This document shows positions 1 through 64,000 of a stretch of 64,000 bases of DNA, piece after piece. The position numbers and the translations under genes are program-made. How positions within the stretch are numbered: position 1 is the stretch's first letter; each line of letters begins with the position of its first letter. Location: contig NZ_BMKD01000010.1 in assembly GCF_014643835.1 (NCBI RefSeq), forward strand, positions 1-64,000, read 5' to 3'. The notes under the pieces are model-generated. The model made no database searches, was not told the DNA's origin, and was given only the letters and a program-made list of their open reading frames with translations. The DNA comes from Mucilaginibacter rubeus (GTDB taxonomy: Bacteria; Bacteroidota; Bacteroidia; Sphingobacteriales; Sphingobacteriaceae).

Positions 1-216
1 GAGGCACAAAACGCGTTTCTGGAAATCAATCTTTACAAAAACCGACTGCAGATCAGCATCCGTGATGACGGGCGCGGATTTGACCCTGATGTGCGCAAGC
101 ACGAAACCATGGGCATCCGGAATATTCACACGCGGGCAAAAAGATTGAACGCCGAACTGAAAATTGATACCGCCCACGGTAAAGGCACATCCATCGGCCT
201 TAAACTAAACCTTTAG
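1..216 (+). CDS. Sensor histidine kinase, C-terminal fragment
   Basis: The window opens inside this gene, and only the last 71 codons, in frame 1, are present. They hold the end of a HATPase_c ATP-binding domain. The G1 box reads DDGRGFD and is followed by GIRNIHTRAKRL and a glycine-rich GKGTSIGL near the stop. GIRNI after a DDGRGF box is typical of the NarX/DesK (HisKA_3) kinases that pair with NarL-type regulators. The next gene, 73 bases downstream, encodes such a regulator, so the two probably form a two-component system. The sensor domain lies outside the window, so the signal is unknown. Confidence 0.85.
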   Translation, partial: EAQNAFLEINLYKNRLQISIRDDGRGFDPDVRKHETMGIRNIHTRAKRLNAELKIDTAHGKGTSIGLKLNL

Positions 217-289
217 CGTATACCCCATAATAGGTATAAAGAAAGCCGGGATAATTTAGGAAATTAGCATTTTATATTTACCGAAAAGC

Positions 290-919
290 ATGCTCCAGAT
301 AGTTTTGTTAGAGGATAATTTACATTACCGGCGCGGGCTGGAACAGATTATTCATGATATGAGCGGTGTAACTTTAATTGGTTCTTATTCCAATGCCGAA
401 GCCGTATTAAAAAAAATTGACCAGCTTAAACCGGATATCTTTATCGTGGATATAAACCTCGAAGGCATGTCGGGCATTGAATTTATACGGCGGGCCAAGC
501 CCTTTGTCCCGCATGCCGAATTTTTGATGTGCACCATCAACGATGACAACACCAATATTTTTGAATCTTTAAAAAGCGGCGCAACCGGCTATATGCTCAA
601 AGAATCTTCGGCCGATGAGATTAGGAACGCCATTACCGAAATTGCTGCAGGCGGTTCCCCCATGAGCGCCTATATCTCGCGAAGGGTCATCGCATCATTC
701 AATGCCGACACCGATAAACTGCCTGCCCCTGCTGCCGAAAGCCTCACCGAACGCGAGGTTGAAGTACTTAACCACCTGGCCCGCGGCCTCCAGTACAAAG
801 AAATCGCCGATCGCCTCGATATCTCTACCGGAACCGTTAAAAAACACATCCGCAATACCTACATCAAACTGCAGGTACAAAATAAAGTAGAAGCTATTAA
901 TAAATTCCGCGCATTCTGA
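290..919 (+). CDS. NarL/FixJ-family response regulator
   Basis: This is a DNA-binding response regulator of 209 residues, the usual length. The receiver domain covers about residues 1-120, with the acidic pair E8/D9, the phospho-acceptor D54 in FIVDIN and the conserved K104 in YMLKES. A LuxR-type helix-turn-helix follows at about 145-205 (LTEREVEVLNHLARG, then DISTGTVKKHI). The cognate kinase is probably the truncated gene just upstream on the same strand. No target genes can be inferred from the sequence. Confidence 0.93.
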   Translation: MLQIVLLEDNLHYRRGLEQIIHDMSGVTLIGSYSNAEAVLKKIDQLKPDIFIVDINLEGMSGIEFIRRAKPFVPHAEFLMCTINDDNTNIFESLKSGATGYMLKESSADEIRNAITEIAAGGSPMSAYISRRVIASFNADTDKLPAPAAESLTEREVEVLNHLARGLQYKEIADRLDISTGTVKKHIRNTYIKLQVQNKVEAINKFRAF

Positions 920-1168
920 TATACCACTTTTTCAGTATTGCAGGGCTTAATGGTTAACGCTAATTTAGCGTTATAAAGAAACTAAAAGGCGTTGTTAAAA
1001 TTAACTCCCTGTTGGTGATCTTTAAAGCCTAAACCTTATCACAATTGAAAGATCACACCGTGAAAGATGCCATCTAATTAAATCCTAAAACTACTGCCGG
1101 ATTTTTTTTCTAACAGGATCAATAATAATCACTGCTTTAATCTGCACATTTGCACATCTGTAATTGGC

Positions 1169-1642
1169 ATGCCTGCAATGATTATATCTGTCCCGCTCCG
1201 TATTATCGACCTGCATGACGATGGTTTCCACCCGCTGGTTGAAGTTATGCTGTTTGAAAAAACTTTTATTATGGTGCTGGATACCGGCGCGTCAAAAACC
1301 GCTTTTGATCAAACGGTGCTTTCCGAAGCCAATGAAACCATGAACATCTTAGCCAGCGATAAACTCTCCACTGGCCTCGGCACTAATACCATGGAATCTT
1401 TTACAGCAACAGTCAGCGACCTGCACATCGGCGACTTGCCTATCTCCGAATTTGAAGTAGCTGTGCTTGATCTTTCCACTATTAATGTCGCCTACGGCCA
1501 AATGGGGTACCCGCAGGTATTGGGTGTTTTGGGCGGAGATATTTTAATGAAATATAAAGCCGTTATTGACTATGGGAAACGGGTACTGAAACTAAAAAAG
1601 CCTTTGTCAAGCTTACGCGGGGCCTTATATATTCGAAGGTAA
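1169..1642 (+). CDS. Retropepsin-like aspartic protease family protein
   Basis: This 157-residue protein resembles single-domain clan AA aspartic proteases. The catalytic motif is LDTGAS (D38-T39-G40). A second signature, GVLGGDIL followed by a hydrophobic strand, lies near residue 130. Families with one DTG motif work as homodimers, so this one would need to dimerise. There is no signal peptide or membrane segment, which suggests a cytoplasmic location. ATG codons at 1169 and 1178 are both possible starts. It stands alone between the response regulator and a lipoprotein gene, and its substrate is unknown. Confidence 0.72.
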   Translation: MPAMIISVPLRIIDLHDDGFHPLVEVMLFEKTFIMVLDTGASKTAFDQTVLSEANETMNILASDKLSTGLGTNTMESFTATVSDLHIGDLPISEFEVAVLDLSTINVAYGQMGYPQVLGVLGGDILMKYKAVIDYGKRVLKLKKPLSSLRGALYIRR

Positions 1643-1901
1643 TTTTAATTAATCAACAAGGGTCTGCTCCAAAAATACCCATTGGGTTATAACAAAGCTA
1701 TAATTGGCATAATAGTCAAAATGACAATTATAATTTCGATATCAATCGAATAAAAAGACAATAATTCCTAAAAAGAATATTTTTTTGTTATTTTCTATTA
1801 ATAAATTCATAACATTTTATTTATATATTGCGTATAAGTTAATAGCGCTGGCCGGCTGCTGAAATTAATTCTTCTTTTACATCTAAAACGTAACGAAAAC
1901 A

Positions 1902-2732
1902 ATGAAAAGAAAACTATTATTAGGGATCGGACTAAGCGTGCTTGTCGGAGTCTCTGTACTATTCTCCTGTTCAAAAGACAAGGCTGCAAAAACTACAACC
2001 ACCAGCCCAACCGCTATTCCGGATGATGTACTGAAAAGTATTACAAACTTAGGCTTCAGCACCGATGAAGTGCGCAGGCAGGGCGATGGCTATCTTGTTG
2101 AAGGAGATATCCTGCTCACTAAAGCTAATTTAGCCGAAGCAAGCACCAGCCCTACCTTAAGAATTGCCGATGTTGAGCAGTACCGTACCACAAACCTGGT
2201 TAAAAATCTGCCCAGGACAGTAACCGTATCAGTTACAAACCTGCCTACTGTTTACCTTAACGCGGCTACCGCGGCGGTTGCACGTTACAATGCTTTAAAC
2301 CTCACGCTTAAATTTCAAATGGTTAGCAGTGGCGGCACAATCGATATCATCGGCTTTAACGAGGGCCCAAGCGGCGGTTATATCACTTTAGGTTCATCAG
2401 GCTTCCCTACTTCATCGGGCGACCCGTATAGCCAAATCCAGATGAACACCAACGAACAGGCTTATGGCACTAACCCTGATCTGGGTTATGTAACATCAGT
2501 TATTCAGCACGAGTTGGGCCATTGTATCGGTTTCCGTCATACCGACTATATGAACCGCGCGTTCAGCTGCGGCGGCCGACATGTAAACGAAGGTTCGGCA
2601 GGCATAGGCGCTATCAACATTCCGGGCACACCAACCAAGGCAGATGCCGGCTCTTGGATGTTAGCCTGCTCAAGCGGTACCGACCGTACGTTTAATGCCA
2701 ACGATCAGATAGCGTTAAACTATTTATACTAA
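1902..2732 (+). CDS. Metzincin-like zinc metalloprotease lipoprotein (M57 type)
   Basis: This 276-residue lipoprotein has a short N-terminal signal peptide ending in a lipobox (LFSC, lipidated Cys23). The zinc site is HELGHCIGFRH, the extended HExxHxxGxxH of metzincins, with ligands H203, H207 and H213 and catalytic E204. The later SWMLAC segment may supply the Met-turn. The pattern fits the Bacteroidota M57 (protease B-like) family. It is probably a surface or periplasmic peptidase. The secreted subtilase follows about 100 bases downstream on the same strand, so the two may act together in extracellular proteolysis. Confidence 0.82.
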   Translation: MKRKLLLGIGLSVLVGVSVLFSCSKDKAAKTTTTSPTAIPDDVLKSITNLGFSTDEVRRQGDGYLVEGDILLTKANLAEASTSPTLRIADVEQYRTTNLVKNLPRTVTVSVTNLPTVYLNAATAAVARYNALNLTLKFQMVSSGGTIDIIGFNEGPSGGYITLGSSGFPTSSGDPYSQIQMNTNEQAYGTNPDLGYVTSVIQHELGHCIGFRHTDYMNRAFSCGGRHVNEGSAGIGAINIPGTPTKADAGSWMLACSSGTDRTFNANDQIALNYLY

Positions 2733-2829
2733 TAGCGCCTATAGTTGTTTTTTACATTTCAACTAAATAGCTTTATCAATAAAGGGGATGCTGCAGCTCC
2801 CCTTTATTGGTTTGATCACATTACCGCCT

Positions 2830-5640
2830 ATGACAAAAAGACTACCTGTTACCATATTGCTCCTTTTTTTAAGCTTTAAAGTGTCATGGTCACAAAAACA
2901 CATGAGCGACGAGGCAATTGTCTCACTTTATAAGGCAACATCTTTATCTCCGCAAAAAAATCCCAACCAGTATCACCTTGTAAAATTTAAAGATCCGGCA
3001 CATATCGATAACCGGAAATACAATATCATCAAACGGGTTTCCTATAACTATTATGTAGTATCATCAGCCTCGGCTATCAAAAGCGATGCTAATATTATAA
3101 ATAACAGCGCCGCTTCCCCCATCTGGAAAGCTTCGGATAACCTTGCAAAAAACTGGAAGCAGCACCCGGCACACACACAAGCCATTGAGGTTACAGTTAC
3201 AGCTGTTAATGACACCGTTATTAAGCACATTCAACAATCCGGAGCCATTACCGGCCAAACCGGCAACTTAGTACGTCTTAAAATCAAATTAGAAAACCTA
3301 CCTGCCTTACTTCAGCAGGACTATATATTATTTGCCAATGAGGTGCGCCAACCTCATGAAGAACTTGCCATTAGCGATATAGATCTCGGCTTAAATACCA
3401 TATCGGCTATAGGGGCTAATTTTCCGGGTATAACCGGATCCGGCGTTAACGTTTCGGTAAAAGAAGACCGCTACGATAATGATCTCGATCTGTTAGGCCG
3501 CAGCTTCACATCCTTTAAAACCTCTGATATCACATCGGGGCATGCTACCACCATGGCAACCCTCATAGGCGGCAACGGCAACTCATATATCAAAGGCCTG
3601 GGAGTTGCACCCAAAGTAAATTTCACGTCATCATCTTTTGTACAATTAATGCCCGATAGCACTACCGTTTTTAAATCATTCAGGATTTCGGTGCAAAACC
3701 ACTCGTATGGTACTGGCATTGAAAATTATTATGGGGCCGAAAGTGCCGCTTATGATCAGCAGATCTTTGAAAATGATTCGCTGGTGCATGTATTTTCATC
3801 GGGCAATATCGGCACTTCTGCACCCGAAAGCGGGGTTTACAGCGGCATAAGCGGGGTAGCCAACCTCTCGGGCGACTTTAAGCAGGCTAAAAATGTATTG
3901 GTGGTTGGCGGCACCGGCAGGACGGGTGTCCCCGAACCCTTAAGCTCGGCAGGACCGGCATATGATGGCCGCATCAAGCCCGAATTAATCGCGGATGGTG
4001 AAGATGGTACGTCTGGCGCGGCAGCCCTGACATCAGGCACGGTAGCTTTGATGCAGCAAGCTTATAAAACACAATATAAACAGATGCCATCTGCCGCGCT
4101 TATAAAAAGTGTACTCATTAACTCGGCCAATGAAACAGGCTCATCAGGTCCCAGCCATAAAACAGGCTATGGTTTATTGAATGCATTGGAAGCATTGCGT
4201 ACCATCAATGAAAAACGCACTTTTACCGGCTCTGTCAGCAATGCTACACAAACAGACTATTCCATAACGGTCCCCGCGAATTGCAGTGAGCTTAAAGTTT
4301 CGTTGGCCTGGAATGACCCCGCGGCGGCCGTTAACGCACCATGGGCATTGGTAAATGATCTTGATCTTACCGTCACAACACCATCCGGGCAGCAAATTTT
4401 ACCATGGGTGCTTAGCAGCTTCCCTTCTGCCGATTCGTTATCTGCCCCGGCAAAAAGACGAGTGGATACATTAAACAATACAGAACAAATAAGTTTACAA
4501 AACCCCGTGGCTGGCATATATATGGTGCATGTTAAGGGCAGGAGGGTTACTGCCGGTGCTCAAAAATTTCATGTTGCCCACCAGGAGATTATTTCAAACC
4601 GGTTCGAATGGATCTACCCCTCGGCCGGCGACCAGCTTTTTGCCGCCGAGGATAATTACCTGAGATGGCAAAGCTCATTCAATACCGCATCGGGTACAAT
4701 AAGCGTTAGCTATGATCATGGCCAAACCTGGCAGGCCATTAATAATGCCACCCTTAAAAACCGCTATTATACCTGGACAACGCCCGATGTTTTTACCAAA
4801 ACCATGCTTAAAATGGATATCGGGGGTCAAACTTTTACCAGTGCGGAATTCAGCATTTCAAAACCTTTAACACTTGATATAGGGTATAATTGCGCCAGCG
4901 GCACACTCCTGCAATGGAAACCCCAGCCAGGCAGCATAGGCTACAGCGTTTATACTATTAAAGATAACCTGCTTCAAAAACTTGTATCAACTGCTGATAC
5001 CAGCATCATCATACCCGCGCAACAACAAACTTCAACTTATTTTGCGGTGAGCGCTACAGGCGGTGGTTTTGAGGGCATAAAAAGTTATACCATTAATGCT
5101 ACCACACAGGGGGTTGGCTGCTATGTAAAAACATTATTGGCAAATGTAGTTAACAATACCGTTGTGCTCAACCTGCAGTTGGGCAGTGTTTATAATCTTA
5201 AATCCATCACCTGGGAAAAAACAACAGCTGCCGGCCAATACGATACTTTAAATACCATCCCGGTTAGTACAGCGGTAGATTATATATACGCCGACAATAA
5301 TCCCCGGCGGGGCAAACAATATTACCGGGCAAAACTCACCACAATCAACGGCGATATCATATACTCCAACATAGCCGATGCTGTTTATTTACAGCCCCAC
5401 CAATTTGTTATATACCCCAACCCTGTTGCCGGACAGATCAATATCATCAGCGGCGATATCAATAATTACGAATTTAAACTATACAGCATCGATGGTAAGT
5501 TAACTCTGGTTAAAAGCATCAATGAATTACAAAACACCATCCCCGTAAACCTCGTGGCAGGCATATATGTTTATACCATCGAACTAAATGGCAAAGTAGT
5601 TTACAATGGTAAACTGATAACAAAAAAGCCCTCCGGTTAA
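2830..5640 (+). CDS. Secreted S8 (subtilisin-like) serine peptidase with T9SS sorting domain
   Basis: The ATG at 2830 is preferred over an upstream in-frame one at 2788, because a clean signal peptide (MTKRLPVTILLLFLSF, ending near WSQ) begins there. That gives 936 residues. The subtilase domain covers about 190-460. Its candidate triad is D213 (VKED), H238 (SGHATTMA) and S395 (GTSGAA), with oxyanion N326 (SSGN). The Ser and His motifs differ from the usual GTSMAAP and HGTHVAG. Beta-sandwich segments follow. The last 75 residues or so form a type A T9SS sorting domain (IYPNP near its start, GIYVYTIE near its end), so export through the type IX system is predicted. PorV and GldJ of that system are encoded at 18.7-21.7 kb. 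Confidence 0.86.
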   Translation: MTKRLPVTILLLFLSFKVSWSQKHMSDEAIVSLYKATSLSPQKNPNQYHLVKFKDPAHIDNRKYNIIKRVSYNYYVVSSASAIKSDANIINNSAASPIWKASDNLAKNWKQHPAHTQAIEVTVTAVNDTVIKHIQQSGAITGQTGNLVRLKIKLENLPALLQQDYILFANEVRQPHEELAISDIDLGLNTISAIGANFPGITGSGVNVSVKEDRYDNDLDLLGRSFTSFKTSDITSGHATTMATLIGGNGNSYIKGLGVAPKVNFTSSSFVQLMPDSTTVFKSFRISVQNHSYGTGIENYYGAESAAYDQQIFENDSLVHVFSSGNIGTSAPESGVYSGISGVANLSGDFKQAKNVLVVGGTGRTGVPEPLSSAGPAYDGRIKPELIADGEDGTSGAAALTSGTVALMQQAYKTQYKQMPSAALIKSVLINSANETGSSGPSHKTGYGLLNALEALRTINEKRTFTGSVSNATQTDYSITVPANCSELKVSLAWNDPAAAVNAPWALVNDLDLTVTTPSGQQILPWVLSSFPSADSLSAPAKRRVDTLNNTEQISLQNPVAGIYMVHVKGRRVTAGAQKFHVAHQEIISNRFEWIYPSAGDQLFAAEDNYLRWQSSFNTASGTISVSYDHGQTWQAINNATLKNRYYTWTTPDVFTKTMLKMDIGGQTFTSAEFSISKPLTLDIGYNCASGTLLQWKPQPGSIGYSVYTIKDNLLQKLVSTADTSIIIPAQQQTSTYFAVSATGGGFEGIKSYTINATTQGVGCYVKTLLANVVNNTVVLNLQLGSVYNLKSITWEKTTAAGQYDTLNTIPVSTAVDYIYADNNPRRGKQYYRAKLTTINGDIIYSNIADAVYLQPHQFVIYPNPVAGQINIISGDINNYEFKLYSIDGKLTLVKSINELQNTIPVNLVAGIYVYTIELNGKVVYNGKLITKKPSG

Positions 5641-5651
5641 CCGAAGGGCTT
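5626..5651. terminator. Bidirectional terminator between subtilase and typA
   Basis: AAGCCCTCCGGTT and AACCGAAGGGCTT form a 13-bp stem with one mismatch and almost no loop. The stem overlaps the stop codon of the subtilase and lies 22 bases beyond the typA stop on the other strand. An A-run precedes it on the plus strand, which gives a U-tract to transcripts from typA. Confidence 0.7.
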
Positions 5652-5672
5652 CATATACTTGTTTATTGAAAA

Positions 5673-7484
5673 TTATTGACTAACAAATTTCTTAGCGTTG
5701 ATCTTACGTTCGTTTTCGTTAAGATAGATCTTACGCAAGCGGATGCTTTGCGGCGTAACCTCAATATACTCATCGGCCTGGATATATTCCATTGATTCCT
5801 CCAACGAGAATTTGATAGCCGGAGCAATCCGTACGTTGGTATCACTACCTGATGCACGCATGTTGGTTAACTGCTTGCCTTTGGTTAGGTTGATAACCAA
5901 ATCGTTATCGCGAATGTGTTCACCTAAAATCTGGCCCTCATAAATATCAACTCCGGGATCAACGTGAAACCTGCCACGATCCTGTAATTTATCAATTGCG
6001 AAAGCAGTAGTTTTACCGGTATCCATTGATACCAATACACCATTTAAACGGCCCGGGATCTGACCTTTCCATGGTTCGTATGCTTTGAAACGGTGTGCCA
6101 TGATAGCCTCGCCGCCTGTTGCAGTTAACACGTTGTTACGTAAACCGATGATGCCGCGTGCAGGGATATCAAATTCAAGGTGTTGCAAATCGCCTTTAGG
6201 CTCCATGATCAACAAATCGCCTTTACGTTGAGTTACAAGTTCAATTACTTTACCTGCAACATCACCCGGTACGTCAACAATCAGGGTTTCAACCGGCTCA
6301 CATTTAACACCGTTGATCTCTTTAATAATAACCTGCGGCTGACCAACCTGCAATTCATAACCTTCACGGCGCATAGTTTCGATCAATACTGATAAGTGAA
6401 GGATACCACGACCATAAACCAGGTATGAATCAGGCGATTCGGTTTCAACAACCTTAAGCGCCAGGTTTTTTTCCATCTCTTTGTACAAACGATCGCGCAG
6501 GTGGCGTGAAGTAACAAATTTACCTTCTTTACCAAAGAAAGGTGAAGTATTGATGGTGAACAACATGTTCATTGTTGGCTCATCAATTTTAATTACTTCC
6601 AGTTGTTCCGGGTTTTCAAAATCGGCAATGGTGTCGCCAATATCAAAACCTTCAATACCAACTACGGCACAGATATCGCCCGAGCTAACTTCAGTAGCAC
6701 GTACTTTACCCAAGCCTTCAAATGTATAAAGCTCTTTTATTCTTGATTTTTGGATGGTGCCGTCGCGTTTTACCAAAGATACCGGTTGGTTTTCCTTAAT
6801 GGTACCACGTGCCACACGACCGATAGCGATACGACCTACGAAAGATGAATAATCTAAAGAGGTGATCTGCATTTGTAAAGTACCTTCAGCAATAGGCGCC
6901 GGAGGAATGTTTTCCAAAATAGCATCCATTAACGGGAAAATATCCGTTGTTGGTTTTTTATAATCGGTGCTCATCCAGCCTTGTTTTGATGAACCGTAGA
7001 TAACCGGGAAATCCAGTTGCTCTTCAGTAGCTTCAAGGTTGAAGAATAATTCAAAAATTTGTTCGTAAACTTCTTCGGGGCGGCAGTTCTCTTTATCAAC
7101 TTTATTTACAACTACAATTGGCTTAAGGCCTAAAGCCAAAGCTTTTTGAGTTACGAAACGAGTTTGAGGCATAGCGCCTTCAAAAGCGTCGCAAAGTAAT
7201 AATACACCATCGGCCATTTTCAATACACGCTCAACCTCGCCACCAAAATCGGCGTGACCAGGGGTATCAATAATGTTGATCTTAACATCCTTATACCTTA
7301 CAGATACGTTTTTTGAAACGATGGTGATACCACGCTCACGTTCAAGGTCATTGTTGTCAAGGATTAACTCTCCGGTTTGCTCATTGTCCCTGAAAATGGC
7401 ACAGCTGTGCAGAATTTTATCAACCAAAGTAGTTTTACCGTGGTCAACGTGCGCTATAATCGCGATATTTCTTATTTTTTGCAT
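5673..7484 (-). CDS. typA: Ribosome-associated translational GTPase TypA/BipA
   Basis: TypA is an EF-G-like GTPase that binds the ribosome and helps 50S assembly and stress adaptation. The G domain starts at residue 1, with P-loop AHVDHGKTTL, switch region RERGITI, DTPGHADF and NKVD. Domain II, the EF-G-like domains and the TypA C-terminal domain (RIAPAIKFSLEESMEYI) follow. The start at 7484 gives 603 residues, close to the roughly 607 of the E. coli protein. An in-frame codon at 7511 adds nine unlikely residues, and AGGGAG sits about 8 bases before the ATG at 7484. It is transcribed alone, convergent with the subtilase. Confidence 0.96.
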   Translation of the reverse strand: MQKIRNIAIIAHVDHGKTTLVDKILHSCAIFRDNEQTGELILDNNDLERERGITIVSKNVSVRYKDVKINIIDTPGHADFGGEVERVLKMADGVLLLCDAFEGAMPQTRFVTQKALALGLKPIVVVNKVDKENCRPEEVYEQIFELFFNLEATEEQLDFPVIYGSSKQGWMSTDYKKPTTDIFPLMDAILENIPPAPIAEGTLQMQITSLDYSSFVGRIAIGRVARGTIKENQPVSLVKRDGTIQKSRIKELYTFEGLGKVRATEVSSGDICAVVGIEGFDIGDTIADFENPEQLEVIKIDEPTMNMLFTINTSPFFGKEGKFVTSRHLRDRLYKEMEKNLALKVVETESPDSYLVYGRGILHLSVLIETMRREGYELQVGQPQVIIKEINGVKCEPVETLIVDVPGDVAGKVIELVTQRKGDLLIMEPKGDLQHLEFDIPARGIIGLRNNVLTATGGEAIMAHRFKAYEPWKGQIPGRLNGVLVSMDTGKTTAFAIDKLQDRGRFHVDPGVDIYEGQILGEHIRDNDLVINLTKGKQLTNMRASGSDTNVRIAPAIKFSLEESMEYIQADEYIEVTPQSIRLRKIYLNENERKINAKKFVSQ

Positions 7485-7599
7485 GAAAATGCTCCCTAAA
7501 ATTTGGCGCAAAGGTACGCTTAATATATGAGATTATAAAGCGTTCAGAAGTTATAGGTAATAATTAATGTAATCAAAGTATCAAAAGGCAGTTAATACC

Positions 7600-8415
7600 T
7601 TATCTCCCAAAAGCCCAAACCAAAAACTTGGCCATCGCCTTGCCCCATGTAGCGGGATTATGGGTGCCTCCTACTATTTCAACATATTGAATTTCTTCAG
7701 GGCGTTTAAAGCCCTTCATCTCCATTTCTTTGATCAGGTCGATAGTATCGTCAATGGCATCAATAATGCCGTTTTTGTTTCGATCGCTGGTTTCATCTTT
7801 AGTGCCGGTTTGCAGCCAGGCATTGATAGCCGGTTTGGTTTTAGTTTCCCTGATCACCTGGTGCATCAGCCTGTCGGCGTCGGTATAGCCTTTGGACAGG
7901 TCTTTTCCCCGCCACCAAAACGAACCGGAAAAAACGCCTGTTTTATTGAACAATGCCGGATTATTCCAAACAATATCAAATGCGGATAAACCGCCGAGCG
8001 AAAAGCCTGCAAAGGCCGTTGCATCAAATTCAGTAAAGCTGGTTAATTGTAGTAATTGAGGCAATAGTTCTTCCTTTATAAATTGTGTATATACACCTGC
8101 TTTGGCACCCCGGCCTTTAAAATCGGGTTTACCAGCAATGCCATATTCATCCAGGCGGCTATCTCCGGCATGGATAGCTACGATCAGCAGCGGCTTAAGG
8201 CGATTGGTATTATATAATGTTTCGAGCGTGGTTTTTAATCCGAGGTTCTCAAGCTCCTGTCCGTCATTAAGCAGCAGCAGGTTTAGCGGTTCGGCGATAT
8301 CACTGTCTTCCGGCTTCAGGATGGTTAAGGTCACTTCCCGCTCCAGCAGTGCCGAGGTTATATTTATTTCTTGTTCGGTTATTGTCATTTCAGTATCAAG
8401 CCAGCCCGGGTACAT
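7600..8415 (-). CDS. Alpha/beta hydrolase, esterase D/enterochelin-esterase-like
   Basis: This 271-residue protein of the putative esterase family (PF00756 type) has the nucleophile elbow GFSLGG. A late His in GGTHNPATW is the likely catalytic histidine. The N-terminal part looks like the small beta-sandwich that often precedes this domain (VTLTILKPEDSD). There is no signal peptide, so it is probably cytoplasmic. The start at 8415 could instead be the Met at 8388 (MTITEQ). It is divergent from another alpha/beta hydrolase gene at 8553. The substrate is unknown; members of the family hydrolyse acyl esters or catecholate esters. Confidence 0.8.
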   Translation of the reverse strand: MYPGWLDTEMTITEQEINITSALLEREVTLTILKPEDSDIAEPLNLLLLNDGQELENLGLKTTLETLYNTNRLKPLLIVAIHAGDSRLDEYGIAGKPDFKGRGAKAGVYTQFIKEELLPQLLQLTSFTEFDATAFAGFSLGGLSAFDIVWNNPALFNKTGVFSGSFWWRGKDLSKGYTDADRLMHQVIRETKTKPAINAWLQTGTKDETSDRNKNGIIDAIDDTIDLIKEMEMKGFKRPEEIQYVEIVGGTHNPATWGKAMAKFLVWAFGR

Positions 8416-8552
8416 CTCTTTCTAAATTAAAATTAAGGGCGCAAAAATAAGCTATACTTTTTACTTTTTGGCGGCTAAGGATTAATATTATCAGGCTGTT
8501 GCCTTTTTCAAACAAACCTCCTAACTTACAATCATTATAAAAACTACAAGCT

Positions 8553-9260
8553 TTGACCGAAAAATTTCACCGCTGGCACTCACCCAACACCAACACCGAC
8601 CTCGAAATGCTGGTATTCGGCGACCGCGGTTATCCTGTGATCGTTTTCCCTACTACCAAAGGCCGCTATTATCAAAACAAAGATTTCGGCCTGATCGAGA
8701 GTGTAAAATGGTTTATTGATAATGGACTGGTGAAAATCTACTGCCCCGATACTATCGACGACCGCAGCTGGTACAATAAAGGCATCCACCCGGCCGACAG
8801 GGCCAAAACCTATGCAGGATACGATCGCATGTTGATAAACGAGCTCATCCCCTGGGTCATGCATGAAACAGGCGTTGGCAAGGTAGCTCTCGCCGGCTGT
8901 AGTTTTGGGGGCTATCATGCCGCCAATTTCGCGTTCAAACATCCTGAAAAGGTGAGGCATTTGTTTACCATGGGCGGGGCCTTTGATATTAAAATGTTTA
9001 CCGATGGTTATTATGATGATAACATTTTTTATAATAACCCGGTCGATTTTTTGCCGGGCAGTAACCATCATGACCTTTGGCAAATGAACATTGTACTTGG
9101 TACATCCGAGTATGACATATGTAAAGGGTATAATATCCAGCTCTCAAATATTTTAAAACAAAAAAACATTAAACACTGGCTGGATATCCGCCCTTTTGCC
9201 AATCACGACTGGCCCATCTGGCGCGAAATGTTCCCGCATTATTTATCAACGATTAAATAG
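8553..9260 (+). CDS. Esterase of the COG4947 type (alpha/beta hydrolase)
   Basis: This 235-residue hydrolase has the nucleophile motif GCSFGG and a late His in FANHDWPIW that fits the catalytic histidine. The N-terminus (HRWHSPNTNTDLEMLVFG) matches the usual start of this family, and no ATG lies upstream of it. The initiation codon is therefore probably the TTG at 8553. The gene opens a same-strand run with an ATP-grasp ligase, a GCS2 ligase, a glutamine amidotransferase and a second ATP-grasp-like gene. That suggests it trims, releases or transfers an acyl or peptide product of those enzymes. The role is inferred from context. Confidence 0.78.
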   Translation: MTEKFHRWHSPNTNTDLEMLVFGDRGYPVIVFPTTKGRYYQNKDFGLIESVKWFIDNGLVKIYCPDTIDDRSWYNKGIHPADRAKTYAGYDRMLINELIPWVMHETGVGKVALAGCSFGGYHAANFAFKHPEKVRHLFTMGGAFDIKMFTDGYYDDNIFYNNPVDFLPGSNHHDLWQMNIVLGTSEYDICKGYNIQLSNILKQKNIKHWLDIRPFANHDWPIWREMFPHYLSTIK

Positions 9261-9385
9261 AAACAAGAGATCAGGATTCAAGAAACAAGAAAATAAAAAG
9301 CAAGAGTTTAAGAGACAGGAAAAAAATGAAAAAATAAAGAGCAAGATTTACATCAACCTGAAACCCAAAGAAAAACAAACATAAA
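9261..9385 (+). other. Purine-rich degenerate spacer between esterase and ATP-grasp genes
   Basis: This spacer is almost all A and G on the plus strand, with recurring CAAGA/AAGAG words such as TTCAAGAAACAAGAAAATAA. It has no convincing gene. A similar purine-rich text built on GAGTCAAGA words lies between nuoD and nuoC at 43,367-43,425, so these may be degenerate members of one intergenic repeat family. No strong hairpin is seen, so transcription probably reads through into the next gene. Confidence 0.4.
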
Positions 9386-9398
9386 AACACCTACTACC

Positions 9399-10625
9399 AT
9401 GAAAAAAATCGGTATCTTATTCGGACAGGAAGATTCGTTTCCGCAGGCATTTGTTGACCGCGTGAACCAAAAAGCAGAAAAAGGCATCAGTGCCGAGTTT
9501 GTACGCCTTGATAAGGTAATGCAGGCCGAACCGCTTGACTATGCTGTGATCATCGACCGCATTTCGCAGGATGTGCCTTACTATCGCGCGGCCCTAAAAA
9601 ACGCGGCTATTTGTGGTACAGCGGTAATCAACAACCCTTTTTGGTGGAGTGCTGACGAAAAGTTTTTTAACAACGCCCTTGCTGTAAAAATCGGAGTTCC
9701 GGTACCTAAAACTGTAATTCTGCCATCAAAAGAATTGCCGGATGATACCACCAGCAAATCATTCCGTAACCTGGCTTACCCGCTTGATTGGAATGGCATT
9801 TTCAACTATGTAGGTTTCCCTGCCTATATGAAACCTTTTGACGGCGGCGGTTGGAAAGAAGTTTATAAGCTGGAAAATGAGAAAGATTTTTTCAGCAAAT
9901 ACGATAAAACCAAACAGTATGTAATGATGCTGCAGGAAGAGGTTATTTTTGACGATTACTTTCGCTGCTATTGCATTGGCGGCAAGCATGTGCGCATTAT
10001 GCAGTATGAGCCGCGTAACCCGCACCACCTGCGCTATGAGCATGGTAAAGCACCTGCATCTAAAAAGCTATTGGACACCATTAAAGATTATGTGATAAAA
10101 CTAAACCAATATTTAGGTTACGATTTTAATACAGTGGAGTTTGCCGTTCGCGATGGCATACCTTACGCTATTGATTTTTGTAACCCCGCCCCCGACGCCG
10201 AAGTTACCAGCGTAGGCCAGGAAAACTTTGAATGGGTGGTTGAAACAGCCGCCGATTATGCCATTGAACGCGCAAAAAAACAAAAAGACGGCTTTGACAA
10301 CCTTACCTGGGGCGAATTTGTAAAAACTTCGGCAGCAAAAATGCCGTTGGTAGCAGTTGCAAAAAAAAAGGCTGTTAAAGCAGATGTTTCCGTGGCTGTG
10401 GTTGACCATGCTATTGAAGACGAGGGCAAACCGAAGAAAACCAAAGCACCCGCAGCAAAAGCAGCTGTGGCAAAAGAACCGGCAGTAGCAAAAGAACCGG
10501 CGGTAAAAGCTGCCGCAGTGAAAGAAGCGGCAGTAAAAACCGCTGTGGTAAAAGAGCCTGTTGCCAAAGCTACAGCCGTAAAAGAAAAAGCAGCGCCTAA
10601 GCCTAAAAAGGCAGCTAAGAAATAA
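9399..10625 (+). CDS. ATP-grasp (RimK-like) ligase with Ala/Lys-rich C-terminal tail
   Basis: This 408-residue protein has an ATP-grasp fold over about residues 1-305: a pre-ATP-grasp domain (MKKIGILFGQEDSFP), the nucleotide-binding lysine strand FPAYMKPFDGGGW, and the metal-binding end (GIPYAIDFCNPAPDAE). Enzymes of this fold join a carboxylate to an amine through an acyl phosphate. Residues from about 315 form a low-complexity tail of Ala, Lys, Val, Pro and Glu with repeated AVKEPAV/AVAKEPAV units, ending in PKPKKAAKK. It resembles histone H1 tails and is not part of the fold. Neighbours are a GCS2 ligase and a glutamine amidotransferase. The substrate is unknown. Confidence 0.82.
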   Translation: MKKIGILFGQEDSFPQAFVDRVNQKAEKGISAEFVRLDKVMQAEPLDYAVIIDRISQDVPYYRAALKNAAICGTAVINNPFWWSADEKFFNNALAVKIGVPVPKTVILPSKELPDDTTSKSFRNLAYPLDWNGIFNYVGFPAYMKPFDGGGWKEVYKLENEKDFFSKYDKTKQYVMMLQEEVIFDDYFRCYCIGGKHVRIMQYEPRNPHHLRYEHGKAPASKKLLDTIKDYVIKLNQYLGYDFNTVEFAVRDGIPYAIDFCNPAPDAEVTSVGQENFEWVVETAADYAIERAKKQKDGFDNLTWGEFVKTSAAKMPLVAVAKKKAVKADVSVAVVDHAIEDEGKPKKTKAPAAKAAVAKEPAVAKEPAVKAAAVKEAAVKTAVVKEPVAKATAVKEKAAPKPKKAAKK

Positions 10626-10631
10626 ATAAAA

Positions 10632-10722
10632 GGTTGTCATTTCGAACGAGGAACGAGGAGAAATCCTGTACGCGCGATAAGCTATTCGTATAAGATTTCT
10701 CCCTACGGTCGAAATGACAACC
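10632..10722. repeat. Palindromic intergenic repeat, probably also a terminator
   Basis: Terminal inverted repeats GGTTGTCATTTCGA (10,632-10,645) and TCGAAATGACAACC (10,709-10,722) match perfectly. An inner pair, GGAGAAATC and GATTTCTCC, extends the hairpin, and a T-run follows at once. The text around GAACGAGGAACGAGGAG is itself repetitive. The unit looks like one of the palindromic interspersed repeats common in this phylum, and its position suggests it attenuates transcription between the ATP-grasp and GCS2 genes. Confidence 0.75.
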
Positions 10723-10750
10723 GTTTTTTAAGTAATAACCCTAACCAATT

Positions 10751-11848
10751 ATGAACGAATTTACCTTAGGTGTTGAAGAAGAATTTATGGTGATTGACCC
10801 GGTATCGCGGGAGCTAAAATCGCATGAGCAAAAAATTGTGGATGCAGCCCAAAAAATCCATGAAGACCAGGTGAAAGCCGAAATGCACCAGGCTGTAGTT
10901 GAGGTGGGTACACATATTTGCCGCAATACCCAGGAAGCCCGCAAAGAGGTAAGTAAGCTTCGTACCACGGTAGCGCAACTGGCAGGTGATATTGGTCTGC
11001 GGATTGGCGCCGCGGGTACACACCCGTTTTCGCACTGGCAGCATCAATTAATTACCGATAACCCCAGGTATTTTGAAATTGTGGATGAGATGCAGGAGGC
11101 GGCCCGCTCCAACCTCATTTTTGGTTTGCATGTGCATGTTGGCATCCAGTCGCGCGATATGGCTATTCATATTGCCAACCAGGTGCGCTATTTTTTGCCG
11201 CATGTGTATGCCCTTTCAACCAATTCGCCGTTTTGGGAAGGGCGGAACACGGGCTTCAAATCATTCCGTACCAAGGTTTTTGATAAGTTTCCGCGCACCG
11301 GTATCCCCGATTATTTCAGCAGCATTGAGGAGTACGACCGCTACATAAAGCTGCTCGTAAAAACCAATTGCATTGATAACGCCAAAAAAATCTGGTGGGA
11401 TATCCGGGTACATCCTTTCTTTGAGACTATTGAGTTCCGCATTTGCGACTGCCCTATGCTGGTTGATGAAACCATTGCGTTTACCGCTTTATTCCAGGCT
11501 TTATGTGCCAAGTTGTACAAGCTCAGGGCGCAAAACATGAAGTTTATTAACTATTCGCGCGCGCTCATTAACGAAAATAAATGGCGTGCAGCCCGGTACG
11601 GTATCGACGGCAAAATGATAGATTTTGGTAAGGAAATGGAGGTAAATACCCGATCGTTAATATTGGAACTACTTGATTTTGTAGACGATGTAGTTGATGA
11701 GCTTGGCTCACGCGATGACCTGCAATACGTACACAATATCCTGGAGCACGGCACCGGTGCCGACAGGCAACTGGCCATTTACCAGCAAAACAATAACTTT
11801 GCCGATGTGGTGGATTATATCACCTCACAAACTTTGAAGGGGTTGTAG
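10751..11848 (+). CDS. Carboxylate-amine ligase, GCS2/YbdK family
   Basis: This 365-residue protein belongs to the glutamate-cysteine ligase family 2 (COG2170). It opens with the family signature LGVEEEFMVID (the EEE group binds metal). It continues with AEMHQAVVEVGTH, HPFSHW, FGLHVHVGI, a WWDIRVHP segment and EFRICDCPM, all characteristic of YbdK-like enzymes. The length equals the family norm of about 370. YbdK from E. coli has weak glutamate-cysteine ligase activity; many homologues have unknown substrates. The surrounding ATP-grasp, glutamine amidotransferase and esterase genes suggest a dedicated peptide- or amide-forming pathway rather than glutathione synthesis. Confidence 0.9.
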   Translation: MNEFTLGVEEEFMVIDPVSRELKSHEQKIVDAAQKIHEDQVKAEMHQAVVEVGTHICRNTQEARKEVSKLRTTVAQLAGDIGLRIGAAGTHPFSHWQHQLITDNPRYFEIVDEMQEAARSNLIFGLHVHVGIQSRDMAIHIANQVRYFLPHVYALSTNSPFWEGRNTGFKSFRTKVFDKFPRTGIPDYFSSIEEYDRYIKLLVKTNCIDNAKKIWWDIRVHPFFETIEFRICDCPMLVDETIAFTALFQALCAKLYKLRAQNMKFINYSRALINENKWRAARYGIDGKMIDFGKEMEVNTRSLILELLDFVDDVVDELGSRDDLQYVHNILEHGTGADRQLAIYQQNNNFADVVDYITSQTLKGL

Positions 11849-11857
11849 TGACCCACT

Positions 11858-11977
11858 CACCCCACCCAAACCCTCCCCGGAAGGGAGGGCTTTAAACAGT
11901 TTGGGATATAAAAGGGGAGATTATTTTTTAAACATTAAAACAAAAAGTCTCCCCTATCAGGGGAGATTTAGAGGGGG
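11858..11977. repeat. Interspersed repeat, CCCTCCCC/GGGGAG type (copy 1)
   Basis: The unit begins CACCCCACCCAAACCCTCCC with a hairpin closing at GGGAGGGC. It ends with a second hairpin, AGTCTCCCCTATCAGGGGAG, followed by ATTTAGAGGGGG. The same outer text and order recur at 40,177-40,261 between nuoG and nuoF. Only four bases separate the unit from the ATG of the amidotransferase, so its GAGGGGG end may act as the ribosome-binding site. Confidence 0.75.
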
Positions 11978-11980
11978 CAT

Positions 11981-12808
11981 ATGAAACCGGAAATAAAAGT
12001 GGCCATACTTGATCTGTATGATGGGATAGCGAACGAGGGTATGCGCGGTTTCCAGGATATTTTAAAGCGATACCGAACCGAACACGATCTGAATTTAACT
12101 TACCAGATCTTTGATGTACGCCGCAAATGCGAAATGGCCGATCTCAATTTTGATATTTATATATCAAGCGGAGGACCCGGCAATCCATTGGAAACCGAGG
12201 GTACCGAGTGGGAAAAGAAATACTTTAACCTGGTTAATAAACTGGAAGATCACAACTTATCTAACAACAGCAATAAAAAGCATGTGTTTTTTGTGTGCCA
12301 CTCGTTTCAGTTAATGTGCCGTTATTACAAGCTCGGCGATATTAATATGCGGCGCTCGCCGTCGTTTGGCGTACTGCCGGTAAATAAAACCGGGCTTGGG
12401 TTAAATGAGCCATTATTTGAAGGTTTAGCCGAACCATTTTACGCTGTTGATTCGCGTAGTTGGCAGGTGATCAACCCGGATGAAAAACGCTTTAAAGAGC
12501 TGGGTATGCAACTGGTGGCGATAGAAAAAGAACGTCCGCATGTTGATTTACCAAGGGCAATGATGGCCATCAGGTATAACGATTATTTCTTTGCCACCCA
12601 ATTTCACCCCGAGGCCGATGCCGGGGGCATGAAAGGCATGTTGCTTCGCGAAGAAAAAAAGGACGAAGTGATCAGCGAGCATGGAGAAGTTAAATACCGC
12701 GAGATGCTTGAACGCCTCGACGATCCGGATAAAATAACACATACCCAGCATACGCTTATTCCTAATTTTTTGGATATGGCGGTAGAAAGTGCGTTGGGTG
12801 TGATATAA
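11981..12808 (+). CDS. Class I glutamine amidotransferase domain protein
   Basis: This 275-residue protein has the triad-type glutaminase fold. The nucleophile is C106 in FFVCHSFQ, and the His/Glu pair is H209 and E211 in QFHPEAD. The SSGGPGNP loop at about 62-69 fits the oxyanion/substrate loop of the family. Such domains release ammonia from glutamine, or cleave gamma-glutamyl bonds, and usually serve a partner synthetase. No synthetase domain is fused here, so the neighbouring GCS2 and ATP-grasp ligases are the likely partners. The C-terminal 60 residues lie beyond the usual domain. Its start sits directly behind a repeat ending in GAGGGGG. Confidence 0.87.
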   Translation: MKPEIKVAILDLYDGIANEGMRGFQDILKRYRTEHDLNLTYQIFDVRRKCEMADLNFDIYISSGGPGNPLETEGTEWEKKYFNLVNKLEDHNLSNNSNKKHVFFVCHSFQLMCRYYKLGDINMRRSPSFGVLPVNKTGLGLNEPLFEGLAEPFYAVDSRSWQVINPDEKRFKELGMQLVAIEKERPHVDLPRAMMAIRYNDYFFATQFHPEADAGGMKGMLLREEKKDEVISEHGEVKYREMLERLDDPDKITHTQHTLIPNFLDMAVESALGVI

Positions 12809-12839
12809 ACTGTAATTTCATTTTTTGTGTAGCGGGACT

Positions 12840-12909
12840 GTCATCCTGAGCCTGTCGAAGGACGCGCGCAGAGGCCCTGTCCACTATGCTTCGACAGGCT
12901 CAGCATGAC
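12840..12909. repeat. Palindromic repeat (GTCATCCTGAGCCTGTCGAAG type)
   Basis: The 21-base arms at 12,840-12,860 and 12,889-12,909 are inverted copies with one mismatch. They surround a 28-base centre. CTGAGCCTGTCGAAG arms are frequent in Bacteroidota intergenic regions. It begins 31 bases after the amidotransferase stop and could form a strong RNA hairpin there. Confidence 0.8.
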
Positions 12910-12925
12910 CCGATTAATAAATTAT

Positions 12926-13024
12926 CGTCATGTTGAACTTGTTTCAACACCCCACTTGCTAAGCCACATGCTAAGCAAATCGCCTACCTTTCTTGTGGGG
13001 TGCTGAAACAAGTTCAGCATGACG
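12926..13024. repeat. Palindromic repeat (GTCATGTTGAACTTGTTTCA type)
   Basis: The 30-base arms at 12,926-12,955 and 12,995-13,024 are inverted copies with two mismatches, around a 39-base centre that holds CTTGCTAAGCCACATGCTAAGC. This is a second, distinct palindromic family directly next to the first. Together they fill most of the 292-base gap before the next gene. Confidence 0.8.
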
Positions 13025-13100
13025 GCGTGGAGATGTCATTTCAGCTTTAGAGGTCACGGATTTAAAACTCAATATGACTTTGATTTAAAAATAATTATCG

Positions 13101-14294
13101 ATGAATCCATCAGCCAGAAAAACATTTAACAACACATTCAGCGAGGAAAAGTACAGTCAATTTCTGAATCTTCTTAATGAAGGGCTACGTAAACCTGTTC
13201 CGTTCCGTGTTGCGGAAACACCGGTGTTTTTGACTGCCGATTTTCGTAATAAGCTCATCGCCGCCGGTAATGATATTGTTGATACTATCCTCAAGCCCAA
13301 TTTCAAAGAACTGACCGAACGGGCTATTCCTGATTTTTGGCGGGTGGCCAATGAAAATGATCACCCGCATTTTATCGCCCTGGATTTTGGCATCTGTAAG
13401 GATGAGCAGGGCAATATCGTACCCAAACTCATCGAATTACAGGGCTTTCCTTCACTTTATGGCTTCCAGGTACATTTGGGCAATACCTACCGGGAAATTT
13501 ATGATATCCCTGCCGACGAAACTATCTTTTTCGGAGGGTTGGACAGGGAAAACTATCTCGATCTGCTCAAAAAGACAATCGTAGGTACTTACCATCCTGA
13601 TGAAGTTGTGCTAATGGATGTAAACGCCCCTGAGCAAAAAACATCGGTTGATTTTTACCTTACCCAAAAGTACATCGGCACGCCGGTTGTGTCATTGTCC
13701 GACCTGATCCAGGATGGCAAAAAGCTTTACTACATGGTGGGCGACCAAAAGAAACAAATTAAACGCATTTATAATCGTTTAATATTTGATGAGATAGCGG
13801 GCGATCCGGAGATCTTTACCAAAGTGGCCGATATCAGGCAGCCCCTTGAGGTTGAATGGATCACTCATCCCAACTGGTTTTATCGGGTCAGTAAATTCAC
13901 CATGCCTTTTTTAACAGGCAATTACATTCCCAAAACTCAGTTTTTGCACCAGTTAGAACAAATCCCTGCCAATTTGGAAAACTATGTGCTTAAACCGTTG
14001 TTCTCCTTTGCGGGTCAGGGTGTAATTATCGATATTAGTAAGGAAGACATAACAACTATTACAGATCCTGAAAACTGGATTTTACAGGAAAAGGTAAATT
14101 ACGAACCTGTTGTACAATCGCCGGAAGGCGGCGTAAAGGCCGAGATCAGGTTGCTTTATCTCTGGCCCGATGGGGATAAAAAACCCACACTTGCCATAAA
14201 CCTTGCGCGGTTAAGCCGTGGAAAAATGATAGGCGTACGTTATAATAAAGATTACAACTGGGTTGGCGGCACGGTTGCTTTTATGCCCCGTTAA
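13101..14294 (+). CDS. ATP-grasp-like protein of the amidoligase cluster
   Basis: This 397-residue soluble protein shows ATP-grasp features in its C-terminal half. The segment NYVLKPLFSFAGQGVIIDI fits the nucleotide-binding lysine strand and glycine loop. WILQEKV follows at about residue 335, and AEIRLLYLW then resembles the metal-binding strands. The N-terminal half (FIALDFGICKDEQGNIVPKLIELQGFPSLYGFQ) has a substrate-side look, with IELQGFPS recalling the acidic metal-binding loops of the fold in a permuted order. It is the last gene of the same-strand run with GCS2, the amidotransferase and the first ATP-grasp ligase. I infer a second ligation step. The family is not securely recognised. 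Confidence 0.65.
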   Translation: MNPSARKTFNNTFSEEKYSQFLNLLNEGLRKPVPFRVAETPVFLTADFRNKLIAAGNDIVDTILKPNFKELTERAIPDFWRVANENDHPHFIALDFGICKDEQGNIVPKLIELQGFPSLYGFQVHLGNTYREIYDIPADETIFFGGLDRENYLDLLKKTIVGTYHPDEVVLMDVNAPEQKTSVDFYLTQKYIGTPVVSLSDLIQDGKKLYYMVGDQKKQIKRIYNRLIFDEIAGDPEIFTKVADIRQPLEVEWITHPNWFYRVSKFTMPFLTGNYIPKTQFLHQLEQIPANLENYVLKPLFSFAGQGVIIDISKEDITTITDPENWILQEKVNYEPVVQSPEGGVKAEIRLLYLWPDGDKKPTLAINLARLSRGKMIGVRYNKDYNWVGGTVAFMPR

Positions 14295-14353
14295 ACTTTG
14301 TACTAATTACCCTGTCTGTACGTATATATTAAATAATGCTTAATTTTGTCTTT

Positions 14354-14515
14354 ATGAATATGCAGATCATCATTATCGCGATACTTTTTGCAGGCGCTGT
14401 TTTTTACATTGGCCGTATGATGTACAGGGCGCTTACTACTAAAAAAAGCTGCGGCGGCAATTGCAAATGCGGTATTGATTTTTCAGGTATCGAACCCGGA
14501 AAAACCACCAAATAA
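14354..14515 (+). CDS. Small Cys-rich membrane protein (FeoB-associated type)
   Basis: This 53-residue protein begins MNMQIIIIAILFAGAVFYIG, one transmembrane helix, and then has a short basic stretch and a cysteine cluster SCGGNCKCG (pattern CxxxCxC). That layout matches the small FeoB-associated Cys-rich membrane proteins (PF12669 type). No feoA or feoB is nearby, so any link to iron is inferred from the family alone. It lies between the ATP-grasp-like gene and the large glycosyltransferase fusion, with its own ATG. Confidence 0.7.
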   Translation: MNMQIIIIAILFAGAVFYIGRMMYRALTTKKSCGGNCKCGIDFSGIEPGKTTK

Positions 14516-14581
14516 TGCCCAATTCTTATTTCATACAATCTTCATAAGTAACCCATACTTTTAATAAAGTAATTTTTCTTA

Positions 14582-17500
14582 ATGTCATCAAGCAAGCAAG
14601 TTTTTCAGGCTGATAATCCCGGTAGGTGGAACCGTTTTAAATGGTTGAGCCGTGTACTACTGGCTGCATTGATTATTGGTATAATAGCCGTTATTGTTAC
14701 TATCCGCTCAACCTATTACCCCGAGCTTCCCAACCTTAACCCTGCTCCCAAAAAAATGACCAGGGAGGAACTTGAACAATTAAAAAAATCAACGAAGTTC
14801 AAATCATTCAAAATACAAAAATCTGAAATAGAAGCACTTGAGAGAGCTAAGAAATTACATCAGCTTAAACAACCTAACAATAAAGACCGTATAAACGCCG
14901 CTTTTTATCGTGCGTGGGAACCTCAGGCTTATAACTCGCTGGTGGTGAATATTGGCCACCTGGATATGGTAGTGAGCGAAGGCTTTTCTATATTACCTAA
15001 AACTGATACCGTTGTAACCAAGCTCGATACCGGGCTGATGAACCTCAATAAAAAATACAACAAGCCGATTATTGTGTCGCTGTCAAACTACGTAAACTAC
15101 AACAACACACATGGCGGCTATGATACTAAAGATGTAGACCGTATTGTTAACAACAAAACACTTCGTAGTAATTTTATTAACAGCATAGCTAACTCGCTTA
15201 CCAAAAACAAGTTGAAGGGTGTCAATGTTGATTTTGATGAGGTGAGGGACCGCAACAGCAAAAATTACATAGCTTTTCAAAATGAGCTCTATGCAACCTT
15301 GCATGCCAAAGGTTTCCTGGTTACTCAAAACGTAGTGCCGGAGGATGAAAGCTTTGATATCACAAAGCTCCAGCATGTAAACGATTTCCTGTTCATCATG
15401 GCTATTGATGAACATTATGAAGCAACTAATGCCGGCGATCTTTCAAATCAGCGCTGGGTTGAGCAAATCCTCGATGATGTATGTTCGAAAGTTCCGTCAG
15501 AAAAAATAATTTTAACATTCGCGGGCGGCGCCTATGACTGGCCCGAAGGCAGTGTAGGTAAAACTATAGGTTATCAGCAGGCTATCAGTACCGCCGAAGA
15601 GCAAAAAAGCAAGATCACCTTTGATCCAAATTCGGCAAATTTACACTTCACTTATATGGACAAGGACAGTCTTGACCATTCCATATACTTTACAGACGCG
15701 GCAACAAACTTTAATGTAATCCGCATGGCCGACGACTGGGCCACCGGCGGCGTGGCTTTATGGCGTTTAGGTGCCGAAGATCCGCGTTTGTGGACATTTT
15801 TCCAGAAAAACCTGTCGATAGACTCATTGAAAAAAACAGGTGTGGATATGCGGAGACTTACATCTGTAGGTTTGAACAACCGTGTAAATGTTGACTATGA
15901 TGGTGATGGCGAGGTGCTTGACCTCATTACTACTCCTACCACCGGAGTAATTGATGTAAAAATGGATACATCTACGTTTACCATCCTCGATCAGCATTAT
16001 ATAAAACTTCCTACTAAATATGTGATCCGCAGGTATGGTTATGCCCCTAAGAAAGTGGTTTTAACTTTTGATGATGGCCCCGACCCCGATTTTACCCCAC
16101 GTATTTTAGATATCCTTAAAGCCGAAAAGGTACCGGCAGCATTCTTTGTTGTGGGTTCCATGGCCGAAAAAAACATACAGTTATTACGGCGCGAATACGA
16201 AGAAGGTTACGAAATAGGCAATCACACGTTCTTCCACCCCGATATTTCAACCATCAGCTTAAAGAGGGTGATCCTGGAGCTTAACTCCACGCGCAAACTT
16301 ATTGAATCGGTAACCGGCCGAAGCACTATCCTGTTCCGCCCACCATTTAATGCCGATGCCGAGCCGCAAACCCTTGCCGAGGTTATTCCGGTTGCAGAAA
16401 GCCGTCGTCAAAGTTATATCACCATCGGCGAATCTATCGATCCCTGGGATTGGCAGCCCGGCGTAACTGCCGATAGTATTATTGCCCGCACCATAAGGCA
16501 AAAAGATAACGGATCGATGATATTACTGCACGATGCAGGAGGTGATACCCGCGAAGAAACAGTTAAAGCCCTTCCTGCAATCATTCATTACTTTAAATCG
16601 CACGGATACCAGTTTACCACTATTGCCGATGTGCTGGGCAAAACTAAGGATGATCTGATGCCGCCGATTAAACCGGATCCAAGCACAGGTATTTTCGGGC
16701 CCGCTTATGATGTTTTTATTCATGGTTATTACTATATAAACTGGGCGCTGATCTATATATTCCTATCGGCTATATTCCTGGCGATTGGCCGCATTGTACT
16801 TATTGGCATTTTGGCTGTAAGGCAGCGAAGCGTGGATAAAAAATCCAAAAAGCTTGATCGCGATGCCGATGTGATGCCGGCCGTGAGTATCATAGTTCCT
16901 GCTTACAACGAGGAAGTTAACGCCGTAGCGACTATACAAAGTCTGCTCAAAACCGATTATCCATCGTTCGAGATCATTTTTGTTGATGACGGATCAAAAG
17001 ATAAAACATTTGAAGTTGTAGAGGCTGCTTACAAAGGTAATCCGCTCATCAAGATCCTAACCAAACCAAACGGAGGTAAGGCATCAGCATTAAACTTTGG
17101 TATCACCCATGCCCAAAATGATTTTGTGGTTTGTATTGATGCTGATACCCAACTCAAAACTGATGCTGTTTATCAGCTCATGACCTACTTTACCGATGAG
17201 GAAATAGGTGCTGTGGCCGGAACGGTTAAAGTTGGCAACGAAACCAATATCATCACCCGCTGGCAGTCGATAGAGTATATTACTGCGCAAAATATGGACC
17301 GCCGCGCGTTTGATCTCATCAATAGTATTACGGTTGTACCGGGGGCTATTGGTGCGTTCCGTAAATCGGCTATTTTCCGTGCAGGCGGGTTTACCTATGA
17401 TACTCTTGCCGAGGATTGTGATCTTACCATGCGTATCCTGAAACAAGGCTACGTAGTGCGTAACTGCGCCGAAGCCATTGCTTATACCGAAGCGCCGGAG

Positions 17501-18037
17501 ACGATAAACATGTTGCTTAAACAGCGTTTTCGTTGGAGTTTTGGTGTGATGCAAAGTTTCTGGAAAAACCGCGACGCGCTGTTTAACAAAAAGTACAAGT
17601 TCTTCGGGATGGTGGGGATGCCAAACATCCTTATCTTCCAGATCATATTGCCGCTGTTTTCCCCTCTGGCAGATTTGATGATGCTATTCGCCCTGTTCGG
17701 TGAAAAACCCGAAAAGATGCTGCTTTATTACGTAGCATTTGTGGTGGTTGATTTTATAGTAGGTATCATCGCTTTCCGGATGGAAAAGGAAGACTACAAG
17801 AAACTCATCTATATCATTCCGCAGCGTTTTATGTGGCGGCAGTTAATGTATTACGTGCTGTTTAAATCGCTACGAAAAGCATTGAAAGGCGAATTGAGCG
17901 GATGGGGAGTGCTTAAGCGTACGGGTAATGTGAAAGTTGATGGTTCGGGAAGCAAAAAAGCGCAGCCGATATATATGATAATTGGCGTGGCGATAGTTGC
18001 GGCAATTGTGTATTTGTTGTATAAACATTATAGTTAG
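14582..18037 (+). CDS. Trimodular GH18-like / polysaccharide deacetylase / GT2 fusion
   Basis: This 1151-residue membrane protein begins with a cytoplasmic tail and a transmembrane helix (about residues 25-42). A GH18-like domain follows (about 100-420), with GVNVDFDEV aligning to the catalytic strand of YaaH-type enzymes; D219 stands where Glu is expected. A CE4/NodB domain covers about 485-690 (TFDDGPD with D497/D498, HTFFH, FRPPF, LLHDAG). After a helix near 725 comes a GT2 synthase at about 765-1010 (VPAYNEE, VDDGS, DADTQ, AEDCD, QRFRW) and closing helices. The set mirrors PgaC (synthase) plus PgaB (deacetylase with glycosidase-like domain), so synthesis and modification of a beta-linked N-acetylhexosamine polymer is likely. 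Confidence 0.88.
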   Translation: MSSSKQVFQADNPGRWNRFKWLSRVLLAALIIGIIAVIVTIRSTYYPELPNLNPAPKKMTREELEQLKKSTKFKSFKIQKSEIEALERAKKLHQLKQPNNKDRINAAFYRAWEPQAYNSLVVNIGHLDMVVSEGFSILPKTDTVVTKLDTGLMNLNKKYNKPIIVSLSNYVNYNNTHGGYDTKDVDRIVNNKTLRSNFINSIANSLTKNKLKGVNVDFDEVRDRNSKNYIAFQNELYATLHAKGFLVTQNVVPEDESFDITKLQHVNDFLFIMAIDEHYEATNAGDLSNQRWVEQILDDVCSKVPSEKIILTFAGGAYDWPEGSVGKTIGYQQAISTAEEQKSKITFDPNSANLHFTYMDKDSLDHSIYFTDAATNFNVIRMADDWATGGVALWRLGAEDPRLWTFFQKNLSIDSLKKTGVDMRRLTSVGLNNRVNVDYDGDGEVLDLITTPTTGVIDVKMDTSTFTILDQHYIKLPTKYVIRRYGYAPKKVVLTFDDGPDPDFTPRILDILKAEKVPAAFFVVGSMAEKNIQLLRREYEEGYEIGNHTFFHPDISTISLKRVILELNSTRKLIESVTGRSTILFRPPFNADAEPQTLAEVIPVAESRRQSYITIGESIDPWDWQPGVTADSIIARTIRQKDNGSMILLHDAGGDTREETVKALPAIIHYFKSHGYQFTTIADVLGKTKDDLMPPIKPDPSTGIFGPAYDVFIHGYYYINWALIYIFLSAIFLAIGRIVLIGILAVRQRSVDKKSKKLDRDADVMPAVSIIVPAYNEEVNAVATIQSLLKTDYPSFEIIFVDDGSKDKTFEVVEAAYKGNPLIKILTKPNGGKASALNFGITHAQNDFVVCIDADTQLKTDAVYQLMTYFTDEEIGAVAGTVKVGNETNIITRWQSIEYITAQNMDRRAFDLINSITVVPGAIGAFRKSAIFRAGGFTYDTLAEDCDLTMRILKQGYVVRNCAEAIAYTEAPETINMLLKQRFRWSFGVMQSFWKNRDALFNKKYKFFGMVGMPNILIFQIILPLFSPLADLMMLFALFGEKPEKMLLYYVAFVVVDFIVGIIAFRMEKEDYKKLIYIIPQRFMWRQLMYYVLFKSLRKALKGELSGWGVLKRTGNVKVDGSGSKKAQPIYMIIGVAIVAAIVYLLYKHYS

Positions 18038-18049
18038 AATTAAAAGAGC

Positions 18050-18167
18050 CTGTAGTTACAAACTACAACAGATTCGACGTCAGAGACTTCGAATAGCATT
18101 TTCTTTTCAATTCCGCTGTCCGAAGTCGGAGACTTCGGACGACTATGCCCTTAGTTTGTAACTACAG
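18050..18167. repeat. Nested palindromic repeat between fusion gene and ispF
   Basis: Outer arms CTGTAGTTACAAACTA (18,050-18,065) and TAGTTTGTAACTACAG (18,152-18,167) match perfectly. Inside are two smaller hairpins: ATTCGA/TCGAAT at 18,072-18,094, and GTCCGAAGTC/GACTTCGGAC at 18,118-18,140 with a three-base loop. It lies between two convergent genes, so it may serve as a terminator for both, though its structure is that of an interspersed repeat. Confidence 0.75.
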
Positions 18168-18176
18168 ATTGCTTCC

Positions 18177-18659
18177 TTACTCCCTTTCAATCAAACAAAC
18201 CGCATAAGCCACAACGCCCTCCTCCCTACCGATAAAACCCATTTGCTCGTTGGTAGTAGCTTTAATGGAAATATCTTCTTCGCTAATAGCCGCAGCTTCG
18301 GCTATGTAGGTTTTCATTGCCGGGATATGCGGGTTGATCTTCGGAGCCTCAAGGCATACCATAGCATCAATATTGCCGATTGTGAAACCCTTTTCTTTGA
18401 TCAGGGCAACTACATGCTGCAAAAGGACCAGGCTGCTGATACCTTTCCATCTGTCATCCTTATTTGAAAAGTGAAAGCCTATATCGCGCAGGTTTGCCGC
18501 CCCCAGCAGGGCATCACAAATTGCGTGTAACAATACATCGGCATCTGAATGGCCATAAGCACCGGCATGGTGCTCAAGTTTAACTCCGCCCAAAACGAAG
18601 GGGTGATTTTCTTTTAACTGGTGTACATCAAACCCAAAACCTACCTTAATTTTACCCAT
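18177..18659 (-). CDS. ispF: 2-C-methyl-D-erythritol 2,4-cyclodiphosphate synthase
   Basis: IspF performs the cyclisation step of the MEP isoprenoid pathway, releasing CMP. The 160-residue length is standard. Metal-binding residues sit in GFGFDVHQL (D11, H13) and in GHSDADVLLHAICDALLG. The end shows the usual IKATTNEQMGFIGREEG. Its start codon overlaps the stop of porV by one base (TAATG), so the two are co-transcribed and probably translationally coupled, although their functions are unrelated. Confidence 0.96.
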   Translation of the reverse strand: MGKIKVGFGFDVHQLKENHPFVLGGVKLEHHAGAYGHSDADVLLHAICDALLGAANLRDIGFHFSNKDDRWKGISSLVLLQHVVALIKEKGFTIGNIDAMVCLEAPKINPHIPAMKTYIAEAAAISEEDISIKATTNEQMGFIGREEGVVAYAVCLIERE

Positions 18660-19828
18660 TATCTTTTAGAAGCATTTGTTGTACCGCCAAAATTTGCCGA
18701 CAAGGTGAAGCGCAAAGTATTGGCCAGGGCACTATTTTGCTGGCTGGCTGCCAGGTACGAAAAATCAAAATCAAAAACACTGTACTTAAACCCAATACCC
18801 ATGGTAACATAATGCCTGTCGCCTTTGTTGGGGTTTTCATAAAAATAGCCTGCCCGTACAGCAAACTGTTTGTTATACCAATATTCAACACCCGGCGAAA
18901 AGCTGATCTCTTTCAACTCTTCACTGAAACCACCCGGTGCATCGCCAAACGACTGAAAAAGACCCGCCGGCACCGATACATTATCATCCTTACCTTTAAT
19001 GATCTTACCATCTTTGTCGCGGAGGGGCGGGGTTGGTACCATCAGTTTGTTGATGTCAAAGGTTGCTGTAAACTCATTAACATCATCTAACTGCCAGGTG
19101 TTAGCCACCCCTAATTTCAAATTGGCCGGCAAAAAATACTTGTTGCCCACATCGCTATAGCTGATTTTTGTACCAATGTTTGAAATGTGGGTTCCAAAAG
19201 CAAAAGTATTGCCATCACCATAAGGCGCCGTGTAGTATAGTGAAACATCTGCAGCAAAAGCATTGCCGGCTTTTGCCGCCTGGCTTGAGCCGGTGGCAAA
19301 CGAAATACTTGATATATTGGAATGAATATACCGGGCAGTAAGGCCCAGTGAAAAATTATCGCCAAACTTACGGGCAAATGAAACATCTAACGAATACTCG
19401 TTTGGCGTGTAAGTACCCTGGTCGTTTGTATTATCGTCGGTAAGCTGAATGGAACCATAATTAAAATACCTGAGCGAAGCACCTATTGTATTCCGCTCAT
19501 CAATTTTATGGGCATAGCTCAGGTATGATAAGCTGATATCAGGCACAAGATGCCTTAACCAGGGGCTATATGATACAGACAACGCATCATTACTTTCTAA
19601 AAATGCAAGCTTTGACGGATTCCAAAAATTCGCATTTACATCCGGCGACAAAGCCACGCCAGCATCCCCCATAGCCCCCGAACGCGAATCAGGTGAAATA
19701 TTTAAAAAAGGAACTTCGGTGGGAATTGCATTGATATTACTTCCGTTAGGATTTGTTTGCGCAGCAGCAGCAAGTGGCAATAAAAATGGGGTAATGATAG
19801 CAAGGCCTCGAAATGTAAAAAACTTCAT
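18659..19828 (-). CDS. porV: Type IX secretion outer-membrane protein PorV
   Basis: PorV (LptO) is a FadL-like outer-membrane barrel that carries substrates from the T9SS translocon to the PorU attachment machinery. The 389-residue protein has a signal peptide ending near AAAAQT. The family-specific start follows (NAIPTEVPFLNISPDSRSGA, then MGDAGVA and NPSKLAF). Alternating beta-strand patterns run to the end. It is divergent from gldJ with a 242-base shared upstream region. In Flavobacterium porV, porU and gldJ are neighbours; no porU is present here. The secreted subtilase at 2.8 kb is a plausible client. Confidence 0.93.
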   Translation of the reverse strand: MKFFTFRGLAIITPFLLPLAAAAQTNPNGSNINAIPTEVPFLNISPDSRSGAMGDAGVALSPDVNANFWNPSKLAFLESNDALSVSYSPWLRHLVPDISLSYLSYAHKIDERNTIGASLRYFNYGSIQLTDDNTNDQGTYTPNEYSLDVSFARKFGDNFSLGLTARYIHSNISSISFATGSSQAAKAGNAFAADVSLYYTAPYGDGNTFAFGTHISNIGTKISYSDVGNKYFLPANLKLGVANTWQLDDVNEFTATFDINKLMVPTPPLRDKDGKIIKGKDDNVSVPAGLFQSFGDAPGGFSEELKEISFSPGVEYWYNKQFAVRAGYFYENPNKGDRHYVTMGIGFKYSVFDFDFSYLAASQQNSALANTLRFTLSANFGGTTNASKR

Positions 19829-20070
19829 TTGTAGGAGTTAGGTTTTAACAATTTGTATTTTATAAACATAGGACCATGACTTGCTTCACATTTTCAAGTC
19901 CGCGCTTTTGCTGAAAGTTAAATCAAAAATTTAAATCAACGCAACTAATTTCATTAAATTTTCGTTAAAACCCCTGATAATTGTAGTATTTATTTCTAAA
20001 TAATGGTTCATTAGCATAAGCACTGTATCCATTTTTTTATAAATTTACCACTTAATATAATTGTAAAAAT

Positions 20071-21729
20071 ATGAAAATACTTTTTACTAAAACTGCTCTG
20101 GGATTGTTGGCTTTAGGTGCCGTGATGAGTAGCTGCAGTAAACGTGAGCAATCGCAAAAAACGGGTATAACTTATAACGATAAAAACAACGGCGGTTATG
20201 AGCGTTTCAGGCAAAGCCATCCATCTCCAGGGCCCGGACTGGTGCCTATTGAGGGTGGTACTTTTGTTATGGGAGGCAGCGCCGATCAGGACATAACTTA
20301 CGATTATAATAATGTACGCCGCAGGGTTACCGTACCCTCTTTTTACATGGACGAAACCGAGGTATCAAATCAGGATTGGCTTGATTACCTGCATTGGATA
20401 AACATTACTTTCCCGCAGGATCGCGAGTTATATTACAATGCGGTGCCTGATACATTGGTTTGGCGTCATCCCTTATCTTATAATGAACCATACGTAGATA
20501 ACTACCTGCGTCACCCTGCTTTTCAGGATTATCCTGTTGTAGGCGTAACCTGGGACCAGGCACAGGATTATTGCTCATGGCGCACCGACCGTACCAACGA
20601 AAACATTTTACGAGAAACCGGAAAAATGGTAGCATGGAAAGATATGGGCAAAAAAGGTGGCGGCGGTGATGCTGGCATTGCAGCGAACGGACAACCTTTT
20701 AATACTGATATTTACCTCAACGGCCAGATGACCGGAGCAGGCATCGATGGTAAAAAAATGATGCCTAACCTGAGCCCTAATGCCCAGGCAGGTACAGGAA
20801 AAGGCGGCAAAGCCGTTAGGCCTGTACGTATGGAAGACGGGATCCTTAAGCAAGCATATCGCTTACCATCAGAAGCCGAATGGGAATATGCAGCATTAGC
20901 CCTTGCAGGAAATACCCAGTTTGAAAACATCGATGATGGCAAAATATATACATGGAACGGTATGGGTGTACGTTCGGCAAAAAAGAAAACACGCGGCTTG
21001 ATCATGGCAAACTTTAAACGCGGCAACGGTGACAACGCCGGTGTTGGCGGTTACCTGAACGATAAGGCAGACATTACCGCCCCTGTACGTTCATATGCAC
21101 CTAATGATTTTGGCTTGTATAACATGGCGGGTAATGTTAACGAATGGGTTGCTGATACCTACCGCCAAACATCATTTGAGGAGTTTGAAGATTTTAACCC
21201 TTTCCGCGGTAATGAGTTTTCAAACAAACGCCTTGCAGATCCAAGCAAAGGACTTTATGCAAAAGACAAATATGGCAAGCCAATCAAAGATCCCGCACAT
21301 GCTAATAAGAAGCTAAAATACAGTGAACTTTTAGCTTTACAGCAACAGAATACAGTCGCGCAAAGCGCCAATCCAAACGCGCCGCTTACAACTCCTCAAA
21401 CAGGTTCATTACCAATTGATTCATTGCTGCCTAAAAACTCGGGGAAAGCTTACAACCCGGATGCGAGGGGTGAAAAAGACGAAGTTAATAAAGCTCTTTA
21501 CGGAACAACCACCCTGGTTAATGATCACTCTAAAGTTTACAAAGGTGGATCATGGAACGACATGGCGTTTTGGCTAAACCCTGCTACCCGTCGTTTTATG
21601 GATCAGGACGAGGCAAGTGCCGAAGTTGGTTTCCGCTGTGCAATGACCTTAGTAGGCGCTCCTGAAATTAACCCTAATGGCAAACCACATTACCCGGTTA
21701 AAAAAGCTAAACCGTTTAAAACAAGATAA
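20071..21729 (+). CDS. gldJ: Gliding motility / T9SS lipoprotein GldJ
   Basis: GldJ is an outer-membrane lipoprotein of the type IX secretion and gliding apparatus, with a formylglycine-generating-enzyme-like (SUMF1) fold but no known sulfatase role. The signal peptide ends in the lipobox MSSC. The start of the domain reads GPGLVPIEGGTFVMGG, then FYMDETEVSNQDWLDYL and DNYLRHPAF, which are GldJ-type. It ends with YKGGSWND and GFRCAM. At 552 residues it matches GldJ in length and exceeds typical GldK. An insert rich in Gln and Asn lies near residues 425-470. A terminator follows, so it is probably monocistronic. Confidence 0.9.
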   Translation: MKILFTKTALGLLALGAVMSSCSKREQSQKTGITYNDKNNGGYERFRQSHPSPGPGLVPIEGGTFVMGGSADQDITYDYNNVRRRVTVPSFYMDETEVSNQDWLDYLHWINITFPQDRELYYNAVPDTLVWRHPLSYNEPYVDNYLRHPAFQDYPVVGVTWDQAQDYCSWRTDRTNENILRETGKMVAWKDMGKKGGGGDAGIAANGQPFNTDIYLNGQMTGAGIDGKKMMPNLSPNAQAGTGKGGKAVRPVRMEDGILKQAYRLPSEAEWEYAALALAGNTQFENIDDGKIYTWNGMGVRSAKKKTRGLIMANFKRGNGDNAGVGGYLNDKADITAPVRSYAPNDFGLYNMAGNVNEWVADTYRQTSFEEFEDFNPFRGNEFSNKRLADPSKGLYAKDKYGKPIKDPAHANKKLKYSELLALQQQNTVAQSANPNAPLTTPQTGSLPIDSLLPKNSGKAYNPDARGEKDEVNKALYGTTTLVNDHSKVYKGGSWNDMAFWLNPATRRFMDQDEASAEVGFRCAMTLVGAPEINPNGKPHYPVKKAKPFKTR

Positions 21730-21748
21730 TTTTTATAACAGATATTTG

Positions 21749-21782
21749 AAATGAGGCCTTTCAGTAATGAGAGGCCTTATTT
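21749..21782 (+). terminator. Terminator of gldJ
   Basis: AAATGAGGCCTTTCA and TGAGAGGCCTTATTT pair over 15 bases with two mismatches around a four-base loop, and GTTTTAAA follows. It starts 20 bases after the gldJ stop. Confidence 0.75.
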
Positions 21783-21841
21783 GTTTTAAAGTAATCAAAA
21801 TAGATTATCACCAATCAGCATAGATCTTCTTCAACAATGCG

Positions 21842-22228
21842 TTATCCATCGATCGGCTCAACCCATTGGCTCCGCCAGGCCGGGGCTTCGAAGGGATCTG
21901 CGAAATACTGTGTTTCATGTATTACCTTATCCTCACGAAACTCCATAATACTTACCGTGTAAGCCAGCTGCTCCTGATAGTTAATGGTATATTCCGTGAC
22001 CCAGGTATCGCTTTTTCCCAAAATCCTCCTGACACGAAAACCTGATGGTTTACCGGGATGATGCCCGCGCAAGGCCAGCAAATTAATGCGCCCAAAAATT
22101 CGTTCGCCCGACTGGGGATAATCACAAATAACATCGTCATCGTAAATGTCATGTTCCGCGTTGATATCACCGGCTGCCGATGCCTGCCAATGAGCATTCA
22201 GGGCGGCAAGTATTTGTTGATCATTCAT
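21842..22228 (-). CDS. SnoaL/NTF2-like domain protein
   Basis: This 128-residue soluble protein has the form of the NTF2-like cone fold. An N-terminal helix (ALNAHWQASAAGDINAEHDIY) leads to DDDVICDYPQSGE, then alternating strands ending in VIHETQYFADPFEAP. Such proteins include small isomerases, hydrolases and stress proteins, so function cannot be fixed. It is a single gene beside gldJ (convergent) and downstream of susD. The SusCD terminator lies between it and susD, so it is probably not in that operon. Confidence 0.75.
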   Translation of the reverse strand: MNDQQILAALNAHWQASAAGDINAEHDIYDDDVICDYPQSGERIFGRINLLALRGHHPGKPSGFRVRRILGKSDTWVTEYTINYQEQLAYTVSIMEFREDKVIHETQYFADPFEAPAWRSQWVEPIDG

Positions 22229-22347
22229 GGTTTGTATAATTTAGGTTATTTTATTTATCGATTGATACATCAATAATAATCTAATCACATTTAGATAGCG
22301 GATGGCCATCACTCGGGTAAAAATAGGATCTATATCCTAAATAAAAA

Positions 22348-22377
22348 TCCCGGAAAACAATACTGTTATCCGGGATC
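22348..22377 (-). terminator. Terminator of the susCD operon
   Basis: Read on the minus strand, ATCCCGGATAACA and TGTTTTCCGGGAT pair over most of their length, and a T-run (TTTTTATTT) follows. It is about 25 bases past the susD stop. Confidence 0.75.
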
Positions 22378-22400
22378 CCTATTATTAAAGCTATTGACAA

Positions 22401-23765
22401 TTAATAACCTTCATTTTGCACCAACTTTGAATTAGCCAAAATTTCGCGTTGAGGGATTGGATACACCAGTCTCGGAGAATTGTAAGGAAGCCCGCCTGCA
22501 TTTTGTTTAAGCCTTTTCGCATCATGCAGAAAAAACCCTCCTTCAAAACATAACTCATGCCTGCGTTCTGCTAATATTGTAGCAAGATTTACAGTTACTA
22601 AAGGGTCAAGGCCAGCCCTCTGCCTGATGGTGTTAACGTCATTTGCCGGCGTTGCACCTGTGGATGTTCCACCACGCAGGTTAGCTTCGGCACGGATAAG
22701 ATACATCTCTGCAAGGCGCACGACATGTATGTTTCCATATTGATTATCAAACTTTTTAGTTCTGTTAACCGATGTAACAGTATAAAACTGGCCTCTTACG
22801 TCGTTGGCTTCAAATTCTGCCAAAAAATCATCTGTTATTTTAATATCTCCGCGCCCTCCGTTTGCAGATGAGGCATAAAATTCATTCAAGCTATTTATAC
22901 CTTGCTGTTGAGTAACCTGTATAGCAAAGATATCTTCAGTAGTATTTTCCTGATGCGATGGTTTGCTTGACAGTAAAAACTCCTTGGTGTAATCAGGCAC
23001 AAGAGAAAACGCGCCGGATGTAATAACAGTATTGGCCTCCTTTAAGGCATTGGTATAATCGCCTTTTTGCAGATAAAGCCTTGCAAGGATTGCCGAGGCG
23101 GAATATTTATTGGCATAGAAATCATTATCCTCCGGCAGCTTGCTTTTGGCAGCCGTCAAATCGCTGATAGCCTGATCATAAACCTGCTTTACTGTAGACC
23201 GGCCAACTTTAGCCCCTTCGCTATCAGCAGAAGTAGTTGGACTTGATACGATAGCGGCTGCTAAGTTAGTTGACGGATCGCCATCATTCCATGGCTTTCC
23301 AAACAAGCGGGCTAAGTCAAAATACATCAACCCCCTTATAAATTTAGCTTCCCCCTCCCATCTTGCTTTATCATCCGCGTTATCAGCTTTATCTAAATTG
23401 GCAAGCACAGTATTGGCCTGATTTATTACCTGGTAGGCATCCAACCATGTGTTTTCAACAAAACTATTATCTCTCGTTATAGCCTGTACAGTAATTTGCG
23501 TTAAACCTGTATAAGTGCCAGTCCAGGTAATTTCAGCCTGTGCAGCTAACAAATCGGGCTCCATAAATATACGGCCGCCATAAAGGTCAACCTGCCCCAA
23601 CCGGTTATAAGTGCCTACCAAAACGCCCTGAACATCTTTGGCTGTTTTAATAGCCTGGTTTTGATCAACAGATTCAACCGGCTTTATATTAAGTTGTTTA
23701 TTACATGCACTTAAGAAAAGTGTCAATGCTGTTGCCGATATATATATAAACTTTATCTTTTTCAT
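22401..23765 (-). CDS. SusD/RagB-family nutrient-binding outer-membrane lipoprotein
   Basis: SusD-like lipoproteins form the lid on a SusC transporter and capture glycan or peptide ligands at the cell surface. The signal peptide ends in LFLSAC (lipidated Cys21). The sequence shows the helical TPR-like scaffold, with RFxRGLMYFDLARLFG-like text (KFIRGLMYFDLARLFGKPW) and the C-terminal AERRHELCFEGGFFLHDAKRL. At 454 residues it is at the short end for the family. It follows susC by 18 bases. No sigma/anti-sigma pair or carbohydrate enzyme gene adjoins, so the ligand cannot be predicted. Confidence 0.93.
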   Translation of the reverse strand: MKKIKFIYISATALTLFLSACNKQLNIKPVESVDQNQAIKTAKDVQGVLVGTYNRLGQVDLYGGRIFMEPDLLAAQAEITWTGTYTGLTQITVQAITRDNSFVENTWLDAYQVINQANTVLANLDKADNADDKARWEGEAKFIRGLMYFDLARLFGKPWNDGDPSTNLAAAIVSSPTTSADSEGAKVGRSTVKQVYDQAISDLTAAKSKLPEDNDFYANKYSASAILARLYLQKGDYTNALKEANTVITSGAFSLVPDYTKEFLLSSKPSHQENTTEDIFAIQVTQQQGINSLNEFYASSANGGRGDIKITDDFLAEFEANDVRGQFYTVTSVNRTKKFDNQYGNIHVVRLAEMYLIRAEANLRGGTSTGATPANDVNTIRQRAGLDPLVTVNLATILAERRHELCFEGGFFLHDAKRLKQNAGGLPYNSPRLVYPIPQREILANSKLVQNEGY

Positions 23766-23783
23766 TTTTGTAATTTTTTAATA

Positions 23784-26700
23784 TTATAAGCCTATATTAA
23801 TACCAAATATTATAGTACGGGGCTGCGGGGCCGAGTAAAAGTCATTACTCAGATCAACATTACTTGGCAACTCGTCTGAATTTACTTCAGGATCCCATCC
23901 TTTGTACTTGGTAATTAAAAACAGGTTATAGGCGCTAGCATATACCCTTATTTTTTGCAGCCTCAATTTGCTAACCACAGCTTTTGGCAATGTATAACCT
24001 AACGTTACTGTTTTACAACGAACGTAGCTGGCTCCTGAAAGGTACCTGCTTGAAGTACTGATGCCATTTCCATAAAATAAACGAGGCTCAGGTATATCGG
24101 TTATGTCACCGGGCTTATTCCAGTATTTTAACTGGTCGATAGTTTGGTTATCGAAGCCATTGCCTGCACTTGTGCTCATATATTGGCCTCCATTGTTATA
24201 CACTTTGTAGCCAAATGCACCCTGGAAGGTTACCGCCAATTCAATTCCGTTATAACCAAATGTATTTGTAATACCTCCGTAGTATTTAGGTGTTGGCGAG
24301 CCTACTACAACATTTTGTGCCTGGGTAGGATCGTTTGTTTTAGTACGATCCATCTTTCCGTCGGTTCCCTTTGCGTTTTTGTAATATAAAGCATCTCCAT
24401 TGGCAGGATCTACTCCTGCATATTCGGGCATGTAGAATACCCCTATTGGCTGACCGGCCATTACATAATTGATATTATTATCAGTTATAACCTGGCCTTT
24501 TATATCGGTAATTAAATTTTTTTGGTATGAGGCATTCAAACTTGTTGACCATTTGAACTTACCCACAAAATTATCTGATGATAGCTCCAACTCAAACCCT
24601 TTATTAGATAGTTTACCAAGATTTTGCAATTGCCTTGATATGCCTAACGTGCCAGGAAGGTTCACGTTTAATAACAGATCGCGGGTGTTTTTCTTATAAT
24701 AATCAAAACTACCCGATAACCTGTTGTTAAAGAAACCAAAATCAACAGCTAAATCAAGTGCTGCGGTTGTTTCCCACTTTAAGTTTGGATTAACTATTTG
24801 TGAAAAGCGCTGACCGCCTACACCATTATAATTTGCTGCGGAAAATAAACCCAATGACGAAAAATTTCCAATATTGGCGTTACCCGTTAAACCATAACTT
24901 GCCCTAACTTTTAAATTACTTAGCAGATTATTGTTTTTCAAAAAGTCCTCTTCTGTTAGTATCCAGCCTACCGAGCCTGATGGATAAAATCCATACCGAT
25001 TGTTCACACCAAACCTTGACGATCCATCTCTACGGATACTTCCCGAAAACAGGTATTTTCCTTTATAGGCATAATTCGCCCTGAAGAAATAGGCTAAAAA
25101 GCTGTACGGGCTATCATACGATGCACCTGAAACAATTACTGCTGCCGCGGTTAGTTTTTTATAAGCATCAGAGGCAAACTCCTGCCCCTGTACATCGTTA
25201 CCAACAGTACGGGATTTTTGATAGGTTGTTCCCAACGTTAAATCCAGTGAATGATCCTGACCAAAAATAGTTTTATAACTAAAATAGTTATTGGTATTAT
25301 AGTTCAATACTTGTGTGGTTGTATTTTGACCAAAACCATTGTTAGTACCTGTATTACGGAAAGTAGCACTTCCATAGTAACTATCTTCAGCCTGGTTTAA
25401 TTGATCAATACCAAATTCCGACCGGAAGGTTAGGCCTTTTACAATTTCCCAATTGGCATATACATTACCGATAGTGCGGTAAACTGTCGCTTGATAAAAC
25501 GCATTGTTCTTGCTGATCAGCGGGTTATAATACAATGGAAAATCTTCTGATTCGCCCGGAGGGGTACCGCTTATTAAACCGCTGCGAGGGTCAATTAATG
25601 GTGTTATTGGCGATAAAGCCACTGATTGCAAAGGTGTACTGAAAGCATTATCGTTTGAAACCCTGTTATTAATGGTATTAGCAAAACTTAGGTTCATACC
25701 GATACTCAAGTTTTTATCTACCTTGCTATCCAAATTTAAACGCCCCGAGTACCTTTTAAAGCTGTTACCAATCAATATACCCGTTTGATCAAGATATTGC
25801 CCCCCCATATAATAGGTAGTTTTGTCGTTACCTCCAGATATGTTTAAATCATATTGCTGTTGTGGAGCACTTTGATATGCAGCCCTTTCCCAGTTTGTAT
25901 TGATCTTGCCTGTTTTCCAATCATCAGTACCAGCCGAAAGGGAGGTAAAATTATCTTCAACATATGATTTATAATCGGCAAGTGCGTCGTCCAGTGTATC
26001 GTAAGCCCCGGCAGCAAAGTCCTGCTTGGCTGCACCCTCACCTGCACGTTCCATTATCTGTACAAATTGTTTGGCGTTCAGGAACTCGCGGTGCCTTGAC
26101 GGTGTACTTTTACCATATGATGCTGAAAAATTAACTTTAGGAGTACCTGCCTTGCCTTTTTTGGTAGTAATTACAACTACACCATTAGAAGCCCGAGCAC
26201 CGTAAATTGCAGCTGCCGATGCATCTTTTAAAATCTGTACAGATTCGATATCATTGAAGTTAATGTCCGCCAGCGGATTGGTTGGCGCATCGGTGCTTGA
26301 TAAGTTATCGGTGGTAATTGGCATACCATCCAAAATATATAATGGCTCCGAACCGGCAGATATTGAAGATGAGCCGCGTACCCTAACCTGGATCCCTTGC
26401 CCAAGTTTACCATTTCCTGACTGAATATATACACCAGCTGTTTTACCCTGTATAGCCTGCTCAATAGAAGTGGTTGGGGTGCCTTCAATTTCCTTTGCAG
26501 ATACTGAAGATATTGAACCTGTAATATTGGCCTTCTTCTGCGTACCATAACCCACTACTACAACTTCCGTCAGCTGTTTCGAATCACTTGTTAACTGAAC
26601 ATCAACAATGCTACCATTAATTGATTGTTCGGCAAGTTTGTATCCCAAAAAGTTAAAAGCCAAAACTTTGGCGGTAGTAGGTACACTTAATTTGTAACTG

Positions 26701-26876
26701 CCATTAATGTCGGTTTGGGTGCCCAACCCAGTTACGCCTTTTACGGTTACGCTTACTCCCGGTAAGGGCGAGCCGTCTTTCTGGTCGGTTACTTTACCTG
26801 TAATAACCCGGTTTTGAGCAAAAACCATAGCCATACAAGAAAACAGTAACATGACTGTTAGTAGATGTTTCTTCAT
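23784..26876 (-). CDS. SusC/RagA-family TonB-linked outer-membrane transporter
   Basis: This 1030-residue transporter uses TonB energy to import the ligand captured by its SusD partner. After the signal peptide comes a carboxypeptidase-D-like regulatory domain (about 22-100, GKVTDQKDGSPLPGVSVTVKG). The TonB-box region is TEVVVVGYGTQKK. The plug contains IQGKTAGVYIQ and DASAAAIYGARASNGVVVITTK, and the C-terminal barrel ends in IIFGINIGL. There is no N-terminal signalling (STN) domain, so regulation by the FecI/FecR type is not indicated. TonB/ExbB/ExbD components are encoded at 48-51 kb. Confidence 0.96.
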   Translation of the reverse strand: MKKHLLTVMLLFSCMAMVFAQNRVITGKVTDQKDGSPLPGVSVTVKGVTGLGTQTDINGSYKLSVPTTAKVLAFNFLGYKLAEQSINGSIVDVQLTSDSKQLTEVVVVGYGTQKKANITGSISSVSAKEIEGTPTTSIEQAIQGKTAGVYIQSGNGKLGQGIQVRVRGSSSISAGSEPLYILDGMPITTDNLSSTDAPTNPLADINFNDIESVQILKDASAAAIYGARASNGVVVITTKKGKAGTPKVNFSASYGKSTPSRHREFLNAKQFVQIMERAGEGAAKQDFAAGAYDTLDDALADYKSYVEDNFTSLSAGTDDWKTGKINTNWERAAYQSAPQQQYDLNISGGNDKTTYYMGGQYLDQTGILIGNSFKRYSGRLNLDSKVDKNLSIGMNLSFANTINNRVSNDNAFSTPLQSVALSPITPLIDPRSGLISGTPPGESEDFPLYYNPLISKNNAFYQATVYRTIGNVYANWEIVKGLTFRSEFGIDQLNQAEDSYYGSATFRNTGTNNGFGQNTTTQVLNYNTNNYFSYKTIFGQDHSLDLTLGTTYQKSRTVGNDVQGQEFASDAYKKLTAAAVIVSGASYDSPYSFLAYFFRANYAYKGKYLFSGSIRRDGSSRFGVNNRYGFYPSGSVGWILTEEDFLKNNNLLSNLKVRASYGLTGNANIGNFSSLGLFSAANYNGVGGQRFSQIVNPNLKWETTAALDLAVDFGFFNNRLSGSFDYYKKNTRDLLLNVNLPGTLGISRQLQNLGKLSNKGFELELSSDNFVGKFKWSTSLNASYQKNLITDIKGQVITDNNINYVMAGQPIGVFYMPEYAGVDPANGDALYYKNAKGTDGKMDRTKTNDPTQAQNVVVGSPTPKYYGGITNTFGYNGIELAVTFQGAFGYKVYNNGGQYMSTSAGNGFDNQTIDQLKYWNKPGDITDIPEPRLFYGNGISTSSRYLSGASYVRCKTVTLGYTLPKAVVSKLRLQKIRVYASAYNLFLITKYKGWDPEVNSDELPSNVDLSNDFYSAPQPRTIIFGINIGL

Positions 26877-27004
26877 AAAAGTTAATATTGTTAATTAAGA
26901 AAGTAAGTTCGTAAAAAAAATGTGCAGAAACAACAAAAGCCTTAAAATTACGTTCAGTTCATTGCAAAAATGTAATTATCGCATATTTAAGCTATAACGC
27001 TTAG

Positions 27005-27505
27005 TTAAAACGACATTAAGATTTGTCCTTTTTCAACTTTATCTCCTGATTTTATTAATATCTTTTCTACAACAACATCGGCCGGCGATTTGATAATATT
27101 TTCCATTTTCATGGCTTCAAGCACAAATAGATTATCACCTTTTTTTATGATATCTCCTTTATTTACAAATACTTTCAAAACCAAACCCGGCATGGGGGCT
27201 TTTATTTCACTAATCCTGGCACTGTTTAAATCACTAAATCCAAGCTTATCAAGCAGTATATCAAATTGATCCTTAGCGCTAATGCTATATAGATGATTAT
27301 TAACTTTTATTTCAGCAGTTTTTTCGTCACCGTTAAAATTAACTATCTCGACATTGTATGAACGGTTGTTTTCAATAACATGATAGATTCCCGGTCTTAA
27401 CTGTTTAATATCGGCTTCACTTTTAACCCCGTTAATAAGTAAGCCTGCCGCAACGGTTCTTTCAGCTTCAATACTGTAGCGGTCATTAATACTCAGTTTA
27501 TACAT
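27005..27505 (-). CDS. Biotin carboxyl carrier-type protein
   Basis: This 166-residue protein ends in a biotinyl/lipoyl domain (about 97-166) with the biotinylation motif EAMKM; K133 is the modified lysine. The PMPGLVLKV hinge is typical of carrier subunits of acyl-CoA or pyruvate carboxylases. The N-terminal 90 residues form strand-rich text seen in Bacteroidota propionyl-CoA/acetyl-CoA carboxylase carriers. The biotin carboxylase and carboxyltransferase partners are not in the window. It stands alone between susC and a DUF4159 gene. Confidence 0.88.
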   Translation of the reverse strand: MYKLSINDRYSIEAERTVAAGLLINGVKSEADIKQLRPGIYHVIENNRSYNVEIVNFNGDEKTAEIKVNNHLYSISAKDQFDILLDKLGFSDLNSARISEIKAPMPGLVLKVFVNKGDIIKKGDNLFVLEAMKMENIIKSPADVVVEKILIKSGDKVEKGQILMSF

Positions 27506-27747
27506 AGGATTTGGATTTGAGAATAAGTGGTTTATATATTATTTGTTAGGGATTGGTATAAAGCTAAACATATTATATAAAAGCTGAAAGCAAAATGCAA
27601 AAAGCTTATAGCTTATAATTATTTAATTGCTTTATATAAAACCAATAATAAACACTATATAATTTCACTTACAATGCAGCAATAAGTAAATCCCTCCGAT
27701 AGTGCTAAAAAAAATTGTCGTATAAAAGCTGCGGATAATAGTGGCTA

Positions 27748-28410
27748 CTATTGAGTAAAAATATACTGAATTAAATTCGCGCCCATTTTAAGAGCTTTTT
27801 GGCGGGCTTCCTGGGTGTCGCCGGCATAGGTGCCATAATCCTCCCAGCCATTGCCTAAATCGCACTCATAGGTATAAAAGCAAACCAGTCTGCCTTTGTA
27901 TATCAAACCAAAACCCTGGGCACGCTTGCCGTCATGCTCATGAATTTTGGGCAAGCCGTTCGGGAAGTCATACTTTTGATGGTAAATAGGGTGATTAACC
28001 GGCAGCTCAACAAAATCAAGCTCAGGAAACACCTTCTTCATTTGCGGACGAATGTATTGGTCGAGCCCGTAATTATCATCAATATGCAAAAAGCCCCCGC
28101 CGGTGAGGTATTTACGCAGGTTCCGGGCTTCCTGGTCGGAAAAGATCACGTTGCCATGCCCTGTCATAAAAGTGAAAGGATAATTAAATAAAGAAGCACT
28201 ACCTGCCTCAACTACTTCATCGTCATCATCAAAATTGGTTTTGAGGTTTTCATTACAGAATTTGATCAGGTTAGGTAACGCTGTGCGGTCGCCATACCAA
28301 TCGCCGCCACCGCTGTATTTAAGGCGGGCAATTTTATAGGCAGGGGCATTAAAGCTGCTCATTGCTATAGCCGCAAATAAAACAACCAATGCTAACCTTA
28401 TTCTTTTCAT
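27748..28410 (-). CDS. DUF4159 domain protein with signal peptide
   Basis: This 220-residue exported protein has a signal peptide (MKRIRLALVVLFAAIAMSS). The DUF4159 body includes YSGGGDWYGD, YPFTFMTGHG, YLTGGGFLHIDDNYG and FPEL. The fold is thought to be glutamine amidotransferase-like without the catalytic residues, and no enzymatic role is established. Its start overlaps the stop of rsmE by four bases (ATGA), so it is translated from the same mRNA. It is probably periplasmic. Confidence 0.85.
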   Translation of the reverse strand: MKRIRLALVVLFAAIAMSSFNAPAYKIARLKYSGGGDWYGDRTALPNLIKFCNENLKTNFDDDDEVVEAGSASLFNYPFTFMTGHGNVIFSDQEARNLRKYLTGGGFLHIDDNYGLDQYIRPQMKKVFPELDFVELPVNHPIYHQKYDFPNGLPKIHEHDGKRAQGFGLIYKGRLVCFYTYECDLGNGWEDYGTYAGDTQEARQKALKMGANLIQYIFTQ

Positions 28411-29117
28411 CCCCTGTTTAAAAAATTCACCTCAAAACAAGCCTCCAGCGCGGCAGTTTCCGTACGCAGGCGACTTGTACCTAAAGATATTGGTTTAAAC
28501 CCGTTGTGCAAAGCCTTATCAATCTCAGCCGGAGCAAAATCCCCTTCGGGGCCTATCAATATTAAATAACGGCCTTGCGGGGTTATTTCGTCTTTCAGAT
28601 TGAATTTTTCCCCAGGCTCGCAATGCGCAATAAATTTTTGCCCCTCAAAAGGTTTATCAAGTAGCTGATTTAGCGTTACCGGCTCATTTAATATAGGGTG
28701 ATAAGCCTTAAGGGATTGCTTGATAGCCGCCGTAATAATTTTATTTAAACGCTCTGTCTTGGCTTCCTTACGTTCCGAGCGCTGTGTGATAATTAATGAC
28801 ACCTCATCAATACCTATTTCTGTAGCTTTCTCTAAAAACCACTCCAGGCGTTCGATATTTTTGGTCGGAGCTACCGCGAGGTGCAGGTAATGGTTGCGTT
28901 TTTCAAATTCGGTAGATACGGATGTAATTTTAAGAATGGTACGCTTGGGGTGCGCGTCATGGATCAGGGCTGTGTATAAACCGCCCCTGCCGTCAATCAA
29001 TTGTACCTCGTTGCCTGCTTCAAGGCGCAGCACACGTATAGCATGTTTGCTTTCCTCTTCGCTTAGAAAGTATTGGGGATGCGAGGCGTTAATATCAGGC
29101 GTATAAAAAAGTTGCAT
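28407..29117 (-). CDS. rsmE: 16S rRNA (uracil-1498-N3)-methyltransferase
   Basis: RsmE methylates U1498 of 16S rRNA using S-adenosylmethionine. The 236-residue protein has the N-terminal PUA-like region (EEESKHAIRVLRLEAGNEVQLIDG) and the SPOUT knot with LILIGPEGDF and LGTSRLRTETAALEA. Both the GPEG loop and the LRTETA loop are signature elements of the family. It overlaps the DUF4159 gene by four bases and lies 14 bases after the CNNM-type gene, so the three form one transcription unit. Confidence 0.95.
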   Translation of the reverse strand: MQLFYTPDINASHPQYFLSEEESKHAIRVLRLEAGNEVQLIDGRGGLYTALIHDAHPKRTILKITSVSTEFEKRNHYLHLAVAPTKNIERLEWFLEKATEIGIDEVSLIITQRSERKEAKTERLNKIITAAIKQSLKAYHPILNEPVTLNQLLDKPFEGQKFIAHCEPGEKFNLKDEITPQGRYLILIGPEGDFAPAEIDKALHNGFKPISLGTSRLRTETAALEACFEVNFLNRG

Positions 29118-29131
29118 TTTGGAAAAGCAGA

Positions 29132-30472
29132 TTAATGTAAATCTACTGCATCTTCTTCATTTATCAGTAATTCGAGTTTAACTGATTCAATATTTTGGTC
29201 GGATTTTTTCAGTACAGTGATATTGTACCCGTTCGATTCTTTCTGCTCGCCTACATCGGGGATCTTTCCGAAGATATCTCCAAGCCAGCCCGATACGGTA
29301 TCAAAGTCGCCATCTTCAGGTAAATCATGCGGTAAATGCTCGTTCACATCGTAAATAGATGCAAGGGCATTAACTATAAACTCACGCTCATTTACTTTTT
29401 CGACAATCGGCTTTTCTTCATCATACTCATCCTGAATTTCGCCAACCAATTCTTCTACAATATCCTCCAGCGTAACCATACCGGCGGTGCCGCCAAACTC
29501 GTCAAGTACAATAGCTATCTGGATACGCTTTTGCTGCAATTCGGCCATCAGATCGTTGATCTTTTTGGTTTCCGGGATGAAATATGGTTTGCGGATAATA
29601 TCTTTCAGTACAATCTCCTCGTTCCGGGCCAGTAGTGGCAAAATATCCTTTGCGTGTACTATACCTATGATCTTATCTATCACATCGTCATAAACCGGCA
29701 TCCGCGAATAACCTTCGTTGATGATCATATCCAGCAGCTCTTCTTTGGTTGAAGCAATATCTACTCCCGAAATTTTGGTACGTGGTACCATGATGTTTTT
29801 TACCACCCGCTCGTTAAAATCAAACACGTTCTGGATAAGTTCGTGCTCATTTGAATCAAGTGCACCAGTCTCTTTACCTTGCTCCAACAGGTATTGCAGT
29901 TCTTCCGAACTATGATGGGTTTCACTGCCTTCAACGGTGCTTATACCCAACAATTTCAGGATGAAATTTGCGAAATTATTAAGCACCCAAATAAATGGCC
30001 TGAAAACCACAAAGAAGAACCTGAGCGGCAATGAAACAGCCATCACTGTACGTACCGATTTCTGGATAGCTAACGATTTAGGCGCAAGCTCACCAAAAAC
30101 TATGTGCATGATGGTAATAAAGCTGAAAGCCAGGATATGACTGGCCGTAATATAACCGGGAGAAAGAGTTATGCCTACGCTCAGGAAAGCGCGGATCACA
30201 AGGTTGGTCGCAACCTCCTCGCCCACAACACCAAGGGCCAGTGAAGCAATGGTAATACCCAGCTGTGTAGCAGCCAGGTAACCATCCAAATTATGCAGTA
30301 TGCCCCGGGCAACTTTGGCTACGCCGCTGCCGCCTTTAGCCCTAATTTCGATTTGCGAACCCCGAACCCTTACCATGGCAAACTCCGCAGCTACGAAAAA
30401 GCCATTGAGTAAAACCAAAAATATGGTAGCGAAAATGTAAAATAAACTAATCTCGTAATGTGCGGGGTCCAT
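29132..30472 (-). CDS. CNNM/CorC-HlyC family membrane protein (hemolysin-type)
   Basis: This 446-residue protein starts with a DUF21/CNNM transmembrane domain (about 1-190; four hydrophobic segments). A CBS pair follows (about 215-335, IMVPRTKISGVD and GYSRMPVY). The C-terminal CorC_HlyC domain (about 350-440) includes LDEFGGTAGMVTLEDIVEEL and the D-F-DTVSGWLG motif. Homologues act in magnesium or cobalt homeostasis, and the hemolysin name is historical. It sits four bases after the pyrophosphatase gene and heads the rsmE pair. Confidence 0.92.
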   Translation of the reverse strand: MDPAHYEISLFYIFATIFLVLLNGFFVAAEFAMVRVRGSQIEIRAKGGSGVAKVARGILHNLDGYLAATQLGITIASLALGVVGEEVATNLVIRAFLSVGITLSPGYITASHILAFSFITIMHIVFGELAPKSLAIQKSVRTVMAVSLPLRFFFVVFRPFIWVLNNFANFILKLLGISTVEGSETHHSSEELQYLLEQGKETGALDSNEHELIQNVFDFNERVVKNIMVPRTKISGVDIASTKEELLDMIINEGYSRMPVYDDVIDKIIGIVHAKDILPLLARNEEIVLKDIIRKPYFIPETKKINDLMAELQQKRIQIAIVLDEFGGTAGMVTLEDIVEELVGEIQDEYDEEKPIVEKVNEREFIVNALASIYDVNEHLPHDLPEDGDFDTVSGWLGDIFGKIPDVGEQKESNGYNITVLKKSDQNIESVKLELLINEEDAVDLH

Positions 30473-30476
30473 TTAT

Positions 30477-31025
30477 TTAAGATTGATACACAGGGAACGT
30501 AGACTTGTACAGCTCCAAACTCTCGTTTATCACTTTATGTGCGTAACGCACACCTAACAAATGTTCGATGGTTACGTTTTTGCCTTCTAATTTTTTGTAG
30601 TCTTTAAAAAAGCGAACAATTTCGGTCATGGCATGTGGAGGCAATTCGTTTAAGTCGTTAATATAATTTACCGACATGTCATTTTTAGCCACTGCAATGA
30701 TCTTATCATCCTGCTCTCCGTTATCAACCATGTGCATTACACCTACTACCTTAGCCTCAATGATAGACATTGGGAAAACATCAATTGAGCAAAGTACAAG
30801 GATATCCAAAGGATCTTTATCATCGCAATAGGTTTGAGGGATAAAGCCGTAGTTAGCCGGGTACATTACAGATGAAAATAACACACGATCGAGCTTCAGC
30901 AAGCCTGATTCTTTATCAATTTCATATTTCGCTTTTGATCCTTTTGGAATTTCAATAATAGCGTTTACTATTTCAGGGATATTATCACCTGGTGAAACCT
31001 GGTGCCATGGATGCAGAGTACTCAT
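30477..31025 (-). CDS. ppa: Inorganic pyrophosphatase, family I
   Basis: This 182-residue soluble pyrophosphatase hydrolyses PPi to phosphate and so drives biosynthetic reactions. Family I motifs are present: [23 protein letters not shown] contains the metal-binding aspartates, and KYEIDKESG and [10 protein letters not shown] also fit. Its gene follows dedA by 33 bases and precedes the CNNM-type gene by four, consistent with an operon running off the end of the nuo cluster. Confidence 0.96.
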
Positions 31026-31058
31026 TTATCTTTATTATATAGTATATAAAATTATTAA

Positions 31059-31703
31059 CTAATCTATTTTTTCGTTTTTTTCACGAAGTTTCTTTTTAAC
31101 ATAAGCAATAACCAGCGGAATTGTTGTAATTACTATCAATCCCAGTACAATGTATTGCAGATAATCCTGCAGTTGAGGGAACCTTCGCCCTAAAAAAAAA
31201 CCGCCCAGCGTAAATACACATACCCAGGCCACGCTGCCAATAAGGTTATAAACCGAAAATCTTTTAATATCAACCTTAACAACACCTGCAAATATAGGAG
31301 CAAATGTTCTAACAATAGGGAAAAATCTCCCTAAAATAAGCGCCATCCCTCCATGTTTGTTGTAAAACTCACTGGCCAGTACTACGTAGCGCCGCTTAAA
31401 AAATAGTGAGTCGTTTTTATTGAATAATACCGGCCCCGTTCGGTAACCAAACCAATACCCGGTAAAATTGCCTAATACTCCGGCGCCTATCAATGACAAT
31501 ACCAGCGTAGTTATAGAAACATCAACTTTACCAGCGGCACACAATAAACCAGCCATAAACAGCAGGTAATCGCCGGGCAGAAAGAAACCAAAGAATAAAC
31601 CGGTTTCAGCAAAAACAACAATAAGCAAGAGATAAAAACCACCCCTGCTTATTATGGATTGTGCGTCAGTTAAATTTTGAAGGTATTCCCAGAAACTTTC
31701 CAT
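31059..31703 (-). CDS. DedA-family membrane protein
   Basis: This 214-residue inner-membrane protein has the SNARE-associated (DedA/VTT) domain. It shows GFFLPGDYLLFMAGLL, the GYWFGYRTG segment and the conserved G-RF-P-RTFAP-I-AG motif (GRFFPIVRTFAPIFAG). About five hydrophobic segments are visible. Members flip undecaprenyl phosphate or phospholipids and affect membrane energetics; the precise substrate here is unknown. It lies 55 bases after nuoN. Confidence 0.92.
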   Translation of the reverse strand: MESFWEYLQNLTDAQSIISRGGFYLLLIVVFAETGLFFGFFLPGDYLLFMAGLLCAAGKVDVSITTLVLSLIGAGVLGNFTGYWFGYRTGPVLFNKNDSLFFKRRYVVLASEFYNKHGGMALILGRFFPIVRTFAPIFAGVVKVDIKRFSVYNLIGSVAWVCVFTLGGFFLGRRFPQLQDYLQYIVLGLIVITTIPLVIAYVKKKLREKNEKID

Positions 31704-31758
31704 TCACTATATCTGTAAAACTACAAATATTATATCAATTTGCAGTTATCAATACCGA

Positions 31759-33141
31759 TTATATGAAACGGGCTATAAGATCGGGATAAACACCAATAAG
31801 GATTGTAGCGAGAGCTGAAAGTGCGAATACTACTTTATAATAAACCGGCACAGCAAGCTCTGCGCGTTCGTCGGTACGGAAGTACATGGCGATGATGACC
31901 CTGAAATAGTAAAAGATACTAATGATAGCGTTAATCACAGCTATAATAACTAAACCGATATGATAACGGCCTACCGCTCCCGAAAACATGAAGAATTTAC
32001 CGATGAAGCCTGCAGTAAGCGGAATCCCCGCCAATGAAAGCATGGCTACAGTTAATACAAAGGCAAGGAACGGGTTCTTCTTACCCAAACCATTAAAACT
32101 TTCAAAGTTATCACTTCCACCTTGTTGCTGTACTAATATTAAACCGCCAAACGCGATGATTGAAGCTATCGAGTATGCTGTCGCATATACAAATACCGAA
32201 TTACCTGAGGCAGCGCCTAATGACACGATTGCAAATAACAGGTAGCCGGCGTGAGAGATACTTGAAAATGCAAGCATCCTCTTAAAGCTTTGCTGATACA
32301 ACGCGGTGATATTGCCTATAAATAAGGTAATAATAGTGATTACAAGTATTATTGGTGTCCAGAAGTCAGACAATGGCTGGAAACAGGCTGAAAATAAACG
32401 CAGGAAAGCTGCAAACCCCGCCGTTTTAACTACTGTAGACATGAAAGCCGTGATCAGCGTAGGCGCACCTTCGTATACATCCGGTGTCCAGAAATGAAAG
32501 GGGGCTGCACCTACTTTAAAACATAAACCTACAATGATCAGGGCTATGCCTGTATAAAACATAGGATCGATATGTGGATGGTTAATTACATACTCCCTGA
32601 TAGTATCGATATTGAATGAACCTGACGATCCGTACAACAGCGCCATACCAAACAGCAGGAAACCGGTTGAAAAAGCACCCATCAAAAAGTATTTCAAAGC
32701 TGCTTCATTTGAAGCGAAATCGCTCTTTTTAATACCCGCCAGGATGTATAAGCTCACCGACATGATCTCGATGCCGATAAACAGCATCACAAGGTTATTA
32801 AACGATACCATTACGATTATGCCTGTCAGTGAAAACAGGATAATAGCATAATATTCCGCCGTGTGCCTGCTGATACGCTCAAAGTAACCTTTTGACAGCA
32901 ACAGGATCAGGATAGTAGATATAATGGTAACGCTTGAAAATACAACCGAGAAATTATTGAACAACAGCATGCCGGTATAAAGCGGCTCAGCTGTATCTTT
33001 TGAAGTCCATTGGCAAATTGCAAAACCCAAGGCAGCCAGCAATCCTATAACAGTAACGGGCAGCAAAGCCTTTTGCGCTTTATATAGCCCTAAATACAGC
33101 AGCACTATAGGTAAAACAGATATGATGATTATAGTATTCAT
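31759..33141 (-). CDS. nuoN: NADH-quinone oxidoreductase subunit N
   Basis: NuoN is one of the three antiporter-like proton-pumping subunits in the membrane arm of complex I. The 460-residue protein is a chain of hydrophobic helices with the expected charged residues, including IGIEIMSVSLYILAG (conserved Glu), KYFLMGAFSTGF (conserved Lys), and KVGAAPFHFWTPDVYEGAP. It is the last gene of the nuo operon, 22 bases after nuoM. Length is typical. Confidence 0.96.
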   Translation of the reverse strand: MNTIIIISVLPIVLLYLGLYKAQKALLPVTVIGLLAALGFAICQWTSKDTAEPLYTGMLLFNNFSVVFSSVTIISTILILLLSKGYFERISRHTAEYYAIILFSLTGIIVMVSFNNLVMLFIGIEIMSVSLYILAGIKKSDFASNEAALKYFLMGAFSTGFLLFGMALLYGSSGSFNIDTIREYVINHPHIDPMFYTGIALIIVGLCFKVGAAPFHFWTPDVYEGAPTLITAFMSTVVKTAGFAAFLRLFSACFQPLSDFWTPIILVITIITLFIGNITALYQQSFKRMLAFSSISHAGYLLFAIVSLGAASGNSVFVYATAYSIASIIAFGGLILVQQQGGSDNFESFNGLGKKNPFLAFVLTVAMLSLAGIPLTAGFIGKFFMFSGAVGRYHIGLVIIAVINAIISIFYYFRVIIAMYFRTDERAELAVPVYYKVVFALSALATILIGVYPDLIARFI

Positions 33142-33163
33142 TCTTTTCTTTAAAATCTTAAAC

Positions 33164-34639
33164 CTACATTGTAAACTTTGAACCTATCTGATTTACCAGT
33201 TGCGTTACCGCAGCTTCAGATATATGCAGAATAGGCTGAGGATAAATGCCCAATACAATAACCAGGGCACAAATGATACACAACGTTAACTTTTCAGTAC
33301 CGCTAACATCAGCAAAAGTAGCTGTAAGCGGGTTGGTTTCACCCTGCATTACGTTTTTATAAAGGCGTAACATGTAAACCGCACCAAAAATGATGGTAAG
33401 ACCTGCAACTGCAGCCAGTACCAGGTTTACATAATGCTGTACGCTAAAATCAAATACACCTTTCAGCAACAGGAACTCGCCGATAAAACCATTGGTAAGC
33501 GGTAATCCCACTGTACCTAATAATAGGATCAGGAAACCTATTGCAAATTTAGGGGCTACCTTCGCGATACCGCCAAGCTGATCTATCTCACGGGTGTTTA
33601 GCCTGCGGCTGATGATGTCCCAGATAAAGAACATGCCAACAACGTTAATACCGTGGTTAAGCATCTGAATCATGGCGCCCTGAACACCGGCAATATTCCA
33701 GGCAAAAATACCCGCAGCAATCAAGCCAACGTGTGCTATTGATGAATAAGCCACCAGGCGTTTTCCGTCTTTTTGTTTAAAGGCGATAATAGAAGCATAA
33801 ACTACACCTATAACCCCAAGGATCATGGCCAACGCCTGGAAATGATAAAAGCCAAGCGGGGCATTAGGGATCATCCAGCGGATAGCACCGTAAATACCCA
33901 TTTTAAGCATGATACCTGATAACATCATGGTCCCGCCAGATGGAGCTTCGGTATAAGTATCAGGCTGCCAGGTATGGAAAGGGAACAAAGGCATCTTGAT
34001 GGCAAAGGCCAGAAAAAACGCCCAGAAGATCCAGCTCTGATGTTTAACATCCAAAGTCATTTTATAGAAATTGTGGATATCAAAAGTTTTGTCGGGAGAT
34101 TGGAGGTACAGGTAGATAATGCCTACCAGCATGAACAACGAACCGGCAAAGGTGTAGATGAAAAATTTAATGGTAATACGGATGCGGTTTTCACCTCCCC
34201 AAAGGGCACAAATGAAGTAGATCGGGATCAATGCCGCTTCCCATCCAACGTAAAACAAAAATCCGTCGAGGGCGGTAAATACAACCAGCATACCAGCCTG
34301 CATAAACAGGATAAGACCATAAAAGGCACCTTCGTTTTTATATTGATGCTGATAGGTTGTTAAAATAATTAATGGTACAAGCACGGTGGTCAACAAAACC
34401 AGGATCATACTGATCCCGTCAATACCGGCACTGAAGTAAATTCCAAAACTGCTGATCCATGGCACATCAATTACAAACTGGGTTGATGCATCCGGAACAA
34501 ATTTGCTTAAAAATATAAGCGCTATTACCAGTTGGGCAACAGAGAAAAATAATGCAGCATGTTTAGCTATCCCGTTTTTAAGCAGGGCAGTTATAACAGC
34601 GGCAACTATTGGCAAAAAAAGTAATATACTAACGGTCAT
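33164..34639 (-). CDS. nuoM: NADH-quinone oxidoreductase subunit M
   Basis: This second antiporter-like pump of the membrane arm has 491 residues and about fourteen hydrophobic helices. Family motifs are FYVGWEAALIPIYF (with the essential Glu), IKMPLFPFHTWQPDTYTEAP, and AYSSIAHVGLIAAGIF. It follows nuoL by 25 bases and precedes nuoN by 22, all in the same direction. No unusual features. Confidence 0.96.
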   Translation of the reverse strand: MTVSILLFLPIVAAVITALLKNGIAKHAALFFSVAQLVIALIFLSKFVPDASTQFVIDVPWISSFGIYFSAGIDGISMILVLLTTVLVPLIILTTYQHQYKNEGAFYGLILFMQAGMLVVFTALDGFLFYVGWEAALIPIYFICALWGGENRIRITIKFFIYTFAGSLFMLVGIIYLYLQSPDKTFDIHNFYKMTLDVKHQSWIFWAFFLAFAIKMPLFPFHTWQPDTYTEAPSGGTMMLSGIMLKMGIYGAIRWMIPNAPLGFYHFQALAMILGVIGVVYASIIAFKQKDGKRLVAYSSIAHVGLIAAGIFAWNIAGVQGAMIQMLNHGINVVGMFFIWDIISRRLNTREIDQLGGIAKVAPKFAIGFLILLLGTVGLPLTNGFIGEFLLLKGVFDFSVQHYVNLVLAAVAGLTIIFGAVYMLRLYKNVMQGETNPLTATFADVSGTEKLTLCIICALVIVLGIYPQPILHISEAAVTQLVNQIGSKFTM

Positions 34640-34664
34640 TTTTATGTTGCTAAACGCTTATCGT

Positions 34665-36578
34665 TTATATTTTAGTTAATCCAAATACGCTATACAGTAA
34701 TACCGCGATAATTCCCAGTACCATTATAAATATGTAGAAACCTACATTACCTGTTTGCAGCAGGCGCAAGCCTTTACTGGTTTCAATTGTTCCTCTGCCA
34801 ATCCCGTTCACCAAACCATCGATACCTAAACGCTCTATGATGTTATAGAAGAAGGTTGAAAGCCAGTCGAGTGGTTTGCGAACAATCAGGTCATAAAGTT
34901 CATCAAGGTAAAACTTGTGGTATGATAAGCTGGTCAACGCCGGACGCTCTTCAGTATCGGCAACAGGTACACTACCATTTTTAGCATATTTAACATAAGC
35001 ATATGCCATAGCAGCTAAAGCCAATACTACCGAAGTACCCATTAAAGCATACTCAAGTGATTCGGACAAATGATGTTCGCCCAAAATCTCATTTGATTTT
35101 TTGAAAACTGGTTCAAGGAAATGTGCCAGTTCGTGATGCCCGTGTAATACTTCCGGCACACCTATAAAACCACCAAAAAATGAAAGTATAGCCAACACAA
35201 TAAGCGGAATAGTCATGGTTGGAGGCGATTCATGTAAATGATGCTCCTGCTCATGGGTACCACGGAATTTTCCGTAAAATGTAAGGTACATCATCCTGAA
35301 CATGTAGAATGAGGTTAGCATAGCAGTTAATACACCTACAGCCCAGAATATAGGGCTATAGGCGTAAGCATGTGCCAGGATCTCATCTTTTGAAAAGAAA
35401 CCTGCCAAAGGAGGGATACCGGCGATAGCTACAGTACCGATCATCATGGTGGTGAACGTAGTTTTGATCTTGCCTTTCAAGCCGCCCATTTTACGCATAT
35501 CCTGCTCACCACTCATGGCGTGGATCACTGACCCTGCACCAAGGAATAATAAAGCTTTAAAGAAAGCGTGTGTTAACACGTGGAAGAAAGCACCTGTATA
35601 AGCACCAACACCCAGGCCTAAAAACATATACCCCAATTGAGATACTGTTGAATAAGCCAATACCTTTTTAATATCTGTTTGCGTTAACGCAATAAGTGCT
35701 GCAATAAGAGCCGTGGCCAAACCTACATAAGCAATAATCTCCATTGTATCCGGAGATAAAGTATAGAATATGTTTGAGCGGGCAATCATATAGATACCGG
35801 CTGTAACCATGGTAGCAGCGTGGATCAAAGCCGAAACTGGAGTTGGGCCGGCCATCGCATCTGGCAACCAGGTAAACAACGGCAACTGCGCAGATTTACC
35901 GCAGGCACCAATAAATAGTAAAATGGTAATGATAAACAGTGGACCAGCGCCTGATTTCATAACAGCTGCCTTCGGAAAGATCTCTGCAAACTGGATGCTA
36001 CCGAAAACATAAATAATGGTGAAGATGCCTAATAAGAAACCAAGGTCACCGATACGGTTCATTACAAACGCTTTCTTCGCTGCATCTGCATAATCAGGAT
36101 TGGTAAACCAGAAACCGATCAGCAGGTATGAGCACAAGCCTACGCCCTCCCATCCAATAAACATGATGAGGTAGTTTGAACCTAAAACCAGCAGCAGCAT
36201 GAAGAAAACGAACAGGTTGAGATAAGCGAAAAATTTCCCGAAACCTTCGTCGTCATGCATGTAGCCAATAGAATACAGGTGGATCAGGAAGCCAACGCCT
36301 GTAATGATCAGCAGCATGATAGCGCTTAACTGATCTATAAGGAATGCGAAAGGAAATTTTAATGACCCAACCGCAAACCAGGTAAAGTAGTTGACATTAA
36401 TAGGAACTCCGGTTGATTTTACCTGGAAAAAAGCTGCAATGCTTAAACCAAATGATACCAGTACAAGCAAACTGCCAATAAAGCCAATTACACTTTTTGA
36501 TAATGAATTACGGCCAAGTCCGTTTATAACAAAACCGGCTAACGGTAGTATTGGAATAAGCCAGATATATTTATCCAT
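34665..36578 (-). CDS. nuoL: NADH-quinone oxidoreductase subunit L
   Basis: NuoL is the distal pump of complex I and carries the long lateral helix along the membrane arm. The 637-residue protein contains FIGWEGVGLCSYLLIGFW, GACGKSAQLPLFTWLPDAMA and YSTVSQLGYMFLGLG. The C-terminal extension with YHKFYLDELYD supplies the lateral helix. A 143-base spacer separates it from nuoK upstream, unusually long for this operon. Confidence 0.96.
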   Translation of the reverse strand: MDKYIWLIPILPLAGFVINGLGRNSLSKSVIGFIGSLLVLVSFGLSIAAFFQVKSTGVPINVNYFTWFAVGSLKFPFAFLIDQLSAIMLLIITGVGFLIHLYSIGYMHDDEGFGKFFAYLNLFVFFMLLLVLGSNYLIMFIGWEGVGLCSYLLIGFWFTNPDYADAAKKAFVMNRIGDLGFLLGIFTIIYVFGSIQFAEIFPKAAVMKSGAGPLFIITILLFIGACGKSAQLPLFTWLPDAMAGPTPVSALIHAATMVTAGIYMIARSNIFYTLSPDTMEIIAYVGLATALIAALIALTQTDIKKVLAYSTVSQLGYMFLGLGVGAYTGAFFHVLTHAFFKALLFLGAGSVIHAMSGEQDMRKMGGLKGKIKTTFTTMMIGTVAIAGIPPLAGFFSKDEILAHAYAYSPIFWAVGVLTAMLTSFYMFRMMYLTFYGKFRGTHEQEHHLHESPPTMTIPLIVLAILSFFGGFIGVPEVLHGHHELAHFLEPVFKKSNEILGEHHLSESLEYALMGTSVVLALAAMAYAYVKYAKNGSVPVADTEERPALTSLSYHKFYLDELYDLIVRKPLDWLSTFFYNIIERLGIDGLVNGIGRGTIETSKGLRLLQTGNVGFYIFIMVLGIIAVLLYSVFGLTKI

Positions 36579-36721
36579 GTTCGATGTTGTACGTTTTACG
36601 CGTTACGTTATACGTTTTTAATTATCTAATCGCTATTGCGGGAAAGAGGCAACAACGTTTGTTTTATTACTAATCAGCTATTACAATTCCGAAATCGAAA
36701 CTTCGAAATCCGAAATAACTA
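36579..36721. other. Repeat-like spacer between nuoK and nuoL
   Basis: The spacer holds no gene. It shows two kinds of simple reiteration: GTACGTTTTACGCGTTACG (variants of TACGTT) near 36,590, and CCGAAATCGAAACTTCGAAAT near 36,690, an imperfect palindrome of GAAATC/TTCGAAA words. It looks like decayed intergenic repeat text inside the operon. Confidence 0.4.
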
Positions 36722-37051
36722 TTACCACTTCAACCTGTTCAGTACGTTGATATCAATTGAGTTTGTGTTACGATAGATCATCACGATAATAGCCAAACCA
36801 ACTGCAACTTCGGCAGCGGCCAACGCCATGATAAAAAACACGAACACCTGCCCGGTTGCATCACCCCTGTATACCGAAAACGCGGTAAGCAGCAGGTTAA
36901 CCGAATTAAGCATCAACTCAACCGACATGAAGATCACGATTGCATTACGGCGGATCAATACGCCCATTACGCCTATAGCAAAAATGATTGTGCTTAACAG
37001 TATGTAATGATTAAGCGGCACGGCGTGCATAGTATTTGTTAAACTTTCCAT
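36722..37051 (-). CDS. nuoK: NADH-quinone oxidoreductase subunit K
   Basis: This 109-residue three-helix membrane subunit is antiporter-related (MrpC-like). The helix [18 protein letters not shown] carries the key Glu, and [19 protein letters not shown] carries the second. Its ATG overlaps the nuoJ stop by one base (TAATG), so translation is probably coupled. Confidence 0.96.
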
Positions 37052-37554
37052 TATGCTGCTTTAGGTTCTTTTTCTTTAGTGGCCAATAATACCGCGCCTA
37101 CCATCGCTGATAAAAGCAATACGGATGATACTTCAAATGGCAATAAAAATTCGTTGAACAATACTTTACCTAAGTTTTTTACAAGGCCCAGATCAGGGTT
37201 TTGTAACAATACCGGGTTTGATGCGCCCATCAGTTTAAGTGAAGATGCAACAGCTACAGCCAAGATGCCGCCGCCAAAAACACCGGCTATTTTAACCATG
37301 AAAGGCTTTACAGGTTCCGACTCCTTGTTAAGGTTGATGAGCATCAGCGTATACAGGAACAATACCAATATAGCGCCCATGTACACGATGAAGTTTACTA
37401 TCGCCAAAAATTGAGCGTTAAGCAAAATGTAGTGAATGGTGAAAGTAAAAAAAGTAAGGATCAGATAAAGGATACTATGTACCGGATTTTTGGCCGAGAT
37501 TACCAATATCGAAAAGAATATGGACAAAAATGCGATGAAGTAAAATGTACTCAT
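37051..37554 (-). CDS. nuoJ: NADH-quinone oxidoreductase subunit J
   Basis: NuoJ is a five-helix membrane subunit next to the quinone end of the membrane arm. The 167-residue sequence has [18 protein letters not shown] and the broken-helix segment [13 protein letters not shown] that moves between active and resting states in known structures. It overlaps nuoK by one base and lies 57 bases after nuoI. Confidence 0.95.
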
Positions 37555-37611
37555 GTTTTTATTTACAAAATACCTTTACCCTTTTAGGCAGGGCAAAGGT
37601 ATAAAACTTCT

Positions 37612-38124
37612 TTATTGATTTAAGGGTGCTTCTACTAATTTGTCTTTACCGTAAATAAAATCCTTCCTTAAATAGTCGGCAGGTACAATATCACCGTCAA
37701 GATAAATAGCTTCCTTAGGGCAGGCCTCTTCACATAAACCGCAAAAAATGCAGCGCAGCATGTTGATTTCATAAACAGCAGCGTATTTCTCTTCGCGGTA
37801 CAGGTGCTCCTCGCCTTTCTGACGTTCGGCTGCTGTCATGGTAATAGCTTCTGCCGGGCACGATAATGCGCAAAGGCCGCAGGCTGTGCAACGTTCCCTG
37901 CCATCCTCATCACGTTTAAGCGAATGCATGCCGCGGAAATTCTCTGAAAACTCACGCTTTTCTTCAGGATAGCTGATGGTTACCGGCTTTTTGAAAAAGT
38001 GTTTCATTGTAGTGGATAAACCGCCCACAATGGCCGGCAGATAAGCACGCTCTAAAAAATTGAGTGGCTTAACTTCCAGTACTTTTCGTTTATTGCTTAA
38101 TGATTCCATTTGATTAATATCCAA
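37612..38124 (-). CDS. nuoI: NADH-quinone oxidoreductase subunit I (2x 4Fe-4S)
   Basis: NuoI carries clusters N6a and N6b on the electron path to N2. Two ferredoxin motifs are visible: CTACGLCALSCP and CIFCGLCEEACP. The 170-residue protein begins with a linker and an amphipathic N-terminal part (LNFLERAYLPAIVGGLSTT) that fits the membrane-associated helix of the family. It overlaps nuoH by 11 bases. Confidence 0.96.
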   Translation of the reverse strand: MDINQMESLSNKRKVLEVKPLNFLERAYLPAIVGGLSTTMKHFFKKPVTISYPEEKREFSENFRGMHSLKRDEDGRERCTACGLCALSCPAEAITMTAAERQKGEEHLYREEKYAAVYEINMLRCIFCGLCEEACPKEAIYLDGDIVPADYLRKDFIYGKDKLVEAPLNQ

Positions 38125-39157
38125 AGTGTGTAAGTAATGTACTGCCTACGCCTGTAAGCACAATGTTGGCAATAGCCAATGGTATTAATATTTTCCAGCC
38201 AAGGTCCATCAACTGATCATAACGGAAACGCGGGATTGTCCACCGTACCCACATGAAGAAGAAGATAGAGAAGAAGATCTTACCAAATAATACAACAACA
38301 CCAATAATAGGCGCTATAGTAGGGCCGGCATGAGCGGCAACCCAATCCATACCTGGATAGTTATAACCACCCCAATATAAAGTAGCCATTACCGCCGATG
38401 ATATGAACATGTTGATATACTCAGCAAACAGGTAAAAACCTAATTTCATTGATGAGTATTCGGTATGATAACCACCTACAAGCTCGGTTTCGCACTCAGG
38501 TAAATCGAATGGTGAGCGGTTGGTTTCGGCAAAAGCACAAACCAGGAAAAGGATAAAACCAAGTGGTTGTCTCCAAACGTTCCAGGCAAAACCATGTTGT
38601 TGTTCGGCAATTTCTTTAAGGCTTAATGTACCGGTAAGCATCAGCAACGCTATGATGGATAAACCCATTGAAATTTCATAGCTGATATTTTGAGATGCAG
38701 CGCGGATGGCACCTAATAACGAATATTTATTGTTTGATGCCCAGCCACCAATCATGATGCCATAAACACCTAATGATACTACGCCAAAAATGTAAAGTAC
38801 ACCTACGTTGATATCGGTAACCTGTAAATCAAAAGTACGACCGCCAATTTGAATAGCTGATCCCCATGGAATAACAGCCGAACCAATACAAGCAGTTAAA
38901 ATAGCCAGCGAAGGGCCAACAATGAACAGAAAACCAGTTGCATTGGTAGGGATGATCTCTTCTTTCAAAAACATCTTACCGCCATCGGCAAGGGGCTGTA
39001 AAATACCCCATGGACCTGCACGGTTAGGGCCTATCCTGTCCTGGAAAAATGCAGCAACTTTACGTTCGGCATAGGTTGAATACATAGCCACAACCAGGCT
39101 GATAGCGAAAATCACAACGATCAGTACGATCCTGAATATTAAATCGGTAGTTTCCAT
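38114..39157 (-). CDS. nuoH: NADH-quinone oxidoreductase subunit H
   Basis: NuoH forms the quinone-binding heel of the membrane arm. The 347-residue protein has eight or so helices and the conserved loops AERKVAAFFQDRIGPNRAGP, FAETNRSPFDLPECETELVG and GYHTEYSSMKLGFYLFAEY, whose acidic residues link quinone reduction to proton movement. Its start overlaps the nuoG stop by one base. Confidence 0.97.
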   Translation of the reverse strand: METTDLIFRIVLIVVIFAISLVVAMYSTYAERKVAAFFQDRIGPNRAGPWGILQPLADGGKMFLKEEIIPTNATGFLFIVGPSLAILTACIGSAVIPWGSAIQIGGRTFDLQVTDINVGVLYIFGVVSLGVYGIMIGGWASNNKYSLLGAIRAASQNISYEISMGLSIIALLMLTGTLSLKEIAEQQHGFAWNVWRQPLGFILFLVCAFAETNRSPFDLPECETELVGGYHTEYSSMKLGFYLFAEYINMFISSAVMATLYWGGYNYPGMDWVAAHAGPTIAPIIGVVVLFGKIFFSIFFFMWVRWTIPRFRYDQLMDLGWKILIPLAIANIVLTGVGSTLLTHFGY

Positions 39158-40152
39158 TATAAGCGGGTCTCCCTTTCAAATTGTTCTTTATTAGCTTCCA
39201 TCAGTACCGGGTTGGTTTTAACAACCGGCAGCGGTGTAAACTCGTAATGGTTAGCGCTGATCACAGAGTGGTGAGATACTTTACGTGGGCCTTCAATAAC
39301 CCAATCGGCAGTTTTCTTTTTATCGAATCGGCAGGTATTGCAGATAAACTCTTCAACCTCACCATAAACGTCCTTACGACCGGTTACCCTGATCACATCT
39401 TCGCCTTTGTACCAAAGCGTTACTTTACCGCAGCATTTATCGCAATCGCGGTGTGCTTCAACAGGCTTGGTAAACCAAACACGGTTTTTAAAGCGGAAAG
39501 TTTTATCAGTTAAAGCACCTACCGGACATACGTCAATCATGTTACCCGAAAAATCGTTATCAACAGCCTTGCTGATGTAAGTGGAAATTTCAGAATGATC
39601 GCCCCTGTTCAGGATGCCATGTAAACGGGTATTGGTGATCTGATCGGCAGTAAACACACAACGGTAGCAAAGGATGCAACGGGTCATGTGCAGCTGAATT
39701 TTGTCACCTATGTCTATCTTTTCAAATGTACGGCGGTCAAATTCATAGCGCGTTTTAGCTGCTCCATGCTCAAAGCCCAGATCCTGCAAGTGGCATTCGC
39801 CGGCCTGGTCGCAAACAGGGCAATCAAGCGGGTGATTGATCAGCAGCATTTCTACCACGCCTTTACGGGCTTCAATAACCTCCGGCGAAGTAATATTTTG
39901 TACCTCCATCCCATCCATAACACCGGTACGGCATGAAGCCACCAGTTTAGGCATAGGGCGCGGATCTTTTTCTGATCCTTTGGTAACCTTAACCAAACAG
40001 GTACGGCATTTACCGCCGCTACCCTGTAGCTTAGAGTAATAGCACATTGCAGGCGGAACAATATCACCTCCTATTTGCCTTGCGGCGTTCAGGATGCTTG
40101 TTCCGGGTTCTACATCAACGGTTATTCCGTCTATTGTTACTTTCATTGACAT
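39157..40152 (-). CDS. nuoG: NADH-quinone oxidoreductase subunit G, short form
   Basis: This 331-residue subunit carries only the N-terminal iron-sulphur part of NuoG. Cluster N1b is bound by CYYSKLQGSGGKCRTC plus a later Cys, N5 by H-P-L-D-CPVCDQAGEC, and N4 by CILCYRC and CPVGAL. The large molybdopterin-oxidoreductase-like domain of E. coli NuoG (about 900 residues in all) is missing. The reading frame is intact and followed at once by nuoH, so this is the short form and not a broken gene. Starts at 40,152 and 40,146 (MSMKV) are equally possible. Confidence 0.92.
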   Translation of the reverse strand: MSMKVTIDGITVDVEPGTSILNAARQIGGDIVPPAMCYYSKLQGSGGKCRTCLVKVTKGSEKDPRPMPKLVASCRTGVMDGMEVQNITSPEVIEARKGVVEMLLINHPLDCPVCDQAGECHLQDLGFEHGAAKTRYEFDRRTFEKIDIGDKIQLHMTRCILCYRCVFTADQITNTRLHGILNRGDHSEISTYISKAVDNDFSGNMIDVCPVGALTDKTFRFKNRVWFTKPVEAHRDCDKCCGKVTLWYKGEDVIRVTGRKDVYGEVEEFICNTCRFDKKKTADWVIEGPRKVSHHSVISANHYEFTPLPVVKTNPVLMEANKEQFERETRL

Positions 40153-40176
40153 TTAATAATAACGTCGTTTATAAAT

Positions 40177-40261
40177 CACCCCACCCAACCCTCCCCTTTG
40201 GGGAGGGCTTAATAGGGTTTCATTCTTTTTTAAGTCTCCCCATCGGGGAGATTTAGAGGGG
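40177..40261. repeat. Interspersed repeat, CCCTCCCC/GGGGAG type (copy 2), inside nuo operon
   Basis: CACCCCACCCAACCCTCCCC with TTTGGGGAGGG forms one hairpin. AAGTCTCCCCATCGGGGAG then ATTTAGAGGGG forms the second end. The text and order match the repeat at 11,858-11,977, with a shorter centre. It fills the nuoG-nuoF gap and touches the nuoF stop codon. Confidence 0.75.
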
Positions 40262-41620
40262 TTACGCAGTCTCTACAACCTTCAGCGGATCAGCATAATG
40301 CGCTAAACCATAGTTTGTTGAAGTTGCTTCGCTCGCATTAGTTACGTGCCATTCAAACTCATCCCTGAAATGGCGAATAGCACTGGCCACAGGCCATGCT
40401 GCCGCGTCACCCAGCGGACAAATGGTATTTCCTTCTATTTTTTTAGATACATCTACCAGCAGGTCCATGTCGCTCATTTTGCCATGACCATACTCGAGGC
40501 GATGTAATACTTTTTCCATCCAGCCGGTACCTTCACGGCAAGGCGAACATTGTCCGCAGCTTTCGTGATGATAAAAACGGGCAAAGTTCCAGGTATTACG
40601 TACAATACAGGCATCCTCATCATAAGCGATGAAACCACCCGAACCCAACATAGTACCACTTACGAAGCCACCATCTGACAATGACTCATAGCTCATCAAA
40701 CGGGCTTCGTTATTGATAGTTTTCAGGATCAGGTTAGCCGGTAAAATCGGCACTGATGAACCACCTGCAACAACTGCTTTCAAGCGTTTGCCGTTGGCGA
40801 TACCACCGCAATACTCATCAGAATAAATAAATTCTTCAACAGGTACACCGAGTTCAATTTCATAAACCCCTGGTTTTTTCAGGTTACCACCTGCAGAGAT
40901 CAATTTGGTACCTGTACTACGACCGATACCTATTTTAGCATATTCGTCGCCTCCTTCGTTAATGATAGGTACAACTGCCGCTATAGATTCAACGTTGTTT
41001 ACCACTGTAGGGCAACCGTATAGACCTGCAATAGCCGGGAACGGAGGTTTGATGCGCGGGTTACCACGTTTACCTTCCAATGATTCCAATAAAGCGGTTT
41101 CTTCACCGCAGATATAAGCGCCACCGCCTGGCTGAACGTAAAGCTCAAGATCGTAACCGGTACCTAAGATGTTTTTTCCTAAGAAACCTTTTGCTTTTGC
41201 TTCAGCGATAGCTCTTTCCAGGATCCTTACCTGCGGCATCATTTCGCCGCGCAGGTAGATGTATGATGTATTAGCACCAAGCGCAAAACTTGATACAATC
41301 ATGCCCTCAATCAGCAAGTGAGGGATATAAGTCATCAGGTAGCGGTCTTTAAAAGTACCAGGTTCCGATTCGTCACCATTACAAACCAGGTAACGCGCAA
41401 CGCCTTCGGGCTTAGCCAAAAAGCTCCATTTCATACCGGTAGGGAAACCCGCACCGCCACGACCGCGTAAGCCCGATTTTTTAACCTCTTCAACAATCGC
41501 CTCAGGCGACATGGTTTTCAATGCTTTCTCCACAGAAGCATAGCCACCTTTTGAACGGTAAACATCAAATGTGTTGATGCCGGGTACGTTTATATGTTCT
41601 AAAAGTAATTTCCGTCCCAT
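40262..41620 (-). CDS. nuoF: NADH-quinone oxidoreductase subunit F (NADH/FMN, N3)
   Basis: NuoF binds NADH and FMN and holds cluster N3. The 452-residue protein shows the nucleotide-binding [16 protein letters not shown], the FMN-region [20 protein letters not shown] and the cluster motif [11 protein letters not shown], with a fourth Cys in NTICPLGD. Length is normal. The start lies three bases beyond the nuoE stop. A repeat element separates it from nuoG. Confidence 0.97.
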
Positions 41621-41623
41621 AAC

Positions 41624-42148
41624 TTAATTCTTAGCTTTCGCTTTTAAATCACTGATCAATTTATCTACCGACTCGTTGGTCAGGTTTTCATAAAAAGTAT
41701 ATTCAGGGCCAATTTGCAATACGGGGCCAAAACCACAGGCGGCAAGGCACTCTACCCCTCTCCAGCTGAATAAGCCGTCGGGAGTAACTTCACCTTCTTT
41801 TACACCAAGGGTTTCCTCTATATGATCCATGATCTTTTCGGCACCTACCAGGCAGCAACCGCTTGTGCGGCAAACTTCCAGCACGTACTTGCCTTGTGGG
41901 CGTAAAAAGTACATGGTATAAAATGTAGCAACCTCGTATACCTCAATAGGCAGGATGCTTAAATATTCGGCAACCTTATCCATCGCGGGCGCGCTAACCC
42001 AGCCAAATTCGGCCTGTACCAGGTGAAGGATCGGCAGTAAGCCCGATTTTTGCTTCCCCTGCGGATAACGGCTAACTATTTCATCAAATTTGCTGATCAG
42101 TGCCGGCGAAAATTCAACCGGTTCCTGAGCTTCGTCAACTCTAAGCAT
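41624..42148 (-). CDS. nuoE: NADH-quinone oxidoreductase subunit E (2Fe-2S N1a)
   Basis: This 174-residue thioredoxin-fold subunit holds cluster N1a. Ligands are in VCRTSGC (CxxxxC) and VECLAACG (CxxxC). The N-terminal helical part (FDEIVSRYPQGKQKSGLLPI) is standard. Its start overlaps nuoD by eight bases and its stop is three bases from nuoF, showing tight coupling of the NADH module. Confidence 0.96.
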   Translation of the reverse strand: MLRVDEAQEPVEFSPALISKFDEIVSRYPQGKQKSGLLPILHLVQAEFGWVSAPAMDKVAEYLSILPIEVYEVATFYTMYFLRPQGKYVLEVCRTSGCCLVGAEKIMDHIEETLGVKEGEVTPDGLFSWRGVECLAACGFGPVLQIGPEYTFYENLTNESVDKLISDLKAKAKN

Positions 42149-43352
42149 CTAACTCTCCGGCTATAACGTTTAAACTACTCATGTTAATAATAGCATCTGA
42201 TAATAACATACCGCGGCTCATTGGCGCATACATCTGGTAATTGATGAAGCTTGGCCTGCGGAAATGCAAACGGTACGGTGAACGGCCACCATCATTAACC
42301 AGGTAAAATCCCAGCTCGCCGTTAGCTCCCTCAACCGAATGATAAACTTCAGTTTTGGGGGTTGGAATTTCGCCCATCACAATTTTAAAGTGATAGATCA
42401 AAGCTTCCATGTTATTATATACTTCCTCTTTTGGAGGCAGGTAAAATTCAGGTACATCAGCGTGGAAAATATCGCTTGGTTCTTTATCAAGTTTGGCTAA
42501 AGCCTGTTCAATGATCCTTAAGCTTTGCCACATTTCTTCGTTGCGAACCAAAAAACGGCTGTAAACATCACCATTGTCGCCTACCGGAACTTCAAATTCA
42601 AAGTCTTCGTACGATGAATATGGGTTCATAGCCCTTACGTCGTAATCAACACCGGCAGCACGTAAAAGCGGCCCGGTCCAGCTGTAGCTCAAAGCAGTTT
42701 CCGCGCTAACAGCAGCTACGTCCCTGGTACGGTCAACAAAGATCCTGTTACGGTTAAACAGGCTTTCAAACTCTTTAAGGGTTTTAGGGAAGTTCTTTAA
42801 AAATGCGCGCAGCTTATCGAACGCACGGCTGTTGAAGTTACGCTCAAAACCACCGATACGGCCAATATTTGTTGTAAGGCGCGATCCGCAAACTTCTTCA
42901 TATATTTCATAAATAGCCTCACGGTGCTCCATCATGTACAGGAAGCCTGTAAACGCGCCGGTATCCACACCCAATACACCGTTACAAATGATATGATCGG
43001 CTATACGGGCAAGCTCCATCACAATTACGCGCAGGTAATCAACGCGCTTTGGAGTTTGGATATTTAACAACTTTTCAACTGTCATATGCCAGCCCATGTT
43101 ATTGATAGGCGATGAGCAATAGTTTAAACGGTCGGTAAGCGGGGTTATCTGGTAAAAAGGCCTGTGCTCGGCAATTTTTTCAAATGCGCGGTGTATATAA
43201 CCAATGGTTGATACACCGCTAACGATGCGTTCGCCATCAAGCTGGAGCACATTTTGAAACACCCCGTGGGTAGCAGGGTGAGTTGGCCCCAGGTTAAGGG
43301 TTGATAGCTCGCTTTGCGGATCGTTATCTGTATATACAGGATGATTTTGCAT
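42141..43352 (-). CDS. nuoD: NADH-quinone oxidoreductase subunit D
   Basis: NuoD is the 49-kDa-type subunit that, with NuoB, forms the quinone site near cluster N2. The 403-residue protein has NLGPTHPATHGV with the key His, GYIHRAFEK, and the C-terminal RLHFRRPSFINYQ. It is separate from nuoC, unlike the fused nuoCD of enterobacteria. A 138-base spacer precedes it. Confidence 0.96.
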   Translation of the reverse strand: MQNHPVYTDNDPQSELSTLNLGPTHPATHGVFQNVLQLDGERIVSGVSTIGYIHRAFEKIAEHRPFYQITPLTDRLNYCSSPINNMGWHMTVEKLLNIQTPKRVDYLRVIVMELARIADHIICNGVLGVDTGAFTGFLYMMEHREAIYEIYEEVCGSRLTTNIGRIGGFERNFNSRAFDKLRAFLKNFPKTLKEFESLFNRNRIFVDRTRDVAAVSAETALSYSWTGPLLRAAGVDYDVRAMNPYSSYEDFEFEVPVGDNGDVYSRFLVRNEEMWQSLRIIEQALAKLDKEPSDIFHADVPEFYLPPKEEVYNNMEALIYHFKIVMGEIPTPKTEVYHSVEGANGELGFYLVNDGGRSPYRLHFRRPSFINYQMYAPMSRGMLLSDAIINMSSLNVIAGELDA

Positions 43353-43490
43353 CAGTATTATTAATTAGAGTCAGGAATCTTTAGAGTCAAGAATCAAGAA
43401 ATAAAGAGTCAAGACGGGAAACTTCCTCCCCCTTTCTTACTTTCCTATTTCTTGTTTCTTATGTCTCAATTTCTTGTTTCCATCTATGTA
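43353..43490. other. Purine-rich/pyrimidine-rich spacer between nuoC and nuoD
   Basis: No gene is seen. The left half holds GAGTCAAGAATCAAGAAATAA-type words. The right half holds CTATTTCTTGTTTCTTATGTCTC, the rough complement of it, so the spacer can fold on itself as a long imperfect hairpin. The text is akin to the purine-rich spacer at 9,261-9,385. Confidence 0.45.
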
Positions 43491-43994
43491 TTATCTTCCA
43501 AAATAGAAATCCTTCTTGTCAACACGGTTAGGATCTTCCAGCGGAAACTCCTTACGCATTGGAAAAGCGGTCATATCATCTACGTTCAAAATCCTGCGCA
43601 AATCCGGGTGACCGTCAAATAGCACCCCGAAAAGGTCATAAGTTTCGCGTTCCATCCAGTTTGCACCATCCCAAAGCGCCGTAGCAGTTGGGATATGCAC
43701 ATCAGCATCAGCCAAAAATACCTTGATCCTGATACGGGTATTAGTAGTGAGGCTATGCAGGTGATAAATAACGCCTATCGGCTTTTCCTGTTCAGGGTAA
43801 TGAATACCTGTAATATCTGTCAGGAAAATGAATTTAAGGGCCGGATCCGTTTTCAGGAAAGTAAGCAGATCGATGATTGTTTCACGGCCAGTTTCAACGG
43901 TAAGCAGTTCATACGGCTCACCAACAACCGTTACTGAAGTATCAAATTTATCGGCTATAGCTTTAATAAGCTCTTCGTTAGGTATCTTAGCCAT
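43491..43994 (-). CDS. nuoC: NADH-quinone oxidoreductase subunit C
   Basis: This 167-residue 30-kDa-type subunit sits in the connecting arm. Motifs are FLTDITGIHYPE and the signature ERETYDLFGVLFDGHPDLRR, then FPLEDPNRVDKKDFYFGR at the end. It is unfused to nuoD. Its start overlaps the nuoB stop by one base. Confidence 0.96.
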   Translation of the reverse strand: MAKIPNEELIKAIADKFDTSVTVVGEPYELLTVETGRETIIDLLTFLKTDPALKFIFLTDITGIHYPEQEKPIGVIYHLHSLTTNTRIRIKVFLADADVHIPTATALWDGANWMERETYDLFGVLFDGHPDLRRILNVDDMTAFPMRKEFPLEDPNRVDKKDFYFGR

Positions 43995-44536
43995 TATTGA
44001 ATTCCGTATTTAGCTAATAACTCCTGGTATTTAGGCTCGCTCCTGCGGCGCAGGGATTCCGTTTTTACCAGCTCCTGAATATTCATAAAACCATCTATAA
44101 TAGCCTCTGGCCTCGGCGGGCAACCAGGTACGTAAACGTCAACCGGGATAACCTCGTCAATACCTTGCAAAACGGAGTAAGTATCAAATATACCACCGCT
44201 TGAAGCGCAGGCGCCAACAGCCATTACCCAACGTGGCTCGGCCATTTGCAGGTATACCTGGCGCAGTACAGGAGCCATTTTCTTGGCTATAGTACCCATA
44301 ACCATTAATAAATCGGCCTGGCGGGGTGAAAAGCTTAAACGCTCGGCACCAAAACGCGAAAGATCATAATGAGATGCCATGGTGGCCATAAACTCAATAC
44401 CGCAACATGAAGTGGCAAACGGCAAAGGCCATAATGAATTTGAGCGTGCTATGCCTATTACTTTATCAAGCGAGGTAGCAAAAAACCCGGCGCCTTCAAC
44501 TCCGGCAGGGGCATCAACTAATTGAATATCACTCAT
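43994..44536 (-). CDS. nuoB: NADH-quinone oxidoreductase subunit B (N2)
   Basis: NuoB holds the terminal cluster N2. The 180-residue protein shows the tandem-cysteine motif ATSCCGIEF, then [19 protein letters not shown] and [12 protein letters not shown], which together bind the 4Fe-4S cluster. It is the second gene of the operon. A 123-base gap separates it from nuoA. Confidence 0.97.
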
Positions 44537-44659
44537 TGAACTAAATTGATAGAAAAACCATCACCACTAAATGTGGATAATAGCAGCAAATTTACAATAA
44601 TAACGATGTAAAAAGTACACTACGGGTATAGAGGGGGTATATTTAGAATCAATCTAAAC

Positions 44660-45031
44660 TTAATCCCAGTCTAAAGCTCCCTTTTTTATTACGTAGATAA
44701 AACCCAGCAGAAGTGTCGCCATGAAAATAAACATTTCAATAAGACCTGTAGTACCTAAAGCCTTGAAATTTACCGCCCAGGGGTACATAAAAATAACCTC
44801 CACATCAAACAGCACAAACAAAATGGCTACCAGGAAATATTTAATGGAGATTGGAGTACGGGCATTACCCACCACCTCAATACCCGACTCAAAAGGGGTC
44901 AGCTTATCTTTTGTTTTTCTTTTGGGCCCTATTTTATGCGTTACAAACATTGTTGTTACTACAAACCCTAAAGCAACCACCATTTGAAATATGATGGGTA
45001 AATAATTAACCGGTAAACTTTGTGCTTCCAT
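44660..45031 (-). CDS. nuoA: NADH-quinone oxidoreductase subunit A
   Basis: This 123-residue three-helix subunit is the first gene of the nuo operon. The conserved loop TPFESGIEVVGNARTPISIKY and the helix FDVEVIFMYPWAV, which carries the buried acidic residues, are both present. All 14 nuo genes follow in the order A to N, so a full proton-pumping complex I can be assembled. Confidence 0.96.
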   Translation of the reverse strand: MEAQSLPVNYLPIIFQMVVALGFVVTTMFVTHKIGPKRKTKDKLTPFESGIEVVGNARTPISIKYFLVAILFVLFDVEVIFMYPWAVNFKALGTTGLIEMFIFMATLLLGFIYVIKKGALDWD

Positions 45032-45161
45032 GCTGCAAATATACTAATGCCTTAATAATAAAAAAGTGTGATTTATAAGGTTGTTAATCATTTCTGCAAT
45101 TCGTTATTAATATTGATTACAAATCGCCGTCATTAATCAATTTCTCAAACCGGAATAAAAA

Positions 45162-45186
45162 AAGGGCCTCTTTTTAGGAGACCCTT
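45162..45186 (-). terminator. Terminator of the exbB-tonB-TPR operon
   Basis: On the minus strand AAGGGTCTCC and GAGGCCCTT pair with one mismatch around an A-rich loop and are followed by a long T-run. It starts 22 bases past the stop of the TPR gene and lies upstream of nuoA, isolating the two operons. Confidence 0.8.
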
Positions 45187-45207
45187 CATATCTGTTAATT
45201 TATAATG

Positions 45208-46905
45208 TTATTTGCCTTTTCCAGCGCCACCTTTGTGTTGAAAGTAAGCTGCGGCACTTTTGTTAGCAGGATCCAGCTCGCGCGCTTTAGCAAAGTTTTC
45301 GGATGCTTTAGCGTCGTCTTTCTCTTTATACTGGTAAATAGTACCCAGATAAGCATAGGCTTCCGCTAAACTTTTCTTGGTTTTTTCGTCAGGGGCGCCC
45401 TTTGCGTTAACTACTTCGATATACTTTTCGTAGTATGGCTTCGCGTATCCTGAAATGTTATTACGGTCTTTTTCTTTTAGGTCGTTAACACGTGCACGAT
45501 ATAAAAATGCATCCGGAAACGGACTGGTAGCTGTTTTGGCAATTACATAGCTAAATGCACTGTCGGCACGTGTAAGCAGTGAATCGTTAGGAGCTTTTGT
45601 ATCGTACCCATAATAATAGCTGATACCTTCGTAAAAATAGTCGGTTAACTTAACGCTGTGACCACCTTTAAGAGTAACTTCCCTGTAAGCATCACCAGCT
45701 TGAGCATATTTCTTTTGGCGGAAATATGATTTAGCTATCTCAGCATACACATCAGTTTGGGTGCTATCAAGTGTTAAAGCTTTCTTAAGAGTAAGTATAC
45801 CTACCGAATCCTGGTTAAGGGCAACCTGCAAACGGCCCTGGTATAAATAATCGCGAGGGATGATACGTTTCGGATCAGCTTTCTGGAACCAGGTATTGAT
45901 GGCGGTTAAACCGTTTTGGTAATCCTTATTTTCGTAAGCGGCATATGCCAGATAACGATAAACCCTTGCATTAGTGCTTGCTGATTTTGACAGATCAGTA
46001 GCCACCTGCTGTAAAGTTTTATAATCACCTGCAAGGATCAGGAAGTCGGCATAACGCATTTGAGATTCTACCGACTGATCAGTTAAGCTCAGGTATTGTT
46101 TGTAATGATCAACAGCTTCTTTAATTTTAGCTGATGCCATTTTGGGGTCAGTTAATGACCAGCGCAGGTCGGTTTCAGCCCACTCGCGGTAAGCAGGGCC
46201 ATAGTTGGCGTTGATAGCCAATGCGTCTTTAAATTGCTGCTCAGAGCCATCAAAGTTATTAGCAAATTTATACAATACACCGGTTGCAACCTTAGCAGCC
46301 GGGTTTTTAGGATCAAGCGTAGAAGCGTCAGAATAGTTTGAGTACGCTTCGTTACTTTTTAACACAGAGCGGTAAGCATCACCTAAAGCGATAAGCAAAT
46401 CAACATCTTTCGCATTAATAGCTTTTCCTTTAGTCAGTACTGCAATAGCAGCATCTGCATCAGCGGGCGCAACTTTTTTATCGGTTGTAGTAGGCAGCAA
46501 ATATGATAAACCTACATACGTGTAAGGTTTTGCGTCCTTACCTGCCAAAGCTACAGCCTGATTAAAGTTGGTTGTTGCTCCGGAATTATCCTTATCCAAA
46601 CGGGCAACAGCACCTAAACCGGCATAATTTAATGCTGATTTTGGATTTGCAGCAATACCTTTATTGAAAACGACTTTCGCCGAATCAGCATAGTCCTGTT
46701 TAATGTACACCCAACCCAGATAAAAGAAATTCTCATCTTTGGTTGGCTGAGTAGTAGTAAGCGTTTTGAGCATCGACTCTGCTTTCTGATATTGTTCGGC
46801 GTCAATAGCTTTTTTGGCGTCGGCAAGACTTTGCGCAAAAACTGATGATGAACCTAAAAATACCAGTCCTAATGAAGCCTTAGCTATTTTACTGATCATT
46901 TTCAT
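45208..46905 (-). CDS. Exported TPR-repeat protein of the TonB operon
   Basis: This 565-residue protein has a signal peptide (MKMISKIAKASLGLVFLGSSSVFAQ) and a body of tetratricopeptide repeats, for example AKKAIDAEQYQKAESMLKTL, NFFYLGWVYIKQDYADSAK and AIAVLTKGKAINAKD. The C-terminus is GGAGKGK. It is probably periplasmic and could scaffold protein-protein contacts. It is the last gene of the conserved run exbB, exbD, exbD, tonB, small membrane protein, PstS-like, TPR. The job in TonB energisation is inferred from that linkage. Confidence 0.88.
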   Translation of the reverse strand: MKMISKIAKASLGLVFLGSSSVFAQSLADAKKAIDAEQYQKAESMLKTLTTTQPTKDENFFYLGWVYIKQDYADSAKVVFNKGIAANPKSALNYAGLGAVARLDKDNSGATTNFNQAVALAGKDAKPYTYVGLSYLLPTTTDKKVAPADADAAIAVLTKGKAINAKDVDLLIALGDAYRSVLKSNEAYSNYSDASTLDPKNPAAKVATGVLYKFANNFDGSEQQFKDALAINANYGPAYREWAETDLRWSLTDPKMASAKIKEAVDHYKQYLSLTDQSVESQMRYADFLILAGDYKTLQQVATDLSKSASTNARVYRYLAYAAYENKDYQNGLTAINTWFQKADPKRIIPRDYLYQGRLQVALNQDSVGILTLKKALTLDSTQTDVYAEIAKSYFRQKKYAQAGDAYREVTLKGGHSVKLTDYFYEGISYYYGYDTKAPNDSLLTRADSAFSYVIAKTATSPFPDAFLYRARVNDLKEKDRNNISGYAKPYYEKYIEVVNAKGAPDEKTKKSLAEAYAYLGTIYQYKEKDDAKASENFAKARELDPANKSAAAYFQHKGGAGKGK

Positions 46906-46922
46906 CTTTATTTAGTTATAGT

Positions 46923-47843
46923 TTACTTTTTTAAAATTATCTCTCTCGGGGGAATTGAATCAGGCAGTAAACCCGATTTCAGTATTATCCGTTGCCCCAC
47001 ATCACTGGCCAGGAACGTAACAAATCCCGCTGCCAAACCATTCTTACTCGAGCAATTGATCAAATATAAACTCCTGCTCAAGGGATACTGTTTTAAGACA
47101 AGTGATTCTTGCGAAGGTTTAAAATATTCATTAGGATACTGTTTGTTTCCTTCATCTCTAACCCCTACAACTTTCACTTTTTCAACATAATCCGCATACT
47201 CTTTTTCCGGGTTATTAATCCAGCTAAAGCCTATAATGCCTAATGCGTCAGGATGTTCGCTTACATACTTAATAACTTCGATATTTGATTTAAGCGCGTA
47301 TATATTCTTTTGCTTAAACTCCTTATTACCAGAGAAGTCCTTCAAATACCTTACCAAACTTGAGTTCGGATTATCAAAAACTATAGTTTTATTTCCGTTC
47401 CCCTGGCCTTTAAGCTCCTTTTTTAATTGAGCGACAGTAATAGCGGTATCATTTGACGACTTATTAACTATTAATGTAATTGCATCAACCGCAAAAGGTA
47501 CTTCCTCAACACTCAACGTACGACGGGTTATTATATTACGCTCCGCGGTATCAAGCCTGCGCGATAACACCGCAAGCCTAACACTGTCGTTTAACAACAT
47601 ATTTACAGCCTGGTTTTCTGTTTTATAAATAAATACCGGGTCGGCGTTGGGGTACCGGCTTCTGTAAACATATTCTTCCTGTGCTACTATAGGCGAAAAA
47701 GATTCATCGGCTACGAAAGTTGCTCTTCCGGCGTTGAAGCTGTCGGTTGGTACGGATTTTACTTGTTTTTGCTTACAAGCCTGTAAACCGGCTATTAAAA
47801 CAATTAAAACCAATACATATACAACCTCTAATTTAATCTTCAT
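46923..47843 (-). CDS. PstS-like substrate-binding lipoprotein
   Basis: This 306-residue lipoprotein has its lipobox near GLQAC (Cys23). The body resembles phosphate-type periplasmic binding proteins: EEVPFAVDAITLIVNKS, VRYLKDFS, IIGFSWINNP and a C-terminal GFVTFLASDVGQRIILKSGL. No phosphate ABC transporter genes are nearby. Genes like this are regularly found beside tonB in Bacteroidota, so a role with the TonB system is more likely than phosphate uptake. Its start overlaps the small upstream gene by 11 bases. Confidence 0.85.
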   Translation of the reverse strand: MKIKLEVVYVLVLIVLIAGLQACKQKQVKSVPTDSFNAGRATFVADESFSPIVAQEEYVYRSRYPNADPVFIYKTENQAVNMLLNDSVRLAVLSRRLDTAERNIITRRTLSVEEVPFAVDAITLIVNKSSNDTAITVAQLKKELKGQGNGNKTIVFDNPNSSLVRYLKDFSGNKEFKQKNIYALKSNIEVIKYVSEHPDALGIIGFSWINNPEKEYADYVEKVKVVGVRDEGNKQYPNEYFKPSQESLVLKQYPLSRSLYLINCSSKNGLAAGFVTFLASDVGQRIILKSGLLPDSIPPREIILKK

Positions 47844-48063
47844 ACTGATCCTTCTTAAACAATCTCGAAAACCTCAAAATCGCATATCCTATAATAAACG
47901 CACCGAAAAGTAAACGTTGATAATGTTGCAGTTGTAGCGGGAGCGCGTCCCAAAACATGATCATGAGACCTAAAACCACAAAGCAAATAAATGCAGCAGT
48001 TCCTAAAATAAGCAAAAACCGCCTTTTGGGCGATTTTTGCTCTTTATTGTAATTAAATGGCAT
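47833..48063 (-). CDS. Small two-helix membrane protein of the TonB operon
   Basis: This 76-residue protein has a basic N-terminus (MPFNYNKEQKSPKRR) and two hydrophobic helices, FLLILGTAAFICFVVLGLMI and LLFGAFIIGYAILRF. It ends in a charged tail. No named family is recognised. It lies between tonB (three bases away) and the PstS-like gene (11-base overlap), so translation is coupled. It may be an accessory of the inner-membrane ExbBD complex, which is inference from position. Confidence 0.7.
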   Translation of the reverse strand: MPFNYNKEQKSPKRRFLLILGTAAFICFVVLGLMIMFWDALPLQLQHYQRLLFGAFIIGYAILRFSRLFKKDQYED

Positions 48064-48066
48064 TAC

Positions 48067-48897
48067 TTATTCTTCAGATGCTAAAGTAAAGCTGATTGGA
48101 ACACTGTATTGTACACGAACCGGACGACCGTTTTGTATACCTGGTTTCCATTTTGGTGAATTTTTCAATACACGAACCGCTTCTTCGTCGCAACCGCTGC
48201 CGATTCCCCTAACAACTTTGATGTCAGTTAAAGAACCATCTTTTTCCACAACGAATGTACAAATTACACGACCTTGCGTATTGTTTTCACGTGCTACAGC
48301 CGGATACCTGATGTTTTTGCTCAGGTACTGACCAAATTTCTCCAAACCGCCGGCAAATTCAGGAACCTGCTCAACTGAAGTAAAAATCTGGTTAGGATCG
48401 GCTTCAACAACTTGTTTAACGTCTGAGTTACCTACCGGCTCATCAATTCTAATGTCGGCGTTAGGATCACCTTTTTGGTCTTTTTGACCCGGATCAGCAA
48501 CAGCAAGTTCTTTTACTGTTGGTGGATCTTTCTCCTTAACCTCGTTATCTGGTTTTACAACCGGAGGAGGGAAACGCACCTGGTCTACCTTTGGTTTTGG
48601 TGGTTCAGGTGGCGGCGGAGGTGGTTTTTTGGTTTGGTCAACCGGTGGCGGAGGCAACAGAACCACGTCTGTTATCTTCACCTTTTCGTCTTTCGCTGGG
48701 ATAAGACCTTTGATCTTGTTGATGATAGTTGGCAAAGAAACTATAAATACAAAAACCACAATAGCAATGATTAACGACTTGCTGGTGTTTTTTGAATTCT
48801 CTTTCCTTAACTCGTAAGCGCCATAGGCTTTATTACGATTACTAAAAACAACGTCGATCCATTCCTGCTTTAGTATGTCTAATTTTGATCCTAACAT
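48067..48897 (-). CDS. tonB: TonB-family energy transducer
   Basis: This 276-residue TonB passes the proton-motive force from ExbBD to outer-membrane transporters. There is a cytoplasmic N-terminal segment with FSNRNKAYGAYELRKENS. One helix follows at about 45-62. A periplasmic Pro/Lys-rich linker contains LPPPPVDQ and KKPPPPPPEPPKPKVD. The C-terminal domain (about 175-272) includes YPAVARENNTQGRVICTFVV and KPGIQNGRPVRVQYSVPISF. The SusC transporter at 24-27 kb is one possible client. Confidence 0.93.
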   Translation of the reverse strand: MLGSKLDILKQEWIDVVFSNRNKAYGAYELRKENSKNTSKSLIIAIVVFVFIVSLPTIINKIKGLIPAKDEKVKITDVVLLPPPPVDQTKKPPPPPPEPPKPKVDQVRFPPPVVKPDNEVKEKDPPTVKELAVADPGQKDQKGDPNADIRIDEPVGNSDVKQVVEADPNQIFTSVEQVPEFAGGLEKFGQYLSKNIRYPAVARENNTQGRVICTFVVEKDGSLTDIKVVRGIGSGCDEEAVRVLKNSPKWKPGIQNGRPVRVQYSVPISFTLASEE

Positions 48898-48937
48898 CTG
48901 TTAAGGCTTTAATGGAAGTTTATAACGTTATTTAATA

Positions 48938-49483
48938 CTATTTATTATCGTTGTACAAGCCGTCTTTTTTAAGCAACTCAATCTCCGGTGCTGAAATATC
49001 AACGATACCATAGCTCTGGATATTGGCGATATTGATCTCATCAAGCGTGCTAACCATATTTTTATATTTTGATTTATCGCTTGGTTTAATCACAACAAAC
49101 ATGTATTTGCCTGTTTTTTGCTGTACTTCTTTGCTTTTTTCAATTAACGTTTTACGTAACCCAGTAGGGCCAAAATTGTCAATTGTGGGCGCTGATTTTC
49201 CCGGCTCGCCGATGTACCACTCCAATTTATCGTCGCTTCCCAATAAAATAGTCATCGAACGAGAAGCGGCAATATCCATCTGATCTTTTGTTTTTTCATC
49301 CTTATCAGGCATGGCCAAGTCCATCGCTTTTGGTTTAGCGAGTGTAGTGGTCATGATGAAGAAGGTAATCAACAAGAAAGCCAGGTCAACCATCGCGGTT
49401 AAATCTACACGGGTTGATTGCTTCTTACTGCGAACCTTACCGCCTTTATGTTTGCCTCCCCCGGAGGTATCTAATTCTGCCAT
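48938..49483 (-). CDS. exbD: ExbD/TolR-family biopolymer transport protein (second copy)
   Basis: This 181-residue protein has the ExbD layout: a basic cytoplasmic start (GGKVRSKKQSTRVD), then a single helix containing the essential Asp in DLTAMVDLAFLLITFFIM, and a periplasmic domain. It follows the other exbD by seven bases. Two different ExbD subunits are common in Bacteroidota TonB operons. Confidence 0.92.
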   Translation of the reverse strand: MAELDTSGGGKHKGGKVRSKKQSTRVDLTAMVDLAFLLITFFIMTTTLAKPKAMDLAMPDKDEKTKDQMDIAASRSMTILLGSDDKLEWYIGEPGKSAPTIDNFGPTGLRKTLIEKSKEVQQKTGKYMFVVIKPSDKSKYKNMVSTLDEINIANIQSYGIVDISAPEIELLKKDGLYNDNK

Positions 49484-49489
49484 GGTCTT

Positions 49490-50113
49490 TTATTTTTTTG
49501 GAGCACCACCGGCGCTGCCCAAATCCGTAATTAAACTAAACTTGTTAACTTTTTGCTTTTGCAAAATACCGATAACATCCTTTATAACCGGATATTCCTC
49601 TTTGCTATCACCTTTAATAGCTAAACGAAGTTCCTTGTTATGTAAGGCTTTGGTAGCTATACGGGCCTGGCGAATCCAGTTGGTAAGCTCTGCCGAAACA
49701 GAGTCTCTCGGGATACCCGGCTGTGCATATTTCTTTTGCTGATCAGCAGACAAAGCGATAAACTGTTTCAACTGGTTCATTGGCACGCCAAATGAATTGA
49801 TAGAAGAAAACCTTGTTTGTTCTTCAGGTGTAAAGGTCATATGATATATTGAACCCATCTGATTCAACATTTCCTTGCGGATATCAACACCTTCAACACC
49901 AAAGAAAGCTTTTTGATTACCTACAGATACTGTAGCAAAATCAGACTCAGGCACTGGCTGCTGGATTGAAGACTTTGGTATATCAATAGGTACCGGATCC
50001 TCGGTTTTTACTTTTGCGGTCATGATGAAGAAAGTAAGCAGCAGAAACGCCACGTCGCACATAGCGGTCATGTCAATTGCGGTGCTCTTTCTTGGAACTT
50101 TTATCCTTGCCAT
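49490..50113 (-). CDS. exbD: ExbD/TolR-family biopolymer transport protein (first copy)
   Basis: The 207-residue protein begins MARIKVPRKSTAIDMTAMCD and continues into the helix VAFLLLTFFIMTAKV; the proton-carrying Asp is in MCDVAF. The periplasmic domain is longer than in the second copy and ends SLITDLGSAGGAPKK. It lies 87 bases after exbB. The two ExbDs share the motif around the helix but differ elsewhere, so they are not a recent duplication. Confidence 0.92.
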   Translation of the reverse strand: MARIKVPRKSTAIDMTAMCDVAFLLLTFFIMTAKVKTEDPVPIDIPKSSIQQPVPESDFATVSVGNQKAFFGVEGVDIRKEMLNQMGSIYHMTFTPEEQTRFSSINSFGVPMNQLKQFIALSADQQKKYAQPGIPRDSVSAELTNWIRQARIATKALHNKELRLAIKGDSKEEYPVIKDVIGILQKQKVNKFSLITDLGSAGGAPKK

Positions 50114-50200
50114 GTTAAATTTCTTAAAAATATATAGTGTTTCAGTATTAACTATCTTGCCCCTAACTTATTGTGCATGAGGCATAGCACTAATATATTC

Positions 50201-51034
50201 TTATTTGTTTTTGTGAGATGAAGCAAATGTTTGTACAATGCTAAATCCTGTTTCGTCAATAGCGTAAGTCAACTTATCAATTTTTGACGTAAATACGTTG
50301 TACATAACAATTGAAATAGCTGAAGTACTGATACCAAATGCAGTGTTGATCAAGGCTTCAGAAATGTGAGCCGATAGTTCAACCTGGTTAGGTACACCGG
50401 CAGTTGCTAATGAAGAGAACGCTTTGATCATACCCACAACCGTACCTAACAGACCGGTTAACGTACCGATAGATACCAAAGTAGCGATGATAGTTAAGTT
50501 TTGCTCAAGCATTGGCATTTCTAAAGCAGTAGCTTCTTCGATATCTTTTTGGATAGCTAAAGTTTTTTGATCAACGTCAAGGTTTGGTTCAGCTTCCATT
50601 TCGCCGTATTTTTTCAGTGCTGATTTGATAACGTTAGCAACAGAACCTTTTTGTTTGTCGCACTCTGCAGAAGCACCTGCAATGTTACCGGCATTTAAAA
50701 GAGATTGGATTTTCCTTACGAAGCTATCAACACTACCAGTACCTGAAGCTTTGCTGATAACAATGAAACGCTCGATAGAGAAAACGATAACCATTAATAA
50801 GAAACCCATGATCACCGGTACGATAACACCACCACTGTGAACTGTGCCGAAAATGTCTGTTGGGTAAGCGTTAACATCACCACCTTTAAAGTGGCTTGGA
50901 TCACCTAAAATGAATATAAAGATACAAGTTGTAACAATAAGACAGATTGGAATGGTTAAAGAAGCAAACATGCCAGATGCACTTGAGCTTTCTTTCTTAA
51001 CAGGAGTAGTTGGTTTTGTTGGTGCGTTTGCCAT
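50201..51034 (-). CDS. exbB: MotA/TolQ/ExbB proton channel family protein
   Basis: This 277-residue inner-membrane channel subunit opens the TonB operon. It has three hydrophobic helices, near 25-45, 70-90 and 180-200, and the ExbB signature LVSIGTLTGLLGTVVGMIKAFSSL followed by ISEALINTAFGISTSAISIVMYN. The N-terminal soluble stretch is rich in Thr, Pro and Lys. A 432-base AT-rich region with two palindromes lies upstream and probably contains the operon promoter. Confidence 0.94.
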   Translation of the reverse strand: MANAPTKPTTPVKKESSSASGMFASLTIPICLIVTTCIFIFILGDPSHFKGGDVNAYPTDIFGTVHSGGVIVPVIMGFLLMVIVFSIERFIVISKASGTGSVDSFVRKIQSLLNAGNIAGASAECDKQKGSVANVIKSALKKYGEMEAEPNLDVDQKTLAIQKDIEEATALEMPMLEQNLTIIATLVSIGTLTGLLGTVVGMIKAFSSLATAGVPNQVELSAHISEALINTAFGISTSAISIVMYNVFTSKIDKLTYAIDETGFSIVQTFASSHKNK

Positions 51035-51222
51035 TACTTTTGAATTTTTAGTTTTTGTTTTTGTTTATTTTATAAGTTAGTTAAAATGCGCTGTTTGTTG
51101 GGAATAACAAAAATAGAATTTTATTGAATTAAAAAAACCATTTATGTTATTCTTTACAATTTTTTAATACAGAATATCATTCTGTGTATTGTTGGTGAAT
51201 ATAAACGCAACATTACAATTTT

Positions 51223-51304
51223 ATTGTGTGTTACCAACACAATTATATGCAATGAAAACCATTTTTTTTAAAAATAGCAAGTGATAACACATAAAATTTG
51301 TGTT
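51223..51304. promoter_or_regulatory. Two palindromes upstream of exbB
   Basis: The first, ATTGTGTGTTACCAACACAAT (51,223-51,243), is an inverted repeat with seven-base arms. The second, AACACATAAAATTTGTGTT (51,286-51,304), has six-base arms. Both contain the word TGTGTTACCA or its near match. They lie in the 432-base gene-free region between exbB and the SUI1 gene, which otherwise is AT-rich with no visible gene. Operator or attenuator function is possible; neither is followed by a T-run typical of a terminator. Confidence 0.4.
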
Positions 51305-51466
51305 ACCAAGCTAAAAATGGCCCGTTTTTTTTAAGTTTATAAACGTTTCTGTACCTTTTAACTATGATGCAAGCTTTGTAACAGATAGTTGTGCACTTTG
51401 TTTAAAAATCCTTCTTTCAAATAAGTTTGTTAAACTACCGGTTTATAATTGTTTATTTTTTTCAGA

Positions 51467-51802
51467 TCACCCGCCGGCTTTTTTAGCTTTATACCCGTCG
51501 GTTTGTAATAATACCATTATTTTATCCCTGAAATCGCCCTGGATCAGTATTTCGCCATCTTTAACCGAACCTCCAACCCCGCATTTTGATTTTAGCTTTT
51601 TTCCCAAAGCTTCCAGGTCAGCATCGGCACCAATAAACCCGGCAATGCGGGTAACCAGTTTGCTGCCTCCTTTACGGTCAAGATATATTTTAAGATTTTG
51701 CTGCTGTGGCGGCAATGTTTCGGCCCCTCCCCCACTGGTTTCCTGGTATTGAAAATCGGGGTCGGTTGAGTAAACTACGCCTGTAAAATTTTTCTTAGCC
51801 AT
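51467..51802 (-). CDS. SUI1/eIF1-family translation factor (YciH type)
   Basis: This 111-residue protein, starting at MAKKNF, has the SUI1 domain over about 35-110 ([50 protein letters not shown]). YciH-like factors help start-codon fidelity. An in-frame TTG nine bases upstream would overlap the lipid kinase stop, but the ATG at 51,802 fits the family start better. It is co-transcribed with the lipid kinase gene, whose stop lies six bases away. Confidence 0.92.
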
Positions 51803-51807
51803 ATTGA

Positions 51808-52695
51808 TCAATTTTTAAATGACGGGCCAGCTATAACTTTTAATGATTTTGGCAATATAGTAATATCTATGCCCGTACCCGCCACCTGGGGTTCGCCATC
51901 CAGGTGAATAGGGCCGGTATGCTCCCTTTTTATCAGGATTTGCTTACCGCGGATAATTTCTACGTATTTTGAGCTTTCGGTTGCTTTAATCAGCATGCGC
52001 ATGCTCATCTCCGGAAACCTCCACAACGGAAAAGGCTTTATCACGCAAACATCCAGCAAACCATCCTGCAGGCTTGCTTTGGGCGATATATGCACGTTAT
52101 TGCCATATTGCGAAGAATTGGCTATACTGAGCATAAATGCCTTATAATCATATTTCTTTCCGTCGATATCAAGGTGATAGTTTTGCGGCTGGTAGCCAAC
52201 TACTTCCTTTATCGACGATTTTATATAACTGATAAAACCGCGCTTTTTACCATGCGAAAAGATCTCGCTGATGTGAGCGTCAAATCCCATGCCTGCCATA
52301 TTAAAAAACGGTTGCCCGTTAATCCTGGCCGAATCAATAATTTCGGTACGGCCCGAGGCAAGGTTCTTAATAGCATCCCTTGTATCCATTGGGATTCCTA
52401 AAAACCTCGAAAGCCCGTTACCCGAGCCAAATGGAACTATACCAAGCGATGTATCTGTATCCACAATGGCCGATGCTACTTCATTAACTGTACCATCACC
52501 CCCAACTGCAACCACTATATCAAATTTGCCAATGGCTTCGGATGCGATAACCCTTGCATGTGCCACGCCGTCACTAAAAGCGATAACCGGCTCCATTACA
52601 CCGGCATCAATAGTATCTTTAATCAGTTCAGGCACCCCGTCCTTCTTCTTCCCCCCCGAAATTGGGTTTATTATAAATAACGCTTTCCGTTTCAA
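51808..52695 (-). CDS. Diacylglycerol kinase-family lipid kinase
   Basis: This 295-residue DAGK-catalytic protein (YegS/BmrU type) has the N-terminal INPISGG, the catalytic [29 protein letters not shown] and the C-terminal HLDGEPQ. The substrate is probably diacylglycerol or a related lipid. The gene must start at TTG (52,695), because the codon directly before it is an in-frame TAG and no ATG precedes the INPISGG motif. The SUI1 gene follows on the same mRNA. Confidence 0.92.
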
Positions 52696-52771
52696 CTATA
52701 TATATTATTTCAATCTTCAAAAGTAAATGTATTTTCGGCTTTGTGAAATTTGTTTTATTTTTACCGCCCGA

Positions 52772-52840
52772 ATGTGGACTGATTTAATGCTCCTTTTTAC
52801 ACCGGAGCCGGATTGCAACCACGTAAAAAAGTGCTAAAAC
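52772..52840 (+). promoter_or_regulatory. SAM-II-type riboswitch upstream of metK (putative)
   Basis: The leader contains ATGTGG (52,772-52,777) pairing with CCACGT (52,819-52,824, one G-U) as P1. CTGATTTAA follows the first arm and ATTGCAA precedes the second; AAAAAAGTGCTAAAA comes next. That order matches the SAM-II aptamer (GATTTA loop, TTGCA before the closing arm, GCTAAA after it). An extra small hairpin, GCTCC/GGAGC, is inserted in the loop. A 14-base direct repeat, TTTTTACCGCCCGA, flanks the element at 52,758 and 52,849. Control of metK by its product would be logical. Confidence 0.65.
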
Positions 52841-52912
52841 CATGCTTCTTTTTACCGCCCGATCCGTCTTAAAACCTTCCCAGTCGATTTTTACTTTACT
52901 TATTTAAATTTT

Positions 52913-54163
52913 ATGTCATATTTATTTACTTCAGAGTCTGTATCAGAAGGTCACCCGGATAAAGTGGCCGATCAGATCTCGGACGCGCTGATTGATCATT
53001 TTTTAGCATTTGATGCCGAATCGAAAGTTGCCTGCGAAACGCTGGTAACCACAGGCCAGGTTTTTTTAGCCGGCGAAGTAAAATCAAAAGCCTATCTCGA
53101 CGTACAGAAGATTGCCCGCGAGGTGATCAACAGGATCGGGTACACCAAAGGCGAATATATGTTTGACGGCAGTTCATGCGGTGTGCTATCGGCTATCCAC
53201 GAACAATCGCCCGATATTAACCAGGGGGTCGACCGCACCGCCAAAGAAGAACAAGGTGCCGGCGACCAGGGTATGATGTTTGGCTATGCCACTGTTGAAA
53301 CCGACAACTATATGCCGCTTGCCCTTGATATAGCCCACGCTTTATTAATTGAGCTTGCAGCCATCCGCCGCGAAAACAATGAGATCAAATACCTTCGCCC
53401 GGATGCAAAATCGCAGGTTACGCTTGAGTATAGCGACGACAACAAACCGCAGCGTATTGATGCTATCGTTATATCAACCCAGCACGATGACTTTGACGAC
53501 GAGCCAACCATGCTTGCCAAAATCAGCGCCGACATCATCAGTATCCTGATTCCACGTGTTAAAGCTAAATACCCTAAATACGCCCACTTCTTTAACGATG
53601 ATATTAAATACCACATTAACCCAACCGGTAAATTTGTTATAGGCGGGCCGCATGGCGACACCGGCTTAACCGGTCGCAAAATTATTGTGGATACCTACGG
53701 TGGTAAAGGTGCACATGGTGGCGGCGCTTTCTCTGGTAAAGACCCTTCAAAGGTCGACCGCTCGGCCGCTTACGCTACCCGACACATCGCTAAAAACCTG
53801 GTTGCCGCCGGTTTGTGCGATGAAGTGCTTGTGCAGGTATCATACGCTATCGGCGTTGCACAGCCAATGGGTATTTACGTAAATACTTACGGCACCGCTA
53901 AGGTCGACCTGCACGACGGTGACATTGCCAAAAAAGTAGAAGGCATTTTCAATATGACCCCATACGCCATTGAAACCCGCTTTAAACTGCGTAACCCTAT
54001 TTACAGCGAAACCGCGGCTTACGGCCATTTCGGCAGGCCTAACGAAATAGTTACCAAAACTTTTGTTGGCCACGACGGCAGCAAGCTCGAACGCGAAGTT
54101 GAACTGTTCACCTGGGAAAAGCTTGATCATGTTGACCAGGTTAAAGCAGCCTTCGGGTTGTAA
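52913..54163 (+). CDS. metK: S-adenosylmethionine synthetase
   Basis: MetK joins methionine and ATP to give S-adenosylmethionine. The 416-residue protein starts [21 protein letters not shown], with the ATP-binding GHPDK. It has the mobile loop [12 protein letters not shown], and [24 protein letters not shown] in the core. Length is within the family range. It is transcribed alone behind a leader that looks like a SAM-II riboswitch and ends at a clear hairpin. Confidence 0.97.
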
Positions 54164-54187
54164 TGAGTTACACCTATATAATATACG

Positions 54188-54217
54188 CAATAGCGACGGG
54201 CTTACCTGTCGCTATTG
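54188..54217 (+). terminator. Terminator of metK
   Basis: CAATAGCGAC and GTCGCTATTG form a perfect 10-bp stem around a 10-base loop that can add CC/GG pairs. TTGTTTT follows. It lies 24 bases after the metK stop. Confidence 0.85.
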
Positions 54218-54243
54218 TTGTTTTGGGGCCATCCTGTTTATAA

Positions 54244-54560
54244 GGCAGGAAAGTACTTTAGTAATAACAAAAATCATTGGCCCGCTCAGTTGCCGCGGGG
54301 GCTGTTACTTTACCTTAGATGCAAAGTAACCAAACATCAAGTCAGCAGGGAGGCTTTTTTGCCGCACGGGCCTTTACCCTGCAAACCAGCCAGAACCACG
54401 GGCTGCAATTATTTTGCCCTGCTTCGCTCCCTCCAGCCATTGCTTCTGCAAAAACTTGCTATGCCCTTCCGTACCCGCAACCCCCGCATTGTTCTGCCCG
54501 GTTTCGCCCAAAGCTTTCCTGCTGACAAAAACAACACCATTCGAACCAAACTCCCGCTTT
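54244..54560 (+). repeat. Probable interspersed repeat remnant (TGCAAAGTAACCAAA type)
   Basis: This GC-skewed stretch lies in the 454-base gap between metK and the next gene. It carries a hairpin GTTACTTT/AAAGTAAC (54,304-54,330) and text such as GATGCAAAGTAACCAAACA that I associate with non-coding repeats dispersed in Sphingobacteriaceae genomes. Three overlapping open frames cross it, none with a recognisable protein. It probably does not encode a protein. Confidence 0.4.
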
Positions 54561-54617
54561 CCTAATTAAATTATAAATACATACATTTATCACCCAAAAT
54601 CCCCGAGCCCAATTTAA

Positions 54618-55136
54618 ATGCCTGCTAACACCCGAAACGCCATAACCGCCATCATAAACTTTGCCGCATCAGTCATGATAACCGCATGGTTCATTGAACA
54701 AAAGTTTGGCTATGTGGTTACGCCCGAGGCCATATTGTTATCCAACGTTGTTGCATGCAGTAAATGGGTAGTCATGGTTATAGCGGCTATCATCCTGCTC
54801 GAAACCAATAAATGGGTCTTCATCAGGCGTGTGAGCTTTGCCAGCCTGGCGGGCAGCTGCGCCATGTTTTCTGTGTATGTGTTCAGGTATATACCGGTGA
54901 GCAGTTGGGAGCAGTTTACGTATGCTATAGCTTTAGCCTTGCTGGTAATGACCGTATTCTTTTTTAAGGCCGTTATAAACACCAGGCTATCACTTAAATG
55001 GTTTGCGGCATGGTTGGTTTGCCTTGTTATAAGTATGGTACTGCAAGTTAAAGTGGTGTTTAGCCTGCACCCCGGAATTGTAACAAATGAGGTGTCCCAT
55101 TTTTTTGATTCCCGAAAAAAAAGTGAAATTTCCTGA
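54618..55136 (+). CDS. Membrane protein of unknown function, about four to five helices
   Basis: This 172-residue protein is hydrophobic. It has segments at about 10-28 (ITAIINFAASVMITAWFI), 40-62 (VVACSKWVVMVIAAIILLE), 72-92, 98-118 (IALALLVMTVFFFKAV) and 127-147. The C-terminus HFFDSRKKSEIS is polar. No family is recognised. It stands between metK and a RepA-like ATPase, in a repeat-rich region with no operon partner. The start has no strong ribosome-binding site. It may be a species-level gene. Confidence 0.5.
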   Translation: MPANTRNAITAIINFAASVMITAWFIEQKFGYVVTPEAILLSNVVACSKWVVMVIAAIILLETNKWVFIRRVSFASLAGSCAMFSVYVFRYIPVSSWEQFTYAIALALLVMTVFFFKAVINTRLSLKWFAAWLVCLVISMVLQVKVVFSLHPGIVTNEVSHFFDSRKKSEIS

Positions 55137-55184
55137 TCCTGCTTTTTTTAAAAATCACAAGTGTTCCATTTTTTGAGAGCCGAA
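55092..55184. repeat. Pair of direct repeats GTGTYCCATTTTTT...CCGAAA
   Basis: GTGTCCCATTTTTTTGA then CCCGAAA (55,092-55,117) recurs as GTGTTCCATTTTTTGA then GCCGAAA (55,161-55,184), about 69 bases apart. The first copy overlaps the end of the upstream membrane-protein gene. Similar spacing is seen in replication iterons, but two copies are too few to claim that. Confidence 0.5.
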
Positions 55185-55891
55185 ACGCGAAACAAGCGTT
55201 TAATGAAACATCTTAAAAATCAACTATTTAGCATTTTTGGTGAAACATAGTTAAATATTTGATTATCAACAATTAAAGCTTTTCACCAGTAAATTTAACC
55301 GCTCATTAAAGCAGCGGTTCAACGCGTTTTTTGCCTTGTATTTTTCATGTATTTTTTGCTGTTTTTTTGAGTTTTTTATTTGAACCCTCCATTTTATCGA
55401 AAGGTACTGACAAAACAGCGCCACCAATATTGCAAAAACCTACAGCTAAATTTGCCCCTCACACACCCCTCTCCTTTGGAGAGGGGTTATGAAAATTTCC
55501 CCGGGCGCATTAAGTCAATAGTTCTGAGCCGGAAGCCATAAGTCGGGGTTATGCCGTAAGTGTTCGGAAGGTTTTTAATTCCCTCCGCTGGGAGCATAGC
55601 CGTTACCTTATGAGGTTAATTCAGCTTAAACACATCAAACTCCCCTCTCGAGAGGGGGGGGCGCGTTGGAAAAAGCGGGAGCAGGGGTGTGTTATACAAG
55701 CGATAAGTCGCGCGTAGAGTAACACACCCCTCCACCCCTCTCAAGAGGGGAATCGCGCAATCCTTCGCTTTTTTTATTTCTTCTGAACCCTTATGCCGCT
55801 TTACCCGGGACTTACGACTTTGCCCTAAACACCAAGCATTAATTTATCAACGACATAACACTATGTTGAAAAAAATGGACGACCACTGGTT
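55137..55891. repeat. Hairpin-rich gene-free region before the RepA-like ATPase
   Basis: No gene is supported in this 755-base stretch. Its first half is AT-rich. The second half carries hairpins of one CCCCTCT/AGAGGGG family: CCCCTCTCC-TTT-GGAGAGGGG (55,466-55,486), CCCCTCTCGAGAGGGG (55,642-55,657) and CCCCTCT-CA-AGAGGGG (55,735-55,750). A larger inverted pair, GGGGTGTGTTA/TAACACACCCC, lies at 55,684-55,730. The words CATAAGTCGGGGTTATG and GGACTTACGACTTTG look like decayed repeats. They resemble the GGGGAG-type units at 11.9 and 40.2 kb. Confidence 0.6.
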
Positions 55892-56938
55892 GTGGAAATG
55901 ATCCGCGCCGATGTGCGCGAGGCGGCGCGAAGAGACGCTAAAAGAGGGATCCGCCCGAGGGTTTATGACCCTGACGCTATCCCTCCCGATGCTTTTATTA
56001 TTCACCAGGCCAGTACATGGATGGAGATGGAACGCGAACGCCAAACGCCCCGGATGCTGTTCGGCGAGTTTTGGCTTGAGGGTGAGCTGTGCATTCTGTT
56101 TGCCGATACCAACATGGGCAAAAGTTTGCTGGCCGTACAACTGGGCGACAGCATTACCCGCGGACAGGCCATTACGCCTTTTAAAATGGATGCCGAACCC
56201 TGCCCGGTCCTCTACATTGATTTTGAACTAACCGGCAAACAATTTAAACAGCGCTATACCGATGGCAGCACCACCCACACCTTTCACGAAAATTTTTACC
56301 GCGGCGAGTTTGACCAGATGACCGGCCTGCCGCAAGATTTTAAAACTTTTGATGAGTTTATAACCCACGCGCTTAGTCGAGCTATTAAACGTACCGATGC
56401 CAGGGTGCTCATTATTGATAATATCACCTGCCTGCGCAACGGCACCGAACGCAGCAGCCAGGCCCTCTCGCTCATGAAACAACTCAAGCTGCTTAAAACC
56501 CGCCATGGCCTCAGTATCCTGGTGCTGGCCCACACCCCCAAGCGCAACCCTTCACTGCTCATTACCCGCAACGACCTGCAGGGCAGCAAAATGCTCATCA
56601 ACTTTGCCGACAGCGCTTTCGCCATGGCCGAAAGCCAAACCCTGCCCGGCTACCGCTACCTAAAACAGGTAAAACAACGCAGCACCGCCGAAATGTACGG
56701 CAGCCATAACGTATGCCTTGGCCGGCTGGAAAGGCAAAATGGCTTTTTGCAGTTTGTATTCTCCCATACCGATAACGAGGTAAAACACCTGCGCCGCTAC
56801 AGCCAGGTAGAACGGCAACGCCGGGCCGCAGATGTACTCGCGCTTCATAAGCAGGGTTTGAGCCAAAGGCAGATTGCCGGCAGGTTGGAAATGAGCTTAT
56901 CGGCGGTAAACAGGGTGTTGGGGGTGGCGGGGGGATAA
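55892..56938 (+). CDS. RepA-like AAA ATPase with C-terminal helix-turn-helix
   Basis: This 348-residue ATPase resembles the RecA/DnaB-fold RepA proteins of mobile elements. The Walker A motif is FADTNMGKSLLAVQLGDSI, and Walker B is ARVLIIDNITCL. LVLAHTPKR then fits the sensor strand. The last 45 residues, with HKQGLSQRQIAGRLEMSLSAVNRVLG, are a helix-turn-helix. The GTG at 55,892 is the first in-frame start. Just upstream, ATG at 55,863 opens a frame reading MLKKMDDHWLW that stops at once; one extra G near 55,892 would join it to this gene. No transposase, integrase or plasmid partner is nearby. Confidence 0.75.
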   Translation: MEMIRADVREAARRDAKRGIRPRVYDPDAIPPDAFIIHQASTWMEMERERQTPRMLFGEFWLEGELCILFADTNMGKSLLAVQLGDSITRGQAITPFKMDAEPCPVLYIDFELTGKQFKQRYTDGSTTHTFHENFYRGEFDQMTGLPQDFKTFDEFITHALSRAIKRTDARVLIIDNITCLRNGTERSSQALSLMKQLKLLKTRHGLSILVLAHTPKRNPSLLITRNDLQGSKMLINFADSAFAMAESQTLPGYRYLKQVKQRSTAEMYGSHNVCLGRLERQNGFLQFVFSHTDNEVKHLRRYSQVERQRRAADVLALHKQGLSQRQIAGRLEMSLSAVNRVLGVAGG

Positions 56939-57158
56939 AGTGGTTTGGGATATTGCAGCAAAGGTATTCACGTTAATCGATATCATTAGCAAATACTTAC
57001 TATAAAACTACAATATTTTAGCAAAATCATGGTAGCGCATAGGTAATACCATTTTAATGCCTTTCCCTAATAGGCTCCATGTGCATAAATAAAAATATTA
57101 AATATTCTTTAATTTATTATTTAGTTATTATCTTGCCTAAAGACAATCTACTAAAATA

Positions 57159-58853
57159 ATGAAACAACCTAAACCGGCTTTTAAAAAGCTACTACTTCTA
57201 TGTGCGCCTATCACGCTCATCGCCGTAATCATCGGCAGTTGTAAAAAAGATAACCATGTGACTACGCCGCCTGCTGCAAATCCTGCCGCTGTCAACGAAG
57301 CAAAAAGTTGGTACGAAAAATCGTATCCTGCCAGCACCAAACTCTCTGTGCAGGCAGCATCAGTCGGCCAAGATTGGAGCCAAGGTGTAAAGCCTGATTG
57401 GAACAACGGTACAACATATACACGCTTCGATGACGAGGTGCTCGAAATGCCGATAGACGCAGTGACCTCGGGAAAGCTTGCCCTTGGCATAAAAGAACAA
57501 ACCACCGGGACGGAATACAAAGCAGCGAACAGTAAAAGCTCATTCCTCTTGATAAAGTCGCTTGGCGTCTATCAAGCCTACATTATGACTATTATCGGCG
57601 ACCCGTCATATCTCAAAGGTGATCTCAGGAAACTTGATCGCAACAAATACAACAAGCGGGACAGCGCCTTTACCGGCGTAGTGCTCTATTCCACTCCAAA
57701 AGGTAAGTTTGTGAATGCATGGACGTACAAAAACGGTACGATCAGTGGGCAGATATCGCCTGACAGTGCTTCGGCTACTTCTGCTACTACCGGCAAAACC
57801 CAGACTGATGCGATAAAAGCCAACTTAACGGAGATTACAACCTGCTACACCTGGACACAAACAAGCTCCTATAATGGGCAAAGCACGGGAACCGTCGTGC
57901 TTGACAGCTATTGTGTCACCACCTATTCGGGCACATGGGATTCAGGCGGTGGCGGTGGTGGCGGGTCTATTCCCGGAACTGGCGGCGGTGGAGGGGGCGG
58001 CGGAGGGACGACAACTCCTCCTTCTCCTGCACCATGTGTGCCAACAAACGCGATTGATAACCTTGGCAAGATCAGTGTTAACAGTGTGACGGTGAACCAG
58101 CTACAACCGCTTCCGACCGATCCTCCTGGAGATGGCTTTCCTCCACCAAATGGAAACGTGCCATGTGCAACCGTTGTAACATCAACTCAGGTTACCATTC
58201 CCAACACAGACATACGAGATAGTATCAGTACGAACTACCAATGCGCCCGGGCATTGGTGGCGCAGTTGACCACTCTCAACACTAATATTGCAAGGATACT
58301 GTATCAAGCCTTCGGCACAACAAGCAGTAAAAGCATTACGTTTGTTGATGGCCCTGCGGCTGATTTTACCGGCAATAATGCAACAGAAGACGGACATACG
58401 ATCGGCTACAAGGTATATCTCAACCCCTTTGTGCTTGCCAATTCATCGAACGAATACCGGCTCGTAACGCTTTATCATGAAGCCATTCACGCTTATTTAA
58501 ACTTAGAACACAAAACGCTTGGTGATGCTGGTTTCAGTGCCAAGTATCCGATGGTAAAAGTTGTTGCTCACTCCAATTTTACCAGCGTGGTCGGCGCTGA
58601 CCCATACGATTATTGGATCGACCCGGGAGCCGGATACGAAACCAAGGTCGTAACAGGCGGGCACATAACTATGGCTGAATACTTCATTGGACAGCTTAAA
58701 GATGCGATATTAGCATATAATCCTTCCTTTCCTGCTGATAAGGCGCTGGCGCTTGCAAAAGGAGGAATCGTGGATGATAGCAGTATTAAATATGCCAACG
58801 ACTCGGAACGAGATGTCAGAAAAGGCAACTCAGTTGGAACAAAATGTCCTTAA
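57159..58853 (+). CDS. Lipoprotein with Gly-rich linker and C-terminal HExxH domain
   Basis: This 564-residue lipoprotein (VIIGSC, lipidated Cys28) has three parts. The N-terminal domain (about 45-260) is strand-rich with no family recognised. A linker at about 262-292 is nearly all Gly, then Thr and Pro. The C-terminal domain (about 295-564) has the zinc-binding motif YHEAIHAYLNLE (H440, E441, H444) and ends in SVGTKCP. It is a candidate surface metallopeptidase or toxin-like effector. The same C-terminal domain recurs, broken, at 59.5-60.1 and 60.9-61.2 kb. A small secreted protein follows 11 bases after the stop. Confidence 0.78.
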   Translation: MKQPKPAFKKLLLLCAPITLIAVIIGSCKKDNHVTTPPAANPAAVNEAKSWYEKSYPASTKLSVQAASVGQDWSQGVKPDWNNGTTYTRFDDEVLEMPIDAVTSGKLALGIKEQTTGTEYKAANSKSSFLLIKSLGVYQAYIMTIIGDPSYLKGDLRKLDRNKYNKRDSAFTGVVLYSTPKGKFVNAWTYKNGTISGQISPDSASATSATTGKTQTDAIKANLTEITTCYTWTQTSSYNGQSTGTVVLDSYCVTTYSGTWDSGGGGGGGSIPGTGGGGGGGGGTTTPPSPAPCVPTNAIDNLGKISVNSVTVNQLQPLPTDPPGDGFPPPNGNVPCATVVTSTQVTIPNTDIRDSISTNYQCARALVAQLTTLNTNIARILYQAFGTTSSKSITFVDGPAADFTGNNATEDGHTIGYKVYLNPFVLANSSNEYRLVTLYHEAIHAYLNLEHKTLGDAGFSAKYPMVKVVAHSNFTSVVGADPYDYWIDPGAGYETKVVTGGHITMAEYFIGQLKDAILAYNPSFPADKALALAKGGIVDDSSIKYANDSERDVRKGNSVGTKCP

Positions 58854-58864
58854 TATAATTGATT

Positions 58865-59302
58865 ATGAAACAAATTATCATCTCGCTTGCGTTCTTTTTA
58901 TCGTCCGCATTGTCAATAAAAGCCCAGTCTAAATTAAATATTTACGGAGGCAAAAATCACGATCAATTTTTAGGGTGTGTCACGTGTACAAATGATGATC
59001 CTAATTCCATCTGGAACACACTGGGGAGATATGGGTCTACCCACGAGACTAACTCAATATGGAATCCGAATGGCGTGTACGGAAGTACTAAGAGTGATTA
59101 TTCCCCTTTCAATAAAAAAGCAAAATGTCCGCCGATTATACTTGACGAAAATGGTAAGTCTAAAGGATATATGACCGTAAATAGAAAGAATCCGAAACGA
59201 TCATGGGAACCGTTTGTAAATGCGGTGAGCGAAGAACGGCAGCAAATAGTTAAGGATATACCTAAATATTATAACGACAATTTTCACGACTTTCGTAATT
59301 GA
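58865..59302 (+). CDS. Secreted protein with IWN-YGS repeats
   Basis: This 145-residue protein has a signal peptide (MKQIIISLAFFLSSALSIKAQ), then SKLNIYGGKNHDQFLGCV and two internal repeats, NSIWNTLGRYGS and NSIWNPNGVYGS. A conserved-looking CPPIILDENGKSKGYMTVN follows. Proteins with GKNHDxFLGC and repeated SIWNxxGxYGS occur in many bacteria, but no function is known to me. The ATG at 58,865 is preferred to an in-frame TTG two codons upstream. It is directly downstream of the HExxH lipoprotein, like a partner gene. Confidence 0.75.
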   Translation: MKQIIISLAFFLSSALSIKAQSKLNIYGGKNHDQFLGCVTCTNDDPNSIWNTLGRYGSTHETNSIWNPNGVYGSTKSDYSPFNKKAKCPPIILDENGKSKGYMTVNRKNPKRSWEPFVNAVSEERQQIVKDIPKYYNDNFHDFRN

Positions 59303-59327
59303 ACGACAATTTCAGTATATAAATAAC

Positions 59328-59535
59328 ATGAAAAAACTGGAAATAGTCATACCTTCTAATTATCATTATTGCTTGTACTGCAAAAGCGCAAAGCAAGCTA
59401 AATATTTACGGAGGCAAAAATCACGACCAATTTTTAGGATGCATGAACTGTGACAACGAAACGCCGAATTCAATTTGGAGCCCTTCACCGATTACGGGAT
59501 GCGGCACTGCCCTGGGCAGCTACGCAACCTGGTAG
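59328..59535 (+). pseudogene. Truncated, frameshifted copy of the IWN-YGS secreted protein
   Basis: The ATG at 59,328 opens a signal-peptide-like frame (MKKLEIVI), but a shift near 59,350 is needed to read LLIIIIACTAKAQ. The text then runs SKLNIYGGKNHDQFLGCMNC and TPNSIWS, almost identical to the intact gene at 58,865. After about 45 residues the similarity stops, and the frame closes at 59,535 just as the next HExxH fragment begins. It is a remnant left by duplication and recombination. Confidence 0.7.
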
Positions 59536-60088
59536 CACGCAATTAACATATCAGTTAGGAGAAACAAGGTCACAGCCGACAGGCATTGGTCAAAGTGCCA
59601 CTGTTACATTAAATACACAAATGTTATTGCATAGCTCGCGGTTATTAATTGCGGCTACAATAATTCATGAAACAATGCATGCCTATATAAATTATGGACT
59701 TGCCACTGCGCAAGATAATGCATCGCAAGGATACACAGATTTTAGCAAAAATAACTGGCTGCTTTCTATAGACCAATGGTGCACGATAGACGGGCTCCCT
59801 TCTAACTTCAGCAATCATTCGGTGATGTTGACTTCATACTTCGATCAGGCGGTTAGTTCGTTAAAATCGTGGGACAACAGGGCTCACAGCGATGGAGAAT
59901 ATGCCATGGCAATGCTATATGGACTGAACACCTCTGATCCTACCACAACCGCAGCTCAAACAGCCAATTTACAGCAAGCATACAATGCCATTAAAACCAA
60001 ATATTCGCTTACTGATACTCAAATAAATGGTTTTTATTTATCTTCCCTTAACTCAACAGATAAATTGCCTGGAAACTGTAACGATTAA
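59450..60088 (+). CDS. Detached HExxH domain fragment (second copy)
   Basis: This frame, opened by a GTG, gives 212 residues. The first 27 read through the truncated IWN-YGS copy out of frame and are probably not real. From about 59,531 it matches the HExxH domain of the 57.2-kb lipoprotein in layout: VTLNTQMLLHSSRLLIAATIIHETMHAYI (motif at 59,666-59,680), then a helical tail ending KLPGNCND. It has no signal peptide or N-terminal domain. It is probably a remnant or a silent cassette; translation on its own is doubtful. Confidence 0.5.
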   Translation: MTTKRRIQFGALHRLRDAALPWAATQPGSTQLTYQLGETRSQPTGIGQSATVTLNTQMLLHSSRLLIAATIIHETMHAYINYGLATAQDNASQGYTDFSKNNWLLSIDQWCTIDGLPSNFSNHSVMLTSYFDQAVSSLKSWDNRAHSDGEYAMAMLYGLNTSDPTTTAAQTANLQQAYNAIKTKYSLTDTQINGFYLSSLNSTDKLPGNCND

Positions 60089-60091
60089 AGT

Positions 60092-60580
60092 ATGATGAAA
60101 AATCTTTTAACAACACTAATTTTATTCTGTGTCGCTCTTTCGGCATCGGCTCAAAAGGCTGTGAGTAATATAGATACGATTTACTATCTTCTCGATACGG
60201 CTAATACCCCGGTAAAAGATCGGATGTGGGATATTGGCGTAGAGTCGCAGTATAAATATTATGCAATCCAATGTCCTTGTCTAAAATTTAACAATTATCC
60301 CACCTTCGTATTCAATGTAAAAGACCCGGGACGGAAGATAAGTGGTGATCAAATAACCGCTTTCAACTTTGTCAGCCTTTCCAGCCTCATAGAGCGAGCC
60401 AAGAAGACCAGTGACTTAACCGCACAGACATTATATGTCTTTTACATCGTCGAAAAAAGTGATGCGAATGAGTATGTAAGCCATAAAATAAGACTGTTAC
60501 CCACTCGTCAACAAGTAACCACTATAGATAAAGAAAATATACTCCCTGTAACGGATAAGAAAAGGGACAGTCGACATTGA
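60092..60580 (+). CDS. Small secreted protein following the second HExxH fragment
   Basis: This 162-residue protein starts four bases after the previous stop, with a signal peptide MMKNLLTTLILFCVALSASAQ. The body has IQCPCLKFNNYPTFVFNV and a C-terminal SHKIRLLPTRQQVTTID. No family is recognised. A second ATG (60,095) is possible. Its place after an HExxH domain mirrors the IWN-YGS gene after the first HExxH gene. A decayed relative follows at 60,606. Confidence 0.6.
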   Translation: MMKNLLTTLILFCVALSASAQKAVSNIDTIYYLLDTANTPVKDRMWDIGVESQYKYYAIQCPCLKFNNYPTFVFNVKDPGRKISGDQITAFNFVSLSSLIERAKKTSDLTAQTLYVFYIVEKSDANEYVSHKIRLLPTRQQVTTIDKENILPVTDKKRDSRH

Positions 60581-60605
60581 ACAAGCCATACGGCATAAGA
60601 CGACT

Positions 60606-60785
60606 ATGAAAAAAGTTTATAGCAATACTATTTTTTATTGTTATGACTTCTGTAACATCATAAGCTCAATACCGGAAAGGAGTGAATACTCGGGCCACAG
60701 CATCAAGCGCTACATACTCCTGCCGGTTAAAAATTATAGGGCAATATTGAATATCAAACCCTTAAATGCATTACGCTCAGAATAA
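60606..60785 (+). pseudogene. Decayed relative of the preceding secreted protein
   Basis: The ATG at 60,606 reads MKKVYSNTIFYCYDF; in the next frame the same bases read FIAILFFIVMTSVTS, then a stop and AQ, which is a broken signal peptide. The first frame ends with GHSIKRYILLPVKNY, comparable to SHKIRLLPTRQQV near the end of the intact protein at 60,092. The middle is missing. The following 136 bases are AT-rich with no gene. Confidence 0.5.
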
Positions 60786-60921
60786 ACCACCTATAACGGC
60801 ATATATTAACTATTATTAAGAGGCTTTATAGTCACAAATGTATACTCTCAATATCGTTTATATATATATATCAATACTGACGGGGCATTTATAAAAAAAT
60901 ATTTGCAGTATATTTTAATAA

Positions 60922-61215
60922 ATTTTAACGGTTATCATACATGAGGCATTACATGCCTATCTGGAAGCGGAAGGAGTCGATCCTAAGAATCAACATGAGA
61001 ATATAATTATTGATTACGTTAACAAAATGAGCGCGTCGTTAACGACGATGTTTCCTGGAATACCTCCTAATGATGCAAAGAATTTATCTTTGGGTGGACT
61101 CGATCAGACAACTACTTTCCTATACACAGTCGCAAAAGATATGGGATTATCGGGCAGTTTTGCAGCTACTCAATCTGCCTATTCAATTGGCTCATTAGGT
61201 ACAAGATGTAAATAA
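60922..61215 (+). pseudogene. Third HExxH domain fragment
   Basis: This open frame starts after a stop at 60,919-60,921 and has no start codon before the motif VIIHEALHAYLEAEG (60,931-60,975). It continues as a helical tail with LSLGGLDQTTTF and ends SIGSLGTRCK, close to the SVGTKCP end of the intact lipoprotein. Only the last 98 codons of a domain remain. An ATG at 61,027 would give a 62-residue piece without the zinc motif. Confidence 0.65.
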
Positions 61216-61222
61216 ATTTGAT

Positions 61223-61759
61223 ATGAAAAATCCGTTAAAAAGTATTGCTGTTTTAATTTCCTTTTGTGTTGGGATAAATACAGTGAAGGCGCAAGACAAA
61301 ATGCTGGGTGAAGGCAAATATAAACATACCCTGTCTGATAGTCTTTTAACTGAATTCTCCGGTACCGTGTACAACTCCTTTTATAATCCGTCGTATATGT
61401 CTACCACAACACCGACGTTTGCGGTGTTGAAAATTGACATTGACAAGAATGGAAAGGTGGTAGACATGCGGTTCTCGGACAGTGCAGATTCTACGTTTGT
61501 TAGGGCGTTCGATAACAGGAAAAAGAAAAAATGGCATGATGACAAGGCGACGCTTGAAAAGTATGCCAGGATAAAATCCTATAAAGACGTTTCTTTGTTG
61601 ATCCCGGTGAGTTATGAGCCCCAATTACCTAATTCCAATAAGTATTACACCAATGGGTATTTGGAATCGTACTTGAAGTTCAATAACAAAGACTTTACCG
61701 GAAAAGCCGTTATGTTGTCTCCGATCTTCATACCGGTGCTCACCAAAGGTAATAGGTAA
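61223..61759 (+). CDS. Small secreted protein, TonB-C-like layout
   Basis: This 178-residue protein begins seven bases after the third HExxH fragment, with a signal peptide (MKNPLKSIAVLISFCVGINTVKAQ). The centre reads FAVLKIDIDKNGKVVDMRFSDSADSTFVRAF and later VSLLIPVSYEP, a layout like the TonB C-terminal domain (a strand with KNGKV, then a closing I-P-V strand). It lacks any membrane helix beyond the signal, so it is not an energy transducer. Function is unknown. Confidence 0.65.
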   Translation: MKNPLKSIAVLISFCVGINTVKAQDKMLGEGKYKHTLSDSLLTEFSGTVYNSFYNPSYMSTTTPTFAVLKIDIDKNGKVVDMRFSDSADSTFVRAFDNRKKKKWHDDKATLEKYARIKSYKDVSLLIPVSYEPQLPNSNKYYTNGYLESYLKFNNKDFTGKAVMLSPIFIPVLTKGNR

Positions 61760-61785
61760 TGCTGTAAAAGGGCTTTGGTGGAGCC

Positions 61786-61878
61786 ATGGGGCGTCATAAT
61801 GAAGAGAAATACTATGAAGCGGTGGCGATACTACTATTCTTGGTTGGTGTTATACCGAGTTTCAAAGAGAAGGTTTAA
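61786..61878 (+). other. Short open frame, possible gene remnant
   Basis: A 30-residue frame begins MGRHNEEKYYEAVA and continues into a hydrophobic run ILLFLVGVIPSF, ending KEKV. Codon-like text continues upstream as GFGGA back to a stop at 61,767. It looks like the end of a membrane-protein gene whose beginning is gone. No homologue is recognised. Confidence 0.25.
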
Positions 61879-61907
61879 CTGGAAAAAGCTGCAATTAATC
61901 AAACATT

Positions 61908-62483
61908 ATGAAAAAGTTGTTCTTGTTTTTTTTGTTTCCGTTATTGTCCCAATTATCTATGGCGCAAATCCATTCTAAGGATAATGTGATCAGGGGTTTT
62001 GATGGAATAAAGTATGCTTTTATAAATAATTACAAACCTGACATTGATTCAGCAAAAAGTACCTGTTGGAAAGGCTGTGTATTTATACGTTTTAATATTA
62101 ACAATCAGCATCAACTTACCAATGTTACTTATACCACAACCACCCCCATTTTTATAAAAGATGGGATTGCGAAAGTTATTACAATAATAAATCAGCAAGG
62201 CGTAAATATAGACCAGGTAAAGAACCTACGTGGTCGAACTTATATTTTACCGCTGATGATTACAAATAATGCTGGTTGCGGATTTATGACGGGCTGGGAA
62301 AATAACGATTATCAAAGCAAACTGGATGAAAAAACAAAATTGATGTATGAAAAACGGCAGGAACGGTATGATCAGCTTGGAAATTCAATACAAAACCTCA
62401 TCAATTTCGGCGATAATGAGAAACTGAATTTTATTGATTGTATTTTACTTAAGTCGATAGTGATGCCTCTCGCGATGAATTAG
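61908..62483 (+). CDS. Small secreted protein, second of the TonB-C-like layout
   Basis: This 191-residue protein has a signal peptide MKKLFLFFLFPLLSQLSMAQ. The body has CWKGCVFIRFNINNQHQLTNVTYTT, then RTYILPLMITNNAGCGFMTG and a charged helical end (EKTKLMYEKRQERYDQLG). The order of strand, NNQHQL turn and closing I-L-P-L strand parallels the gene at 61,223, so the two may be distant paralogues. Function is unknown. The region is visibly AT-richer than the core genes. Confidence 0.6.
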   Translation: MKKLFLFFLFPLLSQLSMAQIHSKDNVIRGFDGIKYAFINNYKPDIDSAKSTCWKGCVFIRFNINNQHQLTNVTYTTTTPIFIKDGIAKVITIINQQGVNIDQVKNLRGRTYILPLMITNNAGCGFMTGWENNDYQSKLDEKTKLMYEKRQERYDQLGNSIQNLINFGDNEKLNFIDCILLKSIVMPLAMN

Positions 62484-62631
62484 AATTTACCAGGGTATGT
62501 AACTATGAAATGGCTAATTGTAAACATATAACGGGGTTGTTAATTACTTTGGAAATTCTCCGCTGAAGTACGCATGTTCACTAAGATTATTGAGGCAATT
62601 GCTACGTTGGTATTATATCTACACTATAAAT

Positions 62632-63657
62632 ATGAAAAAAAAAGCTTTAATACTACTGCTTTTCGGTACAATTAAAATCGCGACGGCTCAACAACCGCCG
62701 AAAGGGTTTAATAATAATGGGATGATGTTCCGAAATTTTCAAATTCCGCCTGCCGGATATGTTTTGCTCGACGCTGCTGCTTTACCAAAAGGCACCTCGG
62801 CTCACAGAGTGACCCTTAAAAGTAGCCTATTTACACAACCACAAACCGACCTGACAATTGAAATATTTAACATTTTGTTTAACCAAAAGGACTTAGCTGT
62901 ATTTTCTGTGATGCCTTCTCTTTTTAGCAAAGACCCGAAATGGCAGAAAATAGACATTGATACTTTGAAAGCACCAGTAATTAACTTGAATGAGTTATAT
63001 GATATAATGAAAAACAAATTTTCAAGATACCAGAACGAGGGAAAAGATGGCTTGGATAGATTGAAATATTTTAATTACGAGTTGATACTTAAAAAAAACG
63101 ACGGCTATTATTGTAATGCTACCGATTGTTTTACAGAGTTTTTAACAGTTGGCGATAGTGCTAATAAACAGCCTGCCGGATTTCGACTTAATTTGAATGC
63201 AAAAATGCGAAGTACGGCCGAATATGAATCTGCATATTACCGGGCGAATGGTGCTTTTTCTTCAAACTACAACAAGTATGATTCTGAAACCAGCCTGGGC
63301 GTAGAAGGCGGCCCGATGCTCAATTTGTCTTATATAATTTCGGATAAAGGCAAAAAGGCATACAAATTTTGGTTGCTTGACAGTTGGATACAGGACGGCG
63401 TAAGTTACTATCGCGGTATGGACCGATTTGTTTTTGAACCAGGAATTGGGATAATAGGGGCTGCTTACGAATTTTTCATGCGCGACCTGAGCACTTATTG
63501 GTACCATATTACTGAAGCTCCTCCAAAAATCGTTAAAGGTTCGGCAGACGATAAAGGATTCTATCCTATCACCCCTTATTTCCCAAAATCAGATCTCGCT
63601 TTGTTTGATTATTTGACCGAAAGTGTAATCAACTATATAAATATCGAAAAGCTTTAA
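62632..63657 (+). CDS. Secreted protein of unknown function
   Basis: This 341-residue protein starts at the ATG at 62,632, giving a clean signal peptide MKKKALILLLFGTIKIATAQ; an in-frame TTG 42 bases upstream would bury it. The body has AKMRSTAEYESAYYRANGAF and MLNLSYIISDKG. WLLDSWIQDGVSYYRG follows, with no recognised domain and no HExxH motif. It is the last gene of the secreted-protein array. A hairpin-rich repeat follows. Confidence 0.65.
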   Translation: MKKKALILLLFGTIKIATAQQPPKGFNNNGMMFRNFQIPPAGYVLLDAAALPKGTSAHRVTLKSSLFTQPQTDLTIEIFNILFNQKDLAVFSVMPSLFSKDPKWQKIDIDTLKAPVINLNELYDIMKNKFSRYQNEGKDGLDRLKYFNYELILKKNDGYYCNATDCFTEFLTVGDSANKQPAGFRLNLNAKMRSTAEYESAYYRANGAFSSNYNKYDSETSLGVEGGPMLNLSYIISDKGKKAYKFWLLDSWIQDGVSYYRGMDRFVFEPGIGIIGAAYEFFMRDLSTYWYHITEAPPKIVKGSADDKGFYPITPYFPKSDLALFDYLTESVINYINIEKL

Positions 63658-63686
63658 AAAACCCTGCCCTTTCGCTGGCGCACGCG

Positions 63687-63882
63687 CAATGTCATTAAGT
63701 TAAGAAATTGACAGGCTGCACCAGAGGTGCAAAAGGTTTGTAGAGATGGATAGGAATGAATTTCCGGTGTGCCAGAGGTACACAACTCCGGTGTTCCGTA
63801 CCTCTGGCACGGTTATTTTGGTGTTATTATATTGCTACAAACCTGTACCCCCTCTGGGGGATTCCTTAACTTAATGACATTG
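63687..63882. repeat. Large interspersed repeat with nested CCAGAGG hairpins
   Basis: Outer arms CAATGTCATTAAGTTAAG (63,687-63,704) and CTTAACTTAATGACATTG (63,865-63,882) are perfect inverted copies of 18 bases. Between them are TGCACCAGAGGTGCA (63,718-63,732), GTGCCAGAGGTAC/GTACCTCTGGCAC (63,769-63,810) and CCCCCTCTGGGGG (63,848-63,860). The repeated CCAGAGG/CCTCTGG core marks one family of units. No protein is encoded. Confidence 0.8.
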
Positions 63883-63933
63883 GCCTTGCGGTAGCGAAAG
63901 CCAACGTTCGTACCGAAAGAAGTATCCAACAAA

Positions 63934-63961
63934 AAAGGCTAATCATCTCTGATCAGCCTTT
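63934..63961. terminator. Terminator-like hairpin at the window end
   Basis: AAAGGCTAATCA and TGATCAGCCTTT pair over 12 bases with one mismatch around a four-base loop. T-runs follow on both strands, so it could end transcripts from either direction. The gene it may serve, perhaps on the minus strand, lies past the window. Confidence 0.6.
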
Positions 63962-64000
63962 TCACATAATTACCCCGTTTAGTCTATTACATTTAACATT

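Follow-up and report, generated by a model that had tools for sequence, protein, structure and literature searches.

Five genes lie on the same strand at positions 8553 to 14,294 of the window, the 64,000-nucleotide stretch of Mucilaginibacter rubeus DNA analysed here, as the first-pass annotation had described. The host is a soil bacterium. Do these genes act in one pathway, and what could its product be? The same annotation proposed a joint amide-forming pathway and knew of no product for it. The core of this claim held, as the gene order is conserved and the genes co-occur even where they are unlinked. Two points are added here: est2 enlarges the five-gene unit, and some genomes do without GCS2.

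Gene order and enzyme families

Coordinates and assignments of the six genes in the window
Gene	Position	Strand	Assignment
est2	7600..8415	-	PF00756 (enterochelin-esterase-like) alpha/beta hydrolase, divergent partner; Pfam E 2.2e-22
EST	8553..9260	+	alpha/beta hydrolase; PF00561/PF00756
RIMK	9399..10625	+	RimK/LysX-fold ATP-grasp ligase
GCS2	10751..11848	+	YbdK/PRK13515-family carboxylate-amine ligase
GAT	11981..12808	+	class I glutamine amidotransferase-like; PF00117 above cut-off
AGX	13101..14294	+	circularly permuted ATP-grasp ligase, eukaryotic-glutathione-synthetase / GspS / YgiC fold

A survey of gene order in relatives, suggested by the first-pass annotation, has shown that the six-gene order est2|EST-RIMK-GCS2-GAT-AGX is kept in 61 out of 80 loci (the best 80 of 234 relatives, picked by AGX similarity). 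est2 is present in the opposite orientation in 63 of these 80 loci and adjoins RIMK in four genomes where AGX is located elsewhere (L168, L206, L207, and L208). It travels with the five genes, so the unit is larger than five. In two variant clusters (L150 and L152) GAT is followed by a PF00756 esterase. GCS2 directly adjoins AGX in 14 loci from 8 genomes, with a gap of -1 to 18 bp in 12 of them (7 of the 8 genomes; the gap counts are per locus and some loci share a genome). Clustering of 60 loci has shown that the recurrent neighbours beyond the set, among the largest groups listed, belong for the most part to a single family or to two. Scans for promoters and terminators found no more hits than in shuffled sequences.

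EST retains S117 and H218 in 20 out of 21 aligned sequences (the exception is L166) and D188 and D211 in all 21. With homologues in 95 of the 198 genomes surveyed, EST cannot be called specific to the set. GAT matches PF00117 with 35.9 bits (cut-off 22.8), and its Cys-His-Glu triad (C106, H209, E211) is invariant in 29 aligned sequences, as expected of a class I amidotransferase.

The fold of RIMK is nearest to RimK and LysX. Scoring 31.5 bits against NCBIfam TIGR00768 (cut-off 143.4), it does not qualify as a RimK alpha-L-glutamate ligase by this model. From about residue 325 it carries a disordered Lys/Ala-rich C-terminal tail, present in many RIMK orthologs and absent from many others that retain the set. 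GCS2 belongs to the carboxylate-amine ligases of NF010039 (546.8 bits, cut-off 371), a model with no hit above cut-off in any of 14 control genomes. Its nearest solved structure is YbdK (1r8g, E 2.9e-53), and E9-E11, H91, H127, H129, R219, E228, and R230 are invariant in 56 aligned sequences, some of them from the same genome.

AGX has a full-length permuted ATP-grasp fold in which a metal motif precedes the ATP lysine, both conserved. D95, E112, K298, and K331 are invariant in 38 aligned sequences; in all 38, the second motif position holds Q (Q114) rather than N. These residues would supply the metal motif and the ATP lysine; N is presumably the residue found at the second motif position in the relatives of this fold. 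In Cp1B, the corresponding motif residues are E163/N165 (PMC12568646). AGX had no Pfam match at E 0.001, GSP_synth, GSH_synthase, and CP_ATPgrasp included, and a sequence search against solved structures gave nothing significant (best match YgiC, E 0.037). The predicted fold places a family so far without a name among well-studied ligases; by itself it leaves the substrates unfixed.

Several other features were observed near AGX. A sodium:solute symporter (PF00474) shares its open frame in one genome, a PF07969-type amidohydrolase lies nearby in nine loci (Pfam was run on one), and a short Cys-rich ORF adjoins it in most Mucilaginibacter and Pedobacter loci.

Joint presence and absence of the ligases

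Among 198 sampled genomes of one phylum, Bacteroidota, AGX is carried by 60, GCS2 by 62, GAT by 50, RIMK by 72, and X, a second permuted ligase, by 12. AGX or X is present in 71 genomes (about 36%). The direct profile comparison of AGX and X is weak (hhalign E 0.019, probability 2.5%), so we make no claim of sequence homology; each leads to 3n6x, AGX through its fold and X through its sequence profile (E 2.5e-9).

The first-pass annotation had named scattered, independent occurrence in relatives as the finding that would speak against a common pathway. It was looked for, and the three ligases gave no sign of it, a few exceptions aside. Every one of the 56 genomes whose GCS2 match reaches 53% identity also has AGX; this line was set after the data had been seen, at the gap between 53 and 47%. 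Without this line, 60 out of 62 GCS2 genomes have AGX or X. The four genomes with GCS2 at 46-47% identity (G043, G125, G133, and G144) all have X, and the GCS2 of G133, the one tested of the four, passes the NF010039 cut-off. The two exceptions, G025 and G188, have matches at 32 and 38%. Of the 72 genomes with RIMK, 69 also carry AGX or X (exceptions G028, G108, and G181, 34-45% identity), and AGX occurs without a RIMK match in G165 and G175. GAT is accompanied by AGX or X in all 50 genomes that carry it, and no GAT match was found in 21 of the 60 genomes with AGX. In four genomes AGX, RIMK, and GAT occur without GCS2, so GCS2 is not indispensable.

This association does not depend on proximity. 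GCS2 and AGX are more than 6 kb apart or on separate contigs in 22 of the 56 genomes, although these include draft assemblies, in which contig ends could break linkage. RIMK and GCS2 are found elsewhere in all eight Mucilaginibacter genomes whose AGX stands alone at its locus, and all three congeners without GCS2 also lack RIMK and AGX. AGX presence is mixed within 11 families. When presence was shuffled within families, the observed agreement was reached in none of 20,000 shuffles for each of the three pairs (108 genomes, after removal of the families without AGX or X and, with them, of the RIMK exception G108). The ligases are kept or lost together even when far apart, which points to a common small-molecule product. 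The set, kept by about 36% of the sampled Bacteroidota, comes and goes as a unit even in genomes that have it scattered, and so behaves as a real pathway with one product would.

Proposed pathway and alternatives

Most probably, these genes work together in one pathway. We consider it fairly probable that this is a single NRPS-independent pathway in which successive ATP-dependent amide ligations would give a small peptide-like metabolite. Starting from the families and folds, the retained candidate catalytic residues, the conserved order and the joint presence and absence, we infer the enzyme activities, their working in series, the order of steps, and the roles of GAT and the esterases. The best reading, in which product and substrates are likewise putative, is a small gamma-glutamyl-type peptide assembled stepwise and capped by an amine or amino acid. 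GCS2 would form a (gamma-)glutamyl amide, RIMK would add an amino acid or join another carboxylate/amine pair, and AGX would couple the carboxylate so formed to an amine or a small amino acid. The AGX step is modelled on peptide-spermidine ligases and (homo)glutathione synthetase, which are of like build. GAT could supply ammonia from glutamine or remove a gamma-glutamyl or amide group, and est2 and EST might process an ester-linked precursor or product.

More tentatively, we speculate that GCS2 and RIMK, together with an enzyme from a new branch of the glutathionylspermidine-synthetase fold, make a hitherto unassigned metabolite widespread in Bacteroidota, a gamma-glutamyl peptide with a polyamine or other amine cap. 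An equally speculative part of the same reading is a second version of the pathway, in which X may stand in for AGX in other Bacteroidota lineages. If true, the amine-capped peptide would be the equivalent in bacteria of glutathionylspermidine or trypanothione, made without glutathione. Placing the AGX family in a known ligase fold opens the way to direct substrate screens, as the candidate amines and acids are few, three enzymes are involved, and hosts such as Pedobacter can be cultured.

It is doubtful that the product is a glutathione-like compound or another low-molecular-weight thiol, with GCS2 as gamma-glutamylcysteine ligase and AGX as eukaryotic-type glutathione synthetase. The bacillithiol family bshC is found in 196 of 198 genomes whether the set is present or not, so the set is unlikely to serve as the default route to a thiol; the argument bears on that role alone, and an extra thiol is conceivable. 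Ordinary glutathione synthesis offers no role to RIMK, GAT or the esterases, and four genomes that lack GCS2 still have RIMK and AGX. Bacteroidetes are not among the gshA-gshB carriers named in the accessible part of PMC6282198; AGX would probably have escaped its queries, which were genes from E. coli and cyanobacteria.

Modification of a protein is about as doubtful. RIMK would put amino acids on a protein, and the other enzymes would build or trim the tag. E. coli RimK adds amino acids to ribosomal protein S6, the RIMK fold is nearest to RimK and LysX, many orthologs carry the Lys/Ala-rich tail and the short Cys-rich ORF could be a substrate. However, many orthologs that retain the set lack the tail, and the reported substrates of the structural relatives of AGX are small peptides and acids. 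In more distant relatives ORFs below 80-100 aa were left uncalled, so a carrier protein was possibly missed.

Slightly less probable still is amine catabolism or detoxification, in which GCS2 would gamma-glutamylate an amine, later steps would process it and GAT would hydrolyse the gamma-glutamyl bond. The class I amidotransferase fold takes in gamma-glutamyl hydrolases, and the symporter and amidohydrolase near AGX are consistent with such a route, but it needs fewer than three ligases and GAT is missing from 21 AGX genomes. Further amine-catabolic partners may lie among the neighbours. Adjacency through vertical inheritance without a common function, conceivable within one phylum, is very improbable, since the genes are jointly present or absent within 11 families and also where they are unlinked.

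A mobile or defence role was dropped: AGX and RIMK had no match in plasmids, AGX had no relative in viral contigs, PHROGs matched none of four proteins and PADLOC models none of six at E 0.001.

Comparison with known systems

Among the matches listed in the open-licence literature (titles and abstract openings), we found no description of the gene set or its product, and nothing on Mucilaginibacter with ATP-grasp or Pedobacter with carboxylate-amine ligase. Iyer and colleagues are said to have described in 2009 amidoligase gene neighbourhoods in which ATP-grasp and glutamine-synthetase-like ligases, permuted ATP-grasps included, were predicted to cooperate. In this they would resemble our set.

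RIMK differs from the RimK and LysX ligases in falling far under the NCBIfam RimK cut-off and, in part of its family, in the Lys/Ala tail. GCS2 is like YbdK and passes the NF010039 cut-off, a model that names carboxylate-amine ligase activity in general only. Compared with eukaryotic glutathione and homoglutathione synthetase, the set has an extra ligase and an amidotransferase, in a phylum in which almost all the sampled genomes carry bshC.

Cp1B (9cjn), a ligase of E-64 biosynthesis with the same fold as AGX, makes an epoxysuccinyl-amino acid amide; it is fungal, the second amide is formed by an ANL enzyme, and the accessible part of PMC12568646 names no GCS2, RimK or amidotransferase in this system. 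YgiC and YjfC are reported to be peptide-spermidine ligases (Pederick 2023, as cited in PMC12568646). AGX shares 12-15% identity with glutathionylspermidine synthetase, YgiC and YjfC, and has no Pfam match at E 0.001. It also has Q at the second motif position, where these proteins presumably have N. Finally, AGX belongs to a set with RIMK, GCS2, and GAT, and spermidine is only a candidate substrate for it.

The five genes and their surroundings

The first-pass annotation placed five genes on one strand, and an ORF listing confirms both their positions and the shared plus strand. Pfam and NCBIfam searches identified EST as an alpha/beta hydrolase and GCS2 as a PF04107 and NF010039 protein (546.8 bits vs. 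a cut-off of 371), while GAT, a class I glutamine amidotransferase-like protein, belongs to PF00117 (Pfam). The sole match of RIMK, a RimK/LysX-fold ATP-grasp ligase, in Pfam and NCBIfam-type profile libraries was the RimK family, below threshold. AGX, which has a circularly permuted ATP-grasp ligase fold, gave no match at E 0.001 in either of two family-profile libraries searched. GCS2 is 100% identical in the nearest genome compared and AGX has a 91% match in M. gossypii (L011); judged by sequence, the window's genome is Mucilaginibacter-like.

The four intergenic gaps of the set are 125-292 bp long. Inverted repeats, their arms measuring 16-30 nt, occur in two of these gaps; two repeat sequences were tested and have no other copy in the window. 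After AGX comes a short ORF, and the two stay side by side in most loci from Mucilaginibacter and Pedobacter; a 1151-aa protein comes after AGX in most Mucilaginibacter loci.

Features of the window and of related loci
Feature	Location	Strand	Description
est2	7600-8415	-	PF00756 esterase
EST	8553-9260	+	alpha/beta hydrolase
RIMK	9399-10625	+	ATP-grasp ligase
GCS2	10751-11848	+	PF04107
GAT	11981-12808	+	PF00117
AGX	13101-14294	+	permuted ATP-grasp ligase
long imperfect inverted repeats	10625-10729, 12840-12909, 12926-13024		two gaps of the set
short ORF	about 14339-14515	+	some 58 codons; Cys-rich towards the end
1151-aa protein	14582-18037	+	GH18-like domain, polysaccharide deacetylase, family 2 glycosyltransferase
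symporter-AGX frame	L172:2137-4737 (G146)		867 aa, PF00474 (Pfam)
symporter-like ORF	L171:3793-6369 (G154)		by eye
ATP-grasp_4 type protein	L150:6636-7814		adjoins cluster
ATP-grasp_4 type protein	L158:5345-6553		adjoins cluster

Gene order and neighbours in relatives

The best 80 of 234 AGX relatives, mostly from Mucilaginibacter and Pedobacter, were compared by locus. The five genes keep the order and strand of the window, with est2 divergent, in 61 of these loci, a subset in the same order is found in eight, and AGX stands alone in 11. In three of the latter AGX lies at most 262 bases from the start of the contig stretch; all eight remaining genomes carry RIMK and GCS2 elsewhere, near one another, according to whole-genome searches covering RIMK, GCS2 and AGX. 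The same searches found RIMK and AGX likewise absent from all three congeners without GCS2 (G002, G004, G008). Counted per locus, with some loci sharing a genome, gaps of at most 30 bp separate RIMK from GCS2 in 39/103 relatives' gaps and GCS2 from GAT in 55/91, and of the 14 loci with GCS2 and AGX as direct neighbours, 12 show a spacing of -1 to 18 bp between them.

The set can also be scattered. The est2|RIMK-GCS2 block is separate from AGX in four genomes (L168, L206, L207, L208), and GAT and AGX adjoin each other in two of these (L185, L186) and in G211 (L187). One genome has a sodium:solute symporter and AGX in a single open frame, and another a similar-looking symporter ORF immediately before AGX; such a neighbour is a possible clue to substrate or product transport. 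Nine loci from two families, all with a scattered set (L161, L164, L174-L180), have a PF07969-type amidohydrolase (assigned by Pfam on one locus) in the vicinity of AGX; in at least L161 and L164 it adjoins AGX directly. Either neighbour may hint at uptake or processing of a substrate, each context being confined to one or two lineages. An additional ATP-grasp_4 type protein adjoins the cluster in two distant lineages, followed in L158 by an ORF resembling, by eye, a sugar nucleotidyltransferase.

Co-occurrence across Bacteroidota and the second ligase

Each protein of the set was searched in one sample of 198 Bacteroidota genomes, giving matches in 60 (AGX), 62 (GCS2), 50 (GAT), 72 (RIMK) and 95 (EST). 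AGX, spread over 19 families and 46 genera, is present in all 56 genomes with GCS2 at at least 53% identity, and four genomes have AGX without GCS2. In 22 of the 56, over 6 kb of sequence separates GCS2 from AGX or the two are on different contigs; these cases include draft assemblies.

Eleven genomes have RIMK and GAT, lack AGX and carry a second permuted ligase, X (about 450-510 aa), between RIMK and GAT (read in six loci, L150-L155, and placed by the position of the X match in the other five). A profile from six X proteins found X in 12 of the 198 genomes: these 11 and G158, where AGX is also present and the X match is much weaker. In Pfam scans of two X members, one scored above the cut-off of PF14403 (circularly permuted ATP-grasp type 2) and the other below it. 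The X profile matches the solved structure 3n6x, a putative glutathionylspermidine synthase (E 2.5e-9), and the same structure heads the Foldseek matches of AGX (2.1e-14); direct AGX-X profile comparison gave a weak match. Since X occupies the RIMK-GAT gap of AGX-less genomes and shares the 3n6x match, AGX and X seem to fill one slot.

RIMK is accompanied by AGX or X in 69/72 genomes and present in 69 of the 71 with either ligase; the figure for GAT is 50/50, and 21 of the 60 AGX genomes lack a GAT match. To lower the effect of kinship, presence was shuffled 20,000 times within families, using 108 genomes from families with AGX or X (11 families are mixed for AGX). The observed agreement was never reached for GCS2-AGX (104/108; best shuffle 90), RIMK-(AGX or X) (104/108; 94) or GAT-(AGX or X) (87/108; 75). 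In contrast, the bacillithiol gene family bshC occurs in 196/198 genomes irrespective of the set. Three points count against the reading of a joint set: there are draft assemblies among the unlinked cases, EST is not specific to the set, and some lineages do without GCS2 and some without GAT.

Proposed pathway and known systems

The enzyme kinds of the set are already known, and the amidoligase neighbourhoods reportedly surveyed by Iyer et al. in 2009 may include this combination. The fixed gene combination and the AGX branch were not found among the matches listed from open-licence literature. We consider it rather probable that the set builds a small peptide-like metabolite by forming amide bonds step by step. 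GCS2, RIMK and AGX would form one amide bond each, judging by their families, and we infer the order of the ligation steps and the roles of GAT and the esterases. YgiC and YjfC reportedly act as peptide-spermidine ligases, as cited in PMC12568646, which makes it a fair guess that the product is capped with a polyamine or another amine, although we regard this as unlikely.
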